Assembly: GCF_003967355.1 (NCBI RefSeq)
Contig: NZ_BIFH01000017.1
Coordinates: 124,001 to 188,000 of the forward strand
DNA: 64,000 nt
Direction: 5' to 3'
Origin: Embleya hyalina
GTDB taxonomy: Bacteria; Actinomycetota; Actinomycetes; Streptomycetales; Streptomycetaceae
Below, in pieces: positions 1 to 64,000 of this stretch. A program made the position numbers and the translations under genes. Each line of letters opens with the position of its first letter. Positions within the stretch are counted from its first letter, which is position 1. The notes below the pieces were generated by a model. It had not been told where the DNA came from. It saw nothing but the letters and a program-made list of their open reading frames with translations, and searched no databases.

Positions 1-1201
<1,201 letters not shown>

Positions 1202-1346
1202 CTGGTGTCCCTGCTCTCCTAGGTGGTGGGGTTAACGGTCCGCTGTCCGTCGCTTGTCGTACGGAACCGCGGTGCTGCTGTGGGGGTCGCCGGTCCGGTC
1301 CGGGGGTTTTCCCGGATGGTCGACGACACCCCTGTCGTCCGGTGTC

Positions 1347-2162
1347 TCAACCGGCGAGCCGTCGGCCCGCCTCTTCGAGACGTGTGGTCACGGTGCCGTC
1401 GATGACGTCGTCACCGATCTCCACGCGGACCCCGCCGATGACGTCGGCATCGATTTCCACGTTGAGGTGGATCTCGCGGCCGTACATCCGGCCCAGCGCC
1501 GCGGCCAGACGGGTGCGCTGCTCCTCGGTGAGGGGCAGGGCGACCGTGACCAACGCGACCATGCGACGCCGGCGATCGGCGGCGAGGCGCGCGTACGACT
1601 CGAGCCCGTGTTCAAGGTTACGGCTGCGCGGGTGTGCGACAAGCCTGGCGACCAGTCGCCGGGTGACGGGCTGGGCCCGACCCTCCAGCAGACCGGAGAC
1701 CAGCTCCGCCTTGCGCTCGTTCGCCACGCCCGGGTCGGTCAGGGTCGAACGCAGTTCGCGCTCGCCCGCCACGATCCGGCCGAAGCGGAAGAGCTCGTCC
1801 TCCAGCTCGTCGAGCCTGCCGTCCCGCTCTGCGGCGATCAGCTCGGCGGACACCGAGAGTTCGGCGATCGTGTCGACCAGGTCGGTCGGCCGCGACCAGC
1901 GCGTACGCACGAGTCCGCCGAGCAGGTCCGCCGCGGTTCCGGAGATCTGACCGGACAGAAGCTCTGCCAGGAAGGCCGCGCGGGCCTCCCCGGAACGCGT
2001 CGAGTCGGTGAGGACCCGGCGCAGCGACACGTTGTCGTCGAGCAGGATCACCACGGAGTGGAGTTCCTGCGCCAACGCGACCATGTCGGTACCGGTCGCG
2101 GTCGCGAGCGCGTCCAGGCGCTCGCGAGCCGCGGTGAGGGATTCCCTGCTGGCGCCCTGCAT
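1347..2162 (-). CDS. atpH: ATP synthase F1 subunit delta
   Basis: OSCP/delta subunit, which links the F1 head to the peripheral stalk. It has 271 residues. The C-terminal part contains the family hallmark around GGVRVEIGDDVIDGT, near residues 245-260. Actinobacterial delta subunits are longer than the roughly 180 residues of E. coli, as here. I chose the ATG at 2162 because it overlaps the TGA of atpF by one base (TGATG), a coupled start. A longer in-frame reading further upstream is only the antisense or read-through of atpF and is not used. Confidence 0.95.
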   Translation of the reverse strand: MQGASRESLTAARERLDALATATGTDMVALAQELHSVVILLDDNVSLRRVLTDSTRSGEARAAFLAELLSGQISGTAADLLGGLVRTRWSRPTDLVDTIAELSVSAELIAAERDGRLDELEDELFRFGRIVAGERELRSTLTDPGVANERKAELVSGLLEGRAQPVTRRLVARLVAHPRSRNLEHGLESYARLAADRRRRMVALVTVALPLTEEQRTRLAAALGRMYGREIHLNVEIDADVIGGVRVEIGDDVIDGTVTTRLEEAGRRLAG

Positions 2163-2719
2163 CAGCGCACCTTCTCCGAGCTCGCTCCGGCGGAAGCCTT
2201 GGCTTCCAGCTCCTCGAGGAAGCGGTCGACGACCCGACGCTGACGCGCCTCGTCCTCGAGCGACTCCCCGACGATGCGCGACGCGAGGCCGACGGCGAGC
2301 TTGCCGACGTCCTGACGCAGCGCGTTCTGGGCCTGGTTGCGGTCGGCCTCGATCTGGGTGTGGCCGGCGGTGACGATCTCGTCCTTGATCCGCTGGCCCT
2401 CGGCGCGCATCTCCGCGATGGCGACGGCACCCTGCTCGCGGGCGTCCTCGGTGAGGCGACCGGCCTCGCGACGGGCTTCGGCGAGCTGGGTGCGGTAGCG
2501 CTCCAGCTCGGCCTGGGCCTCGGCCTGCGCCTCTTCGGCGCGCTTGAGACCGCCCTCGATGGCGTCCGTACGGTCCGCCAGCGTCTTCGCGATCTTGGGA
2601 AGGAGCACCTTCCACAGGAAACCGAAAACGATGAGGAACGCCACGCCACCGATGATGATCTCGTCGAGCGGCGGGAGAAGAGGGTTCATCTTCTCCTCGC
2701 TGTTGGCGAAGTCAATCAC
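2162..2719 (-). CDS. atpF: ATP synthase F0 subunit b
   Basis: Peripheral-stalk b subunit, 185 residues. One N-terminal membrane segment (about residues 22-38, IIIGGVAFLIVFGFLW) is followed by a long charged coiled coil rich in Ala, Glu and Arg, including RAEGQRI near residue 107. The GTG start at 2719 has GGAAGG about 10 bases upstream, and its short extension before NPLLPP fits the family in this order. An ATG at 2689 (MNPLLPP) with GAGGAG close by is an alternative. Its stop overlaps the start of atpH. A clear paralogue lies at 39130-39660. Confidence 0.95.
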   Translation of the reverse strand: MIDFANSEEKMNPLLPPLDEIIIGGVAFLIVFGFLWKVLLPKIAKTLADRTDAIEGGLKRAEEAQAEAQAELERYRTQLAEARREAGRLTEDAREQGAVAIAEMRAEGQRIKDEIVTAGHTQIEADRNQAQNALRQDVGKLAVGLASRIVGESLEDEARQRRVVDRFLEELEAKASAGASSEKVR

Positions 2720-2751
2720 GGTGTGAGGACCTTCCGTCCGTAGCGGGTTGA

Positions 2752-3877
<1,126 letters not shown>

Positions 3878-3964
3878 CGACTCCTTCGTCGTGAAGCATG
3901 TTTTCGGCTACCTCGATGTGTCGGCGTGGCGAGGGGCCACGGAGCGGCACGCAACAGGGCCCGG

Positions 3965-4192
3965 TCAGGAGGACCTGCCGTGGCGGACAAAGACCAGAAC
4001 AAGGGCCAGAGCGATTCCGACGACCAGGCCGATCGGCAGGAACAGTGCGGAGTGGCCGGTCCACCGGTCGATCAGCCAGCCGATGCCGCCGTAGATGAGC
4101 ATGCCGCTCAGCAGATAACCGACACTCGACCATGCGGCACCGTCCATCGCCCGATTCTCTCGGTCCGGTGGACGGGGGCCTCTCTCGCTCAT
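3965..4192 (-). CDS. AtpZ-like small membrane protein of the ATP synthase operon
   Basis: A small protein (about 75 residues from the ATG at 4192) with two hydrophobic segments. The pattern GYLLSGMLIYGGIGWLIDRW followed by FLPIGLVVGIALA is the signature of the AtpZ / ATPase_gene1 family. That family is encoded at the head of many atp operons and is thought to help F0 assembly or cation handling. The gene lies between the atpI-like gene and atpB. The start is uncertain: ATG 4192 has no strong ribosome site, ATG 4147 is possible, and an upstream ATG at 4291 would overlap the previous gene. The family call rests on the motif and position. Confidence 0.75.
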   Translation of the reverse strand: MSERGPRPPDRENRAMDGAAWSSVGYLLSGMLIYGGIGWLIDRWTGHSALFLPIGLVVGIALALVLVFVRHGRSS

Positions 4193-4265
4193 GACGCCCC
4201 GGACATTAGCAGTACCGGCGGCGAGGCTGAACACCGCGCCGGCCCGGAGGGGCGCTGTGCGTATG

Positions 4266-4670
4266 TCATCGCTCTCCTTCCGGTTCGACATAGGCGATCT
4301 TCAGCCGGGTGAAGACCCACACCTGCGAGGCGACCCAGACCAGCGTGGCCCCGAGGATGGTGAGCCCGAACACCTTCGTGTCGAACGCCTCGGTGTCCTT
4401 GAACAGGAACAGAACCAACCCCAGGAGCAGGATCTGCACGATGTAGGTGAACAACGCCATGTTCATCATCATCATGGGGTTGTCGCGCGAGATCCGACCG
4501 ATCGCGACCTGGCCGATCACGAAGAAGGCCAGGACGACGACGGTGGCGAACACCGCGCCGAGAAGTCCTTTGCCACCGGCCGCGAGCAAAGCCGCGACTG
4601 CCGCGATCACTCCGGCAGCGGTCGTGGGCACGACCGAACCACGGAGAAGGCGGACGTCGTTGGCCTGCAT
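4266..4670 (-). CDS. atpI: AtpI-like ATP synthase operon membrane protein
   Basis: A membrane protein of 134 residues with four hydrophobic segments. It starts MQANDVRLLRG and ends RLKIAYVEPEGER. It matches the gene that sits between wecA and atpB in streptomycetes and is called atpI there; AtpI proteins are thought to assist c-ring assembly. GGAG sits 8 bases before the ATG at 4670. The frame stays open upstream to 4823, with other ATGs at 4790 and 4823, so an N-terminal extension cannot be excluded. The Met-rich stretch NPMMMMNMA in the middle is unusual. Confidence 0.8.
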   Translation of the reverse strand: MQANDVRLLRGSVVPTTAAGVIAAVAALLAAGGKGLLGAVFATVVVLAFFVIGQVAIGRISRDNPMMMMNMALFTYIVQILLLGLVLFLFKDTEAFDTKVFGLTILGATLVWVASQVWVFTRLKIAYVEPEGER

Positions 4671-4808
4671 GTCGGTGACTCCGGCATCAGTGGGGGGCAG
4701 GGGGCGGATCAGTCGTCCGAGCAACGCTCGGGGCGACGCAACGCTCGGGATTGGCCGTGAAAGTCCGAACCCTCGTTGCTGAGGGTTCATCGGCCATTGA
4801 TCCTGGTT

Positions 4809-4824
4809 CGTGAACGATATCACA
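4809..4824. promoter_or_regulatory. Crp-type operator upstream of the atp operon
   Basis: The sequence CGTGA-N6-TCACA matches the Crp/Fnr-class palindrome TGTGA-N6-TCACA at nine of ten positions. It lies about 140 bp before the chosen atpI start, in an AT-richer stretch (4800-4860) that is unlike the flanking DNA and probably holds the atp promoter. A Crp-family regulator is encoded at 44789-45433. Regulation is inferred from the motif only. Confidence 0.5.
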
Positions 4825-4864
4825 AACTATTTGAGCAGAGCTTTACCCGTTCGTGTGTACAAGC

Positions 4865-6220
4865 TCACAGCCCTCCACCACCCTTTCGCGCCCCTCTCCC
4901 CGCAGGCAAATGCGCAGGTCGGGAGGGGTCCGTGGGATTTCCAGGGGACTCTGTTGCGGGTGTGGCGGTTGCTCCGTTCAGCCGTACGCCGTCTGATTCG
5001 CCGGGAACCATCCCGTCGACCGGAACGTTCGCCCCGCGCCTCCCGCGCCGGAGCCGCCGATAGCGCGGCGGAACCACGTTGTGCAGCTCCGTCGGCACGT
5101 GCGGCTTGAACCGCGGAAGCATCAGGAACACCAGGCCGATGGCGATCAGCGCCAGTCCCGTGTAGACGATCGGACGCCGTTCCGGCCGCACCGAGATGAG
5201 CACCGTGAACGACGCGATCAGCCCGGACCAGAAATACATGATCAGCACCGCGCGACTGTGCGAGTGGCCGATCTCGAGCAGCCGGTGGTGCAGGTGGCCC
5301 TTGTCCGCCGCGAACGGCGAGCGCCCGGCCCAGCCGCGCCGGCCGACCGCCATCACCAGGTCCATCAGCGGCACTATCAGCACCGCGAACGGCAACACCA
5401 GCGGAATGTAGACGGGCACCAGCTTGTGCGTGGTGAAGGCCATCGAACCGCCGTTCTGCGCGGTGATCGCCTCCGGGTCGATCCGCCCGGTGAGGGTGAC
5501 CGCCGACGCGGCGAGCATCAGGCCGATCAGCATCGACCCCGAGTCCCCCATGAAGATGCGCGCCGGATGCAGGTTGTGCGGCAGGAAGCCGACACACATG
5601 CCGATCAACAGCGCGCTGAACAGCGTCGGCGCCGCCGCCGACGAGACACCGTAACCGAACCACAATCGGTACGAATATCCGAAGAACGCGAGTGCGGCGA
5701 TGCACACCATCCCGGCCGCGAGACCGTCCAGGCCGTCCACGAAGTTCACCGCGTTGATCGTGATGACCACTATCCCGATGGTCAACAGCGTGCCCTGGGT
5801 CGGCGTCAGGCTGACCGGTCCGTAGCCGGGGATCGGCAACCACAGGATCACGATGCCCTGCCAGACCATCACGCCGGCGGCGAGCGCCTGGCCGAGCAGC
5901 TTGATGATCGCGTCGACGCCCCATTTGTCGTCGATCACCCCGAGCACCGAGATCAGCGTGCACCCGGACAGCAGCGCCTGCACGTCGGTCGAGGCGGTGA
6001 ACACCTCCGAGAGCACCGGCAGATGCCGGGCCATCAGCAGACCCGCGCACAATCCGCCGAACATCGCCAACCCGCCCAGGCGCGGGGTCGGCTCCTTGTG
6101 CACGTCGCGCGCGCGGATCTCGGGCATCGCCCCGGCGGCGATCGCGAAGCGGCGGACGGCGCCCGTCAGCAGGTAGGTCACCGCGGCGGCGACGAACAGC
6201 GTGAGCAGGTATTCGCGCAA
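4865..6220 (-). CDS. wecA: WecA/TagO-like undecaprenyl-phosphate GlcNAc-1-phosphate transferase
   Basis: A polytopic membrane enzyme of the MraY/WecA family. The family transfers a sugar-1-phosphate (GlcNAc-1-P in WecA) from UDP-sugar to a polyprenyl phosphate, the first step in making arabinogalactan- or teichoic-type wall polymers. It has 451 residues. Family motifs visible are HKEPTPRLGG, the aspartate pair in GVIDDKWG, NAVNFVDGLDGLA and the C-terminal GHLHHRLLEIGHSH. The start is TTG at 6220, because an in-frame TGA lies two codons upstream and no earlier ATG keeps the first helix. The last 50 residues are polar and variable. Its place just before the atp operon is conserved in actinobacteria. 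Confidence 0.9.
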   Translation of the reverse strand: MREYLLTLFVAAAVTYLLTGAVRRFAIAAGAMPEIRARDVHKEPTPRLGGLAMFGGLCAGLLMARHLPVLSEVFTASTDVQALLSGCTLISVLGVIDDKWGVDAIIKLLGQALAAGVMVWQGIVILWLPIPGYGPVSLTPTQGTLLTIGIVVITINAVNFVDGLDGLAAGMVCIAALAFFGYSYRLWFGYGVSSAAAPTLFSALLIGMCVGFLPHNLHPARIFMGDSGSMLIGLMLAASAVTLTGRIDPEAITAQNGGSMAFTTHKLVPVYIPLVLPFAVLIVPLMDLVMAVGRRGWAGRSPFAADKGHLHHRLLEIGHSHSRAVLIMYFWSGLIASFTVLISVRPERRPIVYTGLALIAIGLVFLMLPRFKPHVPTELHNVVPPRYRRLRRGRRGANVPVDGMVPGESDGVRLNGATATPATESPGNPTDPSRPAHLPAGRGARKGGGGL

Positions 6221-6476
6221 GACTCAACCGTCCCCGGCTTCGACACATCCCAGCGGCAGCACGGGCATCAGACTAGACGTGCCGCCGCTCACCGGGAGAA
6301 TCGCCGAACCTGCACCGGCGAGGGACGATCGCACCAAGCTCGGTGGCGCCACCACCGGCCCGTCGCCCCACACGTAACCACAAACACCCTGATCCCAGCC
6401 ACCCCGGAGGGCGATTGTGGCCCGTCGGTCTCATAGGTCTCATCGGGCCCGCCCGCCCGGACCCCGCGGCCGGTTC

Positions 6477-7760
6477 TCACCACCCCGGATAGGCCGGATG
6501 TGTGGCCACCAACTCGCCGACCGCAGCCCGCACCTCGCCCAGGGCCGCCGGGTCGTCCTCGCGCACCGCCCGACCCAGGAGCAGGGCGATCTCCTTCATG
6601 TCCGTCTCGGTCATCCCCTGCGTGGTCACCGCGGCCGTGCCGACCCGGATCCCGGACGCGATCATCGGCTTGGCCGGGTCGAACGGGATCGCGCTCTTGT
6701 TCAGGGTGATCCCGGCCCGCTCGCAGCGGCGCTCCGCGTCCCGACCGCTCACCCCGATCCCCCGCAGGTCGAGCAGCGCCATGTGGGTGTCGGTGCCACC
6801 GGTGACCGGCCGCAGCCCCTCGGCCTGCAGCCCCTGCGCCAGGGCCTGCGCGTTGGCCACCACGCGGCGCGCGTAGGCGCGGTACGCCGGGGTGCCCGCC
6901 TCGCGCAGCGCGACCGCCTTCGCGGCCACCGCGTGCATGTGCGGGCCGCCCTGACTGAACGGGAACACCGCGCGGTCGATCCGCTCGGCGAACTCCTCGC
7001 GACACAGGATCAGCCCGCCGCGCGGCCCGCGCAGCACCTTGTGGGTGGTCGCCGTGACCACGTCGGCGTAGGGGATCGGGGAGGCCGTCGCGTCGCCCGC
7101 GACCAGCCCCGCGAAGTGCGCCGCGTCCACCATCAGGTAGGCGCCCACCTCGTCGGCGATCCGGCGGAAGGCGGCGAAGTCGACCAGGCGCGGATATCCG
7201 CTCGCACCGCACACGATCAGCCGGGGCCGATGCGCCCGGGCCAGGTCCCGGACCTGCTCGTGGTCGATCCGCTCGTCGCCCTCGCGGACCCCGTAGGCCA
7301 CCGCGTGGAACCAACGACCGGAGAAGTTCACCCGGGAGCCGTGGGTGAGATGCCCGCCGTGCGGCAGCGACATGGCCAGGATCGTCTCGCCCGGGCTCAG
7401 CAGCGCCGCGTACACCGCCAGGTTCGCGGCGGTGCCCGAGTGCGGCTGCACGTTGACGTGTTCGGCGCCGAACAGGGCCAGCGCCCGACCCACCGCGAGC
7501 CGCTCGGCCCGGTCCGCCTCGGCGCAGCCGCCGAAGTAGCGCCGCCCGGGATAGCCCTCGGCGTACTTGTTGGCGAGCGTGCTGCCCAGCGCGGCGAGCA
7601 CGGCCGGGGAGGCGAAGTTCTCCCCGGCGATCAACTGGAGGCCGCCGCGCTGCCGGGCCAACTCGCCGAGCAGCACCTCGGCGATCTCCGGATCCTCCCG
7701 TCGCAGCGCGAGGAAGTCCGGTCCCCAGAAGGGAGTTGACGGGGCGTCGGGAGTGCCCAT
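6477..7760 (-). CDS. glyA: Serine hydroxymethyltransferase
   Basis: PLP enzyme converting serine and tetrahydrofolate to glycine and 5,10-methylene-tetrahydrofolate. It is the cell's main one-carbon source. It has 427 residues from the ATG at 7760, which has GAGGAG 7 bases upstream. Typical segments are LIAGENF, EGYPGRRYFGGC, NVQPHSG and MVDAAHFAGL. The PLP lysine is in the TTHKVLRGPRGG motif. The open frame extends upstream to 7871 but that part has no family similarity. A 256-bp gap with weak inverted repeats separates it from wecA, and 138 bp separate it from the phosphatase gene. Confidence 0.95.
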   Translation of the reverse strand: MGTPDAPSTPFWGPDFLALRREDPEIAEVLLGELARQRGGLQLIAGENFASPAVLAALGSTLANKYAEGYPGRRYFGGCAEADRAERLAVGRALALFGAEHVNVQPHSGTAANLAVYAALLSPGETILAMSLPHGGHLTHGSRVNFSGRWFHAVAYGVREGDERIDHEQVRDLARAHRPRLIVCGASGYPRLVDFAAFRRIADEVGAYLMVDAAHFAGLVAGDATASPIPYADVVTATTHKVLRGPRGGLILCREEFAERIDRAVFPFSQGGPHMHAVAAKAVALREAGTPAYRAYARRVVANAQALAQGLQAEGLRPVTGGTDTHMALLDLRGIGVSGRDAERRCERAGITLNKSAIPFDPAKPMIASGIRVGTAAVTTQGMTETDMKEIALLLGRAVREDDPAALGEVRAAVGELVATHPAYPGW

Positions 7761-7898
7761 GGCATCGCTCCTCAAGGCCGCAGGGACCTCTCCACGATAG
7801 GGCGGGGGTCGGGACACGGACAGGGCCTTCCGGGGCCGATTCCGCGCCGTTGTCGGCCCGTGCGCGCGCACGCTCCGGTGCCCGTCGGGGCGCGCCGG

Positions 7899-8561
7899 TC
7901 AGTGCGTGTGCGCGGGGTGCCCGGTGAGCGCGGTCAGGACCGGGTCCAGCGCCGAGCCGATGTCGGAGGCGCAGGCCCGGAACACGCTCAGCGGCGCGCC
8001 GTACGGATCGGCCACCTCGTCCCACTCCGGATCGGGCGCGGCCAACCGCCCGCGGAGCGCGGCGGCGGCCCGGACCAGCGAGCGCCCGCGCTGGACCAGG
8101 TCGCGCTCGGGGTAGGGGGCCCGCTCCAGCACCGCGACCAGCCGGGTGAACTCCTTCAGCGTGAACGTGCGCAGGCCCGACGCGTGCCCCATCGACACCA
8201 CGTGCGCGCGGTGGTCCAGGGTCGCGGTGAGTACCAGGTCCGCCTCGGCGACATGCTCGTCGAGCAGCTCGCGCCCGTGGAAGTCGCCCGGGTCGGCGCC
8301 GTATTCGAGCAGCACCTCGGCCGCGTGCGGCTCCATCGGCGCGCCCTCGTGGCCCCAGGTCCCGGCGCTCTGCACACTCAGCCGCACCGCGTCGTCCGCG
8401 GCGAGTCGGCGCTGCAGGCCGAGCCGCGCCAGCCGTTCGGCGATCGGCGAGCGGCAGATGCTCCCCGTGCACACGAACAGGATCCGGAACGAGTCGGCCG
8501 CGGAGCCGTAGGGCCCGTAGGCGTGCCCGAGGGGCCGGCCGACCGGAGGGGGCGCGGTCAA
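7899..8561 (-). CDS. Low-molecular-weight protein-tyrosine phosphatase
   Basis: Phosphatase of the low-mass tyrosine phosphatase / arsenate reductase superfamily, 220 residues. The P-loop CTGSICR (CX5R) is near residues 31-37, and the general acid is likely the aspartate in VADPYGA near residue 187. The start is a TTG that overlaps the TGA of the upstream Sua5 gene (TTGA), so the two are translationally coupled. In streptomycetes the same gene sits here between Sua5 and glyA. An N-terminal extension of about 25 residues precedes the core. The substrate is unknown. Confidence 0.88.
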   Translation of the reverse strand: MTAPPPVGRPLGHAYGPYGSAADSFRILFVCTGSICRSPIAERLARLGLQRRLAADDAVRLSVQSAGTWGHEGAPMEPHAAEVLLEYGADPGDFHGRELLDEHVAEADLVLTATLDHRAHVVSMGHASGLRTFTLKEFTRLVAVLERAPYPERDLVQRGRSLVRAAAALRGRLAAPDPEWDEVADPYGAPLSVFRACASDIGSALDPVLTALTGHPAHTH

Positions 8562-9205
8562 TTCACGCCCTCCAGGTCGGGAACGACCTCGCGCAACGTC
8601 TCCAACGACAGGGCACCCTCACGCAGCAGCCGGGGGCGGCCGGCGGTCAGATCGACGATCGAGGACGGCGCGGTGGAGGGGCAGCTGCCGCCGTCCAGGT
8701 ACACCGACACCGAGTCGCCGAGCTGCGCCTCGGCCTCGTCGACCGTGGTCGCCGCCGGGTTGCCGGACCGGTTCGCGCTGCTGACCGCCATCGGCCCGGT
8801 CTCGGTCAACAGCTCGATCGCCACCGGGTGCAGCGGCATGCGCACCGCGACCGTGCCCCGCGTATCGCCCAGGTCCCACATCAGCGACGGCTGGTGGAAG
8901 GCCACGATGGTCAGCGCTCCCGGCCAGAACGCGTCGACCAGTTCCCACCCGACCTCGGGGAAGCCGGTGACCAGCCCGTGCAGCGTGTTGGGCGAGCCGA
9001 CCAGGACGGGCGAGGGCATGTTGCGACCGCGCCCCTTGGCGTCCAGGAGCGCGTGCACCGCGTGCGGCGTGAAGGCGTCCGCGCCGATGCCGTAGAGGGT
9101 GTCCGTCGGCAGCACGACCAGATCGCCGCGCTTGATCGACCCGGTCGCCTCCCGCAGCCCGAGCCCGCGGTCCATCGCGTCGGAGCAGTCGTAGCGTCGG
9201 CTCAT
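8558..9205 (-). CDS. L-threonylcarbamoyladenylate synthase (Sua5/TsaC family)
   Basis: Makes threonylcarbamoyl-AMP from threonine, bicarbonate and ATP for the t6A37 modification of ANN-decoding tRNAs. It has 215 residues covering the YrdC-like domain only, without the C-terminal Sua5 extension. Visible motifs are VVLPTDTLYGIG near residues 30-41, the KGRGR nucleotide-binding cluster and the SSANRSGNPA loop. ATG at 9205. It follows prmC by 118 bp and overlaps the phosphatase gene by 4 bases. Confidence 0.92.
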   Translation of the reverse strand: MSRRYDCSDAMDRGLGLREATGSIKRGDLVVLPTDTLYGIGADAFTPHAVHALLDAKGRGRNMPSPVLVGSPNTLHGLVTGFPEVGWELVDAFWPGALTIVAFHQPSLMWDLGDTRGTVAVRMPLHPVAIELLTETGPMAVSSANRSGNPAATTVDEAEAQLGDSVSVYLDGGSCPSTAPSSIVDLTAGRPRLLREGALSLETLREVVPDLEGVN

Positions 9206-9323
9206 CGGGCACTTACCTCCGGAAACGGTACGGGCGAAGCAAGGGGTACGGATGCCGCGGGCGATGCCGGCGGTGCGGATGGCGCGGGCCGCGCGGGTCC
9301 GGCCGCCGAGCGGGGCGCGCGGT

Positions 9324-10169
9324 TCACGCGCCTTCCTTGCGTGCGGTGGTGAAGCGGGGGCGGTTGGTCAGATCGCGGTGGTCGGCCGCGTCCACCCAGC
9401 CGTTCTCCTCGTTGAAGATCCACGGCACGGCGCCGCCCTGGGTGTCCGCGTGCTCGACCACCACGAGCCCCGCGGGCCGCAGCAGGCGGTAGGCGGTCTT
9501 GGCCAGGACCCGGATGAAGTCGAGCCCGTCCGGCCCGGAGAACAGCGCCAGCTCCGGATCGTGGTCGCGTGCCTCGGGGGCCATCTCGTCCCGCTCCTCC
9601 AGCGGCACGTAGGGCGGATTGCTGATCACCAGGTCGACCGTGCCGTCCAGCCGGGACAGCGCGAAGAGCGCGTCGCCCCGGTGCAGGATCACCCGCGACC
9701 CGCTCGCGTTGCGTTCGGCGTAGGCGTACGCGCCGGGGTCCAGCTCGACCGCGTGCACCACCGAGCGCGGCACCTCCTGCGCGACCGCGAGCGCGATCGC
9801 ACCGGAGCCGGTGCACAGGTCCACCACGAGCGGCTCGGCCACGTCCATCGCCCGCAGCGCGTCTATCGCCCACCCGACCACCACCTCGGTCTCCGGGCGG
9901 GGTACGAACACGCCCGGACCCACCTCGAGTTCGAGGTAGCGGAAGAACGCGCGCCCGGTGATGTGCTGCAGCGGCTCGCGCGCCTCGCGGCGCGCGACGG
10001 CCTCCCAGAACCGCGCGTCGAAGTCCCCGTCGGCCACCGTGTGCAGGGCGCCACGCTTGACGCCGTGCACGAACGCCGCCAGTTCCTCGGCATCGAAGCG
10101 CGGAGAGGGAACGCCCGCGTCGGCCAGTCGCAGGGTGGCCTGGGCCACCTCGGCGAGCAGCAGATTCAT
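9324..10169 (-). CDS. prmC: Peptide chain release factor N5-glutamine methyltransferase
   Basis: SAM-dependent methyltransferase that modifies the glutamine of the GGQ loop in release factors. It has 281 residues. The N-terminal helical domain is followed by a Rossmann methyltransferase with LCTGSGAIALAVA (SAM binding) and the diagnostic NPPYVP catalytic motif near residue 186. The ATG at 10169 has GGAG five bases upstream. It lies 10 bp after prfA, whose product is its substrate, so co-expression is expected. Confidence 0.94.
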   Translation of the reverse strand: MNLLLAEVAQATLRLADAGVPSPRFDAEELAAFVHGVKRGALHTVADGDFDARFWEAVARREAREPLQHITGRAFFRYLELEVGPGVFVPRPETEVVVGWAIDALRAMDVAEPLVVDLCTGSGAIALAVAQEVPRSVVHAVELDPGAYAYAERNASGSRVILHRGDALFALSRLDGTVDLVISNPPYVPLEERDEMAPEARDHDPELALFSGPDGLDFIRVLAKTAYRLLRPAGLVVVEHADTQGGAVPWIFNEENGWVDAADHRDLTNRPRFTTARKEGA

Positions 10170-10179
10170 CTCGTCTCCG

Positions 10180-11247
10180 TTATTGGTGGGCGAGCCGGGC
10201 GGCCATGTCGGCGTCCACACACGCCTGGATGACCGGATCGAGATCGCCGTCGAGCACCTGGTCCAGGTTGTACGCCTTGTAGCCCACGCGGTGGTCGGAA
10301 ATCCGGTTTTCCGCGAAGTTGTACGTCCGGATGCGCTCGGAGCGGTCCACCGTGCGGACCTGGCTGCGGCGCACGTCGGAGGCCTCCTTGTCGGCCTCCT
10401 CCTGCGCCGCGGCGAGCATCCGCGCGCGCAGGATGCGCATGGCCGACTCCTTGTTCTGGAGCTGGCTCTTCTCGTTCTGGCAGGAGACCACGATGCCGGT
10501 GGGCAGGTGCGTGATGCGCACCGCGGAGTCGGTGGTGTTGACCGACTGTCCGCCGGGACCGGACGAGCGGTACACGTCGATGCGCAGGTCGTTGGCGTTG
10601 ATCTCGACCTCGACGTCCTCCGCCTCGGGCAGGACCAGGACGCCGGCCGCGGAGGTGTGGATGCGGCCCTGCGACTCGGTGGCGGGCACACGCTGTACGC
10701 GGTGCACGCCGCCCTCGAACTTCAGTCGGGCGTAGACGCCCTCGCCGGGCGCCGGGTTGCCCTTGGTCTTCACCGCGACCTGGACGTCCTTGTAGCCGCC
10801 GAGATCGGACTCGTTGGACTCGAGGATCTCGGTCTTCCAGCCCGCGCGTTCGGCGTAGCGCAGGTACATCCGCAGCAGGTCGCCCGCGAACAGGGCGGAT
10901 TCCTCGCCGCCCTCGCCCGCCTTGACCTCCAGGATCACGTCCTTGTCGTCGGCCGGGTCGCGCGGCACGAGCAGTCGGCGCAGCTTCTCCGCGCACTCCT
11001 CGCGGCGCTCCTCGGCCTCGGCCGCCTCGGCGGCGAAGTCCGGGTCCTCGGCGACCAGTTCGCGGGCCGCCTCGACGTCGTCGCCGGCGCTCGACCACTG
11101 CCGGTAGGCGTCCACGATCGGCCCCAGTTCGGCGTAGCGCCGCCCGAGGGTGCGCGCGCGCGTCTGGTCGGCGTGCACGGCCGGGTCGGCGAGTTGCCGC
11201 TCCAGGTCGGCGTGCTCGGCGAGCAGGTCGTCCATCGCCTCGAACAC
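10180..11247 (-). CDS. prfA: Peptide chain release factor 1
   Basis: Recognises UAA and UAG stop codons and triggers peptide release. It has 355 residues, the normal length. The codon-recognition PAT tripeptide lies in [14 protein letters not shown], and the catalytic GGQ lies in [15 protein letters not shown] near residue 230. The start is GTG at 11247, with GAGGAG six bases upstream; it gives VFEAMDDLL, as in relatives. The open frame upstream of this point has no family similarity. It is transcribed with prmC. Confidence 0.95.
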
Positions 11248-11364
11248 TGGGGGCTCCTCTGGTTGTGGCCGCGAACTCGGCGGGATCGGTGACGACGGGG
11301 CTACCGGAGCCGGACGGACTTTGGGGACCGGCTCGTGGTGAACGGCTTCCGGAGACAAACGAAC

Positions 11365-11418
11365 GGCGCCGGAGGGGCGGGGCGGACCTTGGACAAGGCC
11401 CACCGCTCCTCCGGCGCC
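11365..11418 (-). terminator. Hairpin terminator of rpmE
   Basis: A perfect 11-bp inverted repeat (GGCGCCGGAGG and its complement) encloses a partly self-pairing loop and begins 10 bases after the rpmE stop. It lacks a U-tract, as is common in high-GC actinomycetes. It probably separates rpmE from prfA. Confidence 0.7.
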
Positions 11419-11427
11419 GCAGGGTCG

Positions 11428-11652
11428 CTACTTCTTGCCGGCCACCGGCTGCGTACCGAAACGCTTCTCGAAGCGCGCCACCCGGCCGCCCGTGTCGAGG
11501 ATCTTCTGCTTCCCCGTGTAGAACGGGTGACACTGCGAACAGACCTCGACGCGGATCTGGCCGCTCGTCGCGGTGCTGTGCGTGGTGAACGTCGAGCCAC
11601 AGCCGCAGGTGACGGTGGTCTCCACGTACTCGGGGTGGATGTCGGGCTTCAC
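11428..11652 (-). CDS. rpmE: 50S ribosomal protein L31, zinc-binding form
   Basis: Small surface protein of the large ribosomal subunit, 74 residues, starting [12 protein letters not shown]. Cysteines at the CGC and CSQC positions show the zinc-containing (C+) form rather than the zinc-independent paralogue. [10 protein letters not shown] is the family signature. The ATG at 11652 follows a purine-rich AAGGAG site. It lies between rho and prfA, the normal order in this group. Confidence 0.95.
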
Positions 11653-11857
11653 GGGAGTCTCCTTGAGGTTCGGGAGGGCGCCGGGTCGTACGCCCGAATG
11701 GGCATCACGTGAACCGGGGCCGACAGAGCAGTCTGCCAGGAGGGGGCGACCGGACCCAAATCAGGGTCTGTACCGCCCAACCACGACCGGGGTCGCGGCA
11801 TTCCCTCCCGGCGGACGTGCTGCCATGTCGTACGTATGACGAATCGCTGATCGACCG

Positions 11858-11958
11858 GTCGTTCGGCATCGGCGTGGTCTCGCGACCGCGCTGATCCGGG
11901 GTGCGACCCCCGGACCCCACGCCCGGGCCCCGCTAGTCGTTCGGCATCGGCGTGGTCT
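11858..11958. repeat. 23-bp direct repeat of the rho 3' end
   Basis: The exact 23-bp sequence encoding the last residues of Rho (TTPMPND, at 11936-11958) occurs again at 11858-11880, 78 bp downstream of the gene end. The second copy is not in a gene. It looks like a scar of a local duplication or recombination. Confidence 0.8.
11895..11914 (-). terminator. Hairpin after rho
   Basis: A 7-bp perfect stem (TCCGGGG) with a 6-base loop begins 19 bases after the rho stop codon. It is short for a terminator and lies between the two copies of the 23-bp repeat. Confidence 0.45.
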
Positions 11959-14026
11959 TCTGGATCTGCATGAGGAACTCGCCGTTGCTCTTGGTCTTCT
12001 TCATCTTGTCCAGGAGCAGTTCGATCGCCTGCTGCTGGTCGAGCGCGTGCAGCACCCGGCGCAGCTTCCAGACCACCGCGAGTTCGTCGTGCGCCATCAG
12101 GATCTCTTCCTTGCGGGTGCTGGACGCGTCCACGTCCACCGCCGGGAAGATGCGCTTGTCGGCGAGCTTGCGGTCGAGCTTGAGCTCCATGTTGCCGGTG
12201 CCCTTGAACTCCTCGAAGATCACCTCGTCCATGCGCGAGCCGGTCTCGACGAGCGCGGTGGCGAGGATGGTCAGCGAGCCGCCGTTCTCGATGTTGCGCG
12301 CGGCGCCGAAGAACTTCTTCGGCGGGTACAGCGCGGTCGAGTCGACACCACCGGACAGGATGCGGCCGGAGGCGGGCGCCGCGAGGTTGTACGCGCGGCC
12401 CAGGCGGGTGATCGAGTCGAGCAGCACGACCACGTCGTGGCCCAGCTCGACCAGGCGCTTGGCCCGCTCGATGGCCAGCTCGGCGACGATCGTGTGGTCC
12501 TCGGCGGGGCGGTCGAAGGTCGAGGAGATGACCTCGCCCTTCACCGACCGCTGCATGTCGGTGACCTCTTCGGGGCGCTCGTCCACGAGCACGACCATCA
12601 GGTGGCACTCGGGGTTGTTCACGGTGATCGCGTTGGCGATCGCCTGGAGCACCATCGTCTTGCCCGCCTTCGGCGGCGCGACGATCAGACCGCGCTGGCC
12701 CTTGCCGATCGGCGACACGAGGTCGATGATCCGCGTGGTCAGCGCGCTGGAGTCGGTCTCCAGGCGCAGCCGGTCCTGCGGGTACAGGGGGGTCAGCTTG
12801 TTGAAGTCGGCGCGCTGGCGGGCCTGTTCCGGCTCCATGCCGTTGACCGTGTCCAGCCGCACGAGGGCGTTGAACTTCTCCCGGCGCTCGCCGTCGCGCG
12901 GCTGACGCACCGCGCCGACGATCGCGTCACCCTTGCGCAGGCCGTTCTTGCGGACCTGGGCGAGCGAGACGTACACGTCGTTGGAGCCGGGCAGGTAGCC
13001 CGAGGTCCGCACGAAGGCGTAGTTGTCGAGGATGTCCAGGATGCCCGCGACGGGGACCAGGACGTCGTCGTCGGCCAGCACGGGCTCGTTGGTCTCGAAG
13101 CCCTCACGGCCGCCGCGACGACGGTTGCGGTCGCGGTAGCGGCCACGACGCCGACGGCCGCCGCCCTCGAAGTCGTCGTCGTCCAGCGGGCCGTTGTCCT
13201 GCTGCTGCTGTTGTTGCTGCTGCTTGCCGCGCTCGCCGCGCTCGGCCCGGTCGCCGCGGTCGTTGCCGCGGTCGCCACGCTCGCCGCGCTCGTTGCCCCG
13301 CTCGCCGCGTTCCGCACGCTCACCGCGCTCGGTCCGCTCGCCGCGCTCGTTGCCCCGCTCGCCGCGGTCGCGCCGGTTCTGGCCGCGCTCGCGCCGCTCG
13401 CGGCGGCCCTCGCGCTCGCCGCCCTCGCGCTGCTCGCCCTGCTCCTCGGCGGGGCGCTCGGCGCGCTCGGCCCGCTCGCCACGACGGCGCGTGCCGGTCT
13501 CGGCGACCTCGGCGGTCGGCTCGCCCTGCTCGCGCCGCCCGCGCCCGTTGGCGGGCGCCTCGGCGGCGGCCTGCTCGGGGATCTCGATCTGCGCGGCGGT
13601 CTCGACCGCGACCCGCGTCCGGGCGGCCCGGCGGGTCCGGGTGGGCGCCTCCGCGGCCGGCGCCTCGGCGACGGCGGGGGCCTCGGCGGGCGCCGCGCCG
13701 TTGTCCGCCGCGGTGGCGGCGGCGGCCTTCGCCTTGGTCGCCCGGGCCGGCTTCGTGGCGGCAGCGGCGGCGGGAGCGGCGTCCGAACCACCCTGCTTCG
13801 CCTGGATGGCCTCGATCAGCTGGCTCTTGCGCATGCGGCCGGTGCCGCTGATGCCGAGACCGGTGGCGACCTGCTGCAGCTCCGCCAGCACCATGCCGTT
13901 GAGGCCGGTGCCCGTCGAGCGGCGGCGCCGCGTGGCGGGAGCGGGGGCGTCCGCGGTGGCAGCCGCGTCACCCGAGGCGGACGCGGCCTGCGGCGTTGCG
14001 TCCATGAGTTCGGTGGTGTCGCTCAC
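11933..14026 (-). CDS. rho: Transcription termination factor Rho with long actinobacterial insert
   Basis: Hexameric RNA helicase that ends transcription at C-rich rut sites. It has 697 residues, against about 420 in E. coli. An N-terminal Rho_N helical domain lies at about 39-75 ([18 protein letters not shown]). Next comes a low-complexity Arg/Gly/Glu-rich insert (about 80-290) with [12 protein letters not shown]-type repeats, a run of eight glutamines and an [12 protein letters not shown] stretch. The RNA-binding fold and the RecA-like ATPase follow, with the P-loop PPKAGKT near residue 450. Such inserts are normal in actinobacteria and raise RNA affinity. The start is GTG at 14026. A 574-bp leader lies upstream. 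Confidence 0.96.
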
Positions 14027-14600
14027 GAAGGGTCCTTCCCTGGAGCGGGCGTCGGCCTTGAGGGGGCTCGGCGACCGGTTGTGCTGTCCGTCCCGCTTCC
14101 AGTGCGGTCCGGTGCGGTGGTCCGCCGGATGGCGGGAATCGTCGAAAATGTGCCCGGTACTGCGAGGATCGGGCTCATGTATGCCTGTGGGGGCTCGTAT
14201 TCCTGTAGGGGCTCGATTTCCTGCGAAGGAACAGCCCTCGGGTCCCCGGGATGAGCTCGACGCGGCGCGGTGGTCCCGCCGGTCTGTATCGGGGAGCCAC
14301 GTTCGTCACGAAGGACAGACAGGAGGGGAAACTCCCAAAGGATCGTGGCCACAGAGCACCGAACGCGCCCAACCCCATACGGGCGGAGGATCTGGTGCGG
14401 TGATGACGCTAACACTACCGGACCCAAGAGACATTCCCCCACCCCATCGCTCCCCCGGCGCAGCCCATTTTTCCTGCGGTAGTGCAGTGGAGTGAACGGA
14501 TCCACCGCCGTCGCCGACCCGCCGCCCGGCTGCGCCGAGTGTGCCGCCGGTCCGGTTCCGACCTACCGGGCGTACTGCCAACGAACGGCGAGTACGCAGG
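14027..14600 (-). other. rho leader / thrB-rho intergenic region
   Basis: No gene can be supported across these 574 bp. One frame stays open into the rho start (from 14505) but reads as low-complexity sequence with no recognisable family. The segment 14184-14219 holds two 18-bp tandem units. A long leader before rho would fit the autoregulation known for rho in other bacteria, but no attenuator structure is obvious here. Confidence 0.5.
14184..14219. repeat. 18-bp tandem repeat, two copies, in the rho leader
   Basis: Two adjacent 18-bp units (CCTGTGGGGGCTCGTATT and CCTGTAGGGGCTCGATTT) differ at three positions. They lie about 160 bp upstream of the rho start. No function is known; a regulatory role is possible. 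Confidence 0.6.
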
Positions 14601-15515
14601 TCACGCCAGTGGCATGACGCTTGCTCCGGCCCCGTCCACGTCCAATTGCCGAACCACCCAATCGGGCCCGGCAGTGCCGATCGCCTCGTCCACGCGGTCC
14701 GGTGTGACCAGGGCGAGTACGGTCGGCCCCGCGCCGGAGACGACCGCGGCCATCCCCTGTGCGCGCAGCTTGTCGATCAATTCGGCGCTCGCCGGCATCG
14801 CGGGCGCCCGGTACGTCTGGTGCAGTCGATCCTCGGTCGCGGCGAAGAGCAGGTCGGGCCGCGTGGTGAGCGCGGTGACCAGCAGCGCGGCGCGCGCCGC
14901 GTTGGCCGAGGCGTCGCGGTGGGTCACCTTGGCCGGCAGCAGACCGCGCGCGACCTCGGTGGACAGCGGGGTGGAAGGTACGAACACGACGGGAGATATA
15001 CCCCGGTCGGGGCTCGATCGCACCGCCCGGGGGCCGTCCTCGTCGGTCCACGCGATGGTGAAGCCGCCGAGCAGACACGCCGCGACGTTGTCCGGATGGC
15101 CTTCGAGTTCGGTGGCCAGGGCGAGCGCGGCCTCGTCGTCGAGCCGCTCGGCGCCGCCTATGGTCAGCGCCCGGGCGGCGATCACCCCGGCGCAGATGGC
15201 GGCGGCCGACGAGCCCAGGCCGCGGCCGTGCGGGATGCGATTGGCGCAGACGACGTCCAGGCCGGGCGGGCGACCGCCCATCGCCTCGAACGCGGCGTGG
15301 GCCGCGCGAACGACCAGGTGGTTCTCGTCGCGGGACAGGTCGTCGGCGCCCTCACCTGCGATGTCGATCGACAAGCCCTCGTCGGCGACCCGGATCGCGA
15401 CGTCGTCGTACAGTCCGAGCGCGAGTCCGAACGCGTCGAACCCGGGACCCAGGTTGGCGCTCGTGGCCGGGATGCGAACCCGGACGGGGGCGGCACGGAA
15501 TGCGGGGCCGGCCAT
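14601..15515 (-). CDS. thrB: Homoserine kinase
   Basis: GHMP-family kinase that phosphorylates homoserine to O-phosphohomoserine, the substrate of threonine synthase. It has 304 residues from the ATG at 15515, the family's usual length. Visible are the N-terminal motif VRIPATSANLGPGFDAFG, the ATP-binding PHGRGLGSSAA near residue 90, and the C-terminal glycine-rich SGAGPTVLAL. GGAGGAG lies 11-17 bases upstream. A nearer GTG at 15527 is an alternative. It is separated from thrC by an unusually long gap of 866 bp. Confidence 0.93.
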   Translation of the reverse strand: MAGPAFRAAPVRVRIPATSANLGPGFDAFGLALGLYDDVAIRVADEGLSIDIAGEGADDLSRDENHLVVRAAHAAFEAMGGRPPGLDVVCANRIPHGRGLGSSAAAICAGVIAARALTIGGAERLDDEAALALATELEGHPDNVAACLLGGFTIAWTDEDGPRAVRSSPDRGISPVVFVPSTPLSTEVARGLLPAKVTHRDASANAARAALLVTALTTRPDLLFAATEDRLHQTYRAPAMPASAELIDKLRAQGMAAVVSGAGPTVLALVTPDRVDEAIGTAGPDWVVRQLDVDGAGASVMPLA

Positions 15516-16218
15516 ACGCGTGGACACTCCTCCTCGTGGAGTTCCGGGCACCTTCGCGGGACGGTCCGAACCGGTGGCGCGTTCGGGAATTCGCGGGTGC
15601 TGCGGAACGGCAGGAACAGACGCGAGACTCGGGCGGCATGCGCCGCGGAACGAGTGGAAGGTCGCGTCCGGTGATCAGCCTACCGAAGGTGCGTTCCCTC
15701 GCGGGACACCGTAACCACCGCGTCGTGGGATTGGTACCGGAAATGGGATCGAAAAGGACCGAGGGCGGTCGACGGTCGATCATGGGCCGACCTGATTCGA
15801 TCTTGTTGCCGATCGTGCTCCGATCGGGTGTTCCTGCCGGGGGCGTGCCCGAATGCTCGCGCCGGACGGCCGCCGCGCGGGTCGGGCCGGGGCGCCGACC
15901 AGCCACTTCGGACGGATGTGCCGACGGGCGCCCGTGCGGGTGGCGACGTCGGGTACGCCCGCCGAGCGGCCGGCCGGGGCGGTCGTGAAGCTCGCCCGGG
16001 GGTGTCCCGCTCGGTCGATCGACCGGCGAATTTTCCCGAGTCGCACGCTTGGTCGGCGGCTTTCCCGGCCGATATTCGCGGGTGTGCGGCTTCGGAGGGA
16101 ATTCGACTTCGGGAGTGTCGGCCGCGCGGGTATCGACTTCGCGGGGACGACTCGGCCTATGTGGGTGTTACACGTATCGGTGGCGAAGTCGATGGTTGTC
16201 GCGCGTGTCGGCCGAGGC

Positions 16219-16305
16219 ACGTGCGCGTCGTCACGCGTGCGCGCGTCGTCGTGGCGCCTGTGCGCGTCTTCGTGGCATGCGCGCGCGTCTTCTCGTGGCA
16301 CGTGC
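16219..16305. repeat. Degenerate tandem repeats of about 21 bp downstream of thrC
   Basis: Four to five imperfect units built on GTGCGCGTCKTCGTGGC lie head to tail, with spacing of about 20-23 bp. The last unit runs into the hairpin at 16306-16339. The array is in the transcribed strand downstream of thrC. Confidence 0.55.
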
Positions 16306-16339
16306 GCGTCGGCCACCCGCTTTCGTGGGTGGCCGACGC
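16306..16339 (-). terminator. Hairpin terminator after thrC
   Basis: A perfect 13-bp stem (GCGTCGGCCACCC and its complement) with an 8-base loop starts 42 bases after the thrC stop. The stem is strong and has no U-tract. It probably ends the hom-thrC transcript, leaving thrB with its own promoter. Confidence 0.7.
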
Positions 16340-16381
16340 GTCGTGGTCGGTGCGGCGGCGCCGGCGCGGTGCCGAGGGTGG

Positions 16382-17464
16382 TCAGTCCAGGCCGAGTTGC
16401 GCGGCCGCGGCGGCGGCGTCGATCGGGACGACGATCGGCTTGGGCGCGCCGGCGACGGCCCAGTCGGGGTCCTTGAGGCCGTTGCCGGTGACCGTGCACA
16501 CGATCCGCTGACCCGGGTCGACCCGGCCCTGTTCGGCCGCCTGGAGCAATCCGGCCACACTCGCGGCGGACGCCGGCTCGACGAAGACGCCCTCCTGCGC
16601 GGCCAGGAGCCGGTACGCCGACAGGATCTGACGGTCGGTCACCGACTCGATGTGGCCGCCGGATTCGTCCCGCGCGGCGATCGCGAGGTCCCACGAGGCG
16701 GGGTTGCCGATCCGGATCGCGGTGGCGATCGTCTGCGGCGAGAGCACCGGCGCGCCCTTCACCAGCGGCGCCGAACCGGCCGCCTGGTAACCCCACATGC
16801 GCGGGCGGCGGGTGGCGAGGCCGTCGGCGGCGTACTCGTTGTAGCCCTTCCAGTACGCGGTGATGTTGCCCGCGTTGCCGACCGGCAGGACGTGGATGTC
16901 GGGCGCGTCGCCGAGCATGTCCACGATCTCGAAGGCGGCGGTCTTCTGGCCCTCGATGCGCACCGGGTTGACCGAGTTCACCAGCGCGACCGGATACTTT
17001 TCGGCCAGATCGCGGGCGAGGGTCAGGCAGTCGTCGAAGTTGCCGTCGACCTGCAGGATGCGCGCGCCGTGCACGAGGGCCTGGCCCATCTTGCCGAGCG
17101 CGATCTTGCCCTGCGGGACGAGGACGGCGCACACCATGCCGGCGCGCACCGCGTATGCCGCGGCGGAGGCCGAGGTGTTGCCGGTGGAGGCGCAGATGAC
17201 CGCCTGGGCGCCCGCCTCCTTGGCCTTGGAGATGGCCATCGTCATCCCGCGGTCCTTGAAGGACCCGGTCGGGTTGGCCCCCTCGACCTTGAGGTGAACA
17301 TCACATCCGGTGCGCTCGGAGAGCACCTGGGCCGGGACCAGCGGCGTGCCACCCTCACGCAGGGTGACCACCGGTGTGCTCGCCGAGACCGGCAGTCGGT
17401 CGCGGTATTCCTCGATGACCCCGCGCCACTGTGTGGTGCGGACGCCTTCCTTGAGCGCGCTCAC
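16382..17464 (-). CDS. thrC: Threonine synthase
   Basis: PLP enzyme that converts O-phosphohomoserine to threonine. It has 360 residues, the short actinobacterial/plant-like type. The PLP lysine lies in [11 protein letters not shown] near residue 70. [13 protein letters not shown] binds the cofactor phosphate, and [14 protein letters not shown] is typical. The start is GTG at 17464, with GAGGA just upstream. Only six bases separate it from hom, so the two are an operon. Confidence 0.95.
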
Positions 17465-17470
17465 GGTCCT

Positions 17471-18763
17471 CTACTCCCCTTCGACCCGCATGATGCCTGC
17501 GATGTCACGGACGATGTCCATACCGCGCAGATCGGCGACGGTCGCCGCGAGCGCGGCGTCGGTGGCGGTATGGGTGACGATCACGAGTGTGGCATCCCCG
17601 TCCCGGCCCTGTTGACGCACCGTGTCGATGGACACGTCGTGCTGGGCGAAGACCGCGGCGACCTGGGCCAGTACACCGGCGCGGTCGGCCACGTCCAGAC
17701 TCAGGTGGTAGCGGGTGCGGGCGATGCCCACCGGCTGCGGGGTGAGCGCCGCGTAGGCCGACTCGCCGGGCCCGGTGGCGCCGGAGAGCTTGTTGCGGCA
17801 GACCGCGACCAGGTCGCCCAGGACCGCGCTGGCGGTCGGCGCGCCACCCGCGCCGGGGCCGTAGAACATCAGCTGCCCGGCCGCCTCCGACTCGACGAAG
17901 ACGGCGTTGTACGCCTCGCGCACCGACGCGAGCGGGTGCGAACGCGGGATCATCGCGGGGTGCACGCGAGCGCTCACGCTCTGTCCGTCGGCGCCGCGCT
18001 CGCAGATCGCGAGCAGTTTCACCACACAGTCCATCGCCTTGGCCGAGGCCACGTCGGCGGCGCTGACCTCGGTGATCCCCTCGCGGTACACGTCGGCTGC
18101 GGTCACCCGGGTGTGGAACGCCAGGCCGGCCAGGATCGCGGCCTTGGCGGCGGCGTCGAAGCCCTCGATGTCGGCCGTGGGGTCGGCCTCGGCGTAGCCG
18201 AGCGCGGTGGCCTCGTCCAGCGCCTCGGCGAAGCCGGCGCCGGTGGAGTCCATCCGGTCCAGGATGAAGTTGGTGGTGCCGTTGACGATGCCGAGCACCC
18301 GCTCGACCTTGTCGCCGGCCAACGACTCGCGCAGCGGGCGCAGGAGCGGGATGGCGCCGGCGACGGCGGCCTCGTAGTAGAGGTCCACGCCGTGTTTCGC
18401 GGCGGCGGCGTGCAGCGTCGAGCCGTCCTCGGCGAGCAGGGCCTTGTTGGCGGAGACCACGGAGGCGCCGTGTTCCATCGCGGACAGGATCAGGCCGCGG
18501 GCGGGCTCGATGCCGCCGATCACCTCGACCACCACGTCGACGTCGTCGCGTTTGACGAGTTCGACGGCGTCGGTGGTGATCAGCGCGGGGTCGATGCCCG
18601 CGCGCTCGCGCCCACCCCGGCGTACGGCCACGCCGGCGAGTTCGATGGGGGCCCCGATCCGGGCGGCGAGGTCGGTCGCGTGCGTCGTCATGATGCGGGC
18701 CACTTCGGAGCCGACCACACCACAACCGAGCAGCGCCACCTTCAGCGGCTGCGTACGCATCAT
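17471..18763 (-). CDS. hom: Homoserine dehydrogenase
   Basis: Reduces aspartate semialdehyde to homoserine at the branch to threonine and methionine. It has 430 residues. An N-terminal NAD(P) fold (LLGCGVVGSEVA, residues 11-22) is followed by the catalytic domain with NGTTNFILDRM and GYAEADPTADIEGFDAAAK. A C-terminal ACT domain (about 350-425, DRAGVLAQVAAVFAQHDVSI) is usually responsible for threonine feedback. Two ATG codons are adjacent at 18763/18760, with GAGG upstream. It leads the hom-thrC pair. Confidence 0.96.
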   Translation of the reverse strand: MMRTQPLKVALLGCGVVGSEVARIMTTHATDLAARIGAPIELAGVAVRRGGRERAGIDPALITTDAVELVKRDDVDVVVEVIGGIEPARGLILSAMEHGASVVSANKALLAEDGSTLHAAAAKHGVDLYYEAAVAGAIPLLRPLRESLAGDKVERVLGIVNGTTNFILDRMDSTGAGFAEALDEATALGYAEADPTADIEGFDAAAKAAILAGLAFHTRVTAADVYREGITEVSAADVASAKAMDCVVKLLAICERGADGQSVSARVHPAMIPRSHPLASVREAYNAVFVESEAAGQLMFYGPGAGGAPTASAVLGDLVAVCRNKLSGATGPGESAYAALTPQPVGIARTRYHLSLDVADRAGVLAQVAAVFAQHDVSIDTVRQQGRDGDATLVIVTHTATDAALAATVADLRGMDIVRDIAGIMRVEGE

Positions 18764-18924
18764 CCGACCTCACTTCTCGAAGACAAAGGTTGTCCGAGTC
18801 TGCCGCCCCGGCGGGTTTCCGGCGACGGGCAGTGCCGACAAGTGTCGCTCGGATCAGGCCCCGAACCGGCTCCGGTCCAGGATCCGAGACGGGAATTCTT
18901 GCGGCTCGGCTTGGTGTCGACGGG

Positions 18925-18950
18925 ATTTTCTCCCGTGATTTTCTCCCGTG
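18925..18950. repeat. Perfect 13-bp tandem repeat between lysA and hom
   Basis: The unit ATTTTCTCCCGTG occurs twice without a gap. It is AT-rich against the surroundings and lies about 160 bp upstream of the hom start, directly next to the lysA terminator. It could be a tandem operator for hom; no regulator is known to me for this motif. Confidence 0.7.
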
Positions 18951-18952
18951 TG

Positions 18953-18978
18953 CGGGGGCCGCCGGACGGCGGCCCCCG
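18953..18978 (-). terminator. Hairpin terminator of lysA
   Basis: A perfect 11-bp stem (CGGGGGCCGCC and its complement) with a GGAC tetraloop starts 14 bases after the lysA stop. It is a strong intrinsic-type hairpin without a U-tract. Confidence 0.75.
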
Positions 18979-18992
18979 ACCGGGTGTCCCGC

Positions 18993-20381
18993 TCAGCCGA
19001 CGTCGAGGGCCAGCAGGTCCGCTTCGGTCTCGCGGCGCACGATCACGCGCGCCTCGCCGTCGCGTACCGCGATCACCGGCGGGCGGGTCACGTGGTTGTA
19101 GTTGCTGGCCATCGAGCGGCAGTAGGCGCCGGTGGCGGGCACCGCGATCAGGTCGCCGGGGGCCAGGTCGGCGGGCAGGTACGCGTCGCGCACGACGATG
19201 TCGCCGGACTCGCAGTGCCGGCCGACCACACGCGAGAGCATCGGCGCGGCGTCGCTGGTCCGGGAGACGAGCGTCACGGTGTACTCGGCGTCGTAGAGCG
19301 CGGTGCGGATGTTGTCCGACATCCCGCCGTCGACGCTGACGTAGGTGCGCAGGCCCTCCAGGGGCTTGATGGTGCCCACCTCGTACAGGGTGAACGTGCC
19401 CGGTCCGGCGATCGCCCGGCCGGGTTCGACCGAGAGCCGGGGCGCGGCCAGGCCGGCCGCCGCGCACTCGCGGCGCACGATGTCCAGGAGCGAGGCGGCG
19501 ATGGTGGCCGGCCGCTGCGGGTCGTCGGCGGAGGTGTAGGCGATGCCGAGGCCGCCGCCGAGGTCGATCTCGGGCAACTCGACCCCGTGCTCGTCGCGGA
19601 CCGCGACCAGCAGGCCGACCACGCGGCGCGCGGCGACCTCGAAGCCGGCCGTGTCGAAGATCTGCGAGCCGATGTGCGAGTGCAGGCCGATCAGTTCGAG
19701 CGAGTCGAGCTTGCGGATCCGGCGCACCGCCTCGGCGGCCTGCCCGTCGGCGAGCGAGAAGCCGAACTTCTGGTCCTCGTGCGCGGTGGCGATGAACTCG
19801 TGGGTGTGCGCCTCGACCCCGACGGTGATCCGGACCAGCACCTTCTGCCGGACGCCGCGCCGGTCGGCCAGGAAGGCGAGTCGGCTGATCTCCTCGAAGG
19901 AGTCGACCACGATCCGGCCGACGCCGGCGTCCAGGGCGCGGTCGAGTTCGTCGGTGGACTTGTTGTTGCCGTGGAAGGCGATCCGGGCCGGGTCCATGCC
20001 GGCGGACAGCGCGATGGCGAGTTCGCCGGCGGTGCACACGTCCAGGTTCAGGCCCTCCTCGGCGATCCAGCGCACCAGCGCGCGGCAGAGGAAGGCCTTG
20101 CCGGCGTAGAACACGTCGGCGCCCTCGAACGCCTCGCGCCAGTCCCGACAACGGGCCCGGAAGTCGGCCTCGTCCAGGATGTAGGCGGGGGTGCCGAACT
20201 CGCGGGCCAGGTCGCGTACGTCCAGACCGGCGACGGTGACCACGCCGTCGGTCCCGCGCGCGGCGGTGGTGGGCCAGATCTTCGGGTCGAGCAGGGCCAG
20301 GTCCTCCGGCGCGACGGGCGGTGCGCCGTCGGGCAGGACGTCCGCGTGGCGGGGACCGGCGGGGTGGGCGGAGCGGCTCAT
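18993..20381 (-). CDS. lysA: Diaminopimelate decarboxylase
   Basis: Last step of lysine synthesis: a PLP fold-III enzyme that decarboxylates meso-diaminopimelate. It has 462 residues. The PLP lysine lies in [12 protein letters not shown] near residue 93. HSHIGSQIF and LGGGLGIAY bind the cofactor. VEPGRAI is conserved, and HCESGD carries the cysteine of the second active-site half. The ATG at 20381 has GGGGAG upstream. It stands between argS and hom, so lysine and threonine branch genes are grouped. Confidence 0.95.
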
Positions 20382-20499
20382 GTCGTGGTGCTCCCCTTGG
20401 GGTCAGGGCGTCGGTGGGTGTGGTCGGTGTCCGTCGGCGGGTGTCCGACGGTCGGTATCCGGTCGTGGGTGTCCGTCCGTGCGTCGGGGCGGGTACGAC

Positions 20500-20533
20500 C
20501 GAAGGCCGGGCAAGTACCTCCGCCCGGCCTTCG
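20500..20533 (-). terminator. Hairpin terminator of argS
   Basis: A 12-bp perfect stem (CGAAGGCCGGGC and its complement) with a 10-base loop starts 30 bases after the argS stop. Confidence 0.7.
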
Positions 20534-20563
20534 ACCTGTCGCCTGTTGCGTTGTGACGATCCG

Positions 20564-22222
20564 TCACATGCGCTCGGGGGCGGACACCCCCAGGAGGGCG
20601 AGGCCGTTGGCCACCACGGTTTTCGCGGCTTCGGCCAGCCACATTCGGGCGTACGTCAGGTCGGTGACCGCTTCCTCGCCCTTCGGCAGGATCTGACAGT
20701 GGTCGTAGAAGCGGTGGTACGTGCCGGCCAACTGCTCGAGGTAGCGCGCGACGTGGTGCGGCTCGCGCATCTCGGCGGCCTTGGCGACCACGCGCGGGAA
20801 CTCGCCGAGCATGCCGAGCAGGTCGGACTCCCACTCGGTGGAGAGCAGTTCCGGCTTGAACTCGCCCTTGACGATGCCGCGTTCGGCCGCCTTGCGCTCG
20901 ACGGAGGACATCCGCGCGTGCGCGTACTGAACGTAGAAGACCGGGTTCTCGTTCTTGTGCGACGTGAGGATGTCGATGTCGAGGGTGATGGTGGAGTCGG
21001 TGGACGAGCGGGCCAGCGAGTAGCGTGCCGCGTCGACGCCGATCCACTCCACGACGTCGTCGATGGTGATGATGTTGCCCGCGCGCTTGGACATCCGGAC
21101 CTCTTCGCCGGCGCGCATCATCTTCACGAACTGGCCGACGATGACCTCGATGTTGTGCTCGGGGTCGTCGCCCGCGCAGGCCACGATCGCCTTGAGCCGC
21201 CCGACGTAGCCGTGGTGGTCGGCGCCGAGCATGTACACGGCGACCTCGTTGCCCCGGTCGCGCTTGTTCAGGTAGTACGCGGCGTCGGAGGCGAAGTAGG
21301 TCTTCTCGCCGTCGGACTTGATCAGGACCCGGTCCTTGTCGTCCCCGTAGTCCGTGGTGCGCAGCCAGATCGCGCCGTTGTCGTCGTAGACGTGGCCCTG
21401 CTCGCGCAGCCGCTCGATCGCCTTCTCCACCGCGCCGGACGCGTGCAGCGTGGTCTCGGAGAACCAGACGTCGAAGTGCGCGCCGAAGTTCTCCATGGAG
21501 CGCTGGATCTCGGCGACCATCAGCCGCAGTCCGGTGGCCCGGAAGATCTTCTCCTGGAGGGCCTCGTCCATGCCCAGCACGTCGGGGTGCTCGGCGAGGA
21601 TGTCGGCGGCGATGTCGTTGATGTACGCGCCGACGTAGCCGTCCTCGGGCACGGGCCGCTTGTTCGCCGCCGCCATCAGCGACTTGCCGAACTTGTCGAT
21701 CTGTACGCCGGCGTCGTTGATGTAGTACTCGGTCGTGACGTCGGCGCCGGACGCGCGCAGGATCCGCCCGAGCGAGTCGCCGACGGCGGCCCAGCGCACC
21801 CCGCCGATGTGGATCGGCCCGGTCGGGTTGGCGGACACGAATTCGAGGTTGATCTTCAGCCCGTCGAACGCGTTGTTGCTGCCGTAGTCGGCGCCGGCGT
21901 CGACGATGGCGCGGGCCAGCTCGCCCTGGGCGGCCGTGTCGACGGTGATGTTGAGGAAGCCGGGACCGGCCACGTCGACCTTCGCGATGCCGGGCACCTG
22001 CGCGATGCGCGCGGCCAACAGCTCGGCGATCTCCCGCGGCGCCCGCTTCGCCGGCTTCGCGAGCTGCAGCGCGATGTTCGTCGCGTAGTCGCCGTGCTCG
22101 CGGTTCTTCGGTCGCTCCACCGTCGTGCTCTCGGGCACGGCAACGGCGAGCTCGCCCGCCTCGACGGCGGCACGAACCGCGGACAACACTGACTGCGAAA
22201 GCTCTGCGGGGGTCACGCGCAC
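20564..22222 (-). CDS. argS: Arginyl-tRNA synthetase
   Basis: Charges tRNA-Arg with arginine. A class I synthetase of about 552 residues. The N-terminal additional domain is followed by the HIGH-type motif in NPTGPIHIGG near residue 137 and the KMSKS-type motif VRMSKRAGN. The C-terminal anticodon-binding helical domain ends in APERM. The start is GTG at 22222 or GTG at 22216. No ribosome site is present, but a TACCCT (-10-like) box lies at 22224-22229, which would fit a leaderless message starting at 22216. A tRNA-Arg gene lies 575 bp away. Confidence 0.94.
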   Translation of the reverse strand: MRVTPAELSQSVLSAVRAAVEAGELAVAVPESTTVERPKNREHGDYATNIALQLAKPAKRAPREIAELLAARIAQVPGIAKVDVAGPGFLNITVDTAAQGELARAIVDAGADYGSNNAFDGLKINLEFVSANPTGPIHIGGVRWAAVGDSLGRILRASGADVTTEYYINDAGVQIDKFGKSLMAAANKRPVPEDGYVGAYINDIAADILAEHPDVLGMDEALQEKIFRATGLRLMVAEIQRSMENFGAHFDVWFSETTLHASGAVEKAIERLREQGHVYDDNGAIWLRTTDYGDDKDRVLIKSDGEKTYFASDAAYYLNKRDRGNEVAVYMLGADHHGYVGRLKAIVACAGDDPEHNIEVIVGQFVKMMRAGEEVRMSKRAGNIITIDDVVEWIGVDAARYSLARSSTDSTITLDIDILTSHKNENPVFYVQYAHARMSSVERKAAERGIVKGEFKPELLSTEWESDLLGMLGEFPRVVAKAAEMREPHHVARYLEQLAGTYHRFYDHCQILPKGEEAVTDLTYARMWLAEAAKTVVANGLALLGVSAPERM

Positions 22223-22268
22223 AAGGGTAGGCGACCCGCCGACCGACCCGCCCGGCGGGCGGGGTAGG

Positions 22269-22667
22269 TCATTCGGGTGACAGTTCCGGCGACAACGCCC
22301 GCACGAGGCGAATCAACTGCTCGGGATGAAACGGCTTGGTCAGATACCCGTCCACACCCACCGCCCGCGCCCGGGAAAAATCCTCGTCCTGCGCGCAGGC
22401 ACTGATCATCAGGATCTTCAGCCCCTTGGTCCGCGGATCCGCCCGCAACCGCGCGGCCGTCCCGATCCCATCCAGATGCGGCATGACCACGTCGAGCGTC
22501 ACCAGATCCGGCCGCACCTCGTGCACGAGCCGCAGACACTCCTCACCATCGCGGGCGGTGGTCACCACGAACCCCTCCAGCCGCAGATTGACCGCGATCA
22601 GCTGCCGAATCACCTCGTCGTCATCCACGACAAGGACCCGCGCCGCCTCACCACCAATCCCGCCCAC
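22269..22667 (-). CDS. Single-domain (CheY-like) response regulator
   Basis: A receiver domain without an output domain, about 132 residues. The acidic pocket is VVDDDE, the phospho-acceptor aspartate is in LVTLDVVMPH near residue 57, a serine stands at the switch position (MISA), and the conserved lysine is in LTKPF. The start is uncertain: GTG at 22667 gives the shortest plausible protein (VGGIGGEAARVLVV), since upstream codons are Gly/Arg-rich and non-conserved. It has no adjacent histidine kinase. It lies 46 bp before argS in the same direction. Confidence 0.85.
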   Translation of the reverse strand: MGGIGGEAARVLVVDDDEVIRQLIAVNLRLEGFVVTTARDGEECLRLVHEVRPDLVTLDVVMPHLDGIGTAARLRADPRTKGLKILMISACAQDEDFSRARAVGVDGYLTKPFHPEQLIRLVRALSPELSPE

Positions 22668-22797
22668 GCCAGTGAGGTTAGGCCCCCCACACCCACGAGG
22701 GGGCCCGATCCGCACATCTCGTCCACACCCCGTCCACCCCCAACCCCAACCCCTTCGCAACCGCCCCCGAAGAACTGGTAATGTTCACGTCACCCGA

Positions 22798-22869
22798 GCC
22801 CCTGTAGCTCAGGGGATAGAGCAACGGCCTCCGGAGCCGTGTGCGCAGGTTCGAATCCTGCCAGGGGCA
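22798..22869 (+). tRNA. tRNA-Arg (anticodon CCG)
   Basis: A full cloverleaf of 72 bases can be drawn. The acceptor stem is GCCCCTG/CAGGGGC with discriminator A. The D stem is GCTC/GAGC. The anticodon arm is ACGGC-CTCCGGA-GCCGT with anticodon CCG. The T arm is GCAGG-TTCGAAT-CCTGC. The CCA end is not encoded. It reads the common CGG codon. Confidence 0.97.
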
Positions 22870-22886
22870 CACAGCGTGAACAGTCT

Positions 22887-22926
22887 CAGCAGCCACGATC
22901 AGTCGTGAGCTGCTGTTTTTGTTTTG
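22887..22926 (+). terminator. Intrinsic terminator of tRNA-Arg
   Basis: A 12-bp stem (CAGCAGCCACGA against TCGTGAGCTGCTG, with one bulged A) and a TCAG loop is followed by a T-rich run (TTTTTGTTTT). It is the clearest U-tract terminator in the window. The 240 bases between it and the next gene are G/T-rich, with nothing recognisable. Confidence 0.85.
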
Positions 22927-23168
22927 GGGATTGCGGGTGGTGCTCACTGTGGGGGCTGGGGTGGGCGGTGTGCGTGTGGTGGGCTTGGAGGGGTTTTGGT
23001 GGGGCGTACGTCGTGGTTGCGAGGGTGGTGGCTGGGTGCGACGGCCTCGGAGGTGATTTGAAGCTGTGTATCCGGGGTGCTTCGAGGGGCAGAGACTGGG
23101 TTTTGTGATGGTGGGCTGTGCCTTGCCTGCGGTGGGGTGAGGGAGCCCCGGGTGCGGTGGGGGTGGTT

Positions 23169-24836
23169 TTAGGTGAGGCCTCGGTGGGTTAGTGCGGCTG
23201 TCAGGTTTCGTTTGCGGTGGTGGTTGGTGCGTAGGGTGGTGAAGCGCTCCTGCCAGGTTTGTTCGCAGTCGGCGGCTCGGGAGGTGTCTCGGGCGCGGGC
23301 GATCAGGTCGGCGGCGCGGGCGTAGGCGTTGTTGCCTGTTGTCGTGATGAGGGCTTCGGCTTCTCGCATGTAGGTGCGGACCGCGGCCTCCGGGCGGGTG
23401 GTTCGGCAGCCGTCGGCCAGGCGCAGCCATTGTTCGCGGGTCGCGCCGAGGGTTTCGGCCTCCGTCCATGCCTCGTCGAATTGCTCGTCGGCGAGCAGGA
23501 TGTCGATCAGGACTCGGGTCGCCCGGACGCGGGTGGGCGGGTGTGCGATCGCGTCGCGCAGCAGTTGCAACGCCTCGGTGTGGTAGCGGTCGTGTGCTCC
23601 GGTCGCCCGTGCGGCCTCCAGCAGTTGTCGGTGGCCTGCGACACTCGGCTGACTTCGAAACTGTTCCCAGCGGACCCGCGACGCGTCCTCGCCGCGACCG
23701 GCCGCGTCGTACCGCAGGGTCAGGTAGTCGGCGAGCCTGGATTCGTTCGGGTGTTCGGTGAAGCCGCGTTCGGCCCATTCGAGTGCTTCGTCCACACGAC
23801 CGGCGTCGGTGAGTACATCGGCGATCCGCAGGTAGGCGTAGCCGTGGGTGAGGTCGTCGCGGAGGGCGTCGACCAGCGCGTCCGTGTCCTCCTGAACCTC
23901 GGCCAAGTCTTCCCGCAGGTGGCGGACAAGGCGCCGATCCTCGCGCACCGCACGCAATCGTGTGGCGTAGTGCGCGATGCCGGTGTCGCCCAGCGGATCC
24001 GCGTAGTCCCGGATCCGCAGTTCCGGCCAGTCGTGGCCGGCCAGTTGGAACGTGAGCAGCCAGTCGGCCAGTTCGACGGGGTCGGTCGGGGCCGCCGCGC
24101 ATGCTTCGGCGTGCAACTCGACCAGTGCCTCGCCCTCGTCCGTGATCGCGCCGTCGGAGTCGTCGACGTCCCCGAGCGCGACGCCGATCAGGCCCAGCGC
24201 GCGACCGGAGAGGTCCACCACGGCGACGTGGTGGCCGCCGTCGGACAACTCGCGCAGGGTCTCCGCGATGTCGGCGACCGCGCCGGCGTAGGTGTGGGCG
24301 CCGTGTCGATCCAGGTAGCCGTACGTGCGCAGTGAGCGGCCGAGGTGCTCGCGGATCGCCGCGATGTCCGGTCCGCCGCCGGCGTCGGTGCGGGCGGCGC
24401 GCAGAGCGAGGCGGCGGCGCAGGTCGGGATCGTTGTGGGCCGCCTCGTCGAGGAGGTCGACGAGTTCGTGCGGATCGAGCGAGGCGAGGTAGGCCCGCAG
24501 GTCGAACGTGTGGGCGCCGGGCTCGTCGGCCGGACGGTTCTCGACGGACCGAAGGAAGGTGAGGCCGACCGCGACGCAGTGTTTACAGAAGTGGCCCTGA
24601 TCGCCGTAGGGACAGTCGCAGTTGCCGGCGAGGCCGTCCGCTCCGTATTCGAGGACGACGCCGTATGTGTCGTTGCCGTACACCACGGCGGTCACGACGC
24701 CCGGGTCGTCCTCGGCCAGGTTCGCGACGGCGTCGAGATAGCCCTCGCCTCGTCCGTACGACTTCGAACCGGCGGCGGCGAGGAGGTCTTCTGCGGTGAA
24801 TGGCGGTACGGGTACGGGTACGGGCACGTTCTCCAT
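23169..24836 (-). CDS. SWIM zinc-finger protein with helical repeats
   Basis: A protein of 555 residues. A SWIM zinc finger (CxCxnCxH: CDC then CKH) lies near residues 77-91. After it comes a long alpha-helical region with TPR-like spacing, for example GYAYLRIADVLTDAGRVDEALEWAERGF near 350-380. SWIM domains bind DNA or proteins; the partner here is unknown. The start is the ATG at 24836 (MENVPVPVPVP). The open frame further upstream is not conserved in character. The Val-Pro run is encoded by a GTACGG repeat. It stands alone, 153 bp from the amidohydrolase gene. Confidence 0.8.
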   Translation of the reverse strand: MENVPVPVPVPPFTAEDLLAAAGSKSYGRGEGYLDAVANLAEDDPGVVTAVVYGNDTYGVVLEYGADGLAGNCDCPYGDQGHFCKHCVAVGLTFLRSVENRPADEPGAHTFDLRAYLASLDPHELVDLLDEAAHNDPDLRRRLALRAARTDAGGGPDIAAIREHLGRSLRTYGYLDRHGAHTYAGAVADIAETLRELSDGGHHVAVVDLSGRALGLIGVALGDVDDSDGAITDEGEALVELHAEACAAAPTDPVELADWLLTFQLAGHDWPELRIRDYADPLGDTGIAHYATRLRAVREDRRLVRHLREDLAEVQEDTDALVDALRDDLTHGYAYLRIADVLTDAGRVDEALEWAERGFTEHPNESRLADYLTLRYDAAGRGEDASRVRWEQFRSQPSVAGHRQLLEAARATGAHDRYHTEALQLLRDAIAHPPTRVRATRVLIDILLADEQFDEAWTEAETLGATREQWLRLADGCRTTRPEAAVRTYMREAEALITTTGNNAYARAADLIARARDTSRAADCEQTWQERFTTLRTNHHRKRNLTAALTHRGLT

Positions 24837-24989
24837 CAAACCGCACCCGCCCGGCTCGGGTCGGGCTACCTTCGGATTCCCGGCGGAGGAGGACCCGGGA
24901 GGCGGTTTCGACGAGCCGCCACGGGCTTGCCGGGGGACGGGCCACCCGGCTCGCCCCGCCGCCACGGACCCGCCGCCACAGATCCGCCG

Positions 24990-26648
24990 TCACAGATCCG
25001 CCGTCGTGTGTACCGCCTCGCCCTCCACGTATGTGCCCAGGACCCTTGCCTCGGCGATGTGCTCCGGCGGAGTCGCGTAGGGGTCGCGGTCGAGGACCAC
25101 CAGGTCGGCGAGTTTGCCGGCCTCGATCGTGCCGGTGTCGTGGTCGCGGTGGTTCACGTATGCCGTGCCCACCGTGTAGGCCGCCAGGGCCGCCGTCAGG
25201 TCGATGCGCTGTTCGGGCAGGAACACCCGGTCGGCGGGGTCAGCGAAGGCGGGCAGGACCCGGTTGACCGCCGTGTGGATGCCCCACATCGGGTCGGGGG
25301 CGCTCACCGGCCAGTCGCTGCCGGCGGCGAGGGTCGCGCCGGAGCGGAGGAGGTCGCCGAAGGGGTATTGCCAGGCGGCCCGTTCGTCGCCCAGGAACGG
25401 GATGGTCAGTTCGTCCATCTGGGCCTCGTGGGCGGCCCACAGCGGCTGGAGGTTGGCGGACACGCCCAGTGCGGCGAAGCGCGGGATGTCGTCGGGGTGG
25501 ACCACCTGGAGGTGCGCGATGTGGTGTCGCCGATCGCCCCGGCCGTTCGTGGCGAGCGCCTGGGCGAAGCCGTTCAGCGCCTCGCGCGCCGCCCGGTCGC
25601 CGACCGCGTGCACGTGTACCTGGAACCCGTGCGCGTCGAGGAGCGTGACGTGTTCGCGCAGTTCGGCCGGGTCGACGAAGCTCAGGCCGCTGTTGCCGGT
25701 GTGGCAGCCGCAACCGTCGAAGTACGGCTCGTTCAGCGCGGCGGTGAAGTTCTCCGCGACGCCGTCCTGCATGATCTTCACGCTCGTCGCGCTGAACCGG
25801 CCGACCGTCGAGGACGCGCGGAGCTCCAGCAGGCGCTCCAACTGCTCGGCACCGCGGTCGCGTTCCCACCACAGGGCGCCCACGACGCGCGCGGTGAGCT
25901 GCCCGGAGCGGGCCGCCGTCAGATACGCCGCCAGCGGATCCAGGCCCGGATGCGCGGAGCCGACCATCGCGTCCTGCCACGACGTCACGCCGACCGAGTG
26001 CATCCGTGCCTGGCCGGCGAGCAGGGCGCGCAGGCCGTCGGCCGCGTCCAGACCCGATACCAGGTCGCCGACCAGGGCCGCCGCGCCCTCGTGCAGGGTG
26101 CCCTGTGGCGTGCCGTCCGGCTCGCGCTCGATCCGCCCGTCGGCCGGGTCCGGGGTGTGCCGGTCGAGCCCGGCCAGTTCGAGCGCGCGGGTGTTCACCC
26201 ATGCGCCGTGGCCGTCGGCGTTGATCAGGAACGCCGGCCGGTCCGGTACGAGTACGTCCAACTGCCGCCGACTCGGCGTGCCGCCGGCGAACGCCTCCAT
26301 GTTCCACCCGCCGCCGGTGATCCACTCCTCGTCGGGCCGATGGGTCGCGTAGGCCCGAATCAGCGCGAACGTCGCGTCGGCGTCCCGGGCTTCGGACAGA
26401 TCGCAGCGGATCAGCGTCATCCCCGCGAGCGCGGGGTGTACGTGCGCGTCCTGGAACCCGGGCACCAACGCCCGCCCCGCCAGGTCGATCACGTCGGTAC
26501 GCGGCCCGATCAGCTCCCGTACGTCCGGGTCATGGCCCACCGCCACGATCCGCCCGTCCCGCACCGCCACCGCCGTGGCCCGGCGACGTACGGCATCGAT
26601 CGTATGGACCGCACCACCTCGAAAGACGACATCGGCGAAGGCAGACAT
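24990..26648 (-). CDS. YtcJ-like metal-dependent amidohydrolase
   Basis: 552 residues of the amidohydrolase_3 (YtcJ) family. The first metal-binding motif is GFQDAHVHP near residue 66. A histidine is in HVHAVGDRA, another in HHIAHLQ, and the catalytic aspartate is in AAGSDWPVS. The C-terminus ends with the composite beta domain (GKLADLVVLDRDPY). Members hydrolyse N-acyl or cyclic amide bonds and the substrate cannot be read from sequence. It is the last gene of the transporter operon, 160 bp after the amidase across a polypurine tract. Confidence 0.88.
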   Translation of the reverse strand: MSAFADVVFRGGAVHTIDAVRRRATAVAVRDGRIVAVGHDPDVRELIGPRTDVIDLAGRALVPGFQDAHVHPALAGMTLIRCDLSEARDADATFALIRAYATHRPDEEWITGGGWNMEAFAGGTPSRRQLDVLVPDRPAFLINADGHGAWVNTRALELAGLDRHTPDPADGRIEREPDGTPQGTLHEGAAALVGDLVSGLDAADGLRALLAGQARMHSVGVTSWQDAMVGSAHPGLDPLAAYLTAARSGQLTARVVGALWWERDRGAEQLERLLELRASSTVGRFSATSVKIMQDGVAENFTAALNEPYFDGCGCHTGNSGLSFVDPAELREHVTLLDAHGFQVHVHAVGDRAAREALNGFAQALATNGRGDRRHHIAHLQVVHPDDIPRFAALGVSANLQPLWAAHEAQMDELTIPFLGDERAAWQYPFGDLLRSGATLAAGSDWPVSAPDPMWGIHTAVNRVLPAFADPADRVFLPEQRIDLTAALAAYTVGTAYVNHRDHDTGTIEAGKLADLVVLDRDPYATPPEHIAEARVLGTYVEGEAVHTTADL

Positions 26649-26670
26649 GTGGAACTCCCGGCGCTGTAAC

Positions 26671-26742
26671 GGAGAAGGAGAGAAAGGAGGGCAAGGACAG
26701 GAAGGACGGGAAGGAGGGAAAAAGGGGACGAAGGGGAAGAAG
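26671..26742. other. Polypurine/polypyrimidine tract
   Basis: In this 72-base stretch 68 bases of the plus strand are purines, and the bias continues more weakly to about 26799. It lies between two genes transcribed on the minus strand, so the RNA would be C/U-rich and almost free of G. That composition is favoured by Rho. It is not coding. Confidence 0.8.
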
Positions 26743-26808
26743 TCAAGAGGGTGACGGGGGCGAGGCAGGGGAAAGAGGATTCGGAAGGTGGAGAGCGGAC
26801 CACCCCCC

Positions 26809-28251
26809 TCAACGCCCCGGCATCCCCACCCCCGCGTAGTCCCACGGTCGAACCCGCTCCACCGCCGCCGCCACCCGGAACACCGTCGCGTCGTCGTAGA
26901 ACCGCCCGACGATCTGCACCCCCGTCGGAACCCCGTTCGCCGCCCGCCCCGACGGCACGCTCAACACCGGGCACCGGCTCGCGATGTTGAACACCGTCGT
27001 GAGCGACGCCTCGAGGTAGTGCTCCAACTCGACGCCGTTGATGGTGACCTTGGTCGACGTGTAGTCGTCGTCCGCCAGGAACGCGGGAATGCCGGCCGTC
27101 GGGCACAACAACACGTCGTACCGGTCCAGGAGTCCGCCGATCTCGGCCTGGATCGCCGCCTCGCGCTCCAGGCCCGAAAGCAGTCCGCGCCGGTCCGCCA
27201 CCGCGACCGTCTCCTCGGCGAACCTGAGGGTGTACGCGTTGAGTTGATCGCCGTGGTCGTTCGCGACCCCGCGCACCCACGAACCGAAGATCGCGCCGAA
27301 ATGGATCATCGCCGTGTCCATGACGTCGCGTCGGCGGATGTCGACCGCCACCTCCTCGACGATCGCCCCGGCTTCGCGCAACGCGTCCGCGACCGCCCGG
27401 GTGTTGGCCTCCACCTCGGGATCGACCTGCCAGTCGCCCAGCCCGATCGACAGCGCCACCCGCAGCCCCGCGACGCCCCCCGGCACGGTCGGCAGGGTCA
27501 GCTTGGGGCTGAGCGCGACGCCGTCGAGCGGATGCGGGCCCGCGATCACGTTCTGGAGCAGTACGCAGTCGGCGACCGTGCGGGTCATCGGGCCGTCGTG
27601 GCAGTACGTGTCGAGGTTGAACGGCGGCAGCGCCGGAACACGGCCGTACGGCGGCTTGTAGCCGACCGTGCCGGTGAACGAGGCGGGGATGCGGATCGAG
27701 CCGCCGATGTCCGAACCGGTCGCGAGCGTCGTACTCCCGGCCGCCAGCGCCGCGCCCGCGCCACCCGAGGAACCACCCGGCGAATAGGCCGGGTTCCACG
27801 GATTGCGGGTCACGCCCCACAACTTCGAGTCGGTGAAGGCCGCGCAGCTGAACTCCGGGGTCGTGGTGCGCGCGTGCACGATGCCGCCGGCGGCCATCAC
27901 CCGCTCGACCACGGGGTGCGTCGTCTCGGCGATCTCGGTCGCGAAGGGCAGCGAGCCCTCGGCGATGATCCGGCCGGCGATCGGCTGCTCCTCCTTGGTC
28001 GCCACCGCGAGCCCTTCCAACGGCCGTGGCGCGTCGCCCTTGCCGGCGTAGCGGGCCTCGGCCTCCCGTGCCGCGGCCAGTGCTTCGTCGTACATCCGCT
28101 CGGCGAGGCAATTGACGACGGGCTCGACCGCTTCCGCGCGCGTGATCACCGCGTTCATCAGTTCCACGGGCGACAACGATCGGTCCCGGAAACGACGCAG
28201 TGCCTCGGTCGCGGGCAGATAGGCGAGTTCGTCGAGGGCGTGATCGGACAT
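26809..28251 (-). CDS. Amidase (amidase-signature family)
   Basis: 480 residues of the amidase-signature family, which hydrolyses carboxamides using a Ser-cisSer-Lys triad. The lysine is in VATKEEQP near residue 82. The Ser/Gly-rich signature is SPGGSSGGAGAALA followed by GSDIGGSIRIPA. The start is the ATG at 28251 (MSDHALDEL); the ribosome site is weak (AAGGA about 13 bases away). It follows the ABC transporter genes by 78 bp, so it probably hydrolyses the imported compound. It could be a 6-aminohexanoate-cyclic-dimer-hydrolase-like or general amidase. Confidence 0.88.
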   Translation of the reverse strand: MSDHALDELAYLPATEALRRFRDRSLSPVELMNAVITRAEAVEPVVNCLAERMYDEALAAAREAEARYAGKGDAPRPLEGLAVATKEEQPIAGRIIAEGSLPFATEIAETTHPVVERVMAAGGIVHARTTTPEFSCAAFTDSKLWGVTRNPWNPAYSPGGSSGGAGAALAAGSTTLATGSDIGGSIRIPASFTGTVGYKPPYGRVPALPPFNLDTYCHDGPMTRTVADCVLLQNVIAGPHPLDGVALSPKLTLPTVPGGVAGLRVALSIGLGDWQVDPEVEANTRAVADALREAGAIVEEVAVDIRRRDVMDTAMIHFGAIFGSWVRGVANDHGDQLNAYTLRFAEETVAVADRRGLLSGLEREAAIQAEIGGLLDRYDVLLCPTAGIPAFLADDDYTSTKVTINGVELEHYLEASLTTVFNIASRCPVLSVPSGRAANGVPTGVQIVGRFYDDATVFRVAAAVERVRPWDYAGVGMPGR

Positions 28252-28329
28252 GGGAAGTACTTGATCCTTTCGTCGTGTGTGCGTCGCGGCCGGGTGCACC
28301 GCGACGAGTTCGGCTGCGTCGAACGGGAA

Positions 28330-29217
28330 TCAGTCCCCCGACGAGCCCCCCGCTTCCCGCTCCAGCGCCCGCCGATCCGCCGCGATCCGCGCCGGATCCC
28401 ACCCCACCCGCGGCACCGAATCCAGCAGCAGCCGCGTATAGGTGTGCCGCGGTTCCGTCAGCACATCCACCGTCGGTCCGGCCTCCACGACCCGCCCGCC
28501 GCGCAGCACCACCACGTCCTCCGTGATGTGCCGAACGACCGCGAGGTCGTGGCTGACGAACAGGAAGCCGACTCCCGCGTCGCGCCGGATCCCGGCCAGG
28601 AGGTCGAGGATCTGCGCCTGGATGGACACGTCCAGCGCGGCGACCGCCTCGTCCAGGATCAGCACCTTCGGCTCGGCGGCCAGCGCTCGTGCGATCGCCA
28701 CCCGTTGGCGCTGTCCACCCGACAGGGCCTTCGGCAGCGCACTCGCCTCGCGCTCGCCCAGCCCCACCTGGTCCAGCAACTCGACGACACGCGCGGTCCG
28801 TTGCTCCCGGGTCAGGTCGAAGTGCAGGCGCAGCACCTCCTCGACGCACTCGCGCACCACGACGCGCGGATCCAGGGACAGGTAGGGGTCCTGGAACACC
28901 ATCTGCATCTCCCGCGCGCGGGCGAGGCGTTCGGCCCGATTGCGGGTAGGCGCCGACCGTTCCCGACCCCCGACGCGGATGCTGCCCGAGTCGGGCGAGA
29001 CGAGCCCCACGAGCATCCGCGCCGTCGTGGTCTTGCCGCATCCGGACTCGCCGACGATGCCCAGCGAGCCGCCGGGCGCAAGCGTGAACGAGACGCCGTC
29101 CACGGCCCGATGTCCGCCGAACGCCTTGCACAGGTCGACGACTTCGAGGGTGGCGTCCACCGCGTCGGCGCCCTTGTCCCCAGTCGTCCCGGACGTCCGG
29201 GTCACCGAGCCGGTCAC
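28330..29217 (-). CDS. Dipeptide/oligopeptide ABC transporter ATPase (DppF-like)
   Basis: Second ATPase of a peptide-type importer, 295 residues. Walker A is GESGCGKTT near residue 50, the signature is LSGGQRQR and Walker B is VLILDEAVAALD; the usual P after DE is A-V here, a small departure. The start is GTG at 29217, whose GTGA overlaps the stop of the preceding ATPase gene. Family members energise import of peptides, opines or nickel. Confidence 0.92.
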   Translation of the reverse strand: MTGSVTRTSGTTGDKGADAVDATLEVVDLCKAFGGHRAVDGVSFTLAPGGSLGIVGESGCGKTTTARMLVGLVSPDSGSIRVGGRERSAPTRNRAERLARAREMQMVFQDPYLSLDPRVVVRECVEEVLRLHFDLTREQRTARVVELLDQVGLGEREASALPKALSGGQRQRVAIARALAAEPKVLILDEAVAALDVSIQAQILDLLAGIRRDAGVGFLFVSHDLAVVRHITEDVVVLRGGRVVEAGPTVDVLTEPRHTYTRLLLDSVPRVGWDPARIAADRRALEREAGGSSGD

Positions 29218-30179
29218 GTCACAATCCCCTCGTCGACCCGAAAACAAGCCGCGTACGCGTCGTCGGCCCGCACCAGCGCGGGCGGCTCGACCAGGCACTC
29301 CGGCCGTACCTGCGCACAGCGCGCCGCGAACGCGCACCCGGTCGGCGCCTCGGCCAACGACACCGGTCGTCCCGGAATCGGCTTCGGCGGCCCGGCGTCC
29401 GGGTCCAGGCGCGGCGTGGACGCGAGCAGTCCGGCGGTGTACGGATGCCTCGGTCGGGCGAACAACCCCGCCGCGGTCTGCGTCTCGACGATCCGCCCCG
29501 CGTACATCACGTAGACCCGGTCGCACACCGCCGCGGCCAGCTCCAGGTCGTGCGTCACGAACAACATGCCGGTCCCGCGCTCCGCCTGGAGCCGGGTCAG
29601 GATCGCGATCACCTCGGCCTGCGTGGTCACGTCGAGCGCGGTGGTGGGCTCGTCCGCCAGCAACAACGACGGCTCCCCGGCGAGCGCGGCGGCGATCACC
29701 ACCCGCTGGAGCATGCCGCCGGAGAAGTGGTGCGGATAGCGACGCATGGCGCCCTCGGGGTCGCGAATGCCCACCGCTTCGAGCAGTTCGACCGCCCGTC
29801 GCGCGGCGACCGCCGGAGCGGTCCCGGCCGCGCGCAGCCCCTCGGTGAGGAAGTCGCCGACGCGGCGCATCGGGTTGACCGACGCCCTCGGGTCCTGGAA
29901 GACCATCGCCACCTCGCGCGCCCGGAGCGAGCGCAACTCGGCGCGGCGCATGCCCAGTACGTCGCGCCCGCCCACCCGCACCGCACCGCTCACCGCGGCT
30001 CCCTCGGGCAGCAGCCCGAGCACCGAGCGGCACGCGACCGACTTGCCCGAGCCGGACTCCCCGACCAGGCCGACACTTTCGCCCTCGCCCACCCGCAGCG
30101 AGACGCCGTCCAGGATCGGCCGGGCGGCCCGCCCCTGGGGCAACCGCACGGTCAGCTCGTCGATTTCCAGAAATGCCAT
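29214..30179 (-). CDS. Dipeptide/oligopeptide ABC transporter ATPase (DppD-like)
   Basis: First ATPase of the importer, 321 residues. Walker A is GESGSGKS near residue 41, the signature is FSGGMLQRV and Walker B is LLLADEPTTALD. The C-terminal oligopeptide-type extension has the Cys cluster CAFAARCAQVRPEC, which in relatives binds an iron-sulfur cluster. ATG at 30179, 7 bases after the permease gene; its stop overlaps the next ATPase gene. Confidence 0.94.
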   Translation of the reverse strand: MAFLEIDELTVRLPQGRAARPILDGVSLRVGEGESVGLVGESGSGKSVACRSVLGLLPEGAAVSGAVRVGGRDVLGMRRAELRSLRAREVAMVFQDPRASVNPMRRVGDFLTEGLRAAGTAPAVAARRAVELLEAVGIRDPEGAMRRYPHHFSGGMLQRVVIAAALAGEPSLLLADEPTTALDVTTQAEVIAILTRLQAERGTGMLFVTHDLELAAAVCDRVYVMYAGRIVETQTAAGLFARPRHPYTAGLLASTPRLDPDAGPPKPIPGRPVSLAEAPTGCAFAARCAQVRPECLVEPPALVRADDAYAACFRVDEGIVT

Positions 30180-30186
30180 GGCCGGA

Positions 30187-31074
30187 TCAGCGCTCCCGCT
30201 TCGCGACTCGGTCGGCGATGCCCTCGCCGACGATGCCGAATGCCACGACCGCGACGACGATGCACAGGCCCGGCGCGAACGAGGGCAGCATGGCGTCCTG
30301 GAGGAGTGCGGCCTGGCCCTCGTTGATCATCGATCCCCAGTCGGAGTCGGGTGGTTGCACGCCGAAGCCGAGGTAGGACAGCGCGGCCAGGTCCATCAGC
30401 GCGTAGCCGAAGTTGATCGCCGACTGGGCCAGCACGGTCGGGGTGATGTTGGGGATCAGGTGCCGCACACAGATGGTCCAGCCCGACCAGCCCTGGACGC
30501 GGTAGGACTCGATGTACGGCCGCGCCTTCTCCTGGCCGGCGATCGAGCGCACCAGGCGGCCGACGTACGGCGTGTAGGCGACGCTCATCGCGATCACCGG
30601 AGCGGTCAGTCCGGAGCCGAAGACGGCGACGAACAGGATGGCCACGAGCATGCCCGGGAACGCGAAGATCAGGTCCATCGAGCGGGACAACATCGCGTCG
30701 ATCCACCCGCCGCGCCACGCGGCGGCGACGCCGATCGCGATGCCCAGGAACGTGGAGATGCCCACCACGAGCAGCGGACCGAGCAGGCCGGTGCGGGCAC
30801 CGTGGATGACGCGGGACAGGATGTCCCGGCCGGACTGGTCGGCGCCGAGCAGGTGCTCGGACGACGAGCCGGCGAGCGTGGCGGTCAGGTCCACGGCGTC
30901 GGGGTCGTACGGCGCGATCAGCGGGGCGAACACCGCGATCAGCACGAGCAGTACGAGGACCGCGGCCGCGCCGGCGAACAGCGGGCCCTGCCGCAGCGCG
31001 CGCAACAGGCCGAAGCCGGGCCGCCGGACGATCGCGCCGTCGGCGGCCTCGCGGTCGATCCGGAGCGTACTCAC
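30187..31074 (-). CDS. Peptide-type ABC transporter permease (DppC-like)
   Basis: Inner-membrane permease of 295 residues with about six hydrophobic segments. The N-terminal OppC-type extension leads to LLGADQSGRDILSRVIHGAR, a hallmark of the DppC/OppC side. The EAA loop region is near RHLIPNITPTVLAQ. The GTG start at 31074 overlaps the stop of the partner permease (GTGA). Confidence 0.92.
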   Translation of the reverse strand: MSTLRIDREAADGAIVRRPGFGLLRALRQGPLFAGAAAVLVLLVLIAVFAPLIAPYDPDAVDLTATLAGSSSEHLLGADQSGRDILSRVIHGARTGLLGPLLVVGISTFLGIAIGVAAAWRGGWIDAMLSRSMDLIFAFPGMLVAILFVAVFGSGLTAPVIAMSVAYTPYVGRLVRSIAGQEKARPYIESYRVQGWSGWTICVRHLIPNITPTVLAQSAINFGYALMDLAALSYLGFGVQPPDSDWGSMINEGQAALLQDAMLPSFAPGLCIVVAVVAFGIVGEGIADRVAKRER

Positions 31075-32021
31075 GAGGCACCTCGCCCGGTTGGCGAAAG
31101 CCGCGGGTCCACCAGCGGCTGCAGCAGGTCCACCACGAGGTTGACCAGCACGAACGCGGCCACGGTGAGCAGCGTGACGGCCTGTACCACCGGGAAGTCC
31201 TTGACGTTCACGGACGACACCAACAGCCCGCCCACACCCGGCACGGAGAACGCCGTCTCCACGATCGACGTGGTCACCAACAGGCCCGCGATCATGGTGC
31301 CGACGACCGTGACGATCGGACCGAGCGCGTTGCGCAGCACGTGTCGGCGCACCACGTCGGTCTCCGCGACACCGCGGGCGCGGGCCACCTCGACGTGTTC
31401 GCGGGCCAGTTCGTCCAGCATCGACGATCGTGTCACCCGGGCCAGCAGCCCGGACAGGGTGAACGCGAGCGCCACCGCGGGCAGGGTCAGATGCTCGACG
31501 CGGCCCGCGAAGCCCTGGCCGCCGCCGAAGGTGGGGAACCAGCCGAGCTTGACCGAGAAGACCGAGACCAGGCCGATGGAGGCGACGAACGAGGGTGTCG
31601 CCGTGGCCACTCCGGTGCCGATCAGTACGAACCTGTCCACGAAGCCCGGGCGCAGCGCGGCCACGATGCCAAGCAGCACGCCGGCGAGCACGATGAGCAG
31701 CGCGGCGTAGCCGATCAGGAACAGCGTGGTGGGCAGCCGGGACGCGATCAACGCGCCGACGTCCTGGCGGAACTGCACCGAGCGGCCGAAGTCGCCGGCG
31801 CACACGTCGCCGAGCCACTGCGCGTACTGGGACAGGAACGGGTCGTCCAGGTGGTACTGGGCGCGCACGGCCGCCTTGGCCTCCGGCGTCGCCGGGTGGC
31901 CCTTGAGCAGGAAGGTCACCGGATCCCCGGGGGCGAGGTGGATCGCGCTGAAGACCAGGAACGAGGTCGCGAGCAGCACCATCGCCAACCCGAGGAAACG
32001 GGCCAGGAAGTAGCGCGCCAT
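31071..32021 (-). CDS. Peptide-type ABC transporter permease (DppB-like)
   Basis: Partner permease, 316 residues, with six hydrophobic segments. It has the DppB N-terminus MARYFLARFLGLAMVLLATS and APGDPV, and the EAA-type segment ARARGVAETDVVRRHVLRNA. The start ATG at 32021 shares one base with the stop of the binding-protein gene (TGATG). It is translationally coupled on both sides. Confidence 0.93.
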   Translation of the reverse strand: MARYFLARFLGLAMVLLATSFLVFSAIHLAPGDPVTFLLKGHPATPEAKAAVRAQYHLDDPFLSQYAQWLGDVCAGDFGRSVQFRQDVGALIASRLPTTLFLIGYAALLIVLAGVLLGIVAALRPGFVDRFVLIGTGVATATPSFVASIGLVSVFSVKLGWFPTFGGGQGFAGRVEHLTLPAVALAFTLSGLLARVTRSSMLDELAREHVEVARARGVAETDVVRRHVLRNALGPIVTVVGTMIAGLLVTTSIVETAFSVPGVGGLLVSSVNVKDFPVVQAVTLLTVAAFVLVNLVVDLLQPLVDPRLSPTGRGAS

Positions 32022-33637
32022 CAGCCCGCGGCTCCGACGGTCGCGGCCCACGGCCAGTAGAGCGCGGCGCTGCTGACCGTGGCGCCGGTGATCCGCTTGT
32101 TCATGAAGAGGTTGGACGGCTGCTCGAAGAGCGGGATCGAGACCAGGTCGCGCGCCGCGATCTCCTGGAGCTTGGCGGTCAGGTCCGAGCGGGCCCCGGC
32201 GTCGGCGGTGGCCGCCGCCTGGTCGTAGAGCTTGTCGTACTCGGGGTTGGAGTAGTTGCCGTAGTTGGCGAACGCCCCGGTGACGAACGACTCGTAGAAC
32301 TCCAGCGGGTCCGGGGTGTTGGTGTATCCGTTGGTCACCACCAGGTCGATGCCCTTGCGCGCCTCGGGATCGGTGAACAACGCGGTGTAGGCGTCGGGGG
32401 TGACCGTCTTGAGTTCGATGTCCAGGCCGATCGACTTGCCCGCGGCCTGGATCGCCGTGGACGAGACGGAGATCTCCGGGGCGAGCACGCTGGTGGCCAG
32501 CACGATCTTCCTGTTCGCGGCGCCCGACTCGGTGACCAGTTTCCGGGCCGCGGCGAGGTCCTGCCCGATCGGCGGCAGCGTGGCGTAGTAGCCCTGTGCG
32601 CGGTCGGGGGCCAGGCCCCAGGCGGTGATCGGGAGCAGGCTCTTGGCGTCGGTGGCGTAGCCGCCGGCCGCGGCCTTGATCAGGCCGGGCCGGTCGATCG
32701 CCATGGACAGTGCCTGCCGCGTCCTCGGGTCGCCCATCGGACCCTGCATGTTCGTGACGCCGAGCAGGTAGGCGCCGGTGCCCGGGCCGAAGTACAGCTT
32801 GCCCTGGGGGGAGTTCAGCAGCCGGCCGTAGGCGTTGGACGGCACCGTGTAGCCGCCGTCGACCGAGCCGGACAGCAGCGCGTTCACGCGCGCGGCCGGG
32901 TCCTGGATGAAGACGAACTTGAACCGGTCGTTCTTCGGGGCCAGTTTCGGGTCCCAGTAGTTCGGGTTCTTCGCGAGCACGATCGAGTCGCCGGCGGTCC
33001 ACTTGTCCAGCGAGTAGGGACCGGTGCAGTTCACCCCGCCCTGCGGATTGCCGTAGTCCTTCCCGGCCTTGGCGATCGAGGCGGCGCTCTCGACCGTGCC
33101 GGGCGAGGCGGCGAGCAGCGAATTGAGCAGCGCGTCCGGCTTGTTCAGCCTGATCGTCACCTGGAGCGGGCCGGTGGCGTCGATCGAGGCGACGTTGCGG
33201 AACGCGGTACCCCAGGCGGAGGCGAGTTCGGGGTCCATGTGCCGCTTGAGGCTGGCCACCGCGTCGGCGGAGGTCATCGGCGTGCCGTCGTGGAAGGTGA
33301 CCCCGGGCCGCAGTTCGTAGACCCAGGTGAGGGGGTCCGGGTTGGTGTACGAGGCGGCCAGTCCCGGCTCGATCTTCATGTCCGGCGTGGTGCGCAGGAA
33401 CTGCTCGCAGACGTTGGCGAGCACGGTGTTGATCGGGAAGTCCCAGGCGTAGAGGTAGTCGAGCGTCTGCGGCTCGGCGTACAGCGACCAGGTGACCGAG
33501 GGGACGTTGCCCTTGGCCGCGGGGGTGTCCGGGCTGATCTTGAACCCGCCGGCCGGCTTGGCCGAGTCGTTGGAACCACCGGAGCACCCGGCCACGGCGG
33601 CGGCCATGACGGCAACCGCCGCGACGGATCGGAGCAT
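32021..33637 (-). CDS. Peptide-type ABC transporter substrate-binding lipoprotein
   Basis: Family 5 solute-binding protein, about 538 residues. A signal peptide ends in a lipobox (AAAVAGC, cysteine near residue 18). Typical segments are the PQTLDYLYAWDF region, YELRPGVTFHDGTPMTSADAVASL and the C-terminal LFEQPSNLF. The start is taken as ATG 33637; a TTG two codons upstream has better spacing to GAGG. The DNA upstream carries the LacI-type palindrome, so this is the first, controlled gene of the operon. The ligand is unknown; amide- or peptide-like is inferred from the two downstream hydrolases. Confidence 0.92.
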   Translation of the reverse strand: MLRSVAAVAVMAAAVAGCSGGSNDSAKPAGGFKISPDTPAAKGNVPSVTWSLYAEPQTLDYLYAWDFPINTVLANVCEQFLRTTPDMKIEPGLAASYTNPDPLTWVYELRPGVTFHDGTPMTSADAVASLKRHMDPELASAWGTAFRNVASIDATGPLQVTIRLNKPDALLNSLLAASPGTVESAASIAKAGKDYGNPQGGVNCTGPYSLDKWTAGDSIVLAKNPNYWDPKLAPKNDRFKFVFIQDPAARVNALLSGSVDGGYTVPSNAYGRLLNSPQGKLYFGPGTGAYLLGVTNMQGPMGDPRTRQALSMAIDRPGLIKAAAGGYATDAKSLLPITAWGLAPDRAQGYYATLPPIGQDLAAARKLVTESGAANRKIVLATSVLAPEISVSSTAIQAAGKSIGLDIELKTVTPDAYTALFTDPEARKGIDLVVTNGYTNTPDPLEFYESFVTGAFANYGNYSNPEYDKLYDQAAATADAGARSDLTAKLQEIAARDLVSIPLFEQPSNLFMNKRITGATVSSAALYWPWAATVGAAG

Positions 33638-33699
33638 GCGCAAGGGAACCCACCTCTTCCAGGGGGTAGCGGGGACGCTGGGGTCGTCTGGAGTATTGA

Positions 33700-33717
33700 T
33701 GCGGGAACGTTCCCGCA
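33700..33717. promoter_or_regulatory. LacI-family operator, perfect 18-bp palindrome
   Basis: TGCGGGAACGTTCCCGCA is fully symmetric with a central CG, the classic form of a LacI/GalR operator. It lies 62 bp upstream of the binding-protein start and 87 bp upstream of the divergent lacI-type gene, so one site can control both. Confidence 0.85.
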
Positions 33718-33725
33718 CAAGGGTT

Positions 33726-33743
33726 TGCGGGAACGGTTTTCTG
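33726..33743. promoter_or_regulatory. Second, half-conserved LacI-type site
   Basis: TGCGGGAACG repeats the left half of the perfect palindrome 26 bp away. The right half (GTTTTCTG) is degenerate. It may be a weaker auxiliary site. Confidence 0.5.
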
Positions 33744-33804
33744 GAGGTCGCAGCGGGGTGGGCGGGCGTGACGCGGGGCTGTCCGGCCGGCAGCATGTGG
33801 CGAC

Positions 33805-34884
33805 ATGACCACTTCACCGCGAGGCGGCGGCAAACGACCCGCGCCCGTACCCCGGGTCCGTCTCGTCGACGTCGCCCGCGAGGCGGGGCTGTCCAAGACC
33901 ACCGTCTCGGCCGCCCTGAACGGCACCGGTCGACTGTCCGACGCGGTCCGCCTGCACGCCCGGGAGACCGCGCGGCGGCTCGGCTACCGCCCCAACGCGA
34001 GCGCGCGGCTGTTGCGCGCGGGGCACGCCCGCTTGATCGGGTACGCGGTCCGCGAATACGTGGACACACCCTGGTCGTACATGGAGTCGCCGTACTTCGC
34101 CCAACTCACCAGTGCCAGCGCGCAGGCCGCGCTCGCGCACGGATACGCGCTGGTGCTGCTGCCCACCCACTCGGCCCGGGACGAATGGGCGGACCTGCCC
34201 CTGGACGCGGCGGTGATGGCCGACCCGCTGGTCGGCGACCCGCTGGTCGAGGACTTTCTCGCGGCCCGGATCCCGGTCGTCTCGGACCGGCGGGTCGAGG
34301 GTCGGCCCGGCGCGCACTGGGTGGACGTCGACCACGAGACCGCGATCCGCGGCGTCCTCGACCACCTGGAGGCGGGCGGTGCCCGGCGGATCGGGCTGGT
34401 CGGCGCGCACTCCACCTCACTGTTCTACGAGGCGGGACTGACGGCCTATCAGGCGTGGTGCCGGGAACGGGGATTCCCCCCGCTGGTCGGTCTGGCCCCG
34501 CATCCGAGCACGCAGGCCACCCGGGCGGCGATCGACCTCTTGCTGGCGTCGCCCGACCGGCCCGACGCGCTCTTCATCCTGATCGAGGACAGCCCGCTGT
34601 CGATCCTGGACGCCATCCGGGCACACGGCCTGCGCGTCCCGGAGGATCTGCTGCTCGCCTGTGTCAGCGACGACCCCATGGCCGGCCGAACCGATCCACC
34701 GATCACCACCCTGAGCCTGCGCCCGAGCGAAATCGCCACCGTGGGCATGGAGTTGCTGATCAACGCGCTGGAGAGCGGCGACCGGACCCCGACCGGTCGA
34801 CTCGTCGAGACACGATTGGAGGTGCGGGGGACGTCACGAAGGGGTGGTGGGGCCGAAGCGTCCGGACCGCCGCGAACGGGGTGA
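33805..34884 (+). CDS. LacI-family transcriptional regulator
   Basis: 359 residues. An N-terminal helix-turn-helix (about 17-66, VRLVDVAREAGLSKTTVSAA, with hinge helix NASARLLRAG) is followed by a periplasmic-binding-protein-like effector domain. ATG at 33805. It is transcribed away from the peptide-type transporter operon, with the palindromic operator between them. It probably represses the operon and itself until the substrate or a breakdown product binds. The C-terminal 15 residues are Gly/Pro-rich tail. Confidence 0.92.
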   Translation: MTTSPRGGGKRPAPVPRVRLVDVAREAGLSKTTVSAALNGTGRLSDAVRLHARETARRLGYRPNASARLLRAGHARLIGYAVREYVDTPWSYMESPYFAQLTSASAQAALAHGYALVLLPTHSARDEWADLPLDAAVMADPLVGDPLVEDFLAARIPVVSDRRVEGRPGAHWVDVDHETAIRGVLDHLEAGGARRIGLVGAHSTSLFYEAGLTAYQAWCRERGFPPLVGLAPHPSTQATRAAIDLLLASPDRPDALFILIEDSPLSILDAIRAHGLRVPEDLLLACVSDDPMAGRTDPPITTLSLRPSEIATVGMELLINALESGDRTPTGRLVETRLEVRGTSRRGGGAEASGPPRTG

Positions 34885-35149
34885 CGATGCCACGAGCGGT
34901 ACGCACGCCGGAGCGACGGCGACCGGCCACATCGAACCGCCCGGCGATCGCGAAACCCGTACCCGAGCCGCGACGTGCCTCGGCCCCGACGACCGGATCC
35001 CGGCGCCCGGGATCATCGCGGCAACGTCGCGAGGTCGATCTCGATCGGTTCCACCTGCCGCGGTGCATCCGACGGCAACGATCCATGTCGTCGGCGGCCC
35101 ACCGAATCCCGTCCGACGACCCACGAATCCGACTCCGGAGGAACACACC

Positions 35150-36664
35150 ATGATCGAGTCCGCCGAGACCTCCGCCGGCGAGCCGACCGCGGTGCGGGGC
35201 TTCAGCCCCCGCACGGGCAGGCCCATCGGTGATCCCGTGCCGGTGAGTTCCGAGGCCGAGGTCGACCGGGTCGTCGCGGCGGCTCGGGAGGTGTTGCCCG
35301 GGTGGGCCGCCCGCGACGGGGGTGAGCGGGCCTCGGTGTTGGCGGCGGTCGCCGACGCGCTGGACGCCGCGCGGGACGAGTTGGTGGCGATCGCCGACGG
35401 GGAGACCGCGCTGGGTGTGGTCCGATTGGCCGGGGAGGTCGGGCGTACGTCGGGCCAACTGCGCATGTTCGCGGGGCTGCTCCGGGCCGGCGCGCACGTG
35501 GGCGCGGTGCTCAGCCCGGCCGATCCGGCGCTCGGCCGGCCGGACGTGCGCCGCATGCTGCATCCGATCGGCGTGGTCGCGGTGTTCGCCGCGAGCAACT
35601 TCCCGTTCGCGTTCTCCGTGGTCGGCGGCGACACCGCGTCCGCGTGGGCGGCGGGGTGTCCGGTCGTGGTCAAGGTGCACGAGGCGCACCCGGCGACCTC
35701 GATCGCGGTGGCCCGGGTGGTCCGCGCCGCGCTGACCGCCGCCGGCGCCGCCGAGGACCTGCTCGGCCTGGTCGTCGGCCCCGCCTCCGGCGCCCCGCTG
35801 GTCACCCATCCGGGCATCGCGGCCGTCGGCTTCACCGGCTCGCTCGCGGGCGGCCGGGCCCTGTTCGACCTGGCCGCCGGCCGGCCCGACCCGATCCCGT
35901 TCTTCGGCGAACTCGGCAGCGTCAACCCGGTCGTGGTGCTGCCGGGCGCGGCGGCCGAGCGGGCCGACGAGCTGGCCCGGGGCTACCTCGGCTCGCTCAC
36001 CCTGGGCACCGGGCAGTTCTGTACCAATCCCGGCCTGCTGTTCGTCCCCGAGGCCGGCGGCCTCCCCGACGCCATCGCCGCGCACACCCGCACCACGACC
36101 GGCGGCCCGATGTTGTCCGAGCGCATCCGGGACGCGTACGAGCGGAGCACGGCGGCGTACGCCGGGCCCGAGCCGGCCAGGGGTACCGCCGGCGAAGGCG
36201 CCTGGGCGGTCGCCCCCGTGGTCCGGCGCACCGGCCTCGCCGAGTTCGTCGCGCACGCCGCCGAGCTGACCGAGGAGACCTTCGGCCCGGCCGGCCTGGT
36301 CGTCACCTATCCCGATCCGGACCGCCTCCTCACCGCCCTCGCCGTACTCCCGGGCAGCCTCACCGGCTCGGTGCACGCCGTCGAGGCCGACCACCCCCTC
36401 GCCGCCCGGGTCGCCGCCGTACTGCGCCCGCGCGTCGGCCGGCTCGTCCACAACGGCTGGCCCACGGGCGTCGCGGTGTGCTGGGCCATGCACCACGGCG
36501 GCCCCTGGCCCGCCACCACCGCCCCCGGCCACACCTCCGTCGGCGGCGCCGCGCTGCGGCGCTGGCTCGTCCCGACCGCCTACCAGGACTGGCCCGACGC
36601 CCTCCTGCCCCCGGAACTGCGCGACGCCAACCCGCTGGGCGTACCCCGCGAAATCCAGCCCTGA
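35150..36664 (+). CDS. Aldehyde dehydrogenase, alpha-ketoglutaric semialdehyde type
   Basis: 504 residues of the NADP-type aldehyde dehydrogenase family that includes 2,5-dioxovalerate dehydrogenases of sugar-acid and hydroxyproline breakdown. Visible are ASNFPFAFSVVGGD (cofactor fold), GFTGSLAGGRALFDLA, the catalytic glutamate in GELGSVNPVVVLPGA and the catalytic cysteine in GQFCTNPGL near residue 290. ATG at 35150 with GGAGG 8 bases upstream. The 265 bp between it and the lacI-type gene hold no gene. Its substrate in this strain is inferred only from the family. Confidence 0.85.
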   Translation: MIESAETSAGEPTAVRGFSPRTGRPIGDPVPVSSEAEVDRVVAAAREVLPGWAARDGGERASVLAAVADALDAARDELVAIADGETALGVVRLAGEVGRTSGQLRMFAGLLRAGAHVGAVLSPADPALGRPDVRRMLHPIGVVAVFAASNFPFAFSVVGGDTASAWAAGCPVVVKVHEAHPATSIAVARVVRAALTAAGAAEDLLGLVVGPASGAPLVTHPGIAAVGFTGSLAGGRALFDLAAGRPDPIPFFGELGSVNPVVVLPGAAAERADELARGYLGSLTLGTGQFCTNPGLLFVPEAGGLPDAIAAHTRTTTGGPMLSERIRDAYERSTAAYAGPEPARGTAGEGAWAVAPVVRRTGLAEFVAHAAELTEETFGPAGLVVTYPDPDRLLTALAVLPGSLTGSVHAVEADHPLAARVAAVLRPRVGRLVHNGWPTGVAVCWAMHHGGPWPATTAPGHTSVGGAALRRWLVPTAYQDWPDALLPPELRDANPLGVPREIQP

Positions 36665-36739
36665 CCCGTCGGCGGCCCGAGCCGCCCACTTGTCCACAGA
36701 CCGCACTCGGCTGTCGCCACAAGCTCTTAGACTGCTCGG

Positions 36740-38824
36740 ATGACAGCGCTCGACGACGGTCCCCAGATCAGCGAAGCGCTGCAGGTTCTGCATCGCGTCT
36801 TCGGCTACGACTCGTTTCGCGGCAGCCAGCAGGAGATCATCGAGCATGTGATCGGCGGCGGCGACGCCCTCGTACTCATGCCCACCGGTGGCGGCAAGTC
36901 GCTCTGCTACCAGATCCCCGCGCTGGTCCGCAAAGGCGTCGGGGTGGTGATCTCCCCGCTGATCGCGCTCATGCAGGACCAGGTCGACGCGCTGACCGCG
37001 CTCGGCGTGCGGGCCGGATTCCTCAACTCGACGCAGAACCCCGACGAGCGGCGCATGGTCGAGGCGGAGTTCCTGGCCGGCGAGCTCGACCTGCTCTACC
37101 TGGCGCCCGAGCGGCTGAGGGTCGACGCCACCCTGCGGCTCCTGGACCGGGGCATCGTCTCGCTGTTCGCGATCGACGAGGCACACTGCGTGGCGCAGTG
37201 GGGCCACGACTTCCGGCCCGACTACCTCACCCTGTCCCAGTTGCACGAGCGCTGGCCCGACGTGCCGCGCGTGGCGCTCACCGCGACGGCGACCGAGGCC
37301 ACCCACGCCGAGATCGCCTCCCGGCTGAACCTGGGGCAGGCCCGGCACTTCGTGGCCAGCTTCGACCGACCCAACATCCAGTACCGGATCGCCCACAAGG
37401 ACAAGCCGCAGAAGCAGCTGCTCGACCTGCTCCGGGCCGAACACGCGGGCGACGCGGGCATCGTCTACTGCCTGTCCCGGGCCTCGGTGGAGAAGACCGC
37501 CGCGTTCCTGGTCGACAACGGCGTCGACGCGCTGCCGTACCACGCGGGCCTGGACTCGCGCGTGCGCGCCGCCAACCAGGCCCGGTTCCTGCGCGAGGAC
37601 GGCATGGTGATGGTGGCGACCATCGCCTTCGGCATGGGTATCGACAAGCCCGACGTGCGCTTCGTCGCGCACCTGGACCTGCCCAAGTCGGTCGAGGGCT
37701 ACTACCAGGAGACCGGCCGCGCGGGGCGCGACGGGCTGCCGTCCACCGCGTGGCTGGCCTACGGCCTGCAGGACGTCGTACAGCAGCGCAAGATGATCGA
37801 CGGCTCGGAGGGCGACGCGGCCCACCGCCGCCGACTCGGCACCCACCTGGACGCGATGTTGGCGCTGTGCGAGACGGTCGAGTGCCGCCGGGTGCGCCTG
37901 CTCGCCTACTTCGGCCAGCAGAGCACCGCGTGCGGCAACTGCGACACCTGCCTGTCCCCGCCCGCCGCGTGGGACGGCACGATCGCGGCGCAGAAGGTGT
38001 TGTCGACGGTGTGGCGGCTCAAGAACGAGCGGCGCGGGCAGAAGTTCGGCGCGGGCCAGATCGTCGACATCCTGCTCGGCGCGAAGACCGCCAAGGTGAT
38101 CCAGTTCGACCACGACACGCTCCGCGTGTTCGGCATCGGTACCGAGCTGAGCCGGACCGAATGGATGAGCGTGGTGCGGCAGTTGCTGGCGATGAAGCTG
38201 ATCGCGGTGGAGCCGTCGTACAACGCGCTGGTGCTCACCGAGGGCAGCGACGAGGTGCTGGGCCGCAAGCGCGAGGTGATGTTGCGGCGCGAGCCCGAGC
38301 GGCCGGCGCGCGCGGCGAAGACCGCGAAGGCGGCCAAGACCGGCAAGGGCAAGGCGGCGCCGGTCGAGATGCCGGCGGCGGCCGCGCCGATCTTCGAGGC
38401 GCTGCGGGCGTGGCGCGGGGCGACCGCGAAGGAGCAGGGCGTCCCGGCCTACGTGATCTTCCACGACGCGACGCTGCGCGAGATCGCGACGGCCCTGCCG
38501 ACCACGCTCGCCGAGTTGGGCACGATCAGCGGGATCGGCGAGAACAAGCTGGCCAAGTACGGGCAGCCGATCCTGGACACGCTGGCCGGCTCGGCCCCGA
38601 CCGGCGCGGCCCCGGCGGCGGCCACCCCGCCCGCACAACCGACGAAGCCGACGCGGCCCGCGGCCGAGCTCACCCGCGAGCCCGTGCCCGAACTCATCCG
38701 CGAGCCCCTCCCGGACTACCAGCCGGACTATCAGGCCGACTACCCGCCCGACTACGAGCCGGACTTCGAACCCACCCCGGAATACGACCCGGACTTCGAC
38801 CCGGATCCCGACTACCGGGGCTGA
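36740..38824 (+). CDS. recQ: ATP-dependent DNA helicase RecQ
   Basis: 3'-5' DNA helicase for recombination and fork repair, 694 residues. Walker A is MPTGGGKS near residue 48 and the DEAH-type box is [15 protein letters not shown]. Motif VI is [10 protein letters not shown]. The RecQ-Ct zinc cysteines are ECRRV and CGNCDTC (about 380-410), followed by the winged helix. An HRDC domain lies near 548-615 ([18 protein letters not shown]). It ends in an unusual acidic tail (about 650-690) of repeated PDY/PDF units. ATG at 36740, 75 bp after the aldehyde dehydrogenase gene. Confidence 0.95.
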
Positions 38825-38837
38825 CGCACCGAGCCGA

Positions 38838-38950
38838 GGACCGGACCGCGGGGATCACCCCGTACCGAGCCGAAGGGCCCGGGCCGCGGGATCACCCCGT
38901 ACCGAGCCGAAGGACCCGGGCCGCAGGATCACCCCGTACCGCGCCGAGGG
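38838..38950. repeat. 37-bp tandem repeat downstream of recQ, three units
   Basis: Three head-to-tail units of about 37 bp share the core GGATCACCCCGTACCGAGCC. The first is slightly longer and the third is slightly diverged. They lie 14 bp after the recQ stop and run into the terminator hairpin. They are non-coding. Confidence 0.8.
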
Positions 38951-38981
38951 CCGGGCCGCGGAAACCACCGCGGCCCGGCCC
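38948..38981 (+). terminator. Hairpin terminator of recQ
   Basis: A perfect 14-bp stem (GGGCCGGGCCGCGG and its complement) with a 6-base loop (AAACCA) lies about 125 bases after the recQ stop. Confidence 0.8.
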
Positions 38982-39076
38982 GAAGGCTCCGCCATCCGGA
39001 GAACCCCACACCGGCGTCCGCACCGCGCACCGCCCGTACCCGCCCGCCGCCCGACCACCCACTCCGAAAACGAGAA

Positions 39077-39112
39077 CGACCGGCCCCGGGGAGTCCACCC
39101 CGGAACCGGTCG
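39077..39112. terminator. Hairpin between recQ and the second atpF, probably bidirectional
   Basis: The stem has 7 bp (CGACCGG), a 2x2 mismatch, then 6 bp (CCGGGG), around a 6-base loop. It starts 18 bases after the stop of the minus-strand atpF-like gene, so it serves that gene and backs up recQ termination. Confidence 0.65.
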
Positions 39113-39129
39113 CCTCGAATGCGTGTCGG

Positions 39130-39660
39130 TCAGCCCTTGTCCGCCGCGCCGCCTTCCGGCGTCTCGTCGAGCTCGGCCAGCTCCGCCATGAAGCGCTCGA
39201 TCACGTCGCTGTCGGCCACCAGCGTGCCGACCGGCTCGCCGAGCACCTTGCTCGCCAGCTCGGTCGCGATCAGGCCCAGCTCCGCGTGCAGCGACGCGGT
39301 CGCGAGCGTGACGTCGCCGTTCAGCTTCTCGTGGCCGGTGGTCACCAGCTCCTCACGAATGCGCTGCCCCTCGGCGCGCGCCTCCGCGATCAGCCTGGCC
39401 CCCTCCTCGGCCGCCTGCTGCCGAACCAGCGCGGTCTCGCGCCGGGTCTCGGCCATCTGCGCCCGCAGCTCGGCCAGTGCGGCCTCGCTCTCGGCCTGGA
39501 TGTCGGTCGCCCGGTCGAAGCCGCCTTCGAGCGCGTCGTGCCGTTCGGCGAGCGTCTTCCCGATCCGCGGCAGCAGGACCTTCGCGAAGACCGCGAAGAC
39601 CAGCCCGAAAACGATGACTCCGAAGATCAGTTCGCCGACATCCGGCTTGAGAGGTCCCAT
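39130..39660 (-). CDS. Orphan second F0F1 ATP synthase subunit b (AtpF paralogue)
   Basis: 176 residues with the layout of AtpF: a short polar N-terminus, one membrane helix (about 12-30, IFGVIVFGLVFAVFAKV) and a long charged coiled coil. It shares segments with the operon copy at 2162-2719, such as the LP-I-KTLA run after the helix, RAEGQRI, and ELASKVLGE against GLASRIVGE. The ATG at 39660 has GAGGA 9 bases upstream. No other atp gene is near. It lies 122 bp downstream of rskA on the same strand with no strong hairpin between, so it may be read through from the sigK-rskA promoter. Confidence 0.9.
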   Translation of the reverse strand: MGPLKPDVGELIFGVIVFGLVFAVFAKVLLPRIGKTLAERHDALEGGFDRATDIQAESEAALAELRAQMAETRRETALVRQQAAEEGARLIAEARAEGQRIREELVTTGHEKLNGDVTLATASLHAELGLIATELASKVLGEPVGTLVADSDVIERFMAELAELDETPEGGAADKG

Positions 39661-39782
39661 GGTCCGAAATCCTCGAACACGACGGACCACAAATCAAGTT
39701 ACGACCACATCGCCGATCACCCACCGCGACACATCGACTCCCCTGCGCACTCGAAAGGCCGCCCGAACCGCCGATCCACCGC

Positions 39783-40535
39783 TCACGACCGCCCCGCCGG
39801 GAGGTCGATCAGCACGATCGGCGCCCCGGAGGGCCGGGCCGAGCCGCCCGCCGGCTCCACCGTCACCCCCACCCCCGACGCCCGGTCCAACCCCGACGCC
39901 AGCAGCGCCGTCCCCGGCCGGATCAGGCCGATCGACCGCATCCGGCCGTTGTCGCTGTACCACCCCTGGTACACCCGCGCGTCCGGCAGCGTCGGCAGCC
40001 CCGAGGTCAGCACCACGGCCCGGTCCAGCGCGGGCGAGGCGATCACCCGCACCGTCCCGCCACCACTGGCCGGCGCCGACCCCCCGACCGCGTCCGGCGC
40101 GGTGATCACCGCCTCGATCGCCGCGCCCCGCGCCCGCTGCTCGGCCACGGCCCGTTCGGCGTCCCGGGCGTCCCGGTACCGATCGATCGCCACCCCGCCC
40201 AGCGCGCCGATCGCCGCCAGGCAGGCCGCCAGTACCAGGACCACCACCCGCCGGGTCCGCCGCGGCTCCACCGGGGTGGGTGAGTGCCGATCGGGCAGCT
40301 CCGGCGGCAGCTGACGCACGGTCGCGATCTCGTCCATCACCCGCCGCTTCAGCTCCGGACCCGGCGACTCGGCGACCGCGACGGCCAGTCGTGCCGAGGT
40401 CGCCCGGAACTCGCGCACCTCCCGCGCGCACGCCGGACACTCGACCAAGTGGCCTTCGAACTCCCGCCGTTCGTCCTCGTCGAGGGCGTGCAGGGCGTAC
40501 GCGCCCGTCATCGTGTGCAGGTCGGCGGAGGTCAT
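39783..40535 (-). CDS. rskA: Anti-sigma-K factor RskA
   Basis: Membrane anti-sigma factor, 250 residues. The N-terminal anti-sigma domain carries a zinc-binding H-x3-C-x2-C (HLVECPAC, near residue 29). A single membrane helix (about 98-116, VVVLVLAACLAAIGALGGV) leads to an extracytoplasmic RskA domain with GRMRSIGLIRPGTALL near the end. It is predicted to hold the adjacent sigma factor until proteolysis. The ATG at 40535 overlaps the sigma stop (ATGA), so the two are made in fixed ratio. Confidence 0.92.
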   Translation of the reverse strand: MTSADLHTMTGAYALHALDEDERREFEGHLVECPACAREVREFRATSARLAVAVAESPGPELKRRVMDEIATVRQLPPELPDRHSPTPVEPRRTRRVVVLVLAACLAAIGALGGVAIDRYRDARDAERAVAEQRARGAAIEAVITAPDAVGGSAPASGGGTVRVIASPALDRAVVLTSGLPTLPDARVYQGWYSDNGRMRSIGLIRPGTALLASGLDRASGVGVTVEPAGGSARPSGAPIVLIDLPAGRS

Positions 40536-41116
40536 GCGCCCACTCCCAGGCAGTCGCGGAGGCGGATCAGACCGTCCCGCAGGCGGGTCTTGATCGTGCC
40601 CAGCGGTACGTCGAGCAGGCCGGCCACCTCGCGGTGCGTACAGCCCCGGTAGTAGGCCAGGGTCACGGACCGGCGCTGCACCTCGGTGAGGGTGCGCAGG
40701 CAGCGCCGTACCTGCTCGCGTTCCAGCCGCGCCTCGACCTCCTCGACCACCTCGTCGTACTCCGGCGTGTGCTCGCGGACCGCGGTGCGGTGCTCCCGAT
40801 CGGTGGCCGCCTGGGCCGAGCGCACCCGGTCGACGGCGCGACGGTGCGCCATGGTCAGGATCCAGGTCATCGCGCTGCCCCGGTCGGGGCGAAAACGCGC
40901 GGCGCCGCGCCAGACGTCGAGCAGCACCTCCTGGGCCACCTCCTCCGACTGCGCGGGATCGCGGACCACCCGCCGGGCGACGCCCAGCACCGCGCCGATC
41001 ACCGCGTCGTAGACGAACGAGAACGCCTCCTGGTCCCCCTGCGCGACACGGGCGAGCCGGTCCTCCAGCGTGGGGGCGTGCTCGCCCGGCGCGGCGAGGT
41101 GTACGACGGTCCTCAC
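40532..41116 (-). CDS. sigK: ECF RNA polymerase sigma factor SigK
   Basis: 194-residue extracytoplasmic-function sigma factor. Region 2 lies at about residues 30-98 (SEEVAQEVLLDVWRGAARF and SAMTWILTMAHRRAVDRVRS). Region 4 lies at about 140-190 (HREVAGLLDVPLGTIKTRLR). The GTG start at 41116 has GAGG upstream. The gene pair with RskA and the divergent oxidoreductase/fasciclin genes match the SigK group of actinobacteria. A CCAATC-N16-CCGAAT element at 41278-41305 is the likely autoregulated promoter. Confidence 0.92.
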   Translation of the reverse strand: MRTVVHLAAPGEHAPTLEDRLARVAQGDQEAFSFVYDAVIGAVLGVARRVVRDPAQSEEVAQEVLLDVWRGAARFRPDRGSAMTWILTMAHRRAVDRVRSAQAATDREHRTAVREHTPEYDEVVEEVEARLEREQVRRCLRTLTEVQRRSVTLAYYRGCTHREVAGLLDVPLGTIKTRLRDGLIRLRDCLGVGA

Positions 41117-41277
41117 CCGGCCTCACCCCCCTGCCCGAGCCCGTCCCGGCGGCGGTGTCCGTGCCGATCGTCCATGTCCCACTCCCACTCGCGCCGACCC
41201 CGAGGCGGACACCCGCGCCGTGCGTCCGGGCCCCGAGCGCTCCCGGCCCCATCACCGCACATGGCCATCCGACCCAT

Positions 41278-41305
41278 ATTCGGCGCCGCGGACCGCCCGG
41301 ATTGG
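41278..41305 (-). promoter_or_regulatory. Putative SigK promoter of sigK-rskA
   Basis: On the minus strand, CCAATC (41305-41300), 16 bases, then CCGAAT (41283-41278). The -10 CCGAAT and a CCATCC-like -35 are, as I recall, the elements used by mycobacterial SigK. The message would have a leader of about 155 bases before sigK. Confidence 0.7.
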
Positions 41306-41363
41306 TCCTCGCACCCATCGATTTCCGGACCGGCACGCCACCCCGCCCCATTCGAGTGAACGA

Positions 41364-41391
41364 CCAATCCGAATGGCCGACGGCACCGAAT
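41364..41391 (+). promoter_or_regulatory. Putative SigK promoter of the molybdopterin oxidoreductase gene
   Basis: On the plus strand, CCAATC (41364-41369), 16 bases, then CCGAAT (41386-41391), identical in both hexamers and spacing to the minus-strand element. The expected RNA start falls at about 41398-41400, on the GTG codon at 41400, which suggests a leaderless message. Confidence 0.7.
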
Positions 41392-41399
41392 GGCCCGAC

Positions 41400-42965
41400 G
41401 TGAAGGCAAACGAGACTCGCCGATGGCTCCGGGCCGGAGCAGGCGCGCTGAGCGGACTGCTGTCCGCCGGCGCGGCGTTGGCCGTCGCCGAGTTCGCCGC
41501 CGCGTTCCTCCGCCCCGAGGCGGGCCCCCTTCCGGCCGTCGGGGGAGCGGTGATCGACCGCACTCCCCCGGAGGTCAAGGACTGGGCGGTCCGCCAGTTC
41601 GGCACCGACGACAAACTCGTGTTGCGCACGGGGATCCTGGTGCTCCTGGGCCTGATCGCGATGGGCCTGGGCGTCCTGTCCCTGCGGCTGCGCCGTACCG
41701 CGATGGCCGGAGTGGTCGCGTTCGGCCTGGTCGGCGCGTACGCGGCGACGCATCGCGCCGGCGCCGGCGCCGTCGACGCGGTGCCCTCCCTGCTGGGTGG
41801 TGTGCTCGGCGCCGCCGCGCTGTGGTGGTCGACCGAGCCGGTGGTGCGAGTGCGCGCGGAGGATCGCGCGTTCGACCGCCGGGCGTTCCTGACCACCATC
41901 GCCGCATTGGCCGTGGGCTCGGCCGTGGCCGGCACCACCGGTCGGATCGTCGCCGACGGCAGACGGGCCTCGATCGCCGCCTTCCGCAACCGGATCCGGC
42001 TGCCCGTCGCGGCGGAACCGGCCGCACCTCTCCCCCCGGGCACCGACCTGCGCCTGCCCGGACTGTCCGCCTTCACCACCCCCAACGCCGACTTCTACCG
42101 CGTCGACACCGCCCTGGTGGTTCCCCGCGTCGACGTGCGGAACTGGTCGCTGCGCATCCACGGAAAGGGTGTCCGTACACCGCTGCGCTACTCCTACGAC
42201 GACCTGTTGCGCCGCCCGCTGATCGAGCGCGACCTCACCCTGACCTGCGTGTCGAACGAGGTCGGCGGGCCGTACACGGGCACCGCCCGCTGGCTCGGGG
42301 TACGCCTCGCCGACCTCTTGCGCGAGGCCGGTGTACGCCCGCCGAGCCGGGGCGGGCCCGCCGATCAACTGGTGTCCCGGTCCGTCGACGGGATGACCAT
42401 CGGCACCCCGGTCGAAGTCGCCATGGACGGGCGCGACGCGCTGCTCGCGGTGGGCATGAACGGCGAACCCCTGCCGTTCGAACACGGCTACCCGGTCCGG
42501 ATGGTGGTGCCCGGACTGTACGGCTACGTCTCCGCGTGCAAGTGGCTCGTCGACCTCGAACTGACCACGTTCGCCGGCTACGACGCCTACTGGGTCAAGC
42601 GCACCTGGGCCCGGGAGGCGCCGATCAAGACCCAGTCGCGCATCGACACGCCCAAGCCGTTCGCCCGCCTCCGGGTCGGCGTTCCGATACCGATCGCCGG
42701 CGTCGCCTGGGCCCAGCACCGGGGCGTGGCAGCGGTCGAGGTGAGCGTGGACGGCGGGCCGTGGCAGCGGGCCCGATCGGCCGAGGTCCCCGGACCCGAC
42801 ACCTGGCGGCAGTGGGTGTGGGAGTGGACCCCGACCCGGACCGGCTCACATCGGATCGAGGTCCGCGCGACCGACGCCGGCGGCGCGGTGCAGACCGACA
42901 AGCGGGTCGGCACGGTGCCGGACGGTGCCACCGGACGACATTCGGTGGTGGTCACCGTCGCCTGA
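41400..42965 (+). CDS. Membrane-anchored molybdopterin-dependent oxidoreductase (sulfite-oxidase family)
   Basis: About 521 residues. An N-terminal membrane part has several hydrophobic segments (residues about 10-160, ending near ALAVGSAVAGTTG). The sulfite-oxidase-type molybdopterin domain carries the Mo-ligand cysteine in LTLTCVSNEVGG, followed by GYPVRMVVPGLYGY. The C-terminal dimerisation domain ends RHSVVVTVA. Redox substrate unknown. I chose the GTG at 41400 because the SigK-like promoter places the RNA start there. An ATG at 41373 is in frame but would lie inside the promoter. It leads into the fasciclin gene 93 bp downstream. Confidence 0.88.
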   Translation: MKANETRRWLRAGAGALSGLLSAGAALAVAEFAAAFLRPEAGPLPAVGGAVIDRTPPEVKDWAVRQFGTDDKLVLRTGILVLLGLIAMGLGVLSLRLRRTAMAGVVAFGLVGAYAATHRAGAGAVDAVPSLLGGVLGAAALWWSTEPVVRVRAEDRAFDRRAFLTTIAALAVGSAVAGTTGRIVADGRRASIAAFRNRIRLPVAAEPAAPLPPGTDLRLPGLSAFTTPNADFYRVDTALVVPRVDVRNWSLRIHGKGVRTPLRYSYDDLLRRPLIERDLTLTCVSNEVGGPYTGTARWLGVRLADLLREAGVRPPSRGGPADQLVSRSVDGMTIGTPVEVAMDGRDALLAVGMNGEPLPFEHGYPVRMVVPGLYGYVSACKWLVDLELTTFAGYDAYWVKRTWAREAPIKTQSRIDTPKPFARLRVGVPIPIAGVAWAQHRGVAAVEVSVDGGPWQRARSAEVPGPDTWRQWVWEWTPTRTGSHRIEVRATDAGGAVQTDKRVGTVPDGATGRHSVVVTVA

Positions 42966-43058
42966 TCACCCCCTCGCCGCCTGTCGGCCCCCCGTTCCCG
43001 TCACCCGTTCGACGCCGCGGCGCATCCGTCGCGGTCGCCATCCGAAGGAAGTCTCGCC

Positions 43059-43721
43059 ATGACCGTCATCCGTCTCCCCCGCACCCTCGCCACGGTCGCG
43101 ACCGTGGCCGCGCTCGCCCTCCCGTTGGCCGCCTGCGGCAGCGACGACAAGAAGGACGACTCCACCGCGAAGACGGCGGCCTCCGCGCCGGCCGTCGCCC
43201 CTTCCGCGCCGGCCGGCGCCCCCGGCACCACCACCTCGGCCGCCGCGCCCTTCGGCGCCGGATGTGCCGCGGTCCCGGCCACCGGCGCGGGCAGCTTCAC
43301 CGGCATGGCCCAGGACCCGGTCGCCACCGCCGCCTCGCACAACCCCGTGTTGTCCACACTGGTGGCGGCGGTCAAGGCGGCCGGGCTCGTGGACACGCTC
43401 AACACCGCGCAGAACATCACGGTGTTCGCGCCGACCGACGACGCCTTCGCGAAGATCCCCAAGGACACCCTGGACAAGCTCCTCGCCGACAAGGACGCGC
43501 TGACCAAGGTGCTGACCTACCACGTGGTGGGACAACGCCTGGCCCCCGCCCGGTTGGCCGGCGGCTCGTTCGAGACGCTGGAGAAGCAGCCGCTGACCAC
43601 CAAGGGCTCGGGTGACGCGTACACCGTCAACGACACCTCGAAGGTGGTCTGCGGCAACGTGCCGACCGCGAACGCGACCGTGTACCTCGTGGACACGGTG
43701 TTGATGCCGCCGGCCTCCTGA
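43059..43721 (+). CDS. Fasciclin-domain (FAS1) lipoprotein
   Basis: 220 residues. The signal peptide ends in a lipobox (LPLAAC, cysteine near residue 26). A Ala/Pro/Ser-rich linker (about 30-70) leads to one FAS1 domain (about 85-218) with NITVFAPTDDAFAKIP, TYHVV and ATVYLVDTVLMPP. It resembles the mycobacterial antigens MPT70/MPT83, known SigK targets. ATG at 43059 with GAAGGAAG upstream. It probably shares a transcript with the oxidoreductase gene; only a weak SigK-like element precedes it. Confidence 0.92.
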   Translation: MTVIRLPRTLATVATVAALALPLAACGSDDKKDDSTAKTAASAPAVAPSAPAGAPGTTTSAAAPFGAGCAAVPATGAGSFTGMAQDPVATAASHNPVLSTLVAAVKAAGLVDTLNTAQNITVFAPTDDAFAKIPKDTLDKLLADKDALTKVLTYHVVGQRLAPARLAGGSFETLEKQPLTTKGSGDAYTVNDTSKVVCGNVPTANATVYLVDTVLMPPAS

Positions 43722-43750
43722 ACGATCCACGCGCCCGCGCCGGGCGAGCC

Positions 43751-43793
43751 GGTGGACGGTCGGCCCCCGTGCGTGGGGGCGCGACCGTCCACC
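43751..43793 (+). terminator. Hairpin terminator of the fasciclin gene
   Basis: A 12-bp outer stem (GGTGGACGGTCG) and a 6-bp inner stem (GCCCCC) are separated by one bulged base. It starts 29 bases after the stop. Confidence 0.8.
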
Positions 43794-43905
43794 CGGGTGC
43801 CGTACACCGTCGGGCCTCTCCCTCCCAGGCCCGGGGGTGCCGGCCGCCGCGCCGGTCGAAACCGCCCCCATCGGTCGGCCACATCGACCTCGCGCCCCGA
43901 GTCGT

Positions 43906-43945
43906 GTCCGCAAACCCCCGTCGGCTTCGTCGGGGGCTTGCGGAC
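43906..43945 (-). terminator. Hairpin terminator of the cyclase-like gene
   Basis: An 8-bp stem (GTCCGCAA), a 1x1 mismatch and a 6-bp stem (CCCCCG) surround a 10-base loop. It starts 28 bases after the stop of the minus-strand gene. The 110 bases between the two hairpins hold nothing recognisable. Confidence 0.7.
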
Positions 43946-43973
43946 CCGACCCGGTTCGTCGCCACCCACCACG

Positions 43974-44672
43974 TCACCCGGGCGAGCGAACCTCCCCGTC
44001 GAAGGTGAAGCCCCTGTCCAGCCCCCCGCGCCGGACAGTCGTCTTCTTCCCTCGCGGCAAATTCGCCGGCCGCTCGGTGTCCGTGGCGGGTGGGCGCTGA
44101 TACCCGGGTACGTACACCCAGGCCGTCTCGTCGACCTCCTTGGCCCGCACGTGAACCTCCCCGTAGGCCGCGCTCTCCAGGCCGCCCCGCTCCGGGACGA
44201 CCACCGCCTCGTGCCAGGGCCCGGACACGATCAGCGCCAGGCACGCACGCTCCGCGGCGGCCAACACCTCGCGCAGCGGGTCCGCGTTGACCAGCCGGCA
44301 GGCGGTGTTGATCGCACTGCCCGACCAGCCCCGGGTGTCCTGCACCACGTCCCCCGCGTGCAGCGAGACCCGCAGCCGGATCCGTGCCTCGTCGCTCGCG
44401 TGCCGGTCGTGGTTGCGCAACCCGGCGTGCAGGCGATCGATGAACAGGTCGGTCAGATCCTCCTTCGGCACGTTGGCCGGGATCAGCAGGATCGCCCCGT
44501 CACCGCGATCCTCGACCACGCACGCGTCCCAGGCGATGCCCGCCGATTCGAGGGCGGAGTGCAGCAGTTCGTACAGACGTCCCCGTACCCACTCCTGCGT
44601 CACGTCCGAGCGCCTGCCGAATCGCTCGACGTCGAGCACCAGGATCGACATGTATCGCGACTTGGCTCCCAC
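43974..44672 (-). CDS. Class III nucleotide-cyclase-like protein
   Basis: 232 residues. The fold of an adenylate/guanylate cyclase homology domain can be traced. The first metal aspartate is in ILVLDVERFG near residue 14. The EDRGDGAILLIP segment near residue 55 stands where the second metal motif is expected. LRVSLHAGDVVQDTRGWSGSAINTACRL matches the later strand and helix. The substrate-specifying residues are not typical, so it may be a degenerate or regulatory homologue. The C-terminal 40 residues are polar tail. It lies 116 bp downstream of a Crp-family gene on the same strand, a natural pairing. Confidence 0.75.
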   Translation of the reverse strand: MGAKSRYMSILVLDVERFGRRSDVTQEWVRGRLYELLHSALESAGIAWDACVVEDRGDGAILLIPANVPKEDLTDLFIDRLHAGLRNHDRHASDEARIRLRVSLHAGDVVQDTRGWSGSAINTACRLVNADPLREVLAAAERACLALIVSGPWHEAVVVPERGGLESAAYGEVHVRAKEVDETAWVYVPGYQRPPATDTERPANLPRGKKTTVRRGGLDRGFTFDGEVRSPG

Positions 44673-44788
44673 GGAATCCCCCTATCGGGCCGTGCGCTCG
44701 CGCGCACCGCTCGCCACTCCCTGCCTCCTGCCCCTCAAGGAGTACTCCGGCGCCGGCCGCTTGTACGCGTCAGATGACACACAACGCG

Positions 44789-45433
44789 TTATCCGTCGGC
44801 CCATTCCCGTAAAGCGGGCGGATCGGACACCACGATGCTGCCGCGCCGGGTCTGCACCAGTGCCGATTCGTGCAGCACACGCAGCGCCCGGACCACCGAT
44901 TCCCGGGAGATGCCGATCGCGTCCGCGAGTTCCTGCTGGGTGGTCCGGATCACACACGGACCCTCGGCTTGGCCCAGCGTACGATCGGCCAGCGCCCGGG
45001 CCACCCGCCGCCCGGTGGCCAGCGCGCCGTACTCGACCCGCCAGCGGTCCGACTCGCGGATCCGCAACACCGTGCGGATCAACACGGCGTACACCAACGG
45101 GGCGTTCGTGCTCAGCAGTTCGCGAAAGCGGGTCAGCGGCACGAGTACCGCCACCACCGGGCCGAGGGCGACCACCGTCGCCGACCGGCCGCGCCCGTCG
45201 ATACACGCGAGTTCGCCCACCAGTTCACCCGGTCCGCGCACCGCGATGGTCACCGCCGACCCGTCCGAGGTGGCTCGTTCGATCTTGACCTGCCCGTGTT
45301 CGATCAGCACCACGTGGCGCGGGTGATCGCCCTCCATGAACAGCGCGTCACCCCGGTCGTAGCCCAACCGGCGGCCCGATTCCCGCAGCACGTCCCGGAG
45401 TTCCTTGGGCAACGCCCTGTCTTCCTCCGCCAC
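44789..45433 (-). CDS. Crp/Fnr-family transcriptional regulator
   Basis: 214 residues. The N-terminal cyclic-nucleotide-binding beta barrel (about 15-120) has the phosphate-binding region GPGELVGELACIDGRGRSATV. A dimer helix follows, then a winged helix-turn-helix (about 160-210, TTQQELADAIGISRESVVRALRVL). ATG at 45433. The 299 bp upstream form a divergent region with the TenA-like gene. A nucleotide-cyclase-like gene is next downstream. A Crp-type site lies before the atp operon; that this protein binds it is only a possibility. Confidence 0.9.
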   Translation of the reverse strand: MAEEDRALPKELRDVLRESGRRLGYDRGDALFMEGDHPRHVVLIEHGQVKIERATSDGSAVTIAVRGPGELVGELACIDGRGRSATVVALGPVVAVLVPLTRFRELLSTNAPLVYAVLIRTVLRIRESDRWRVEYGALATGRRVARALADRTLGQAEGPCVIRTTQQELADAIGISRESVVRALRVLHESALVQTRRGSIVVSDPPALREWADG

Positions 45434-45732
45434 ACCCGCTCCTCCGTCGCCCGTGCCGCCAGAGCTTAATCACGCGTGTCGGGGTTGGGCAGGCGTTCGG
45501 CGATCCCGCCGAACCGGCCCAACCGACCGTGCGTCGCCCCGTGCGCGGCGCACGATCCGTCCCGCCGACCGGTCACCCCTTCGATGGATTTCCGACGGTT
45601 TCCCCACCGGTTTTCGCCCTCGCCGCCACGATCGGGGAGTGAATCGGCCCGTTCCCGGGGAGGGATACGGCTCCCGAACGAGGGTCGCGCCGGGGTCGCG
45701 AGCGCCGGGACCGACGAGTGGAACGGTGGACG

Positions 45733-46371
45733 ATGGACGCACGAATGCTCTATACCCAGGTCGTCCAGGACCTGACCGAAGGCGCCACGAACCGGTTCGT
45801 GGACCGCGCCGAGGCCGGCCCGGTCGACGTCGAGGCGTTGCGCCGGATCGCGGGCGAGGAGTACCGGATCATCTCCAGTGACGGGCGCTCCTTCGCCCTC
45901 CTGGCGGCTCGCTTCCCGGACTCCGCGCCGCTGTTCCTGGCGCTCGCGAGCGGCGAGGCGCAGGCCCTGGAGTTGTTGACGCCGTACGCCGAGGCGGTCG
46001 GCATGGGCGCCGCCGAACTGCGCGGCCACCCGCCGGTCGCCGCCGCCCAGGGGTATCCGCATCACCTGGCCTGGCTGGCCCAGTTCGGCTCGCGGGCCGA
46101 GGTGGCGCTCGCCCTGTTGGTCAACTTCGGCTTCTGGGGCGGCTATTGCGGGCGCTTCGCGCGGGCGCTGCGCACCCACCACGAGTTGACCGAGGATCAG
46201 GTGGCCTTCTTCACCTTCTTCTCCGCATCGCCCCCGGGCTTCGAGGACGCGGCGCTGACCCTGTTGCAGACCGGCCTCGACGGGGGCGACGACCAGGAGG
46301 GCGCCAAGACCGCCGCCCGACTGATGCAGAGCTACGAACTGGCCTTCTGGGACGCCCTCCCGACGTCGTAG
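45733..46371 (+). CDS. TenA/PqqC-like heme-oxygenase-fold protein
   Basis: 212 residues, all helical in character. Hydrophobic and aromatic spacing (PHHLAWLAQFG, NFGFWGGYCGRFARAL, AFFTFFSASPPGFEDAAL) resembles TenA/PqqC-type proteins of the heme-oxygenase fold, but the catalytic cysteine and glutamate pattern of thiaminase II is not evident. The start is ATG 45733 (MDARMLYTQ). It is divergent from the Crp-family gene and convergent with capA, 21 bp away. Function is not assigned. Confidence 0.6.
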   Translation: MDARMLYTQVVQDLTEGATNRFVDRAEAGPVDVEALRRIAGEEYRIISSDGRSFALLAARFPDSAPLFLALASGEAQALELLTPYAEAVGMGAAELRGHPPVAAAQGYPHHLAWLAQFGSRAEVALALLVNFGFWGGYCGRFARALRTHHELTEDQVAFFTFFSASPPGFEDAALTLLQTGLDGGDDQEGAKTAARLMQSYELAFWDALPTS

Positions 46372-46392
46372 CCGAGCCGCACGGGGCCGCCC

Positions 46393-47640
46393 CTATCGGT
46401 CCTCCACCAGTCCCGCCCCCGCCGCGCCCTCGGACAGCACCGCGTCGACCACCGTCGACCGCGCCGTCTGCAGCAGCGCCCGGGTGTCGGCCGGCGTGCC
46501 CGGATCGGCGAGTGCCCGGTTCACGTCCAGGATCCGAAACGGCGGGCCGGGATGGGCGAACAGCGGCCGAAACCGCGCCTCGGTCACGCTCCACCGCCCC
46601 GTCGTGTCGCGCGTGAAGGTGAACATCCCGGCCGAGCTGTAGTTGCCGCGCGGCTTGTCCGGGAAGTTGGCCAGTTCGTCGCCCATGCCGTAGATCACCC
46701 AGGTGCCGTTGACCTTCTCGTACGCCTGCGGCACGTGGTTGTGGGTGCCGACGATCAGGTCGACGTCCTTGACCCCGTTGTCCGCCGAGGCGGTCAACTC
46801 CCGGGCGAGTGTCCGCTGTTGCTCGTCCGGCTCGCGCTGCCACTCGGTGCCCCAGTGCAGGCTGAGCAGGACCACCTCGGCGCCGGCCGCGCGGGCGGCC
46901 CGGGCCTGGGCGATGATCCGCTGCTTGTCGATCACGTTGACCGACCACGGCTTGCCCTCGGGCAGCGGGATCCCGTTGGTGTCGTAGGTCCAGGACAGGT
47001 GGGCGACCTTGACCCCCTTGACCTCCAGGATGGTCGGCGCGGCCTCCTCCTCGGTCCGCGCGCTGCCGGCGTGCCGCACGCCCGCCGCGTCCAGGGTGTC
47101 CAGGGTGCGCCGAACCCCGGCGAAGCCGCCGTCCAGCGTGTGGTTGGACGCGGTCGAGCAGCCGTCGTAGCCGGTGTCCGCCAGCGTCCCGGCGATCTGC
47201 GGCGGCGCGGCGAAGATCGGATACCCGGTGAACGGCCCCTCGGGCGGCCCGTACGGGGTCTCCATGTGGCACAACGCGAGGTCGGACCCCTGCACGAGCG
47301 GCCGGACGTCGGCGAAGATGCGGTGGAAGTCGTTCCCCGAACCGCCCGCGTCCTGCTGCGACTGGGCGATGATCGTCGGGTAGGCGAGTACGTCGCCCGT
47401 GGTGGTCAGGGTGAAGCTCATCGGTGGTTTCCCGGCCGGCCCGGTCCCCGGTGCCCCGGATCCGGACGACCCGCCCGCGGTCGCGCTCGGCGCCGCGATC
47501 GGGTCCCGGCGCGCGCTGCCCTCGGTGCGGTCCGCGTCCCAGACCAGGGTGATCAGCCCGCTGAGCAGGCCGACCACCACCAGCGCGACCCCGGCCCGGC
47601 GTCCGGTGCGTGCGGTGTCCCTCGTACGTGACGTATCCAT
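46393..47640 (-). CDS. CapA-family protein
   Basis: 415 residues. One N-terminal membrane helix (about 15-33) and a Ser/Gly/Ala linker lead to a CapA/PgsA-type metallophosphatase-fold domain. TTTGDVLAYP near residue 78, SNHTLDGG, LSLHWGTEW and VGTHNHVPQAYE are the usual metal-site segments. Members take part in poly-gamma-glutamate capsule synthesis, but most actinomycete copies are uncharacterised. ATG at 47640 with GGGGAA upstream. No capB/capC gene is near, so a capsule role is not implied. Confidence 0.85.
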   Translation of the reverse strand: MDTSRTRDTARTGRRAGVALVVVGLLSGLITLVWDADRTEGSARRDPIAAPSATAGGSSGSGAPGTGPAGKPPMSFTLTTTGDVLAYPTIIAQSQQDAGGSGNDFHRIFADVRPLVQGSDLALCHMETPYGPPEGPFTGYPIFAAPPQIAGTLADTGYDGCSTASNHTLDGGFAGVRRTLDTLDAAGVRHAGSARTEEEAAPTILEVKGVKVAHLSWTYDTNGIPLPEGKPWSVNVIDKQRIIAQARAARAAGAEVVLLSLHWGTEWQREPDEQQRTLARELTASADNGVKDVDLIVGTHNHVPQAYEKVNGTWVIYGMGDELANFPDKPRGNYSSAGMFTFTRDTTGRWSVTEARFRPLFAHPGPPFRILDVNRALADPGTPADTRALLQTARSTVVDAVLSEGAAGAGLVEDR

Positions 47641-47710
47641 GGCCCCGTGTTCCCCCCCGCGCGCGACCGCAGCCGAAGAGCGACCGTTCGGCCGAACACG
47701 CCGGAGGCGC

Positions 47711-48022
47711 TCAGAGCCGCCACACCTCGGGAAGGCCCGCCTGCGCACCCGCCGCCGAGTAGTCGTGGCCGACCTCGGTCAGCTCGGCCATCCGGGCCTG
47801 CCAGGCGACGTTGACCGGGAGTTCGGCCAGTTCCGTGAGCAGCCGAGAGTAGTCCTCGCAGTCGATCAGATGGAACAGCTCCGACCCGCTGCGCCAGATG
47901 CTCCACTCGCGCACCCCGGCCGCCCGGATGGCCGCGGTCAACTCCGCCGGCACCTCGCGGTGGGCCTGTTCGTACTCGTCCTCGTGTCCCGTCCGCAGCC
48001 GGGTGTGCAGTGCCACGCGCAT
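47711..48022 (-). CDS. L-rhamnose mutarotase-type protein
   Basis: 103 residues of the RhaM-like family, which interconverts anomers of deoxysugars such as L-rhamnose or L-fucose. Typical segments are RLRTGHEDEYEQAHREVP and SIWRSGSELFHLIDCEDY. ATG at 48022. It faces the lactonase/hydrolase pair across a 225-bp AT-richer promoter region that contains TGATCCGATCA, so the three genes are probably co-regulated for deoxysugar use. Confidence 0.88.
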   Translation of the reverse strand: MRVALHTRLRTGHEDEYEQAHREVPAELTAAIRAAGVREWSIWRSGSELFHLIDCEDYSRLLTELAELPVNVAWQARMAELTEVGHDYSAAGAQAGLPEVWRL

Positions 48023-48107
48023 GTCGGCGCCCTTCGAGTCCCGGATCGACGCCGGCGGCGGGTCGTGATGCGGACGGTTTCCCTCCGACCCGACACAACC
48101 TTGACAT

Positions 48108-48118
48108 TGATCCGATCA
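48108..48118. promoter_or_regulatory. Palindrome in the divergent deoxysugar promoter region
   Basis: TGATCCGATCA (5+1+5 symmetric) follows a TTGACA box at 48101-48106. The size and form suit a GntR-type operator. No regulator gene lies next to it in this window. Confidence 0.45.
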
Positions 48119-48247
48119 TTAAGTTTCAGTGGTCGAGTCAATCTTGCATATCGGCAGTATCAAGGCCAGGGCTCCGGAAAATCGAATCCCATTGGTCCGA
48201 TGACTGAGTCGCGTGCAGACCTTTCCGTACCTCTGGAGTGACCTTCC

Positions 48248-49108
48248 GTGAAATTCCTGCGGGTCGGCGCCCCCGGCCTCGAACGCCCCGCCGTGCTCGG
48301 CCCGGACGGCGCGGTGCACGACCTGTCGTCGATCACCGCCGACCTCGACGGCGCGTTCCTCGCCGGTGACGGTATCGCCCGCGCCCGCGCGGCGCTCGCG
48401 GCCGGCGGGTTGCCCCCGATCGCCGAACCGGGCCGGATCGGCGCGGCCCTGGCCCGCCCGGGGAAGGTGGTGTGCGTCGGGCTGAACTACCTCGACCACG
48501 CGGCGGAGACCGGCGCCGAGGTGCCGGCCGAGCCGATCGTGTTCATGAAGGATCCCGGCACCGTGATCGGCCCCGACGACGAGGTCCTGATCCCCCGGGA
48601 CAGCCACAAGACCGACTGGGAGGTGGAGCTCGCGGTGGTGATCGGCGCCCGGGCCCGCTACCTGGAGTCCGACGCCGAGGCCGAGGCCTGCATCGCGGGC
48701 TACACGATCAGCAACGACGTCTCCGAGCGCGAGTTCCAGTTGGAGCGCGGCGGGCAGTGGGACAAGGGCAAGTCCTGCGAGACGTTCAACCCGCTCGGCC
48801 CCTGGTTCGTCACCGCCGACGAGGTGGCCGACCCACAGGCACTGGACTTGCGGTTGTGGGTCAACGGGGTGATCCGGCAGGACGGTTCGACGGCGAAGAT
48901 GATCTTCGGTGTGCGTCACCTGGTCCGCTACCTGAGTCGGTTCATGGTCCTGGAGCCCGGCGACGTGATCAACACCGGTACTCCCGCGGGCGTCGCCCTC
49001 GGCCTGCCGGGCACGCCCTACCTGCGCGCCGGCGACGTGGTCGAGGTGGAGATCAGCGGACCGGGCGGCTCGTTCGGTCGCCAGCGGCAGCGGATCGGAC
49101 AGGCGTGA
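48248..49108 (+). CDS. Fumarylacetoacetate hydrolase family protein
   Basis: 286 residues. The metal-binding glutamates and aspartates of the family are visible in FMKDPGTVIGPDDEV, DWEVELAVVIG and GYTISNDVSERE. Members in deoxysugar operons cleave 2,4-diketo-3-deoxy-L-fuconate/rhamnonate to pyruvate and lactate; other members hydrolyse acylpyruvates. The start is GTG 48248 with GGAG upstream. The next gene, a fuconolactonase-type amidohydrolase, overlaps by four bases, and a mutarotase lies divergently, so the deoxysugar role is favoured. Confidence 0.88.
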   Translation: MKFLRVGAPGLERPAVLGPDGAVHDLSSITADLDGAFLAGDGIARARAALAAGGLPPIAEPGRIGAALARPGKVVCVGLNYLDHAAETGAEVPAEPIVFMKDPGTVIGPDDEVLIPRDSHKTDWEVELAVVIGARARYLESDAEAEACIAGYTISNDVSEREFQLERGGQWDKGKSCETFNPLGPWFVTADEVADPQALDLRLWVNGVIRQDGSTAKMIFGVRHLVRYLSRFMVLEPGDVINTGTPAGVALGLPGTPYLRAGDVVEVEISGPGGSFGRQRQRIGQA

Positions 49109-49959
49109 GCGAGGCCGCGCGGCGGATCGACGCGCACCACCACCTGTGGGACACCGACGCCCGCCCCGACGCGTACGGGTGGATGGACGGCCCGTGGGCC
49201 GACCCGCTGCGCGGCCGGTTCGGACCGGACGAACTGGCCCGGGCGGCGGGCCCGGTCGACACGGTCGCGGTCCAGGCGCGCACCGACACCGAGGAGACCC
49301 TGGAACTGCTCGCGATCGCCGCCGACCCGACCACCCCCGTGGCCGCCGTGGTCGGCTGGATCGACCTGACCGCCCCCGACCCGGCCGGGCGAGCGGCCGC
49401 GCTGCGGGCCGCGCCCGGCGGGGAACACCTGGTCGGCGTGCGGCACTTCGTCCAGGACGAGGCGGATCCGCAGTGGTTGTCGCGCCCCGACGTGACCCGC
49501 TCGCTGGCCGCGCTGGCCGCCGCGGGGCTCACCTACGATCTGCTGGTGCGGGAGCCGCAGTTGCCCGCCGCGGTACGGGTCGCGGAGCGCCATCCCGGGT
49601 TGTCCTTCGTGCTGGACCACCTCGGCAAACCCGCGATCGGCGCGGGCGCCTGGCAACCGTGGGCGGACACGATCGAGCGACTGGCCGCGCTGCCGAACGT
49701 CTCGGTCAAGCTGTCCGGCCTGGTCACCGAGGCGCACTGGCGGGACTGGACGACGGCCCGGATCCTCCCGTACGCCCGACACGCACTGGCCTGCTTCGGC
49801 CCGGAACGCACCATGTTCGGCTCGGACTGGCCGGTATGCACCCTTGCCGCGTCCTACGACACGGTGGTCTCGATCGCCGACCACGCGTGCGCCGAACTGT
49901 CCGACGCCGAGCGGGACCTGGTGTTCGGCACGACCGCCCGCCGGGTGTACGGCTTCTGA
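49105..49959 (+). CDS. Fuconolactonase-type amidohydrolase
   Basis: 284 residues of the amidohydrolase_2 family (COG3618 type), which contains L-fuconolactone and L-rhamnonolactone hydrolases. The N-terminal motif is RIDAHHHLWD; other catalytic segments are VLDHLGKP and FGSDWPVC. The GTG start overlaps the stop of the hydrolase gene (GTGA). With the mutarotase and the diketo-acid hydrolase it covers three steps of a non-phosphorylating fucose-type pathway; the sugar dehydrogenase and dehydratase are not in the vicinity. Confidence 0.88.
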   Translation: MSEAARRIDAHHHLWDTDARPDAYGWMDGPWADPLRGRFGPDELARAAGPVDTVAVQARTDTEETLELLAIAADPTTPVAAVVGWIDLTAPDPAGRAAALRAAPGGEHLVGVRHFVQDEADPQWLSRPDVTRSLAALAAAGLTYDLLVREPQLPAAVRVAERHPGLSFVLDHLGKPAIGAGAWQPWADTIERLAALPNVSVKLSGLVTEAHWRDWTTARILPYARHALACFGPERTMFGSDWPVCTLAASYDTVVSIADHACAELSDAERDLVFGTTARRVYGF

Positions 49960-50009
49960 CGACACGTCGGGGGCCACGGCCGTCGACGACACGTCGGGTC
50001 CGCCGCTTT

Positions 50010-50046
50010 CGACGGCGCATGGCACGGGGGGAGCCATGCGCCGTCG
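50010..50046. terminator. Bidirectional hairpin terminator
   Basis: A perfect 14-bp stem (CGACGGCGCATGGC and its complement) with a 9-base loop lies between two convergent genes, 50 bases after one stop and 21 bases after the other. Confidence 0.85.
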
Positions 50047-50067
50047 GGTGCGACACGAGTGTCGCCG

Positions 50068-50901
50068 CTACCGGCCGCAGGCCTCCAGGTACTTGTGCAG
50101 GATCAGCCTGGCCACCGCAGTGTGCGCGCCGATCGGCCCGGCCGCCGTGCAGCCGGCCTGTTCGGCGACCTCGGCGATCCGACCCGCCTCGACGTCCGGT
50201 CCGAGTATGTGCGGCGCGAGCGCTATCGACCCCGCGCCCATCTCGCGCAGCCGCTCGGCCGCGGCCACCACCGTCTTGGGATCGCCCAGGTCGGCGGTCA
50301 TCACCGGCAGCGCCAGTCGGGCCGCGAGGAGCACACCGGTCACCTCGGCGGCGGCCACCGCCTCGGGGCCCCCGTCGGTGACCAGCACGATGCCCTCGGC
50401 GGCGGTGGCCACACTGAACAGTCGGGCCCGGTCGGCCCGGGCCAGACCCGCCTCGGACAGCCGCTCGTGCAGCACCTCGGCCAGCAACGGGTGCGGACCG
50501 AGCACGCCGCAGCGCTGAAACTCCCCCTCCGCGGCGGCGAGCGCGGCATCGGTACGGGCGGTGGCCGCGGCGTTCGGGCCGAGCAGGAGCGGGACGACGA
50601 CCGCCGCCGGGGCACCGTGGAGGACGGCGGCCAGATCGGTGCCGTCCTCCTCTATCACCACCGGTCGGATGTCGAGACCGGGCAGATCGGCGCCGGCCAA
50701 CAGCGCGACCTCGCCCACGAGGGCGAGCAGTTCGCCGTTCGCGGGTCCGGGCACGGCGAGAATCAACGGTTTGGCGGCCTCCGGGAGTTCATGGGAATCG
50801 GGCCGACGGTGCCGTCCGCCCTGACGGGGTTGCGGCACCCGGGTGGGCAGACCTGGGGTGCGGGCGGGCAGCGGGGACGCTGCGTCCGAGGAGGAGCTCA
50901 T
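50068..50901 (-). CDS. CbiX/sirohydrochlorin-chelatase-like protein, metal site not conserved
   Basis: 277 residues. The second half is CbiX-like: AAVVVPLLLGP, GVLGPHPLLAEVLHERLSEAG, SIALAPHILGPDVEAGRIAEVAEQ. The N-terminal AHGS motif with the catalytic histidine is replaced by AVPGPANG, and the histidine expected after PLLLGP is also absent. The protein may therefore not insert metal. An N-terminal extension of about 45 polar residues precedes the domain. ATG at 50901. It follows the glycolipid-binding-domain gene by 76 bp on the same strand. Confidence 0.75.
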   Translation of the reverse strand: MSSSSDAASPLPARTPGLPTRVPQPRQGGRHRRPDSHELPEAAKPLILAVPGPANGELLALVGEVALLAGADLPGLDIRPVVIEEDGTDLAAVLHGAPAAVVVPLLLGPNAAATARTDAALAAAEGEFQRCGVLGPHPLLAEVLHERLSEAGLARADRARLFSVATAAEGIVLVTDGGPEAVAAAEVTGVLLAARLALPVMTADLGDPKTVVAAAERLREMGAGSIALAPHILGPDVEAGRIAEVAEQAGCTAAGPIGAHTAVARLILHKYLEACGR

Positions 50902-50977
50902 GGGACCGGATTTTATGGAATCCGGCCAAAGCCTTCACAGCCGGACGCCAAGAGCAACAGGACTGTTACGGCCATGA

Positions 50978-51559
50978 TCACCGGTACTGCGTGCGCTCGG
51001 CCCGGATCCGGGTGCCCAATTGCGGATAGTCCACGACCAATCCGTCGCGGTCCACGGACAGATCACTGGCGAAGTCGCCCGATTCGTACCGCACCCGCGC
51101 CCCGTCGGGGGTCGTCTCCAGGTGCGTGTACGTCTGCGCGGACGGGTGCACCACCAGGTCCGGCACGGCCACGAAGGCCATCAGGAACCGGTGCCTGCCC
51201 GGCCCCTCGTGCAACCCGTGGCGCCGGATCGGCATCGTGTTGGTCAGCGGGGACAGGCCCAGGTCGCAGTCCAGCGCGTCGGCCAGGTCCGGGCGCGGGA
51301 CGCCGTCCACCGTCCAGCCCTCGGCCGTGCGCCGCAGGTCCACTCGCCTGGTCTCGCCCGCACCCTGCGCGACCACCCGCAACCGGGTGGTCACGTACTC
51401 CTCCGCCGTCTCCAACTGGTAGGTGAGCCGATAGGACCGGGGCGACGTGCCCAGGGCCTCACCCCGCGCGCTCAGCCGGGACGCGCCCAACTCGACCCAC
51501 GAGGTCTCCTGCCCGCCGCTCTCGGTCACCTGCCACGTCAGTACGCGCTCATCCGTCAC
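50978..51559 (-). CDS. Putative glycolipid-binding domain protein (DUF1089 type)
   Basis: 193 residues. The segments LTYQLETAEEYVTTRLRV, DLADALDCDLGLSPLTNTMP and FVAVPDLVVHPSAQTYTHL match the putative glycolipid-binding family, whose biochemical role is poorly defined. The start is taken as GTG 51559 (VTDERVLTW). The frame is open to 51616, with no better ribosome site. It lies 87 bp after the second of two tandem uncharacterised paralogues. Confidence 0.75.
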   Translation of the reverse strand: MTDERVLTWQVTESGGQETSWVELGASRLSARGEALGTSPRSYRLTYQLETAEEYVTTRLRVVAQGAGETRRVDLRRTAEGWTVDGVPRPDLADALDCDLGLSPLTNTMPIRRHGLHEGPGRHRFLMAFVAVPDLVVHPSAQTYTHLETTPDGARVRYESGDFASDLSVDRDGLVVDYPQLGTRIRAERTQYR

Positions 51560-51646
51560 GTGTGCATCGGTACCCCGAATCGGCCACCCGCACCAACGCT
51601 TTTCCCGGACCCGCACACGACTCGCACACCGCCGACCCCCTCCCGT

Positions 51647-53401
51647 TCAGCCCGCCGCGGCGGCCGCGGTCGCCAACAGCTCGGGCAGCGTCCCGGCGAA
51701 CGAGGGGGCCAGTCGGGCCGCGACCACCCGGGGTTCGATGCCCTCGCCCAGGTATTCGCGGAGGTACGCGAGCATGCGCTCTCGCTGTGCGCCGACCAAC
51801 GACGCGTCGGGGCCGTACCGCTGGATCCGGTCGTAGACGTCCAGTGCCTTCCCGGCGGGCACCAGGCCGGAGAACACCTGCTCGGCCAGTCCCGGAATCT
51901 TCGCCGACTCGACGCGCAGCCGACGCGCCTCGTTCGTGTACACGTGGTCCTGCCCGGTCGCGGAACACCACCGGCCGCGGACCGGCCAGCGGGCCCGCAG
52001 GACGGTGCCGTCGTCGGCGGCGGCGAGTATCTCCGCCGGGCATCCGGGGAACGCGCTCAGCGTGCGCGCCGTCGCGCCGTCCAACGGCTCCTCGGCGTGC
52101 GCCGCCAGGAGCACGGGCCACCCCGTCCGCGGATGGCCCGGGGCACCGACCCGAAAGCCCAGCGGCTCCCGGCGCACCACCCGAAGGGCACGCTTGTCGA
52201 ACGCCCGACGACACTCCTCCCGCATCCGCGTCCGGCCCGCGTCCCCCTGCGCGCACATCGCCCGCAACTTCGCGGCCACGCCCGGCCGCAGCGGCAGGTC
52301 GTCGATCAGCCGCTCCGCCTCCGCCGGCCCGTGCCGGTCCCACAGGCCGAGCAGCGCGCCGAGCAGCACACCGCGCTGCACCGGCGACACGAACGGCTCG
52401 TGCTGTTCGTTCCGGTAGCGGTTGTGGAACAGCGGGCGCAGCGCCGCGATCCCGCCGCGCTCCCACGTCTCGACCGCCTCGGACACCACCACGGTCGAGT
52501 GCCGCACCCGCAACAGCGCGGCACGCACCAGGGACGGGTCGCCGGACCACACCGCGGGCCGCCGGTAGCGCACGTTGTCCGACCGGAGCACCCGCGCCAC
52601 CGTGGTCGGATCGAGCGGGACCGTGCCCGCGGCGGCCATGATCAGGTTCCGCTCGCGGTCGCCCACCCGGGAGTTGGCGTAGACGACGGCGTTCAACCCG
52701 GGTTCGCCCAGCTCGATCAGCGCGTCGAACACCTCGGCGCGCGGGTATTCGGCGGCGGCCAGCGTCCGGCGCTGTCGGGCGGTCGCGCGGCGCACCGTCT
52801 CGGCGACCACCTCGACGGGCAACACGGCGCCGAAGTGCACCAGGTCGAGCAGGGTACGCGGGCGCAGATGCGCCACCAGCGCGGCCAGGTGCTCGGGGTG
52901 GGCGCTCAGCAGCAGTTGCCGCCACTCGACGGCGATCGCGGCCGGCGGCGCGGGAATCGCCTCGCGGCCGCCCGCTCCGGCACCCGCCGCCTCGATGGTC
53001 TCGGCGACCGTGCCCCGCGCGTTCGGCAGCAGCGCGAGCAGCCGCGACCAGGCACGCGGGTCGGCGCCCAGGTGCCGGTCGAGCAGCGCGGTGGTCTCGG
53101 CCATCGGGCGCAGATAGGACAGTTCGTCGTGGGAGCCGCAATGGCGCAGGAAGCGCAACACCGCGACGGCCGGTCGCGCCTGGGCGAACACCTCGGCGGT
53201 GACCCGCTCGTGCGGGTTGCGCGCCGCGACCTTCATCAGGTCCGTGCCGGATCCGTGTCGGATCACCGAGCGGACCAGTGCGACCGGAAGGCCGCGCGTC
53301 TTGTTCAGGTGCGGGGCGTAGGTGCCGCGCACCCGGGCGAACACCTCGCCCTCGGCGTTGTCCAGCGCGGCCAGCAGCGCGAACGCGGCGGGGTATTCCA
53401 T
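51647..53401 (-). CDS. Uncharacterised helical protein, tandem paralogue B
   Basis: 584 residues, Ala/Leu/Arg-rich, predicted all-helical, without signal peptide or membrane segment. It is clearly related to its neighbour at 53458-55224. Both contain an EAAGAG segment, a RQLLL helix, an LRP(R/H)T(L/V) segment, ALI-LG-xxLNA-VY, and (A/P)-WSGDP-LVR-ALLR. I do not recognise a family, and no catalytic motif stands out. The repeat-like helices suggest a scaffold or binding role, which is inference. ATG at 53401. The open frame continues upstream through its neighbour but only as antisense-like noise. Confidence 0.8.
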   Translation of the reverse strand: MEYPAAFALLAALDNAEGEVFARVRGTYAPHLNKTRGLPVALVRSVIRHGSGTDLMKVAARNPHERVTAEVFAQARPAVAVLRFLRHCGSHDELSYLRPMAETTALLDRHLGADPRAWSRLLALLPNARGTVAETIEAAGAGAGGREAIPAPPAAIAVEWRQLLLSAHPEHLAALVAHLRPRTLLDLVHFGAVLPVEVVAETVRRATARQRRTLAAAEYPRAEVFDALIELGEPGLNAVVYANSRVGDRERNLIMAAAGTVPLDPTTVARVLRSDNVRYRRPAVWSGDPSLVRAALLRVRHSTVVVSEAVETWERGGIAALRPLFHNRYRNEQHEPFVSPVQRGVLLGALLGLWDRHGPAEAERLIDDLPLRPGVAAKLRAMCAQGDAGRTRMREECRRAFDKRALRVVRREPLGFRVGAPGHPRTGWPVLLAAHAEEPLDGATARTLSAFPGCPAEILAAADDGTVLRARWPVRGRWCSATGQDHVYTNEARRLRVESAKIPGLAEQVFSGLVPAGKALDVYDRIQRYGPDASLVGAQRERMLAYLREYLGEGIEPRVVAARLAPSFAGTLPELLATAAAAAG

Positions 53402-53457
53402 CTCGAAGGCCCTCTCGGGGTCGTGGCCCACCCGGCGGCGGCCGGTACCGGGCACGG

Positions 53458-55224
53458 TCAGGTACGGGCGGCGCCGGCCGCGGTGGTGACCAGTTCGGTC
53501 AGGCTGCCCTCGAAGTCCGGCAGCAGCCGCAGCGCGACCACGGCGAACGGCACACGATCCGCGGGGGCGACCCGACCCGCCATCAGGGCCCGGAAACGCT
53601 CCCGGAGTTCGCGGGCGGCGCGGGCGTCGGGGGCGATCGCCTCGCAACGGCCGAGGAGTTCGGCGGCGGCCGCCGCGCGCGGACGGGTCAGCACCTCGGC
53701 GAGCGGCACCCGCCCGGTCGCCAACTCGGTCGCGATCGTCTGCTCCTCGGGGGTGCGCCGGTGCACGCCGCGCGGATCGGTCCAGGTCACCGGCGTCGGC
53801 CAACGACCGGGTCGAGAGCGGTACGGGGCGCGCGGCACGGCCTCGGCGGCGCGGCGCAGTTCGGCCGGGCACCCGTCCTGGTCCAGCAGCAGCGCCAGCG
53901 CCCGGTCGCCGAACGGATTGCGTCGGTGGGCCCGGCGGATCTCGGCCCAGTCCACGACGGGTGTCTCGATCATCGGCCAGCCGACGCCCGGCAGGTGGCC
54001 GCGCAGCCGCCGGGCGAGTCGGCGGGTGCCACCGGCGGCGGCGACCTCGGCCCGCATCCGGTCGAGCGGGTCCGGCCCGGCGAGCAGTTCGCGACAGCGG
54101 GCGGCCAGGGGCTCCGGCAGACCCAGGTCGGTCACCAGGTCCAGGGCGGCGCGCGGTCCGGCGCGTTCGCCCAGTCGCAGCAGCGTGATCAGCAGCACCA
54201 GTCGGTAGCGCGGGGCCCGGAACGGCTGCGCCTGCCGCCCGGTCGGCATCGGCACCACGTGGTGGGTGTACGGGCGCAGTCCCTCCACGCCGCGTTCCTG
54301 CCAGATCGCCAGGCACTCGGACAGGGGCAGGCCCAGCGCGCCGCGCCGCAGCAGCGCGGAGCGCACCAGGAGCGGGTCGCCGGACCACAGCGCGGGCAGC
54401 CGGATCGTGATCGCCCAGTCGCGGCACACCCGTTCCGCCACGGTCGGGTGCAGCGGGGTCGCCGAGGCCATGATCCGGGCCCGGATCGCCGGGCCGGTGC
54501 GCGGGTTGAGGTAGACCGCCGCGTTCAGCGCCGAGTCGCCGAGGTCGATCAGCGCGCCCGCCACCTCGGGGCGGGCCCGCCTGGCCCGGGCCAGCGCGAG
54601 CCGTTGGGCCGGCGTCGCCCGGGCGATCAGCTCGGTCAGGACGGCCGGCGGCACCTCGGCGCCGAACCGCAGCAGGTCGCGCACGGTGTGCGGGCGCAGC
54701 GCGGGCAAAAGTTCGGCCAACAGTTCCGACGGCGCGAGCAGCAACAACTGGCGGAATTCGGCGCGCAGATCCGCCGGGACGCGCAGGTCGGCCGCCTCCT
54801 CGCCGGCCCCCGCCGCCTCGATCGCCGCGCCCAGGGAGGTCGCGCAGGTCGGCAACGCGGCCAGCAGTCGGCCCCAGGCGGCGGTCGAGTCGCCGAGGTG
54901 ATGCTCCATCAACTCGCCGAGTCCGCGCGTGACTTCGGTGTACGCGCGGGGATTCTTCGGGGCCAGTGCGCGCAACGCGCGCAGCGCCGGCAGGGCCGGG
55001 CCGGTGTAGAGCTCGGCGAGCGCGCCGCGCGGCAGCCCCAGGTTGCCGGCGATCGCGAACAGCGCCGCCTCGTCCGCCCGGCGCAGCGCGTCGTGCACCA
55101 GGGCCGGCGGCAGCGTCTCGGTCTCCCGGAGGGCCGCCGGCATCTCCTCCCGCATCCGTGCGAAGATCGATCCGTCGACATCGTTCAATTCGGCCAGCAG
55201 CGCGATGATGGCGGTCTTCGACAC
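53458..55224 (-). CDS. Uncharacterised helical protein, tandem paralogue A
   Basis: 588 residues, helical, starting MSKTAIIALLAELNDVDGSIFARM. It is a diverged duplicate of the next gene: the block from about residue 135 to 290, which includes LNAAVYLNPRTG and LPALWSGDPLLVRSALLR, aligns throughout with its partner, as do the N-termini (ALLAELNDVDGSIFAR against ALLAALDNAEGEVFAR). No known domain is recognised. The two genes are 56 bp apart and probably co-transcribed. 124 bp separate it from the formamidase gene. The start is set by the ATG at 55224 with GGAGG upstream. Confidence 0.8.
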   Translation of the reverse strand: MSKTAIIALLAELNDVDGSIFARMREEMPAALRETETLPPALVHDALRRADEAALFAIAGNLGLPRGALAELYTGPALPALRALRALAPKNPRAYTEVTRGLGELMEHHLGDSTAAWGRLLAALPTCATSLGAAIEAAGAGEEAADLRVPADLRAEFRQLLLLAPSELLAELLPALRPHTVRDLLRFGAEVPPAVLTELIARATPAQRLALARARRARPEVAGALIDLGDSALNAAVYLNPRTGPAIRARIMASATPLHPTVAERVCRDWAITIRLPALWSGDPLLVRSALLRRGALGLPLSECLAIWQERGVEGLRPYTHHVVPMPTGRQAQPFRAPRYRLVLLITLLRLGERAGPRAALDLVTDLGLPEPLAARCRELLAGPDPLDRMRAEVAAAGGTRRLARRLRGHLPGVGWPMIETPVVDWAEIRRAHRRNPFGDRALALLLDQDGCPAELRRAAEAVPRAPYRSRPGRWPTPVTWTDPRGVHRRTPEEQTIATELATGRVPLAEVLTRPRAAAAAELLGRCEAIAPDARAARELRERFRALMAGRVAPADRVPFAVVALRLLPDFEGSLTELVTTAAGAART

Positions 55225-55348
55225 TCGTGCACCCTCCGTGGCGTCCTCACCAGGAAGCTACGGGGTCCGGCCGACAACCACTCGGCCGAGGTGCACCCCG
55301 GCGCCGAAGCGCGCGAAGTGCCCTCCCCTCGGTTCGACGGTCCCCGGT

Positions 55349-56611
55349 TCAGTCGCTCGTCGTGGCGCACTGCCCCCGGTCGACGCGCACCGGTCCGGCC
55401 GCCGACGGGCGGATGTCGACGTCGAAGATCTCCGTCGGCAGGTACAGCGTCGCGCAGGCGTTCGGGATGTCCACCACGCCGGAGAACCGGCCCTCGATCG
55501 GCGCCGCGCCCAGGATGAGATACGCCTGCTCGGGCGTGTAGCCGAACTTGGTCAGATAGGTGATCGCGTTCAGGCAGGCCCGCCGATACGCCAACGTCGA
55601 GTCCAGGTAGCGCTGTTCGCCGTCCTCGGTGACCGAGAACCCGGTGAAGGTCAGGTACTCGCCGTACTGCGGCGCCGAGCGTCCGGGCATGAAGATCGGG
55701 TTGGTGGTCACCCCGTAGGTCTCCATGCCGCCCTTGATCACGTCCACGCGCAGGTCGATGAAGCCGCCCATCTCGATCGCGCCGCAGAAGGTGATCTCGC
55801 CGTCGCCCTGGCAGAAGTGCAGGTCGCCCACGGAGAGTTTGGCGCCGTCGACGAACACCGGGTAGAAGATCCGGGAGCCCGCGGTCAGGTTCTTGATGTC
55901 CTGGTTGCCGCCGTTCTCGCGCGGCGGCGCGGTACGCGCGGCCTCCCGGGCGGCCTCGGCGGCGCGGGCGGCGTCCATCGAGCCGAGCACGGCGGCGATC
56001 GGCTCGGGCGGCAGGGAGAGCGGCGGCACCCGGTTCGGGTCGGTCGCGCGCAGCGCGCCCTCGCGGGCGTTCCACTCGGCGAGCAGTCGGGCCGAGGGGG
56101 CGGTGCCCATCAGGCCGGGGTGGATCATGCCGGTCAGTTCGACCCCGGGGACGTGCCGGGAGGTGGCGCGTTGCCCGTGGAAGTCCCAGACCGCCTTGTA
56201 CGCGCCGGGGAAGTGGTCGGTGAGGAAGCCGCCGCCGTTCTCCCTCGCGAACAGGCCGGTGTAGCCCCAGCCCTGGCCGGCCACCGGGCCGGTCACCGCG
56301 AAGGTGTCGTCCTGCGGGCAGGCGCCGACGTCGAGGATGTCCACGATCAGCAGGTCGCCCGGACGCGCGCCCTCGACCCCGATCGGGCCGCTGAGCTGGT
56401 GCACCATGGTCAGGTCGGCGTCGCGCACGTCGTCGGCGCTGTCGTTGTCGCCGATCGTGCCGTCGAACCACTCGCGACACTCGATCCGGAACTCGGCTCC
56501 GGGCTTGACCACGGTCACCGGCGGCACGTCCGGGTGCCATCGGTTGTGGCCGAGCGTCTTCTGCTCCCGGAAGGGGCGGGACTGGTCGACACCGAACACG
56601 ATCTCGGGCAT
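55349..56611 (-). CDS. fmdA: Formamidase (FmdA/AmdA family)
   Basis: 420 residues of the acetamidase/formamidase family, which hydrolyses formamide to formate and ammonia. Conserved segments are FRIECREWFDGTIGDNDSADD, RPGDLLIVDILD, GGFLTDHFP, IHPGLMGTAP and LHFCQGDGEITFCGAIEMGG. The length is normal. ATG at 56611. A zinc-ribbon FmdB gene lies 45 bp upstream on the same strand, the usual FmdB-FmdA pairing, so the two form a small nitrogen-scavenging operon. Confidence 0.93.
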   Translation of the reverse strand: MPEIVFGVDQSRPFREQKTLGHNRWHPDVPPVTVVKPGAEFRIECREWFDGTIGDNDSADDVRDADLTMVHQLSGPIGVEGARPGDLLIVDILDVGACPQDDTFAVTGPVAGQGWGYTGLFARENGGGFLTDHFPGAYKAVWDFHGQRATSRHVPGVELTGMIHPGLMGTAPSARLLAEWNAREGALRATDPNRVPPLSLPPEPIAAVLGSMDAARAAEAAREAARTAPPRENGGNQDIKNLTAGSRIFYPVFVDGAKLSVGDLHFCQGDGEITFCGAIEMGGFIDLRVDVIKGGMETYGVTTNPIFMPGRSAPQYGEYLTFTGFSVTEDGEQRYLDSTLAYRRACLNAITYLTKFGYTPEQAYLILGAAPIEGRFSGVVDIPNACATLYLPTEIFDVDIRPSAAGPVRVDRGQCATTSD

Positions 56612-56656
56612 GTGACTCCTCGAAGCCTCTTGGTGACGGCGGCCGTTGACGGGGGG

Positions 56657-56932
56657 TCAGGGCCGGGGTAGTCGGGCGTGCCGGGGGTCGCCGGAGGCGC
56701 GTACTCCGGGTCGGGGTGGTGGGCCCGAGGTGACGGTGGGGGCGTGGGCCGAGCGCTCCTCGGCGGCGGCCGCGCGGATCCGGACGCCGTTGCCGGCCAG
56801 TCGGGGTGCGGTCCACACCCGCCGACCGGGCTCCGCGCAGGCGGGACATCGTTCGCTCGGGCCGGCCTCGCCCAGCGGTCGGGTCAGCTCGAAGTCACCG
56901 CAGTCCGCGCATCGGTACACGTAGGTCGCCAC
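56657..56932 (-). CDS. fmdB: FmdB-family zinc-ribbon protein
   Basis: 91 residues. The N-terminal zinc ribbon reads MATYVYRCADCGDFE with a second CPAC pair near residue 29, the FmdB signature. The remaining 55 residues are Arg/Pro/Ala-rich and not conserved. FmdB proteins were proposed to regulate formamidase expression. ATG at 56932. It is upstream of and co-directional with the formamidase gene. Confidence 0.9.
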   Translation of the reverse strand: MATYVYRCADCGDFELTRPLGEAGPSERCPACAEPGRRVWTAPRLAGNGVRIRAAAAEERSAHAPTVTSGPPPRPGVRASGDPRHARLPRP

Positions 56933-57096
56933 GATCGCCTCCTCGCCTGGTCACCGGGTCTGCCGGAAGCACAGCACAGCGCCGGGCAAAAGGAAACGGA
57001 CGACACGCGGATCGCACCTGACGCATGGTCAATTCATCGGCTCCGTGGTTCCATCGCGCTGTCGATCACCAGTCGGTCACCACCTTCGGAGGTCCC

Positions 57097-57840
57097 GTGG
57101 CGGAACAAGTCGCCCTCGTCGTGGGTGCGACCGGCCTCGGCGAGGCCATCGCACACCGGCTCGTCGCGGACGGCCGCGACCTGATCCTGTGCGACCGGGA
57201 GGAGGCGGGGACGTCGGGTCGGCTCGCCGAGACCGCCGCCGCCACGGGTGCGCGCGTGGTCACGGCTCGGGTCCCCCTGGACACCCCGGACACCTTCCGC
57301 GACGCCCTCCCCGACCTGCTGCGGCAAGCCGGCCACGACGCGCTCGACGCGCTCGTGTACACCATGCCGCCCGACGACGCGTTCACCCCGCGCCCGCTCG
57401 CGGCGTTGACCGACGACCAGTGGCGGCGGCTGGCCGAGGACCCGGTCCGGCACGGCCTGACGGTGCTTCAGGCGGCCCGCGAACCGCTGGCCCCGCGCCG
57501 GGGCCGGTTCGTCCTGGTGGTGCCCGCGATCGCCCTCGAAGGCGCCGCCGACCTGGTCCCGCTCGCCACCGCCGCCGAGACGCTGCGCGCGTTGGCCAAG
57601 TCGGCCGCGCGCCGCTGGGCGGCGGACGGGATCACCGTCAACCTCGTCACCCCCGACGTGTTCGCCTACGGCGCCGAGCACCTGCGCGGCACCGACGTGG
57701 ACCGGGGCGAGGCGGTGCTGCCCGGCCCGACCACGCCGGCCGACGTCGCGGACGCGGTGGCGCTGCTGCTCGACCCGGCCGCGGCCCGGCTGACCGGCAC
57801 CACCCTGATCGTCGACGGAGGAGCGCTGATGACGCCGTGA
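57097..57840 (+). CDS. Degenerate short-chain dehydrogenase/reductase
   Basis: 247 residues with an SDR-type fold. The nucleotide-binding glycine motif is partly kept (VVGATGLGEAIAHRL), but the catalytic YxxxK is absent (the site reads ATAAETLRALAKSAA) and no catalytic serine stands before it. The C-terminal GTTLIVDGGALMTP is typical SDR. The start is GTG 57097 with GGAGG directly upstream. The frame extends to 57025 but lacks a site. Its stop overlaps the start of an intact SDR gene (GTGA), suggesting a two-subunit enzyme with one inactive chain. Confidence 0.85.
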   Translation: MAEQVALVVGATGLGEAIAHRLVADGRDLILCDREEAGTSGRLAETAAATGARVVTARVPLDTPDTFRDALPDLLRQAGHDALDALVYTMPPDDAFTPRPLAALTDDQWRRLAEDPVRHGLTVLQAAREPLAPRRGRFVLVVPAIALEGAADLVPLATAAETLRALAKSAARRWAADGITVNLVTPDVFAYGAEHLRGTDVDRGEAVLPGPTTPADVADAVALLLDPAAARLTGTTLIVDGGALMTP

Positions 57841-58592
57841 CCGAACACGTGGCCCTGGTGACGGGTGCGGCGGCGGGCCTCGGCAGGGGCATCGCCCTGG
57901 CCCTGGCGGCGGCCGGCTCCACCGTCGTGGTGACCGCGCGCCGACTCGCGGCCGGGGCGGAGGTCGCGGACGAGATCGCCGCGCGCGGCGGCACCGCGTG
58001 GGCGACCACGTGCGACGTCACCTCGGCGGAGTCGGTCCGGGCCGCGATCGAGGCGACCGCGGCCCGCTTCGGCCGGCTGGACGCGGTGGTGCACAACGCC
58101 ACCTCGCGGCGCTCCGGTGAACCGGTGGACCTGGAGCACGCGGACCCGGCGCTGTGGCGCGAGCACGCCGACGTCTCGCTCACCGGCTCGTTCACCGTCG
58201 CCCGCGCCGCGTACCCGCTGCTGCGCGCCACCGAGGGCGCGCTGTTGCTGCTCACCTCCCCGGCCGGGATGCGCGGCAGCGCGAACCTGTCCTTCTACGC
58301 GGGCGTCAAGGGCGCCCAGCGCGGCTTCGTCAAGGCGCTGGCCCGCGAGTGGGGCCCCACCGGTGTCCGGGTCAACGGGCTGGCGCCCCTGGCCGTGACA
58401 CCCGCGCTGGCCGGCGCGTTCGAGGCGGATCCGACCATGGAGGGGCGAATCGCGGACAAGGTGCCGATGCGCCGGGTCGGCGATCCGGAGACCGACATCG
58501 GGGCGCCCGCGGTGTTCCTGTGCGGGCCCGCCTCCCGCTACGTCACCGGCCAGACCCTGATCGTCAACGGGGGGCGGGACACCTTCCTGTGA
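57837..58592 (+). CDS. Short-chain dehydrogenase/reductase
   Basis: 251 residues, a classical SDR. The cofactor motif TGAAAGLGRGIA lies near residue 9, followed by VVHNATSR. The catalytic serine is in LLLLTSPAGMRGS and YAGVK gives the Tyr/Lys pair near residue 156. The C-terminus reads GQTLIVNGGRDTFL. The GTG start overlaps the stop of the degenerate partner. The substrate is unknown; NAD(P)-dependent alcohol or 3-hydroxyacyl-CoA oxidation is typical. Confidence 0.92.
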   Translation: MTEHVALVTGAAAGLGRGIALALAAAGSTVVVTARRLAAGAEVADEIAARGGTAWATTCDVTSAESVRAAIEATAARFGRLDAVVHNATSRRSGEPVDLEHADPALWREHADVSLTGSFTVARAAYPLLRATEGALLLLTSPAGMRGSANLSFYAGVKGAQRGFVKALAREWGPTGVRVNGLAPLAVTPALAGAFEADPTMEGRIADKVPMRRVGDPETDIGAPAVFLCGPASRYVTGQTLIVNGGRDTFL

Positions 58593-58748
58593 GCCGGGCC
58601 GGGCATCGATCCCGACCAAATCCCCTCAAGCGTCCCGTACTTAGCACACGGCGCGCTTTCCCGACAAGGGCGAACACCGTGTGGTAACCGGTCGATCACG
58701 CGTCTAACCTGACGGGGTTGCCGAGCGGAACGAGGGGGCGCCCGTTCC

Positions 58749-60131
58749 ATGTCCAGCACCGCAGCAGGCTCGATCGCACACCGTCCGTCGCGGGTCCGGC
58801 CCCGGCTGCCCGCCTCCACGCCCGGCCGATTGGTCGCGCTGGCGCTGCTGTTGGTGCTCGCGCTGATCCCGGTGTGCACGCTGTCCGTGCTGATAGCGGA
58901 CCGCTCCCGGGCGACCACGGCGGAGTTGCGCGACCGGCGGATCCCGGCGGCGCTGGCCCTCGACCAGGCCGCCGCCGCGCTGACCGAGGCCGACCGGGCG
59001 ACGGCGACGAGCCTGGTGTCGGGCGCGTTCTCGTTGACCGGTCCGGGGCAGGACTACCAGGACGCGGTCAAGCGGGCGAACCAGTACCTCACCGTGGCCG
59101 TCGACCTGCACCGCGACGACCCGGGCGCCCGCGCGCGGTTGACCGGGGTCAACGCGCTGATGGTCGAGTACACGATCATGGTCGGCCTGGCCCAGACCGG
59201 CGGCGACGGGCCGCTGTCCCTGGCCAACGTGTTCTACGCGTCCGATCTGCGGCGGACGATAGTCACCGGGCTCTACGACCAGCGTCGGACCGACCTGGCG
59301 GAGATCCGGGCGGCCCGCTCGACCTGGTGGGTCGGTACGTACGTGGCGGTCCCGTTCGGCGCGACCGCGTTCCTGGCCGTGCTGCTCCTGCTGTTCGCGC
59401 ACGGATACCTGCGCCGCCGCTTCCGCCGCCGCACCAGCCCGCCGCTGCTGCTCGGCGCCGCCGCGCTGGCCGCGCTGATCGCCTGGACCGTGCTGCACGC
59501 GCAGAGCACCCACGACCGGCTGGCCGAGGCGGCCGGGCGCGGGGTCACCGGGCAGTCCGCGCTGTGGCAGGCGCGTACCGCGGTCCACGAGGTGGTCGGC
59601 AGCACCGCCCTGGACCTCGCCTCGGGCGGGGTGGCGCGGACGAGCGACGTCAAGGCCGGACTCACCCTGCGGGACCTGGCCGAGCCGCTGCCGTCGGTGG
59701 GCGACATCGAGGCGGTGCGTACCGGCGCCGACCCCAGGTTCGGCGGCCTGATCGCCACCGCGCTGGCCCAGGACCGGTCGGTGCCGCTGCGGGCGGCGGG
59801 CGCGCGGGCGCTGACCGCGCTCGGCGCGCTGCGCGAGGCGGGCGAGCGGGCCCGGGCCGAGGCGCCGCGCGGGGGCACCCGGGACGGCGGCGCCGGGGCG
59901 GCCATGGTGACCGACCGGTCCCCGGAGCACATGTCCGGCGCGGCGGACGACGCGGAGGCGGCGTTGACCGACGCGCTGATCGCCGGCCGACGGGAGGCCG
60001 ACGCGGCGCTGGCCGAGGCGGCCGACGACGGCGGGCTGACCGTGGGCGGCCCGGTGGTGTGCGCGGCCGTGCTGGCCCTCGCCCTGGCCGGGGTCCTGGC
60101 GCGCCGATTCGAGTACGGGAGGCTTCGGTGA
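58749..60131 (+). CDS. Multi-span membrane protein with extracytoplasmic sensor-like region
   Basis: 460 residues. Predicted membrane helices lie near 28-48 (LVALALLLVLALIPVCTLSVL), 196-218, 231-249 and 433-450. Residues 50-195 form an extracytoplasmic helical region similar in character to four-helix-bundle sensor domains (RRIPAALALDQAAAALTEADRATA). Residues 250-430 form a second, Ala-rich helical region. There is no kinase or methyl-accepting domain. It is followed, with a GTGA overlap, by a solute-binding lipoprotein, so the two are likely partners in ligand sensing. I do not recognise the family. Confidence 0.75.
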   Translation: MSSTAAGSIAHRPSRVRPRLPASTPGRLVALALLLVLALIPVCTLSVLIADRSRATTAELRDRRIPAALALDQAAAALTEADRATATSLVSGAFSLTGPGQDYQDAVKRANQYLTVAVDLHRDDPGARARLTGVNALMVEYTIMVGLAQTGGDGPLSLANVFYASDLRRTIVTGLYDQRRTDLAEIRAARSTWWVGTYVAVPFGATAFLAVLLLLFAHGYLRRRFRRRTSPPLLLGAAALAALIAWTVLHAQSTHDRLAEAAGRGVTGQSALWQARTAVHEVVGSTALDLASGGVARTSDVKAGLTLRDLAEPLPSVGDIEAVRTGADPRFGGLIATALAQDRSVPLRAAGARALTALGALREAGERARAEAPRGGTRDGGAGAAMVTDRSPEHMSGAADDAEAALTDALIAGRREADAALAEAADDGGLTVGGPVVCAAVLALALAGVLARRFEYGRLR

Positions 60132-61384
60132 TCACTGGCGGCGGGCCGCGAGCGGCCCTCGGCGCGCTGCTCCTGATCGGGGCGGCGCTGACTCCGGTGG
60201 CGTGCACCACCGCGCCGCCGGCGCGGGTCGTGAACGTACTGGGCACGTGGGAGGACGCCGAGCAGCGGGCCTTCGAGAACGTGGTGGCGCCGTTCGAGCA
60301 GGAGACCGGGATCGACGTGCGCTACAAGGGAACCCGGGACGTGGCGGCGGTGGTGGCCGCTCGGGTGGAGGAGGGCGATCCGCCGGAGATCGCGGTACTC
60401 AGTTCGCCGGGCGATCTGCTGCACTACGCCAAGACGAACAAACTCGCGCCGCTGGACGGGGTGCACCCGGGATACGCGCCCGAGTGGCTGGCACCGGGGC
60501 AGGTGAACGGCCGGCAGATGGCGGTGGTGCTCAAGGCCGCGCTCAAGAGCACGATCTGGTACAACCGGGCCAAACTCGACTCGGTCCACGAACCGGTGCC
60601 CACCACATGGGCGCAACTGAAGGCCACCACGGCCAAGTTGCGGGCCGCGGGCACGACTCCCTGGTGCATGGGGCTGGCCTCCAGCACCACTTCCGGCTGG
60701 CCCGGCACCGACTGGGTCGAGGATCTGGTGCTGGCCCGCTCCGGGCCGGACATCTACGACGCCTGGGTGCGCGGGCGGATGTCCTGGCAGGCGACGGAGA
60801 TCAGGTCGGCCTGGCAGAGTTGGGGGGAGTTGCTGAACCAGGACACCGTCCAGGGCGGGCCGATCAACGTCCTGCTGACCGGCTTCGACAAGTCGGCGCA
60901 GGTGCTCGACGCCCGCGGCGGTTGCGCGTTCGATCATCAGGGCTCGTTCGTGGCCGGCACCTACGCGGCGCGCACTCCGGCCGGCGCGACCCCCGGCTAC
61001 GACACGTTCGCCTTCCCCGGGTTCGACACGCCTCCCACGCGCGAGGTCGCGGGCGACGTCGCGGCGATGTTCCACCCGACCCAGGCGGCCCGAGACCTGC
61101 TCAACTACCTGACGGGCACCCGGGCGCAGTCGTTGTGGGTCGAGTCGGGCACCGCGCTGTCCCCGGACCGCAACGTGCCGCCGAACGCCTATCGGGACGA
61201 GGTGACCAGGCGGCTCGGCACCGCGCTGTCGGGGGCGCGGTCGATCCGCTTCGACGGGTCGGACCTGATGCCCACCACGATGCGCAGCGCGTTCCAACGG
61301 GCGGTGTCGGCCTACGTGTCGGATCCGTCGGCGCTGGACCGCATCCTCGACGACCTCGATCGGGTGCAGGCCACCGCGTATTGA
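60128..61384 (+). CDS. Sugar-type (family 1) solute-binding lipoprotein
   Basis: 418 residues. The signal sequence ends in LTPVAC (lipobox cysteine near residue 25). The mature part matches carbohydrate-type binding proteins: LGTWEDAEQRAFENVVAPFEQETGI, GDPPEIAVLSSPGDL, STIWYNRAKL and GWPGTDWVEDLVL. The GTG start overlaps the stop of the membrane-protein gene. No permease or ATPase gene is present, so it probably feeds the membrane protein as a sensor rather than a transporter. Confidence 0.88.
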   Translation: MITGGGPRAALGALLLIGAALTPVACTTAPPARVVNVLGTWEDAEQRAFENVVAPFEQETGIDVRYKGTRDVAAVVAARVEEGDPPEIAVLSSPGDLLHYAKTNKLAPLDGVHPGYAPEWLAPGQVNGRQMAVVLKAALKSTIWYNRAKLDSVHEPVPTTWAQLKATTAKLRAAGTTPWCMGLASSTTSGWPGTDWVEDLVLARSGPDIYDAWVRGRMSWQATEIRSAWQSWGELLNQDTVQGGPINVLLTGFDKSAQVLDARGGCAFDHQGSFVAGTYAARTPAGATPGYDTFAFPGFDTPPTREVAGDVAAMFHPTQAARDLLNYLTGTRAQSLWVESGTALSPDRNVPPNAYRDEVTRRLGTALSGARSIRFDGSDLMPTTMRSAFQRAVSAYVSDPSALDRILDDLDRVQATAY

Positions 61385-61419
61385 TCGGGTCGGAGATCGG
61401 TCGGTTCCGGGAGGGACGC

Positions 61420-61446
61420 GGCGGGCCCGCCCCGGCCGGGCCCGCC
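61420..61446 (+). terminator. Hairpin terminator after the solute-binding gene
   Basis: A perfect 9-bp stem (GGCGGGCCC) with a 9-base loop lies 35 bases after the stop. Confidence 0.7.
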
Positions 61447-61456
61447 TCGTCTCGAA

Positions 61457-61483
61457 GTGTTCGCCACGCTCCCTGGCGAACAC
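61457..61483. terminator. Second hairpin in the convergent gap
   Basis: A perfect 10-bp stem (GTGTTCGCCA and its complement) with a 7-base loop lies 10 bases after the first hairpin. The next 100 bases are AT-rich, with a small CCCCG-ATTTT-CGGGG stem at about 61578-61592 that may end the opposite gene. Confidence 0.65.
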
Positions 61484-61611
61484 CTGCAATCTTGGCCCCT
61501 CGACCGGCTACTCATGCGTATCCGAGGCGAAGTTCTTGAGAATTTTACTTTTCTCCGCACAACCATCGAGGGATTTGCCCCGATTTTCGGGGTTCGTTCC
61601 AGGGCAGAACC

Positions 61612-62712
61612 TCACTCCTCCAGCGTGTCCCGGGCAATGGCCGTCAAACCGGTCACGAGGGATGCGATTCGCTCCCGACGCTCACCCGACGGATCCGCGG
61701 CGCGACCGAGCGCACCCGCGCACACGATCGCGAGCTTGATCACCGCGAAGGCTTCCCAGAACGGGATATGACGGATGTTCAGCTCATCCCGGGCGACGTG
61801 GTCGGCGCCGGCGGCACCACGCTCGGCGGCGGTACTCCCGCCGGCGCCGCGCCCCGCGACGGCACACTCGGCGAGGTACGCGGCCAACAACCCCTCCGTC
61901 GTGGGCAACCCCGGATTGGCGTCCGGCGCGTGCCCGCCCCGCCCGGCCGCCAACAACCGACCCGCCGGCCCCCAGTAGGCGAGCAGTTGGCCGACGTCCG
62001 CCGCCGCCGGGCCGAGCGCGGCCAGCTCCCAGTCGAGCACCGCGAGCACCCGCTCCGGGCGGTCCCGTTCGTACATCACGTTGGCCAGGTTGTAGTCGCC
62101 GTGCACGATCCGGTCCGGGCCCACGTCCGGCACCCGGGCGGCCAGCGCGGTCAACACCTCCTCGACCGCCGGCACCGGCCCCGCGGCGGAGGCCGCCCAT
62201 TGCCGCCGCCACCGCCGCAACTGGCGCACCGGATACGGCTCGGGCCGCGCGTAGTCGCCGAGCCCCGCCGCCACCGGATCCACCGCGTGCAACCGGGCCA
62301 GGGTGCGCGCCAGTTCGTCGCCGACCGCCGCCGCCGTGTCCGCGGGCAACCCCCGCACCGACTCGGCCCGGCCGTACACCACCCCGTCCAGCCGGCCCAT
62401 CAGGTAGAACGGCACCCCGATCACCGCCGGATCCGCACACAGCGCGACCATCGGCGCGACGGGGACCGCGCCGCCCGCGAGCGCCGCCTGGAACCGGTAC
62501 TCCCGGTCCATGTCGTGCGCGGTGGGCAGCCCGCCGCGCCGAGGCGGCGTACGCAACACCAGGTCGACACCGCCGCCGCGCACCCGGTAGGTGGGATTGG
62601 ACGACCCGCCCGCCAACGCCTCGACCCGCACCTCCGCCCCTGGCGCGAGCAGACCCCGCCCGCCCGCCCAGTCGGCGAGCGCCCGCGCGTCCACCACCCC
62701 CGGCGCGCTCAC
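61612..62712 (-). CDS. APH-like phosphotransferase (acyl-CoA-associated kinase type)
   Basis: 366 residues of the aminoglycoside-phosphotransferase / choline-kinase fold. The N-lobe is LAGGSSNPTYRVRGGGVDLVLR. The catalytic loop is RIVHGDYNLANVMYE, and the metal aspartate is in LAVLDWELAALGPAAADVG near residue 232. Close relatives are fused to or paired with acyl-CoA dehydrogenases and phosphorylate 4-hydroxyacyl-CoA in short-chain hydroxy-acid breakdown. The GTG start overlaps the stop of such a dehydrogenase gene here (GTGA). An antibiotic-resistance role is unlikely. Confidence 0.88.
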   Translation of the reverse strand: MSAPGVVDARALADWAGGRGLLAPGAEVRVEALAGGSSNPTYRVRGGGVDLVLRTPPRRGGLPTAHDMDREYRFQAALAGGAVPVAPMVALCADPAVIGVPFYLMGRLDGVVYGRAESVRGLPADTAAAVGDELARTLARLHAVDPVAAGLGDYARPEPYPVRQLRRWRRQWAASAAGPVPAVEEVLTALAARVPDVGPDRIVHGDYNLANVMYERDRPERVLAVLDWELAALGPAAADVGQLLAYWGPAGRLLAAGRGGHAPDANPGLPTTEGLLAAYLAECAVAGRGAGGSTAAERGAAGADHVARDELNIRHIPFWEAFAVIKLAIVCAGALGRAADPSGERRERIASLVTGLTAIARDTLEE

Positions 62713-64000
62713 GGCAGATCCAGCAACGTCGCGAAGCGCGCCTCGGCCGCCGCGCGACGGGTCGGGATGTGCTCGCTCGGCCACCCCTCGACCGCCTGCC
62801 GGCCGCGCAGCGCGAGTTTGGCCACCTGTGCCACGTGCACCTCGTCCGCGCCGTCCGACAGCCGGAAGTTGCGGGCCAGCCGGTACATCTCCTCCAGCGG
62901 CAGATCGGCCGAGTAGCCCAGCGCGCCGTGCACCTGGATCGCCCGATCGACCACGTCGTGCAGGATCCGCGCGCCCCGATACTTGACCTCCGACACCGCC
63001 TGCCGGGCCGCCCCCGGCCCCTGGTGGTCCCAGATCCAGGCGGCCTCGAGGGTCATCAGCCGCAACGCCCGGATGTCGATCGCGGATTCGGTCACCATCG
63101 CCTGCACCAGTTGGTGCTCGGCGAGCGGCCGGCCGTGCGAACGCCGGGACAGCGCCCGCTCGCAGAGCATGTCGAAGGCCCGCCGGCACTGGCCGATCCA
63201 GCGCATCGTGTGCTGGATCCGACCGCCGTTCAGCCGTTTCTGGGCCAGCACGAACGCGTCCCCCGGCGCACCGATCAGATTCTCGTGCGGCACCCGGCAA
63301 CCCTCGAAGAGCAGTTCCGCGTGGCCGCCGAGATGGTGGGTCGCGGTGCCGTCGTAGGGGTGGTGCATGGTGTGCACGTCGCGCACCACGCGCATCCCGG
63401 GCGTCCCCCGCTCGACCACGAACATCGAGGCCCGCCGGTGGCGTTCGGCATCGGGATCGGTGACCGCGAAGACCAGCACGAAGTCGGCCCGGCGCGCGTT
63501 CGAGGCGAACCACTTGTGCCCGTCGATCACCCAGTCGGCGCCGTCGCGCACCGCCCGGGTCCGGATCCCGGTCGGATCGGAGCCGGCCGTGTGTGGTTCG
63601 GTCAACGAGAACGAACTGGTCAGCCGGCCGTCCAGAAGCGGCCACAACCAGCGCTCCTTCTGCGCCTTCGACGCGCCCACGGCGAGCAGTTCGCTGTTGC
63701 CCGAGTCGGGCGCCTGATTGCCGAAGACGGCCGGCGCGGACGGGGTGCGCCCCAGGATCTCGTGCATCAACGCGAGCCGGACCTGGCCGAACCCGCCGCC
63801 GCCCAGGGCCGGGTCCAGGTGCGCGGCCCAGAGCCCCCGATCCTTGACCGCCCGCCTCAGCGGCTCGGTGGCGGCGCGCCAGTTGTCCGCGCTCATCCGG
63901 TGTTTCACCAGGTCGAGCGGCTCGATCTCGTCGACCACCATCCGCCGGATCCACGCCAGTTCGGCGGCGACCTCCGGATCGGTACTGAAATCCCATGCCA
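62709..64000 (-). CDS. Acyl-CoA dehydrogenase (ACAD10/11-like), start at window edge
   Basis: About 430 residues. The frame runs to the right edge, where it reads AWDFSTDPEVAAELAWIRR, the usual N-terminus after the initiator Met, so only the first base of the start codon is missing. Conserved parts are SFSLTEPHTAGSDPTGI (FAD/acyl-CoA contact), WFASNARRADF, GQCRRAFDMLCERAL and IQVHGALGYSADLPLEEMYR. It oxidises acyl-CoA esters with FAD; the chain length is not readable. It is co-translated with the APH-like kinase gene, the pair that is fused in vertebrate ACAD10 and ACAD11. Confidence 0.93.
   Translation of the reverse strand, partial: AWDFSTDPEVAAELAWIRRMVVDEIEPLDLVKHRMSADNWRAATEPLRRAVKDRGLWAAHLDPALGGGGFGQVRLALMHEILGRTPSAPAVFGNQAPDSGNSELLAVGASKAQKERWLWPLLDGRLTSSFSLTEPHTAGSDPTGIRTRAVRDGADWVIDGHKWFASNARRADFVLVFAVTDPDAERHRRASMFVVERGTPGMRVVRDVHTMHHPYDGTATHHLGGHAELLFEGCRVPHENLIGAPGDAFVLAQKRLNGGRIQHTMRWIGQCRRAFDMLCERALSRRSHGRPLAEHQLVQAMVTESAIDIRALRLMTLEAAWIWDHQGPGAARQAVSEVKYRGARILHDVVDRAIQVHGALGYSADLPLEEMYRLARNFRLSDGADEVHVAQVAKLALRGRQAVEGWPSEHIPTRRAAAEARFATLLDLP

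Follow-up and report, generated by a model that had tools for sequence, protein, structure and literature searches.

We found two SigK-type promoter sites back to back in Embleya hyalina, between the sigma factor and anti-sigma factor genes sigK-rskA and a membrane molybdopterin oxidoreductase gene (here mox). Most probably these are two divergent SigK promoters, with the rightward one fused to the start of mox and its message leaderless from about GTG 41400. The leaderless start, a side remark of the original prediction, is the strongest and most interesting part of the finding. Neither SigK regulons nor leaderless genes are novel in themselves; what appears new is that, in a single target gene, the start codon is tied to a promoter of the SigK type. 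Positions refer to the window, the whole 64,000-nucleotide stretch of DNA that was analysed (Table 1).

Table 1. Features around the sigK-mox intergenic region (window positions)
Feature	Position	Strand	Basis
rskA, anti-sigma factor	39783..40535	-	RskA_N and RskA_C domains, both above cut-offs
sigK, ECF sigma factor (194 aa, start GTG 41116)	40532..41116	-	Sigma70_r2 and r4 domains
SigK-type promoter into sigK-rskA (predicted)	41278..41305	-	exact match; -35 CCAATC 41305-41300, -10 CCGAAT 41283-41278
TCGAGTGA, right-hand part of a palindrome of 16 bases	41352..41359	+	column counts in relatives; left half not present in the window
SigK-type promoter into mox (predicted)	41364..41391	+	exact match; -35 CCAATC 41364-41369, -10 CCGAAT 41386-41391
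mox GTG start codon, predicted RNA 5' end at or within ~2 bases of 41400	41400..41402	+	in-frame GTG, -10 spacing
mox, membrane molybdopterin oxidoreductase, 521 aa from GTG 41400	41400..42965	+	membrane segments, Oxidored_molyb and Big_7 domains
Fasciclin-domain protein, ATG start	43059..43721	+	93 bases past mox; ribosome-binding-like AAGGA before ATG

Two SigK-type sites and the sigma factor beside them

The original prediction had placed one CCAATC-N16-CCGAAT element on each strand between sigK-rskA and mox, and both were found there. They are the only two exact matches in the window, where 0.01 would be expected by chance, and two copies were reached in 0 of 100 dinucleotide shuffles of the window. 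The -35 hexamers (41300-41305 and 41364-41369) point apart, with 58 bases between them. The elements had been called identical, which holds for both hexamers and for spacer length but not for the spacer sequences, which are unlike each other. As the original prediction said, the -10 CCGAAT agrees with the mycobacterial SigK consensus.

A search of the whole genome (12,054,215 bases, 78 contigs), which had also been proposed, returned these two exact matches and not hundreds; the reversed-pattern control gave 0. Widening the spacer to N15-N18 added two matches (N17 on contig C15 and N15 on contig C48). Allowing one mismatch at N16 added 17, with 1 in the reversed control. All 17 lie inside at least one open frame of at least 80 codons, which says little where GC content is so high. 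A GC3-rich frame starts within 250 bases downstream of three of them (L007, L012, L021). None was convincing on this check of open frames and GC3, and they were not accepted as further regulon members. Of the N17 and N15 sites, only the former, which may be a further member, has a GC3-rich frame downstream (L003, 1501-1529 on the minus strand), 98 bases off, which we take to encode an enolase-like protein. In this genome the proposed SigK regulon is essentially one locus.

It is very improbable that the pair arose by chance or is a short inverted repeat without function. An inverted repeat alone could yield a divergent arrangement, but the shuffles never gave two copies, the genome holds only these two, the spacers differ and the sites recur at matching places in relatives (see below).

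The best solved structure for the window's sigma factor was M. tuberculosis SigK (4nqw, E 6.5e-44; next 2.8e-20). Both positions aligned to SigK cysteines 133 and 183 are Cys in the window protein, with a chain offset of 17 for both; the role of this pair in SigK, and the ECF18/19 group names, are described in the available text of PMC7509140. Searching the genome with the SigK query gave 29 matches, the closest other one at 42% identity (E 1.2e-31). The structural match, the RskA partner and the distance to the next sigma factor support the naming of the adjacent factor as SigK, as does the return of the motif, in relatives, upstream of sigK, mox and fasciclin genes. Judged from these comparisons, both window sites appear to be promoters for the only close homologue of SigK that the genome encodes.

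It is distinctly unlikely that both sites are promoters for some other ECF sigma factor that the genome encodes, with SigK adjoining them by history only. The 29 matches do mean that other ECF-like factors are present, and in Streptomyces the motif also stands before RskA-like genes beside a more distant sigma factor (L068, L070, L072, L075, L080). Against this, the closest other match in the genome is just 42% identical, the motif accompanies sigK-rskA, mox and fasciclin through many rearrangements, and SigK sites are reported to be conserved among Actinobacteria (PMC7509140, in its available text, citing Veyrier 2008).

The predicted leader of sigK is about 150 bases long. An ATG 9 bases past the -10 opens a 51-codon frame in it (41113-41268, minus strand), whose stop overlaps the sigK GTG (GTGA). 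This frame is probably due to chance, since its ATG is ACG in L081, the nearest named relative (81% identity) among the best 80 of 339.

On the other side, no SigK-type site (at most one mismatch, N16) was found in the gap between mox and the fasciclin gene, and no terminator-like site in 41100-43800; the fasciclin gene is probably on the same transcript as mox. Within mox, past the first hydrophobic stretches, DRRAFLTTIAALAVG resembles a Tat signal by eye.

Spacing between the -10 element and the mox start

We compared the mox upstream regions of relatives. A mox scan of named genomes kept the best 80 of 339 relatives, and the sample is narrow for that reason, with 74 of the 80 titles naming Streptomyces. 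L146 is the locus of S. lavendulae CCM 3239, a laboratory strain. Together with the window these made 81 loci, of which L154, L156 and L159 were dropped (mox start missing), leaving 78. A site was called strict if it had at most one mismatch at N16 or was exact at N15 or N17. Strict sites precede mox in 55 of the 78 loci, window included, and among the 80 fetched mox loci, 54 carry a site with at most one mismatch in the matching position. Another 55 strict sites lie elsewhere in the same loci, before sigK, fasciclin, rskA or other genes.

Every one of the 55 strict mox loci has an in-frame GTG beyond the -10, at +7 in 47 and at +8 in 8, among them the window. At the same spacing GTG occurs in only 1 of the 55 other strict sites, and any of ATG, GTG or TTG in 4 (for GTG, Fisher p ~1e-30, only a guide as the loci are related). 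When the set was thinned to unlike N16 mox loci, GTG was still at +7 or +8 in 26/26. In a looser test on the 78 loci (at most 3 mismatches, N15-17, gap 6-9), 72 passed with gaps of 6-8, usually 7, and with 69 GTG and 3 ATG starts; letter-shuffled upstream regions passed in 5 of 1560 cases. Six loci failed (L110, L120, L127, L130, L157, L158). Among these, L157 has AAGGAG before an ATG further downstream, and in L158 mox comes after fasciclin. Expressed in window residues by tblastn alignment, the N-terminal start of mox takes 18 values, while the -10-to-start gap hardly varies; conservation of the protein's N-terminus alone therefore does not account for the fixed gap.

The sequence around the GTG was also compared. 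In all 55 strict loci a pyrimidine stands before it and an A after it. A pyrimidine before the G resembles the context in which transcripts of M. tuberculosis usually start (PMC3898074, available text). The other strict sites have pyrimidine-purine at +6/+7 in 41 of 55. A ribosome-binding-like sequence precedes the mox GTG in only 2 of the 55 strict loci. In 33 of them no other in-frame start was found up to window residue 20.

We regard it as unlikely that the promoters are SigK-type while a second promoter gives mox a longer message, read from ATG 41373 or a different start upstream, with the GTG belonging to a conserved stretch at the beginning of the transcript. ATG 41373 lies in the mox frame, which in the window is open upstream to 41070, so no stop stands against longer forms of mox; a pyrimidine-G also occurs at the same place in other sites. 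Counts of changes at codon positions 1/2/3 point both ways, 29/17/35 in 15 separate pairs (coding-like) and 136/186/156 in 70 overlapping pairs (against coding). But ATG 41373 lies inside the mox promoter and its counterpart, 27 bases before the GTG, exists in only 2 of the 55 loci (the window and L116) and not in L081. Moreover, in 26 of the 55 the frame read upstream meets a stop before any start codon, and no sigma-70-like promoter was found in 41100-43800.

Since the start gap is near-fixed across relatives and ATG 41373 is within the promoter and missing from L081, mox is probably leaderless from GTG 41400, while sigK and fasciclin in the window have predicted leaders. The original prediction of a leaderless GTG start, which would imply a protein shorter than that read from ATG 41373, is strongly supported by this comparison.

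Recurrence in relatives and in more distant families

Further hits had been expected to be few and to lie mostly near fasciclin or oxidoreductase genes; in relatives the motif was found again before sigK, mox or fasciclin genes. Where fasciclin is inverted or placed first (L118, L134, L148, L158), a site precedes fasciclin. The mox site is opposed by a second site even in several loci that have no sigK close by. The distance between opposed -35 starts (plus-site start minus minus-site end) is 59 bases in the window and in L137, 57 in L082, and 34-35 in L083 and L104.

Seven fetched loci of family f3, which belongs to the same order, have GTG at +7 as the start of sigK (L174-L179, L181), so the message of the sigma factor may be leaderless there too. 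The divergent mox in f3 starts with ATG at +7 in 4 loci (L175, L176, L177, L179). Family f19 has a start at +7 in 7 of 30 fetched mox loci (6 GTG, 1 ATG), and L169 adds another with GTG. Since some f3 and f19 mox genes have ATG at +7, GTG is usual and not obligatory. In another actinobacterial family (f6), 11 of 30 fetched sigK loci carry an N16 site with at most one mismatch, which in 6 of the 11 is CCCATCC-N15-CCGAAT (both raw counts).

Across the order, at least one CCAATC-N15-18-CCGAAT was found in 141 of 197 genomes, and CCAATCC-N15-CCGRAT with ATG, GTG or TTG at 7-8 in 86 of 197. Many of the fetched order-wide matches lead into mox or sigK. In eight of the fetched matches the triplet is a TTG ahead of an RskA-like gene, and the frame is very short in most (L185, L189-L191, L194-L196, L198), so a start-like triplet at +7/8 is not always a start. 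In these loci and in the Streptomyces loci L068, L070, L072, L075 and L080, the RskA-like gene behind the motif has a sigma factor nearby that shares only about 31-35% identity with SigK. An exact class-wide search with GTG at +7/8 gave 11 matches in 9 of 394 genomes, which is too strict to serve as a measure of spread; six of the 11 lead into mox (L163, L164, L165, L167, L169, L171) and five do not. Three loci (L166, L170, L187) have a SigK-type site with GTG at +7 and a short frame, followed by fasciclin. In these loci mox may have been lost, with its promoter and start left behind.

Proposed regulation and relation to known systems

By analogy with mycobacteria, RskA would hold SigK until an envelope signal frees it. 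RNA polymerase with freed SigK would then transcribe sigK-rskA to the left, a case of autoregulation in which the leader is about 150 bases long, and mox and fasciclin to the right. Transcription of mox would begin at or within about 2 bases of GTG 41400; with such a start there would be no leader, and the ribosome would enter at the 5' end. Fasciclin would be translated from its own ribosome-binding-like site on the mox message. As a conjecture, a redox link through the SigK cysteine pair would suit an oxidoreductase target.

The arrangement resembles the mycobacterial and actinobacterial SigK-RskA system, with its mpt83-sigK-rskA cassette, as described in the available text of PMC7509140. 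Shared with it are a SigK homologue with an adjacent RskA, a fasciclin target, SigK-type sites before genes and cysteines 133/183. It differs in that the main target here is a molybdopterin oxidoreductase with a predicted leaderless start, and in that both promoters stand back to back; the available text of that account makes no mention of leaderless genes or of an oxidoreductase. The mox start is also like other actinobacterial leaderless genes, which are common in the phylum (PMC3160421 and PMC3898074, available text), in having a -10 close before the start and no ribosome-binding sequence. Unlike those, the trait here follows one gene through many species, and the -10 is the ECF-type CCGAAT, whereas the signals in the available text of the survey PMC3160421 are TANNNT. 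No earlier report of a mox start locked to a SigK-type promoter was found in titles and abstract openings, a search with subscription literature mostly outside its scope.

The locus offers a natural test of why genes stay leaderless, as sigma factor, promoter type and locus are the same and one gene is locked while its neighbours are not. We suggest only tentatively, and with more doubt than conviction, that selection has kept one SigK target leaderless across actinobacterial orders while co-regulated partners keep leaders, the start codon being in effect part of the promoter. If this is true, the envelope signal sets both the transcription of mox and its mode of ribosome entry. For Streptomyces and its kin, the comparison further indicates where proteins of this oxidoreductase family probably begin. 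It suggests a very small, self-contained SigK regulon in which an envelope signal would be linked to a fasciclin protein as well as to a molybdenum enzyme.

Directly upstream of the mox -35, many relatives (L081-L160) carry a 16-base palindrome, approximately TCAYYCGATCGRGTGA, centred about 47 bases before the presumed mox RNA start. Column counts for the remaining SigK-type sites do not show it. It might be the site for a regulator, and none could be named from 30 fetched palindrome loci. Matches occurred in 30 of 60 genomes (reversed control 0). Among the 30 fetched loci, one is a mox promoter (L251) and eight share a 93-residue frame, which by eye we take to resemble acylphosphatase. About 1 kb past the fasciclin gene of the window, a Crp-type regulator (cNMP_binding and HTH_Crp_2) is encoded at 44789-45433 on the minus strand.
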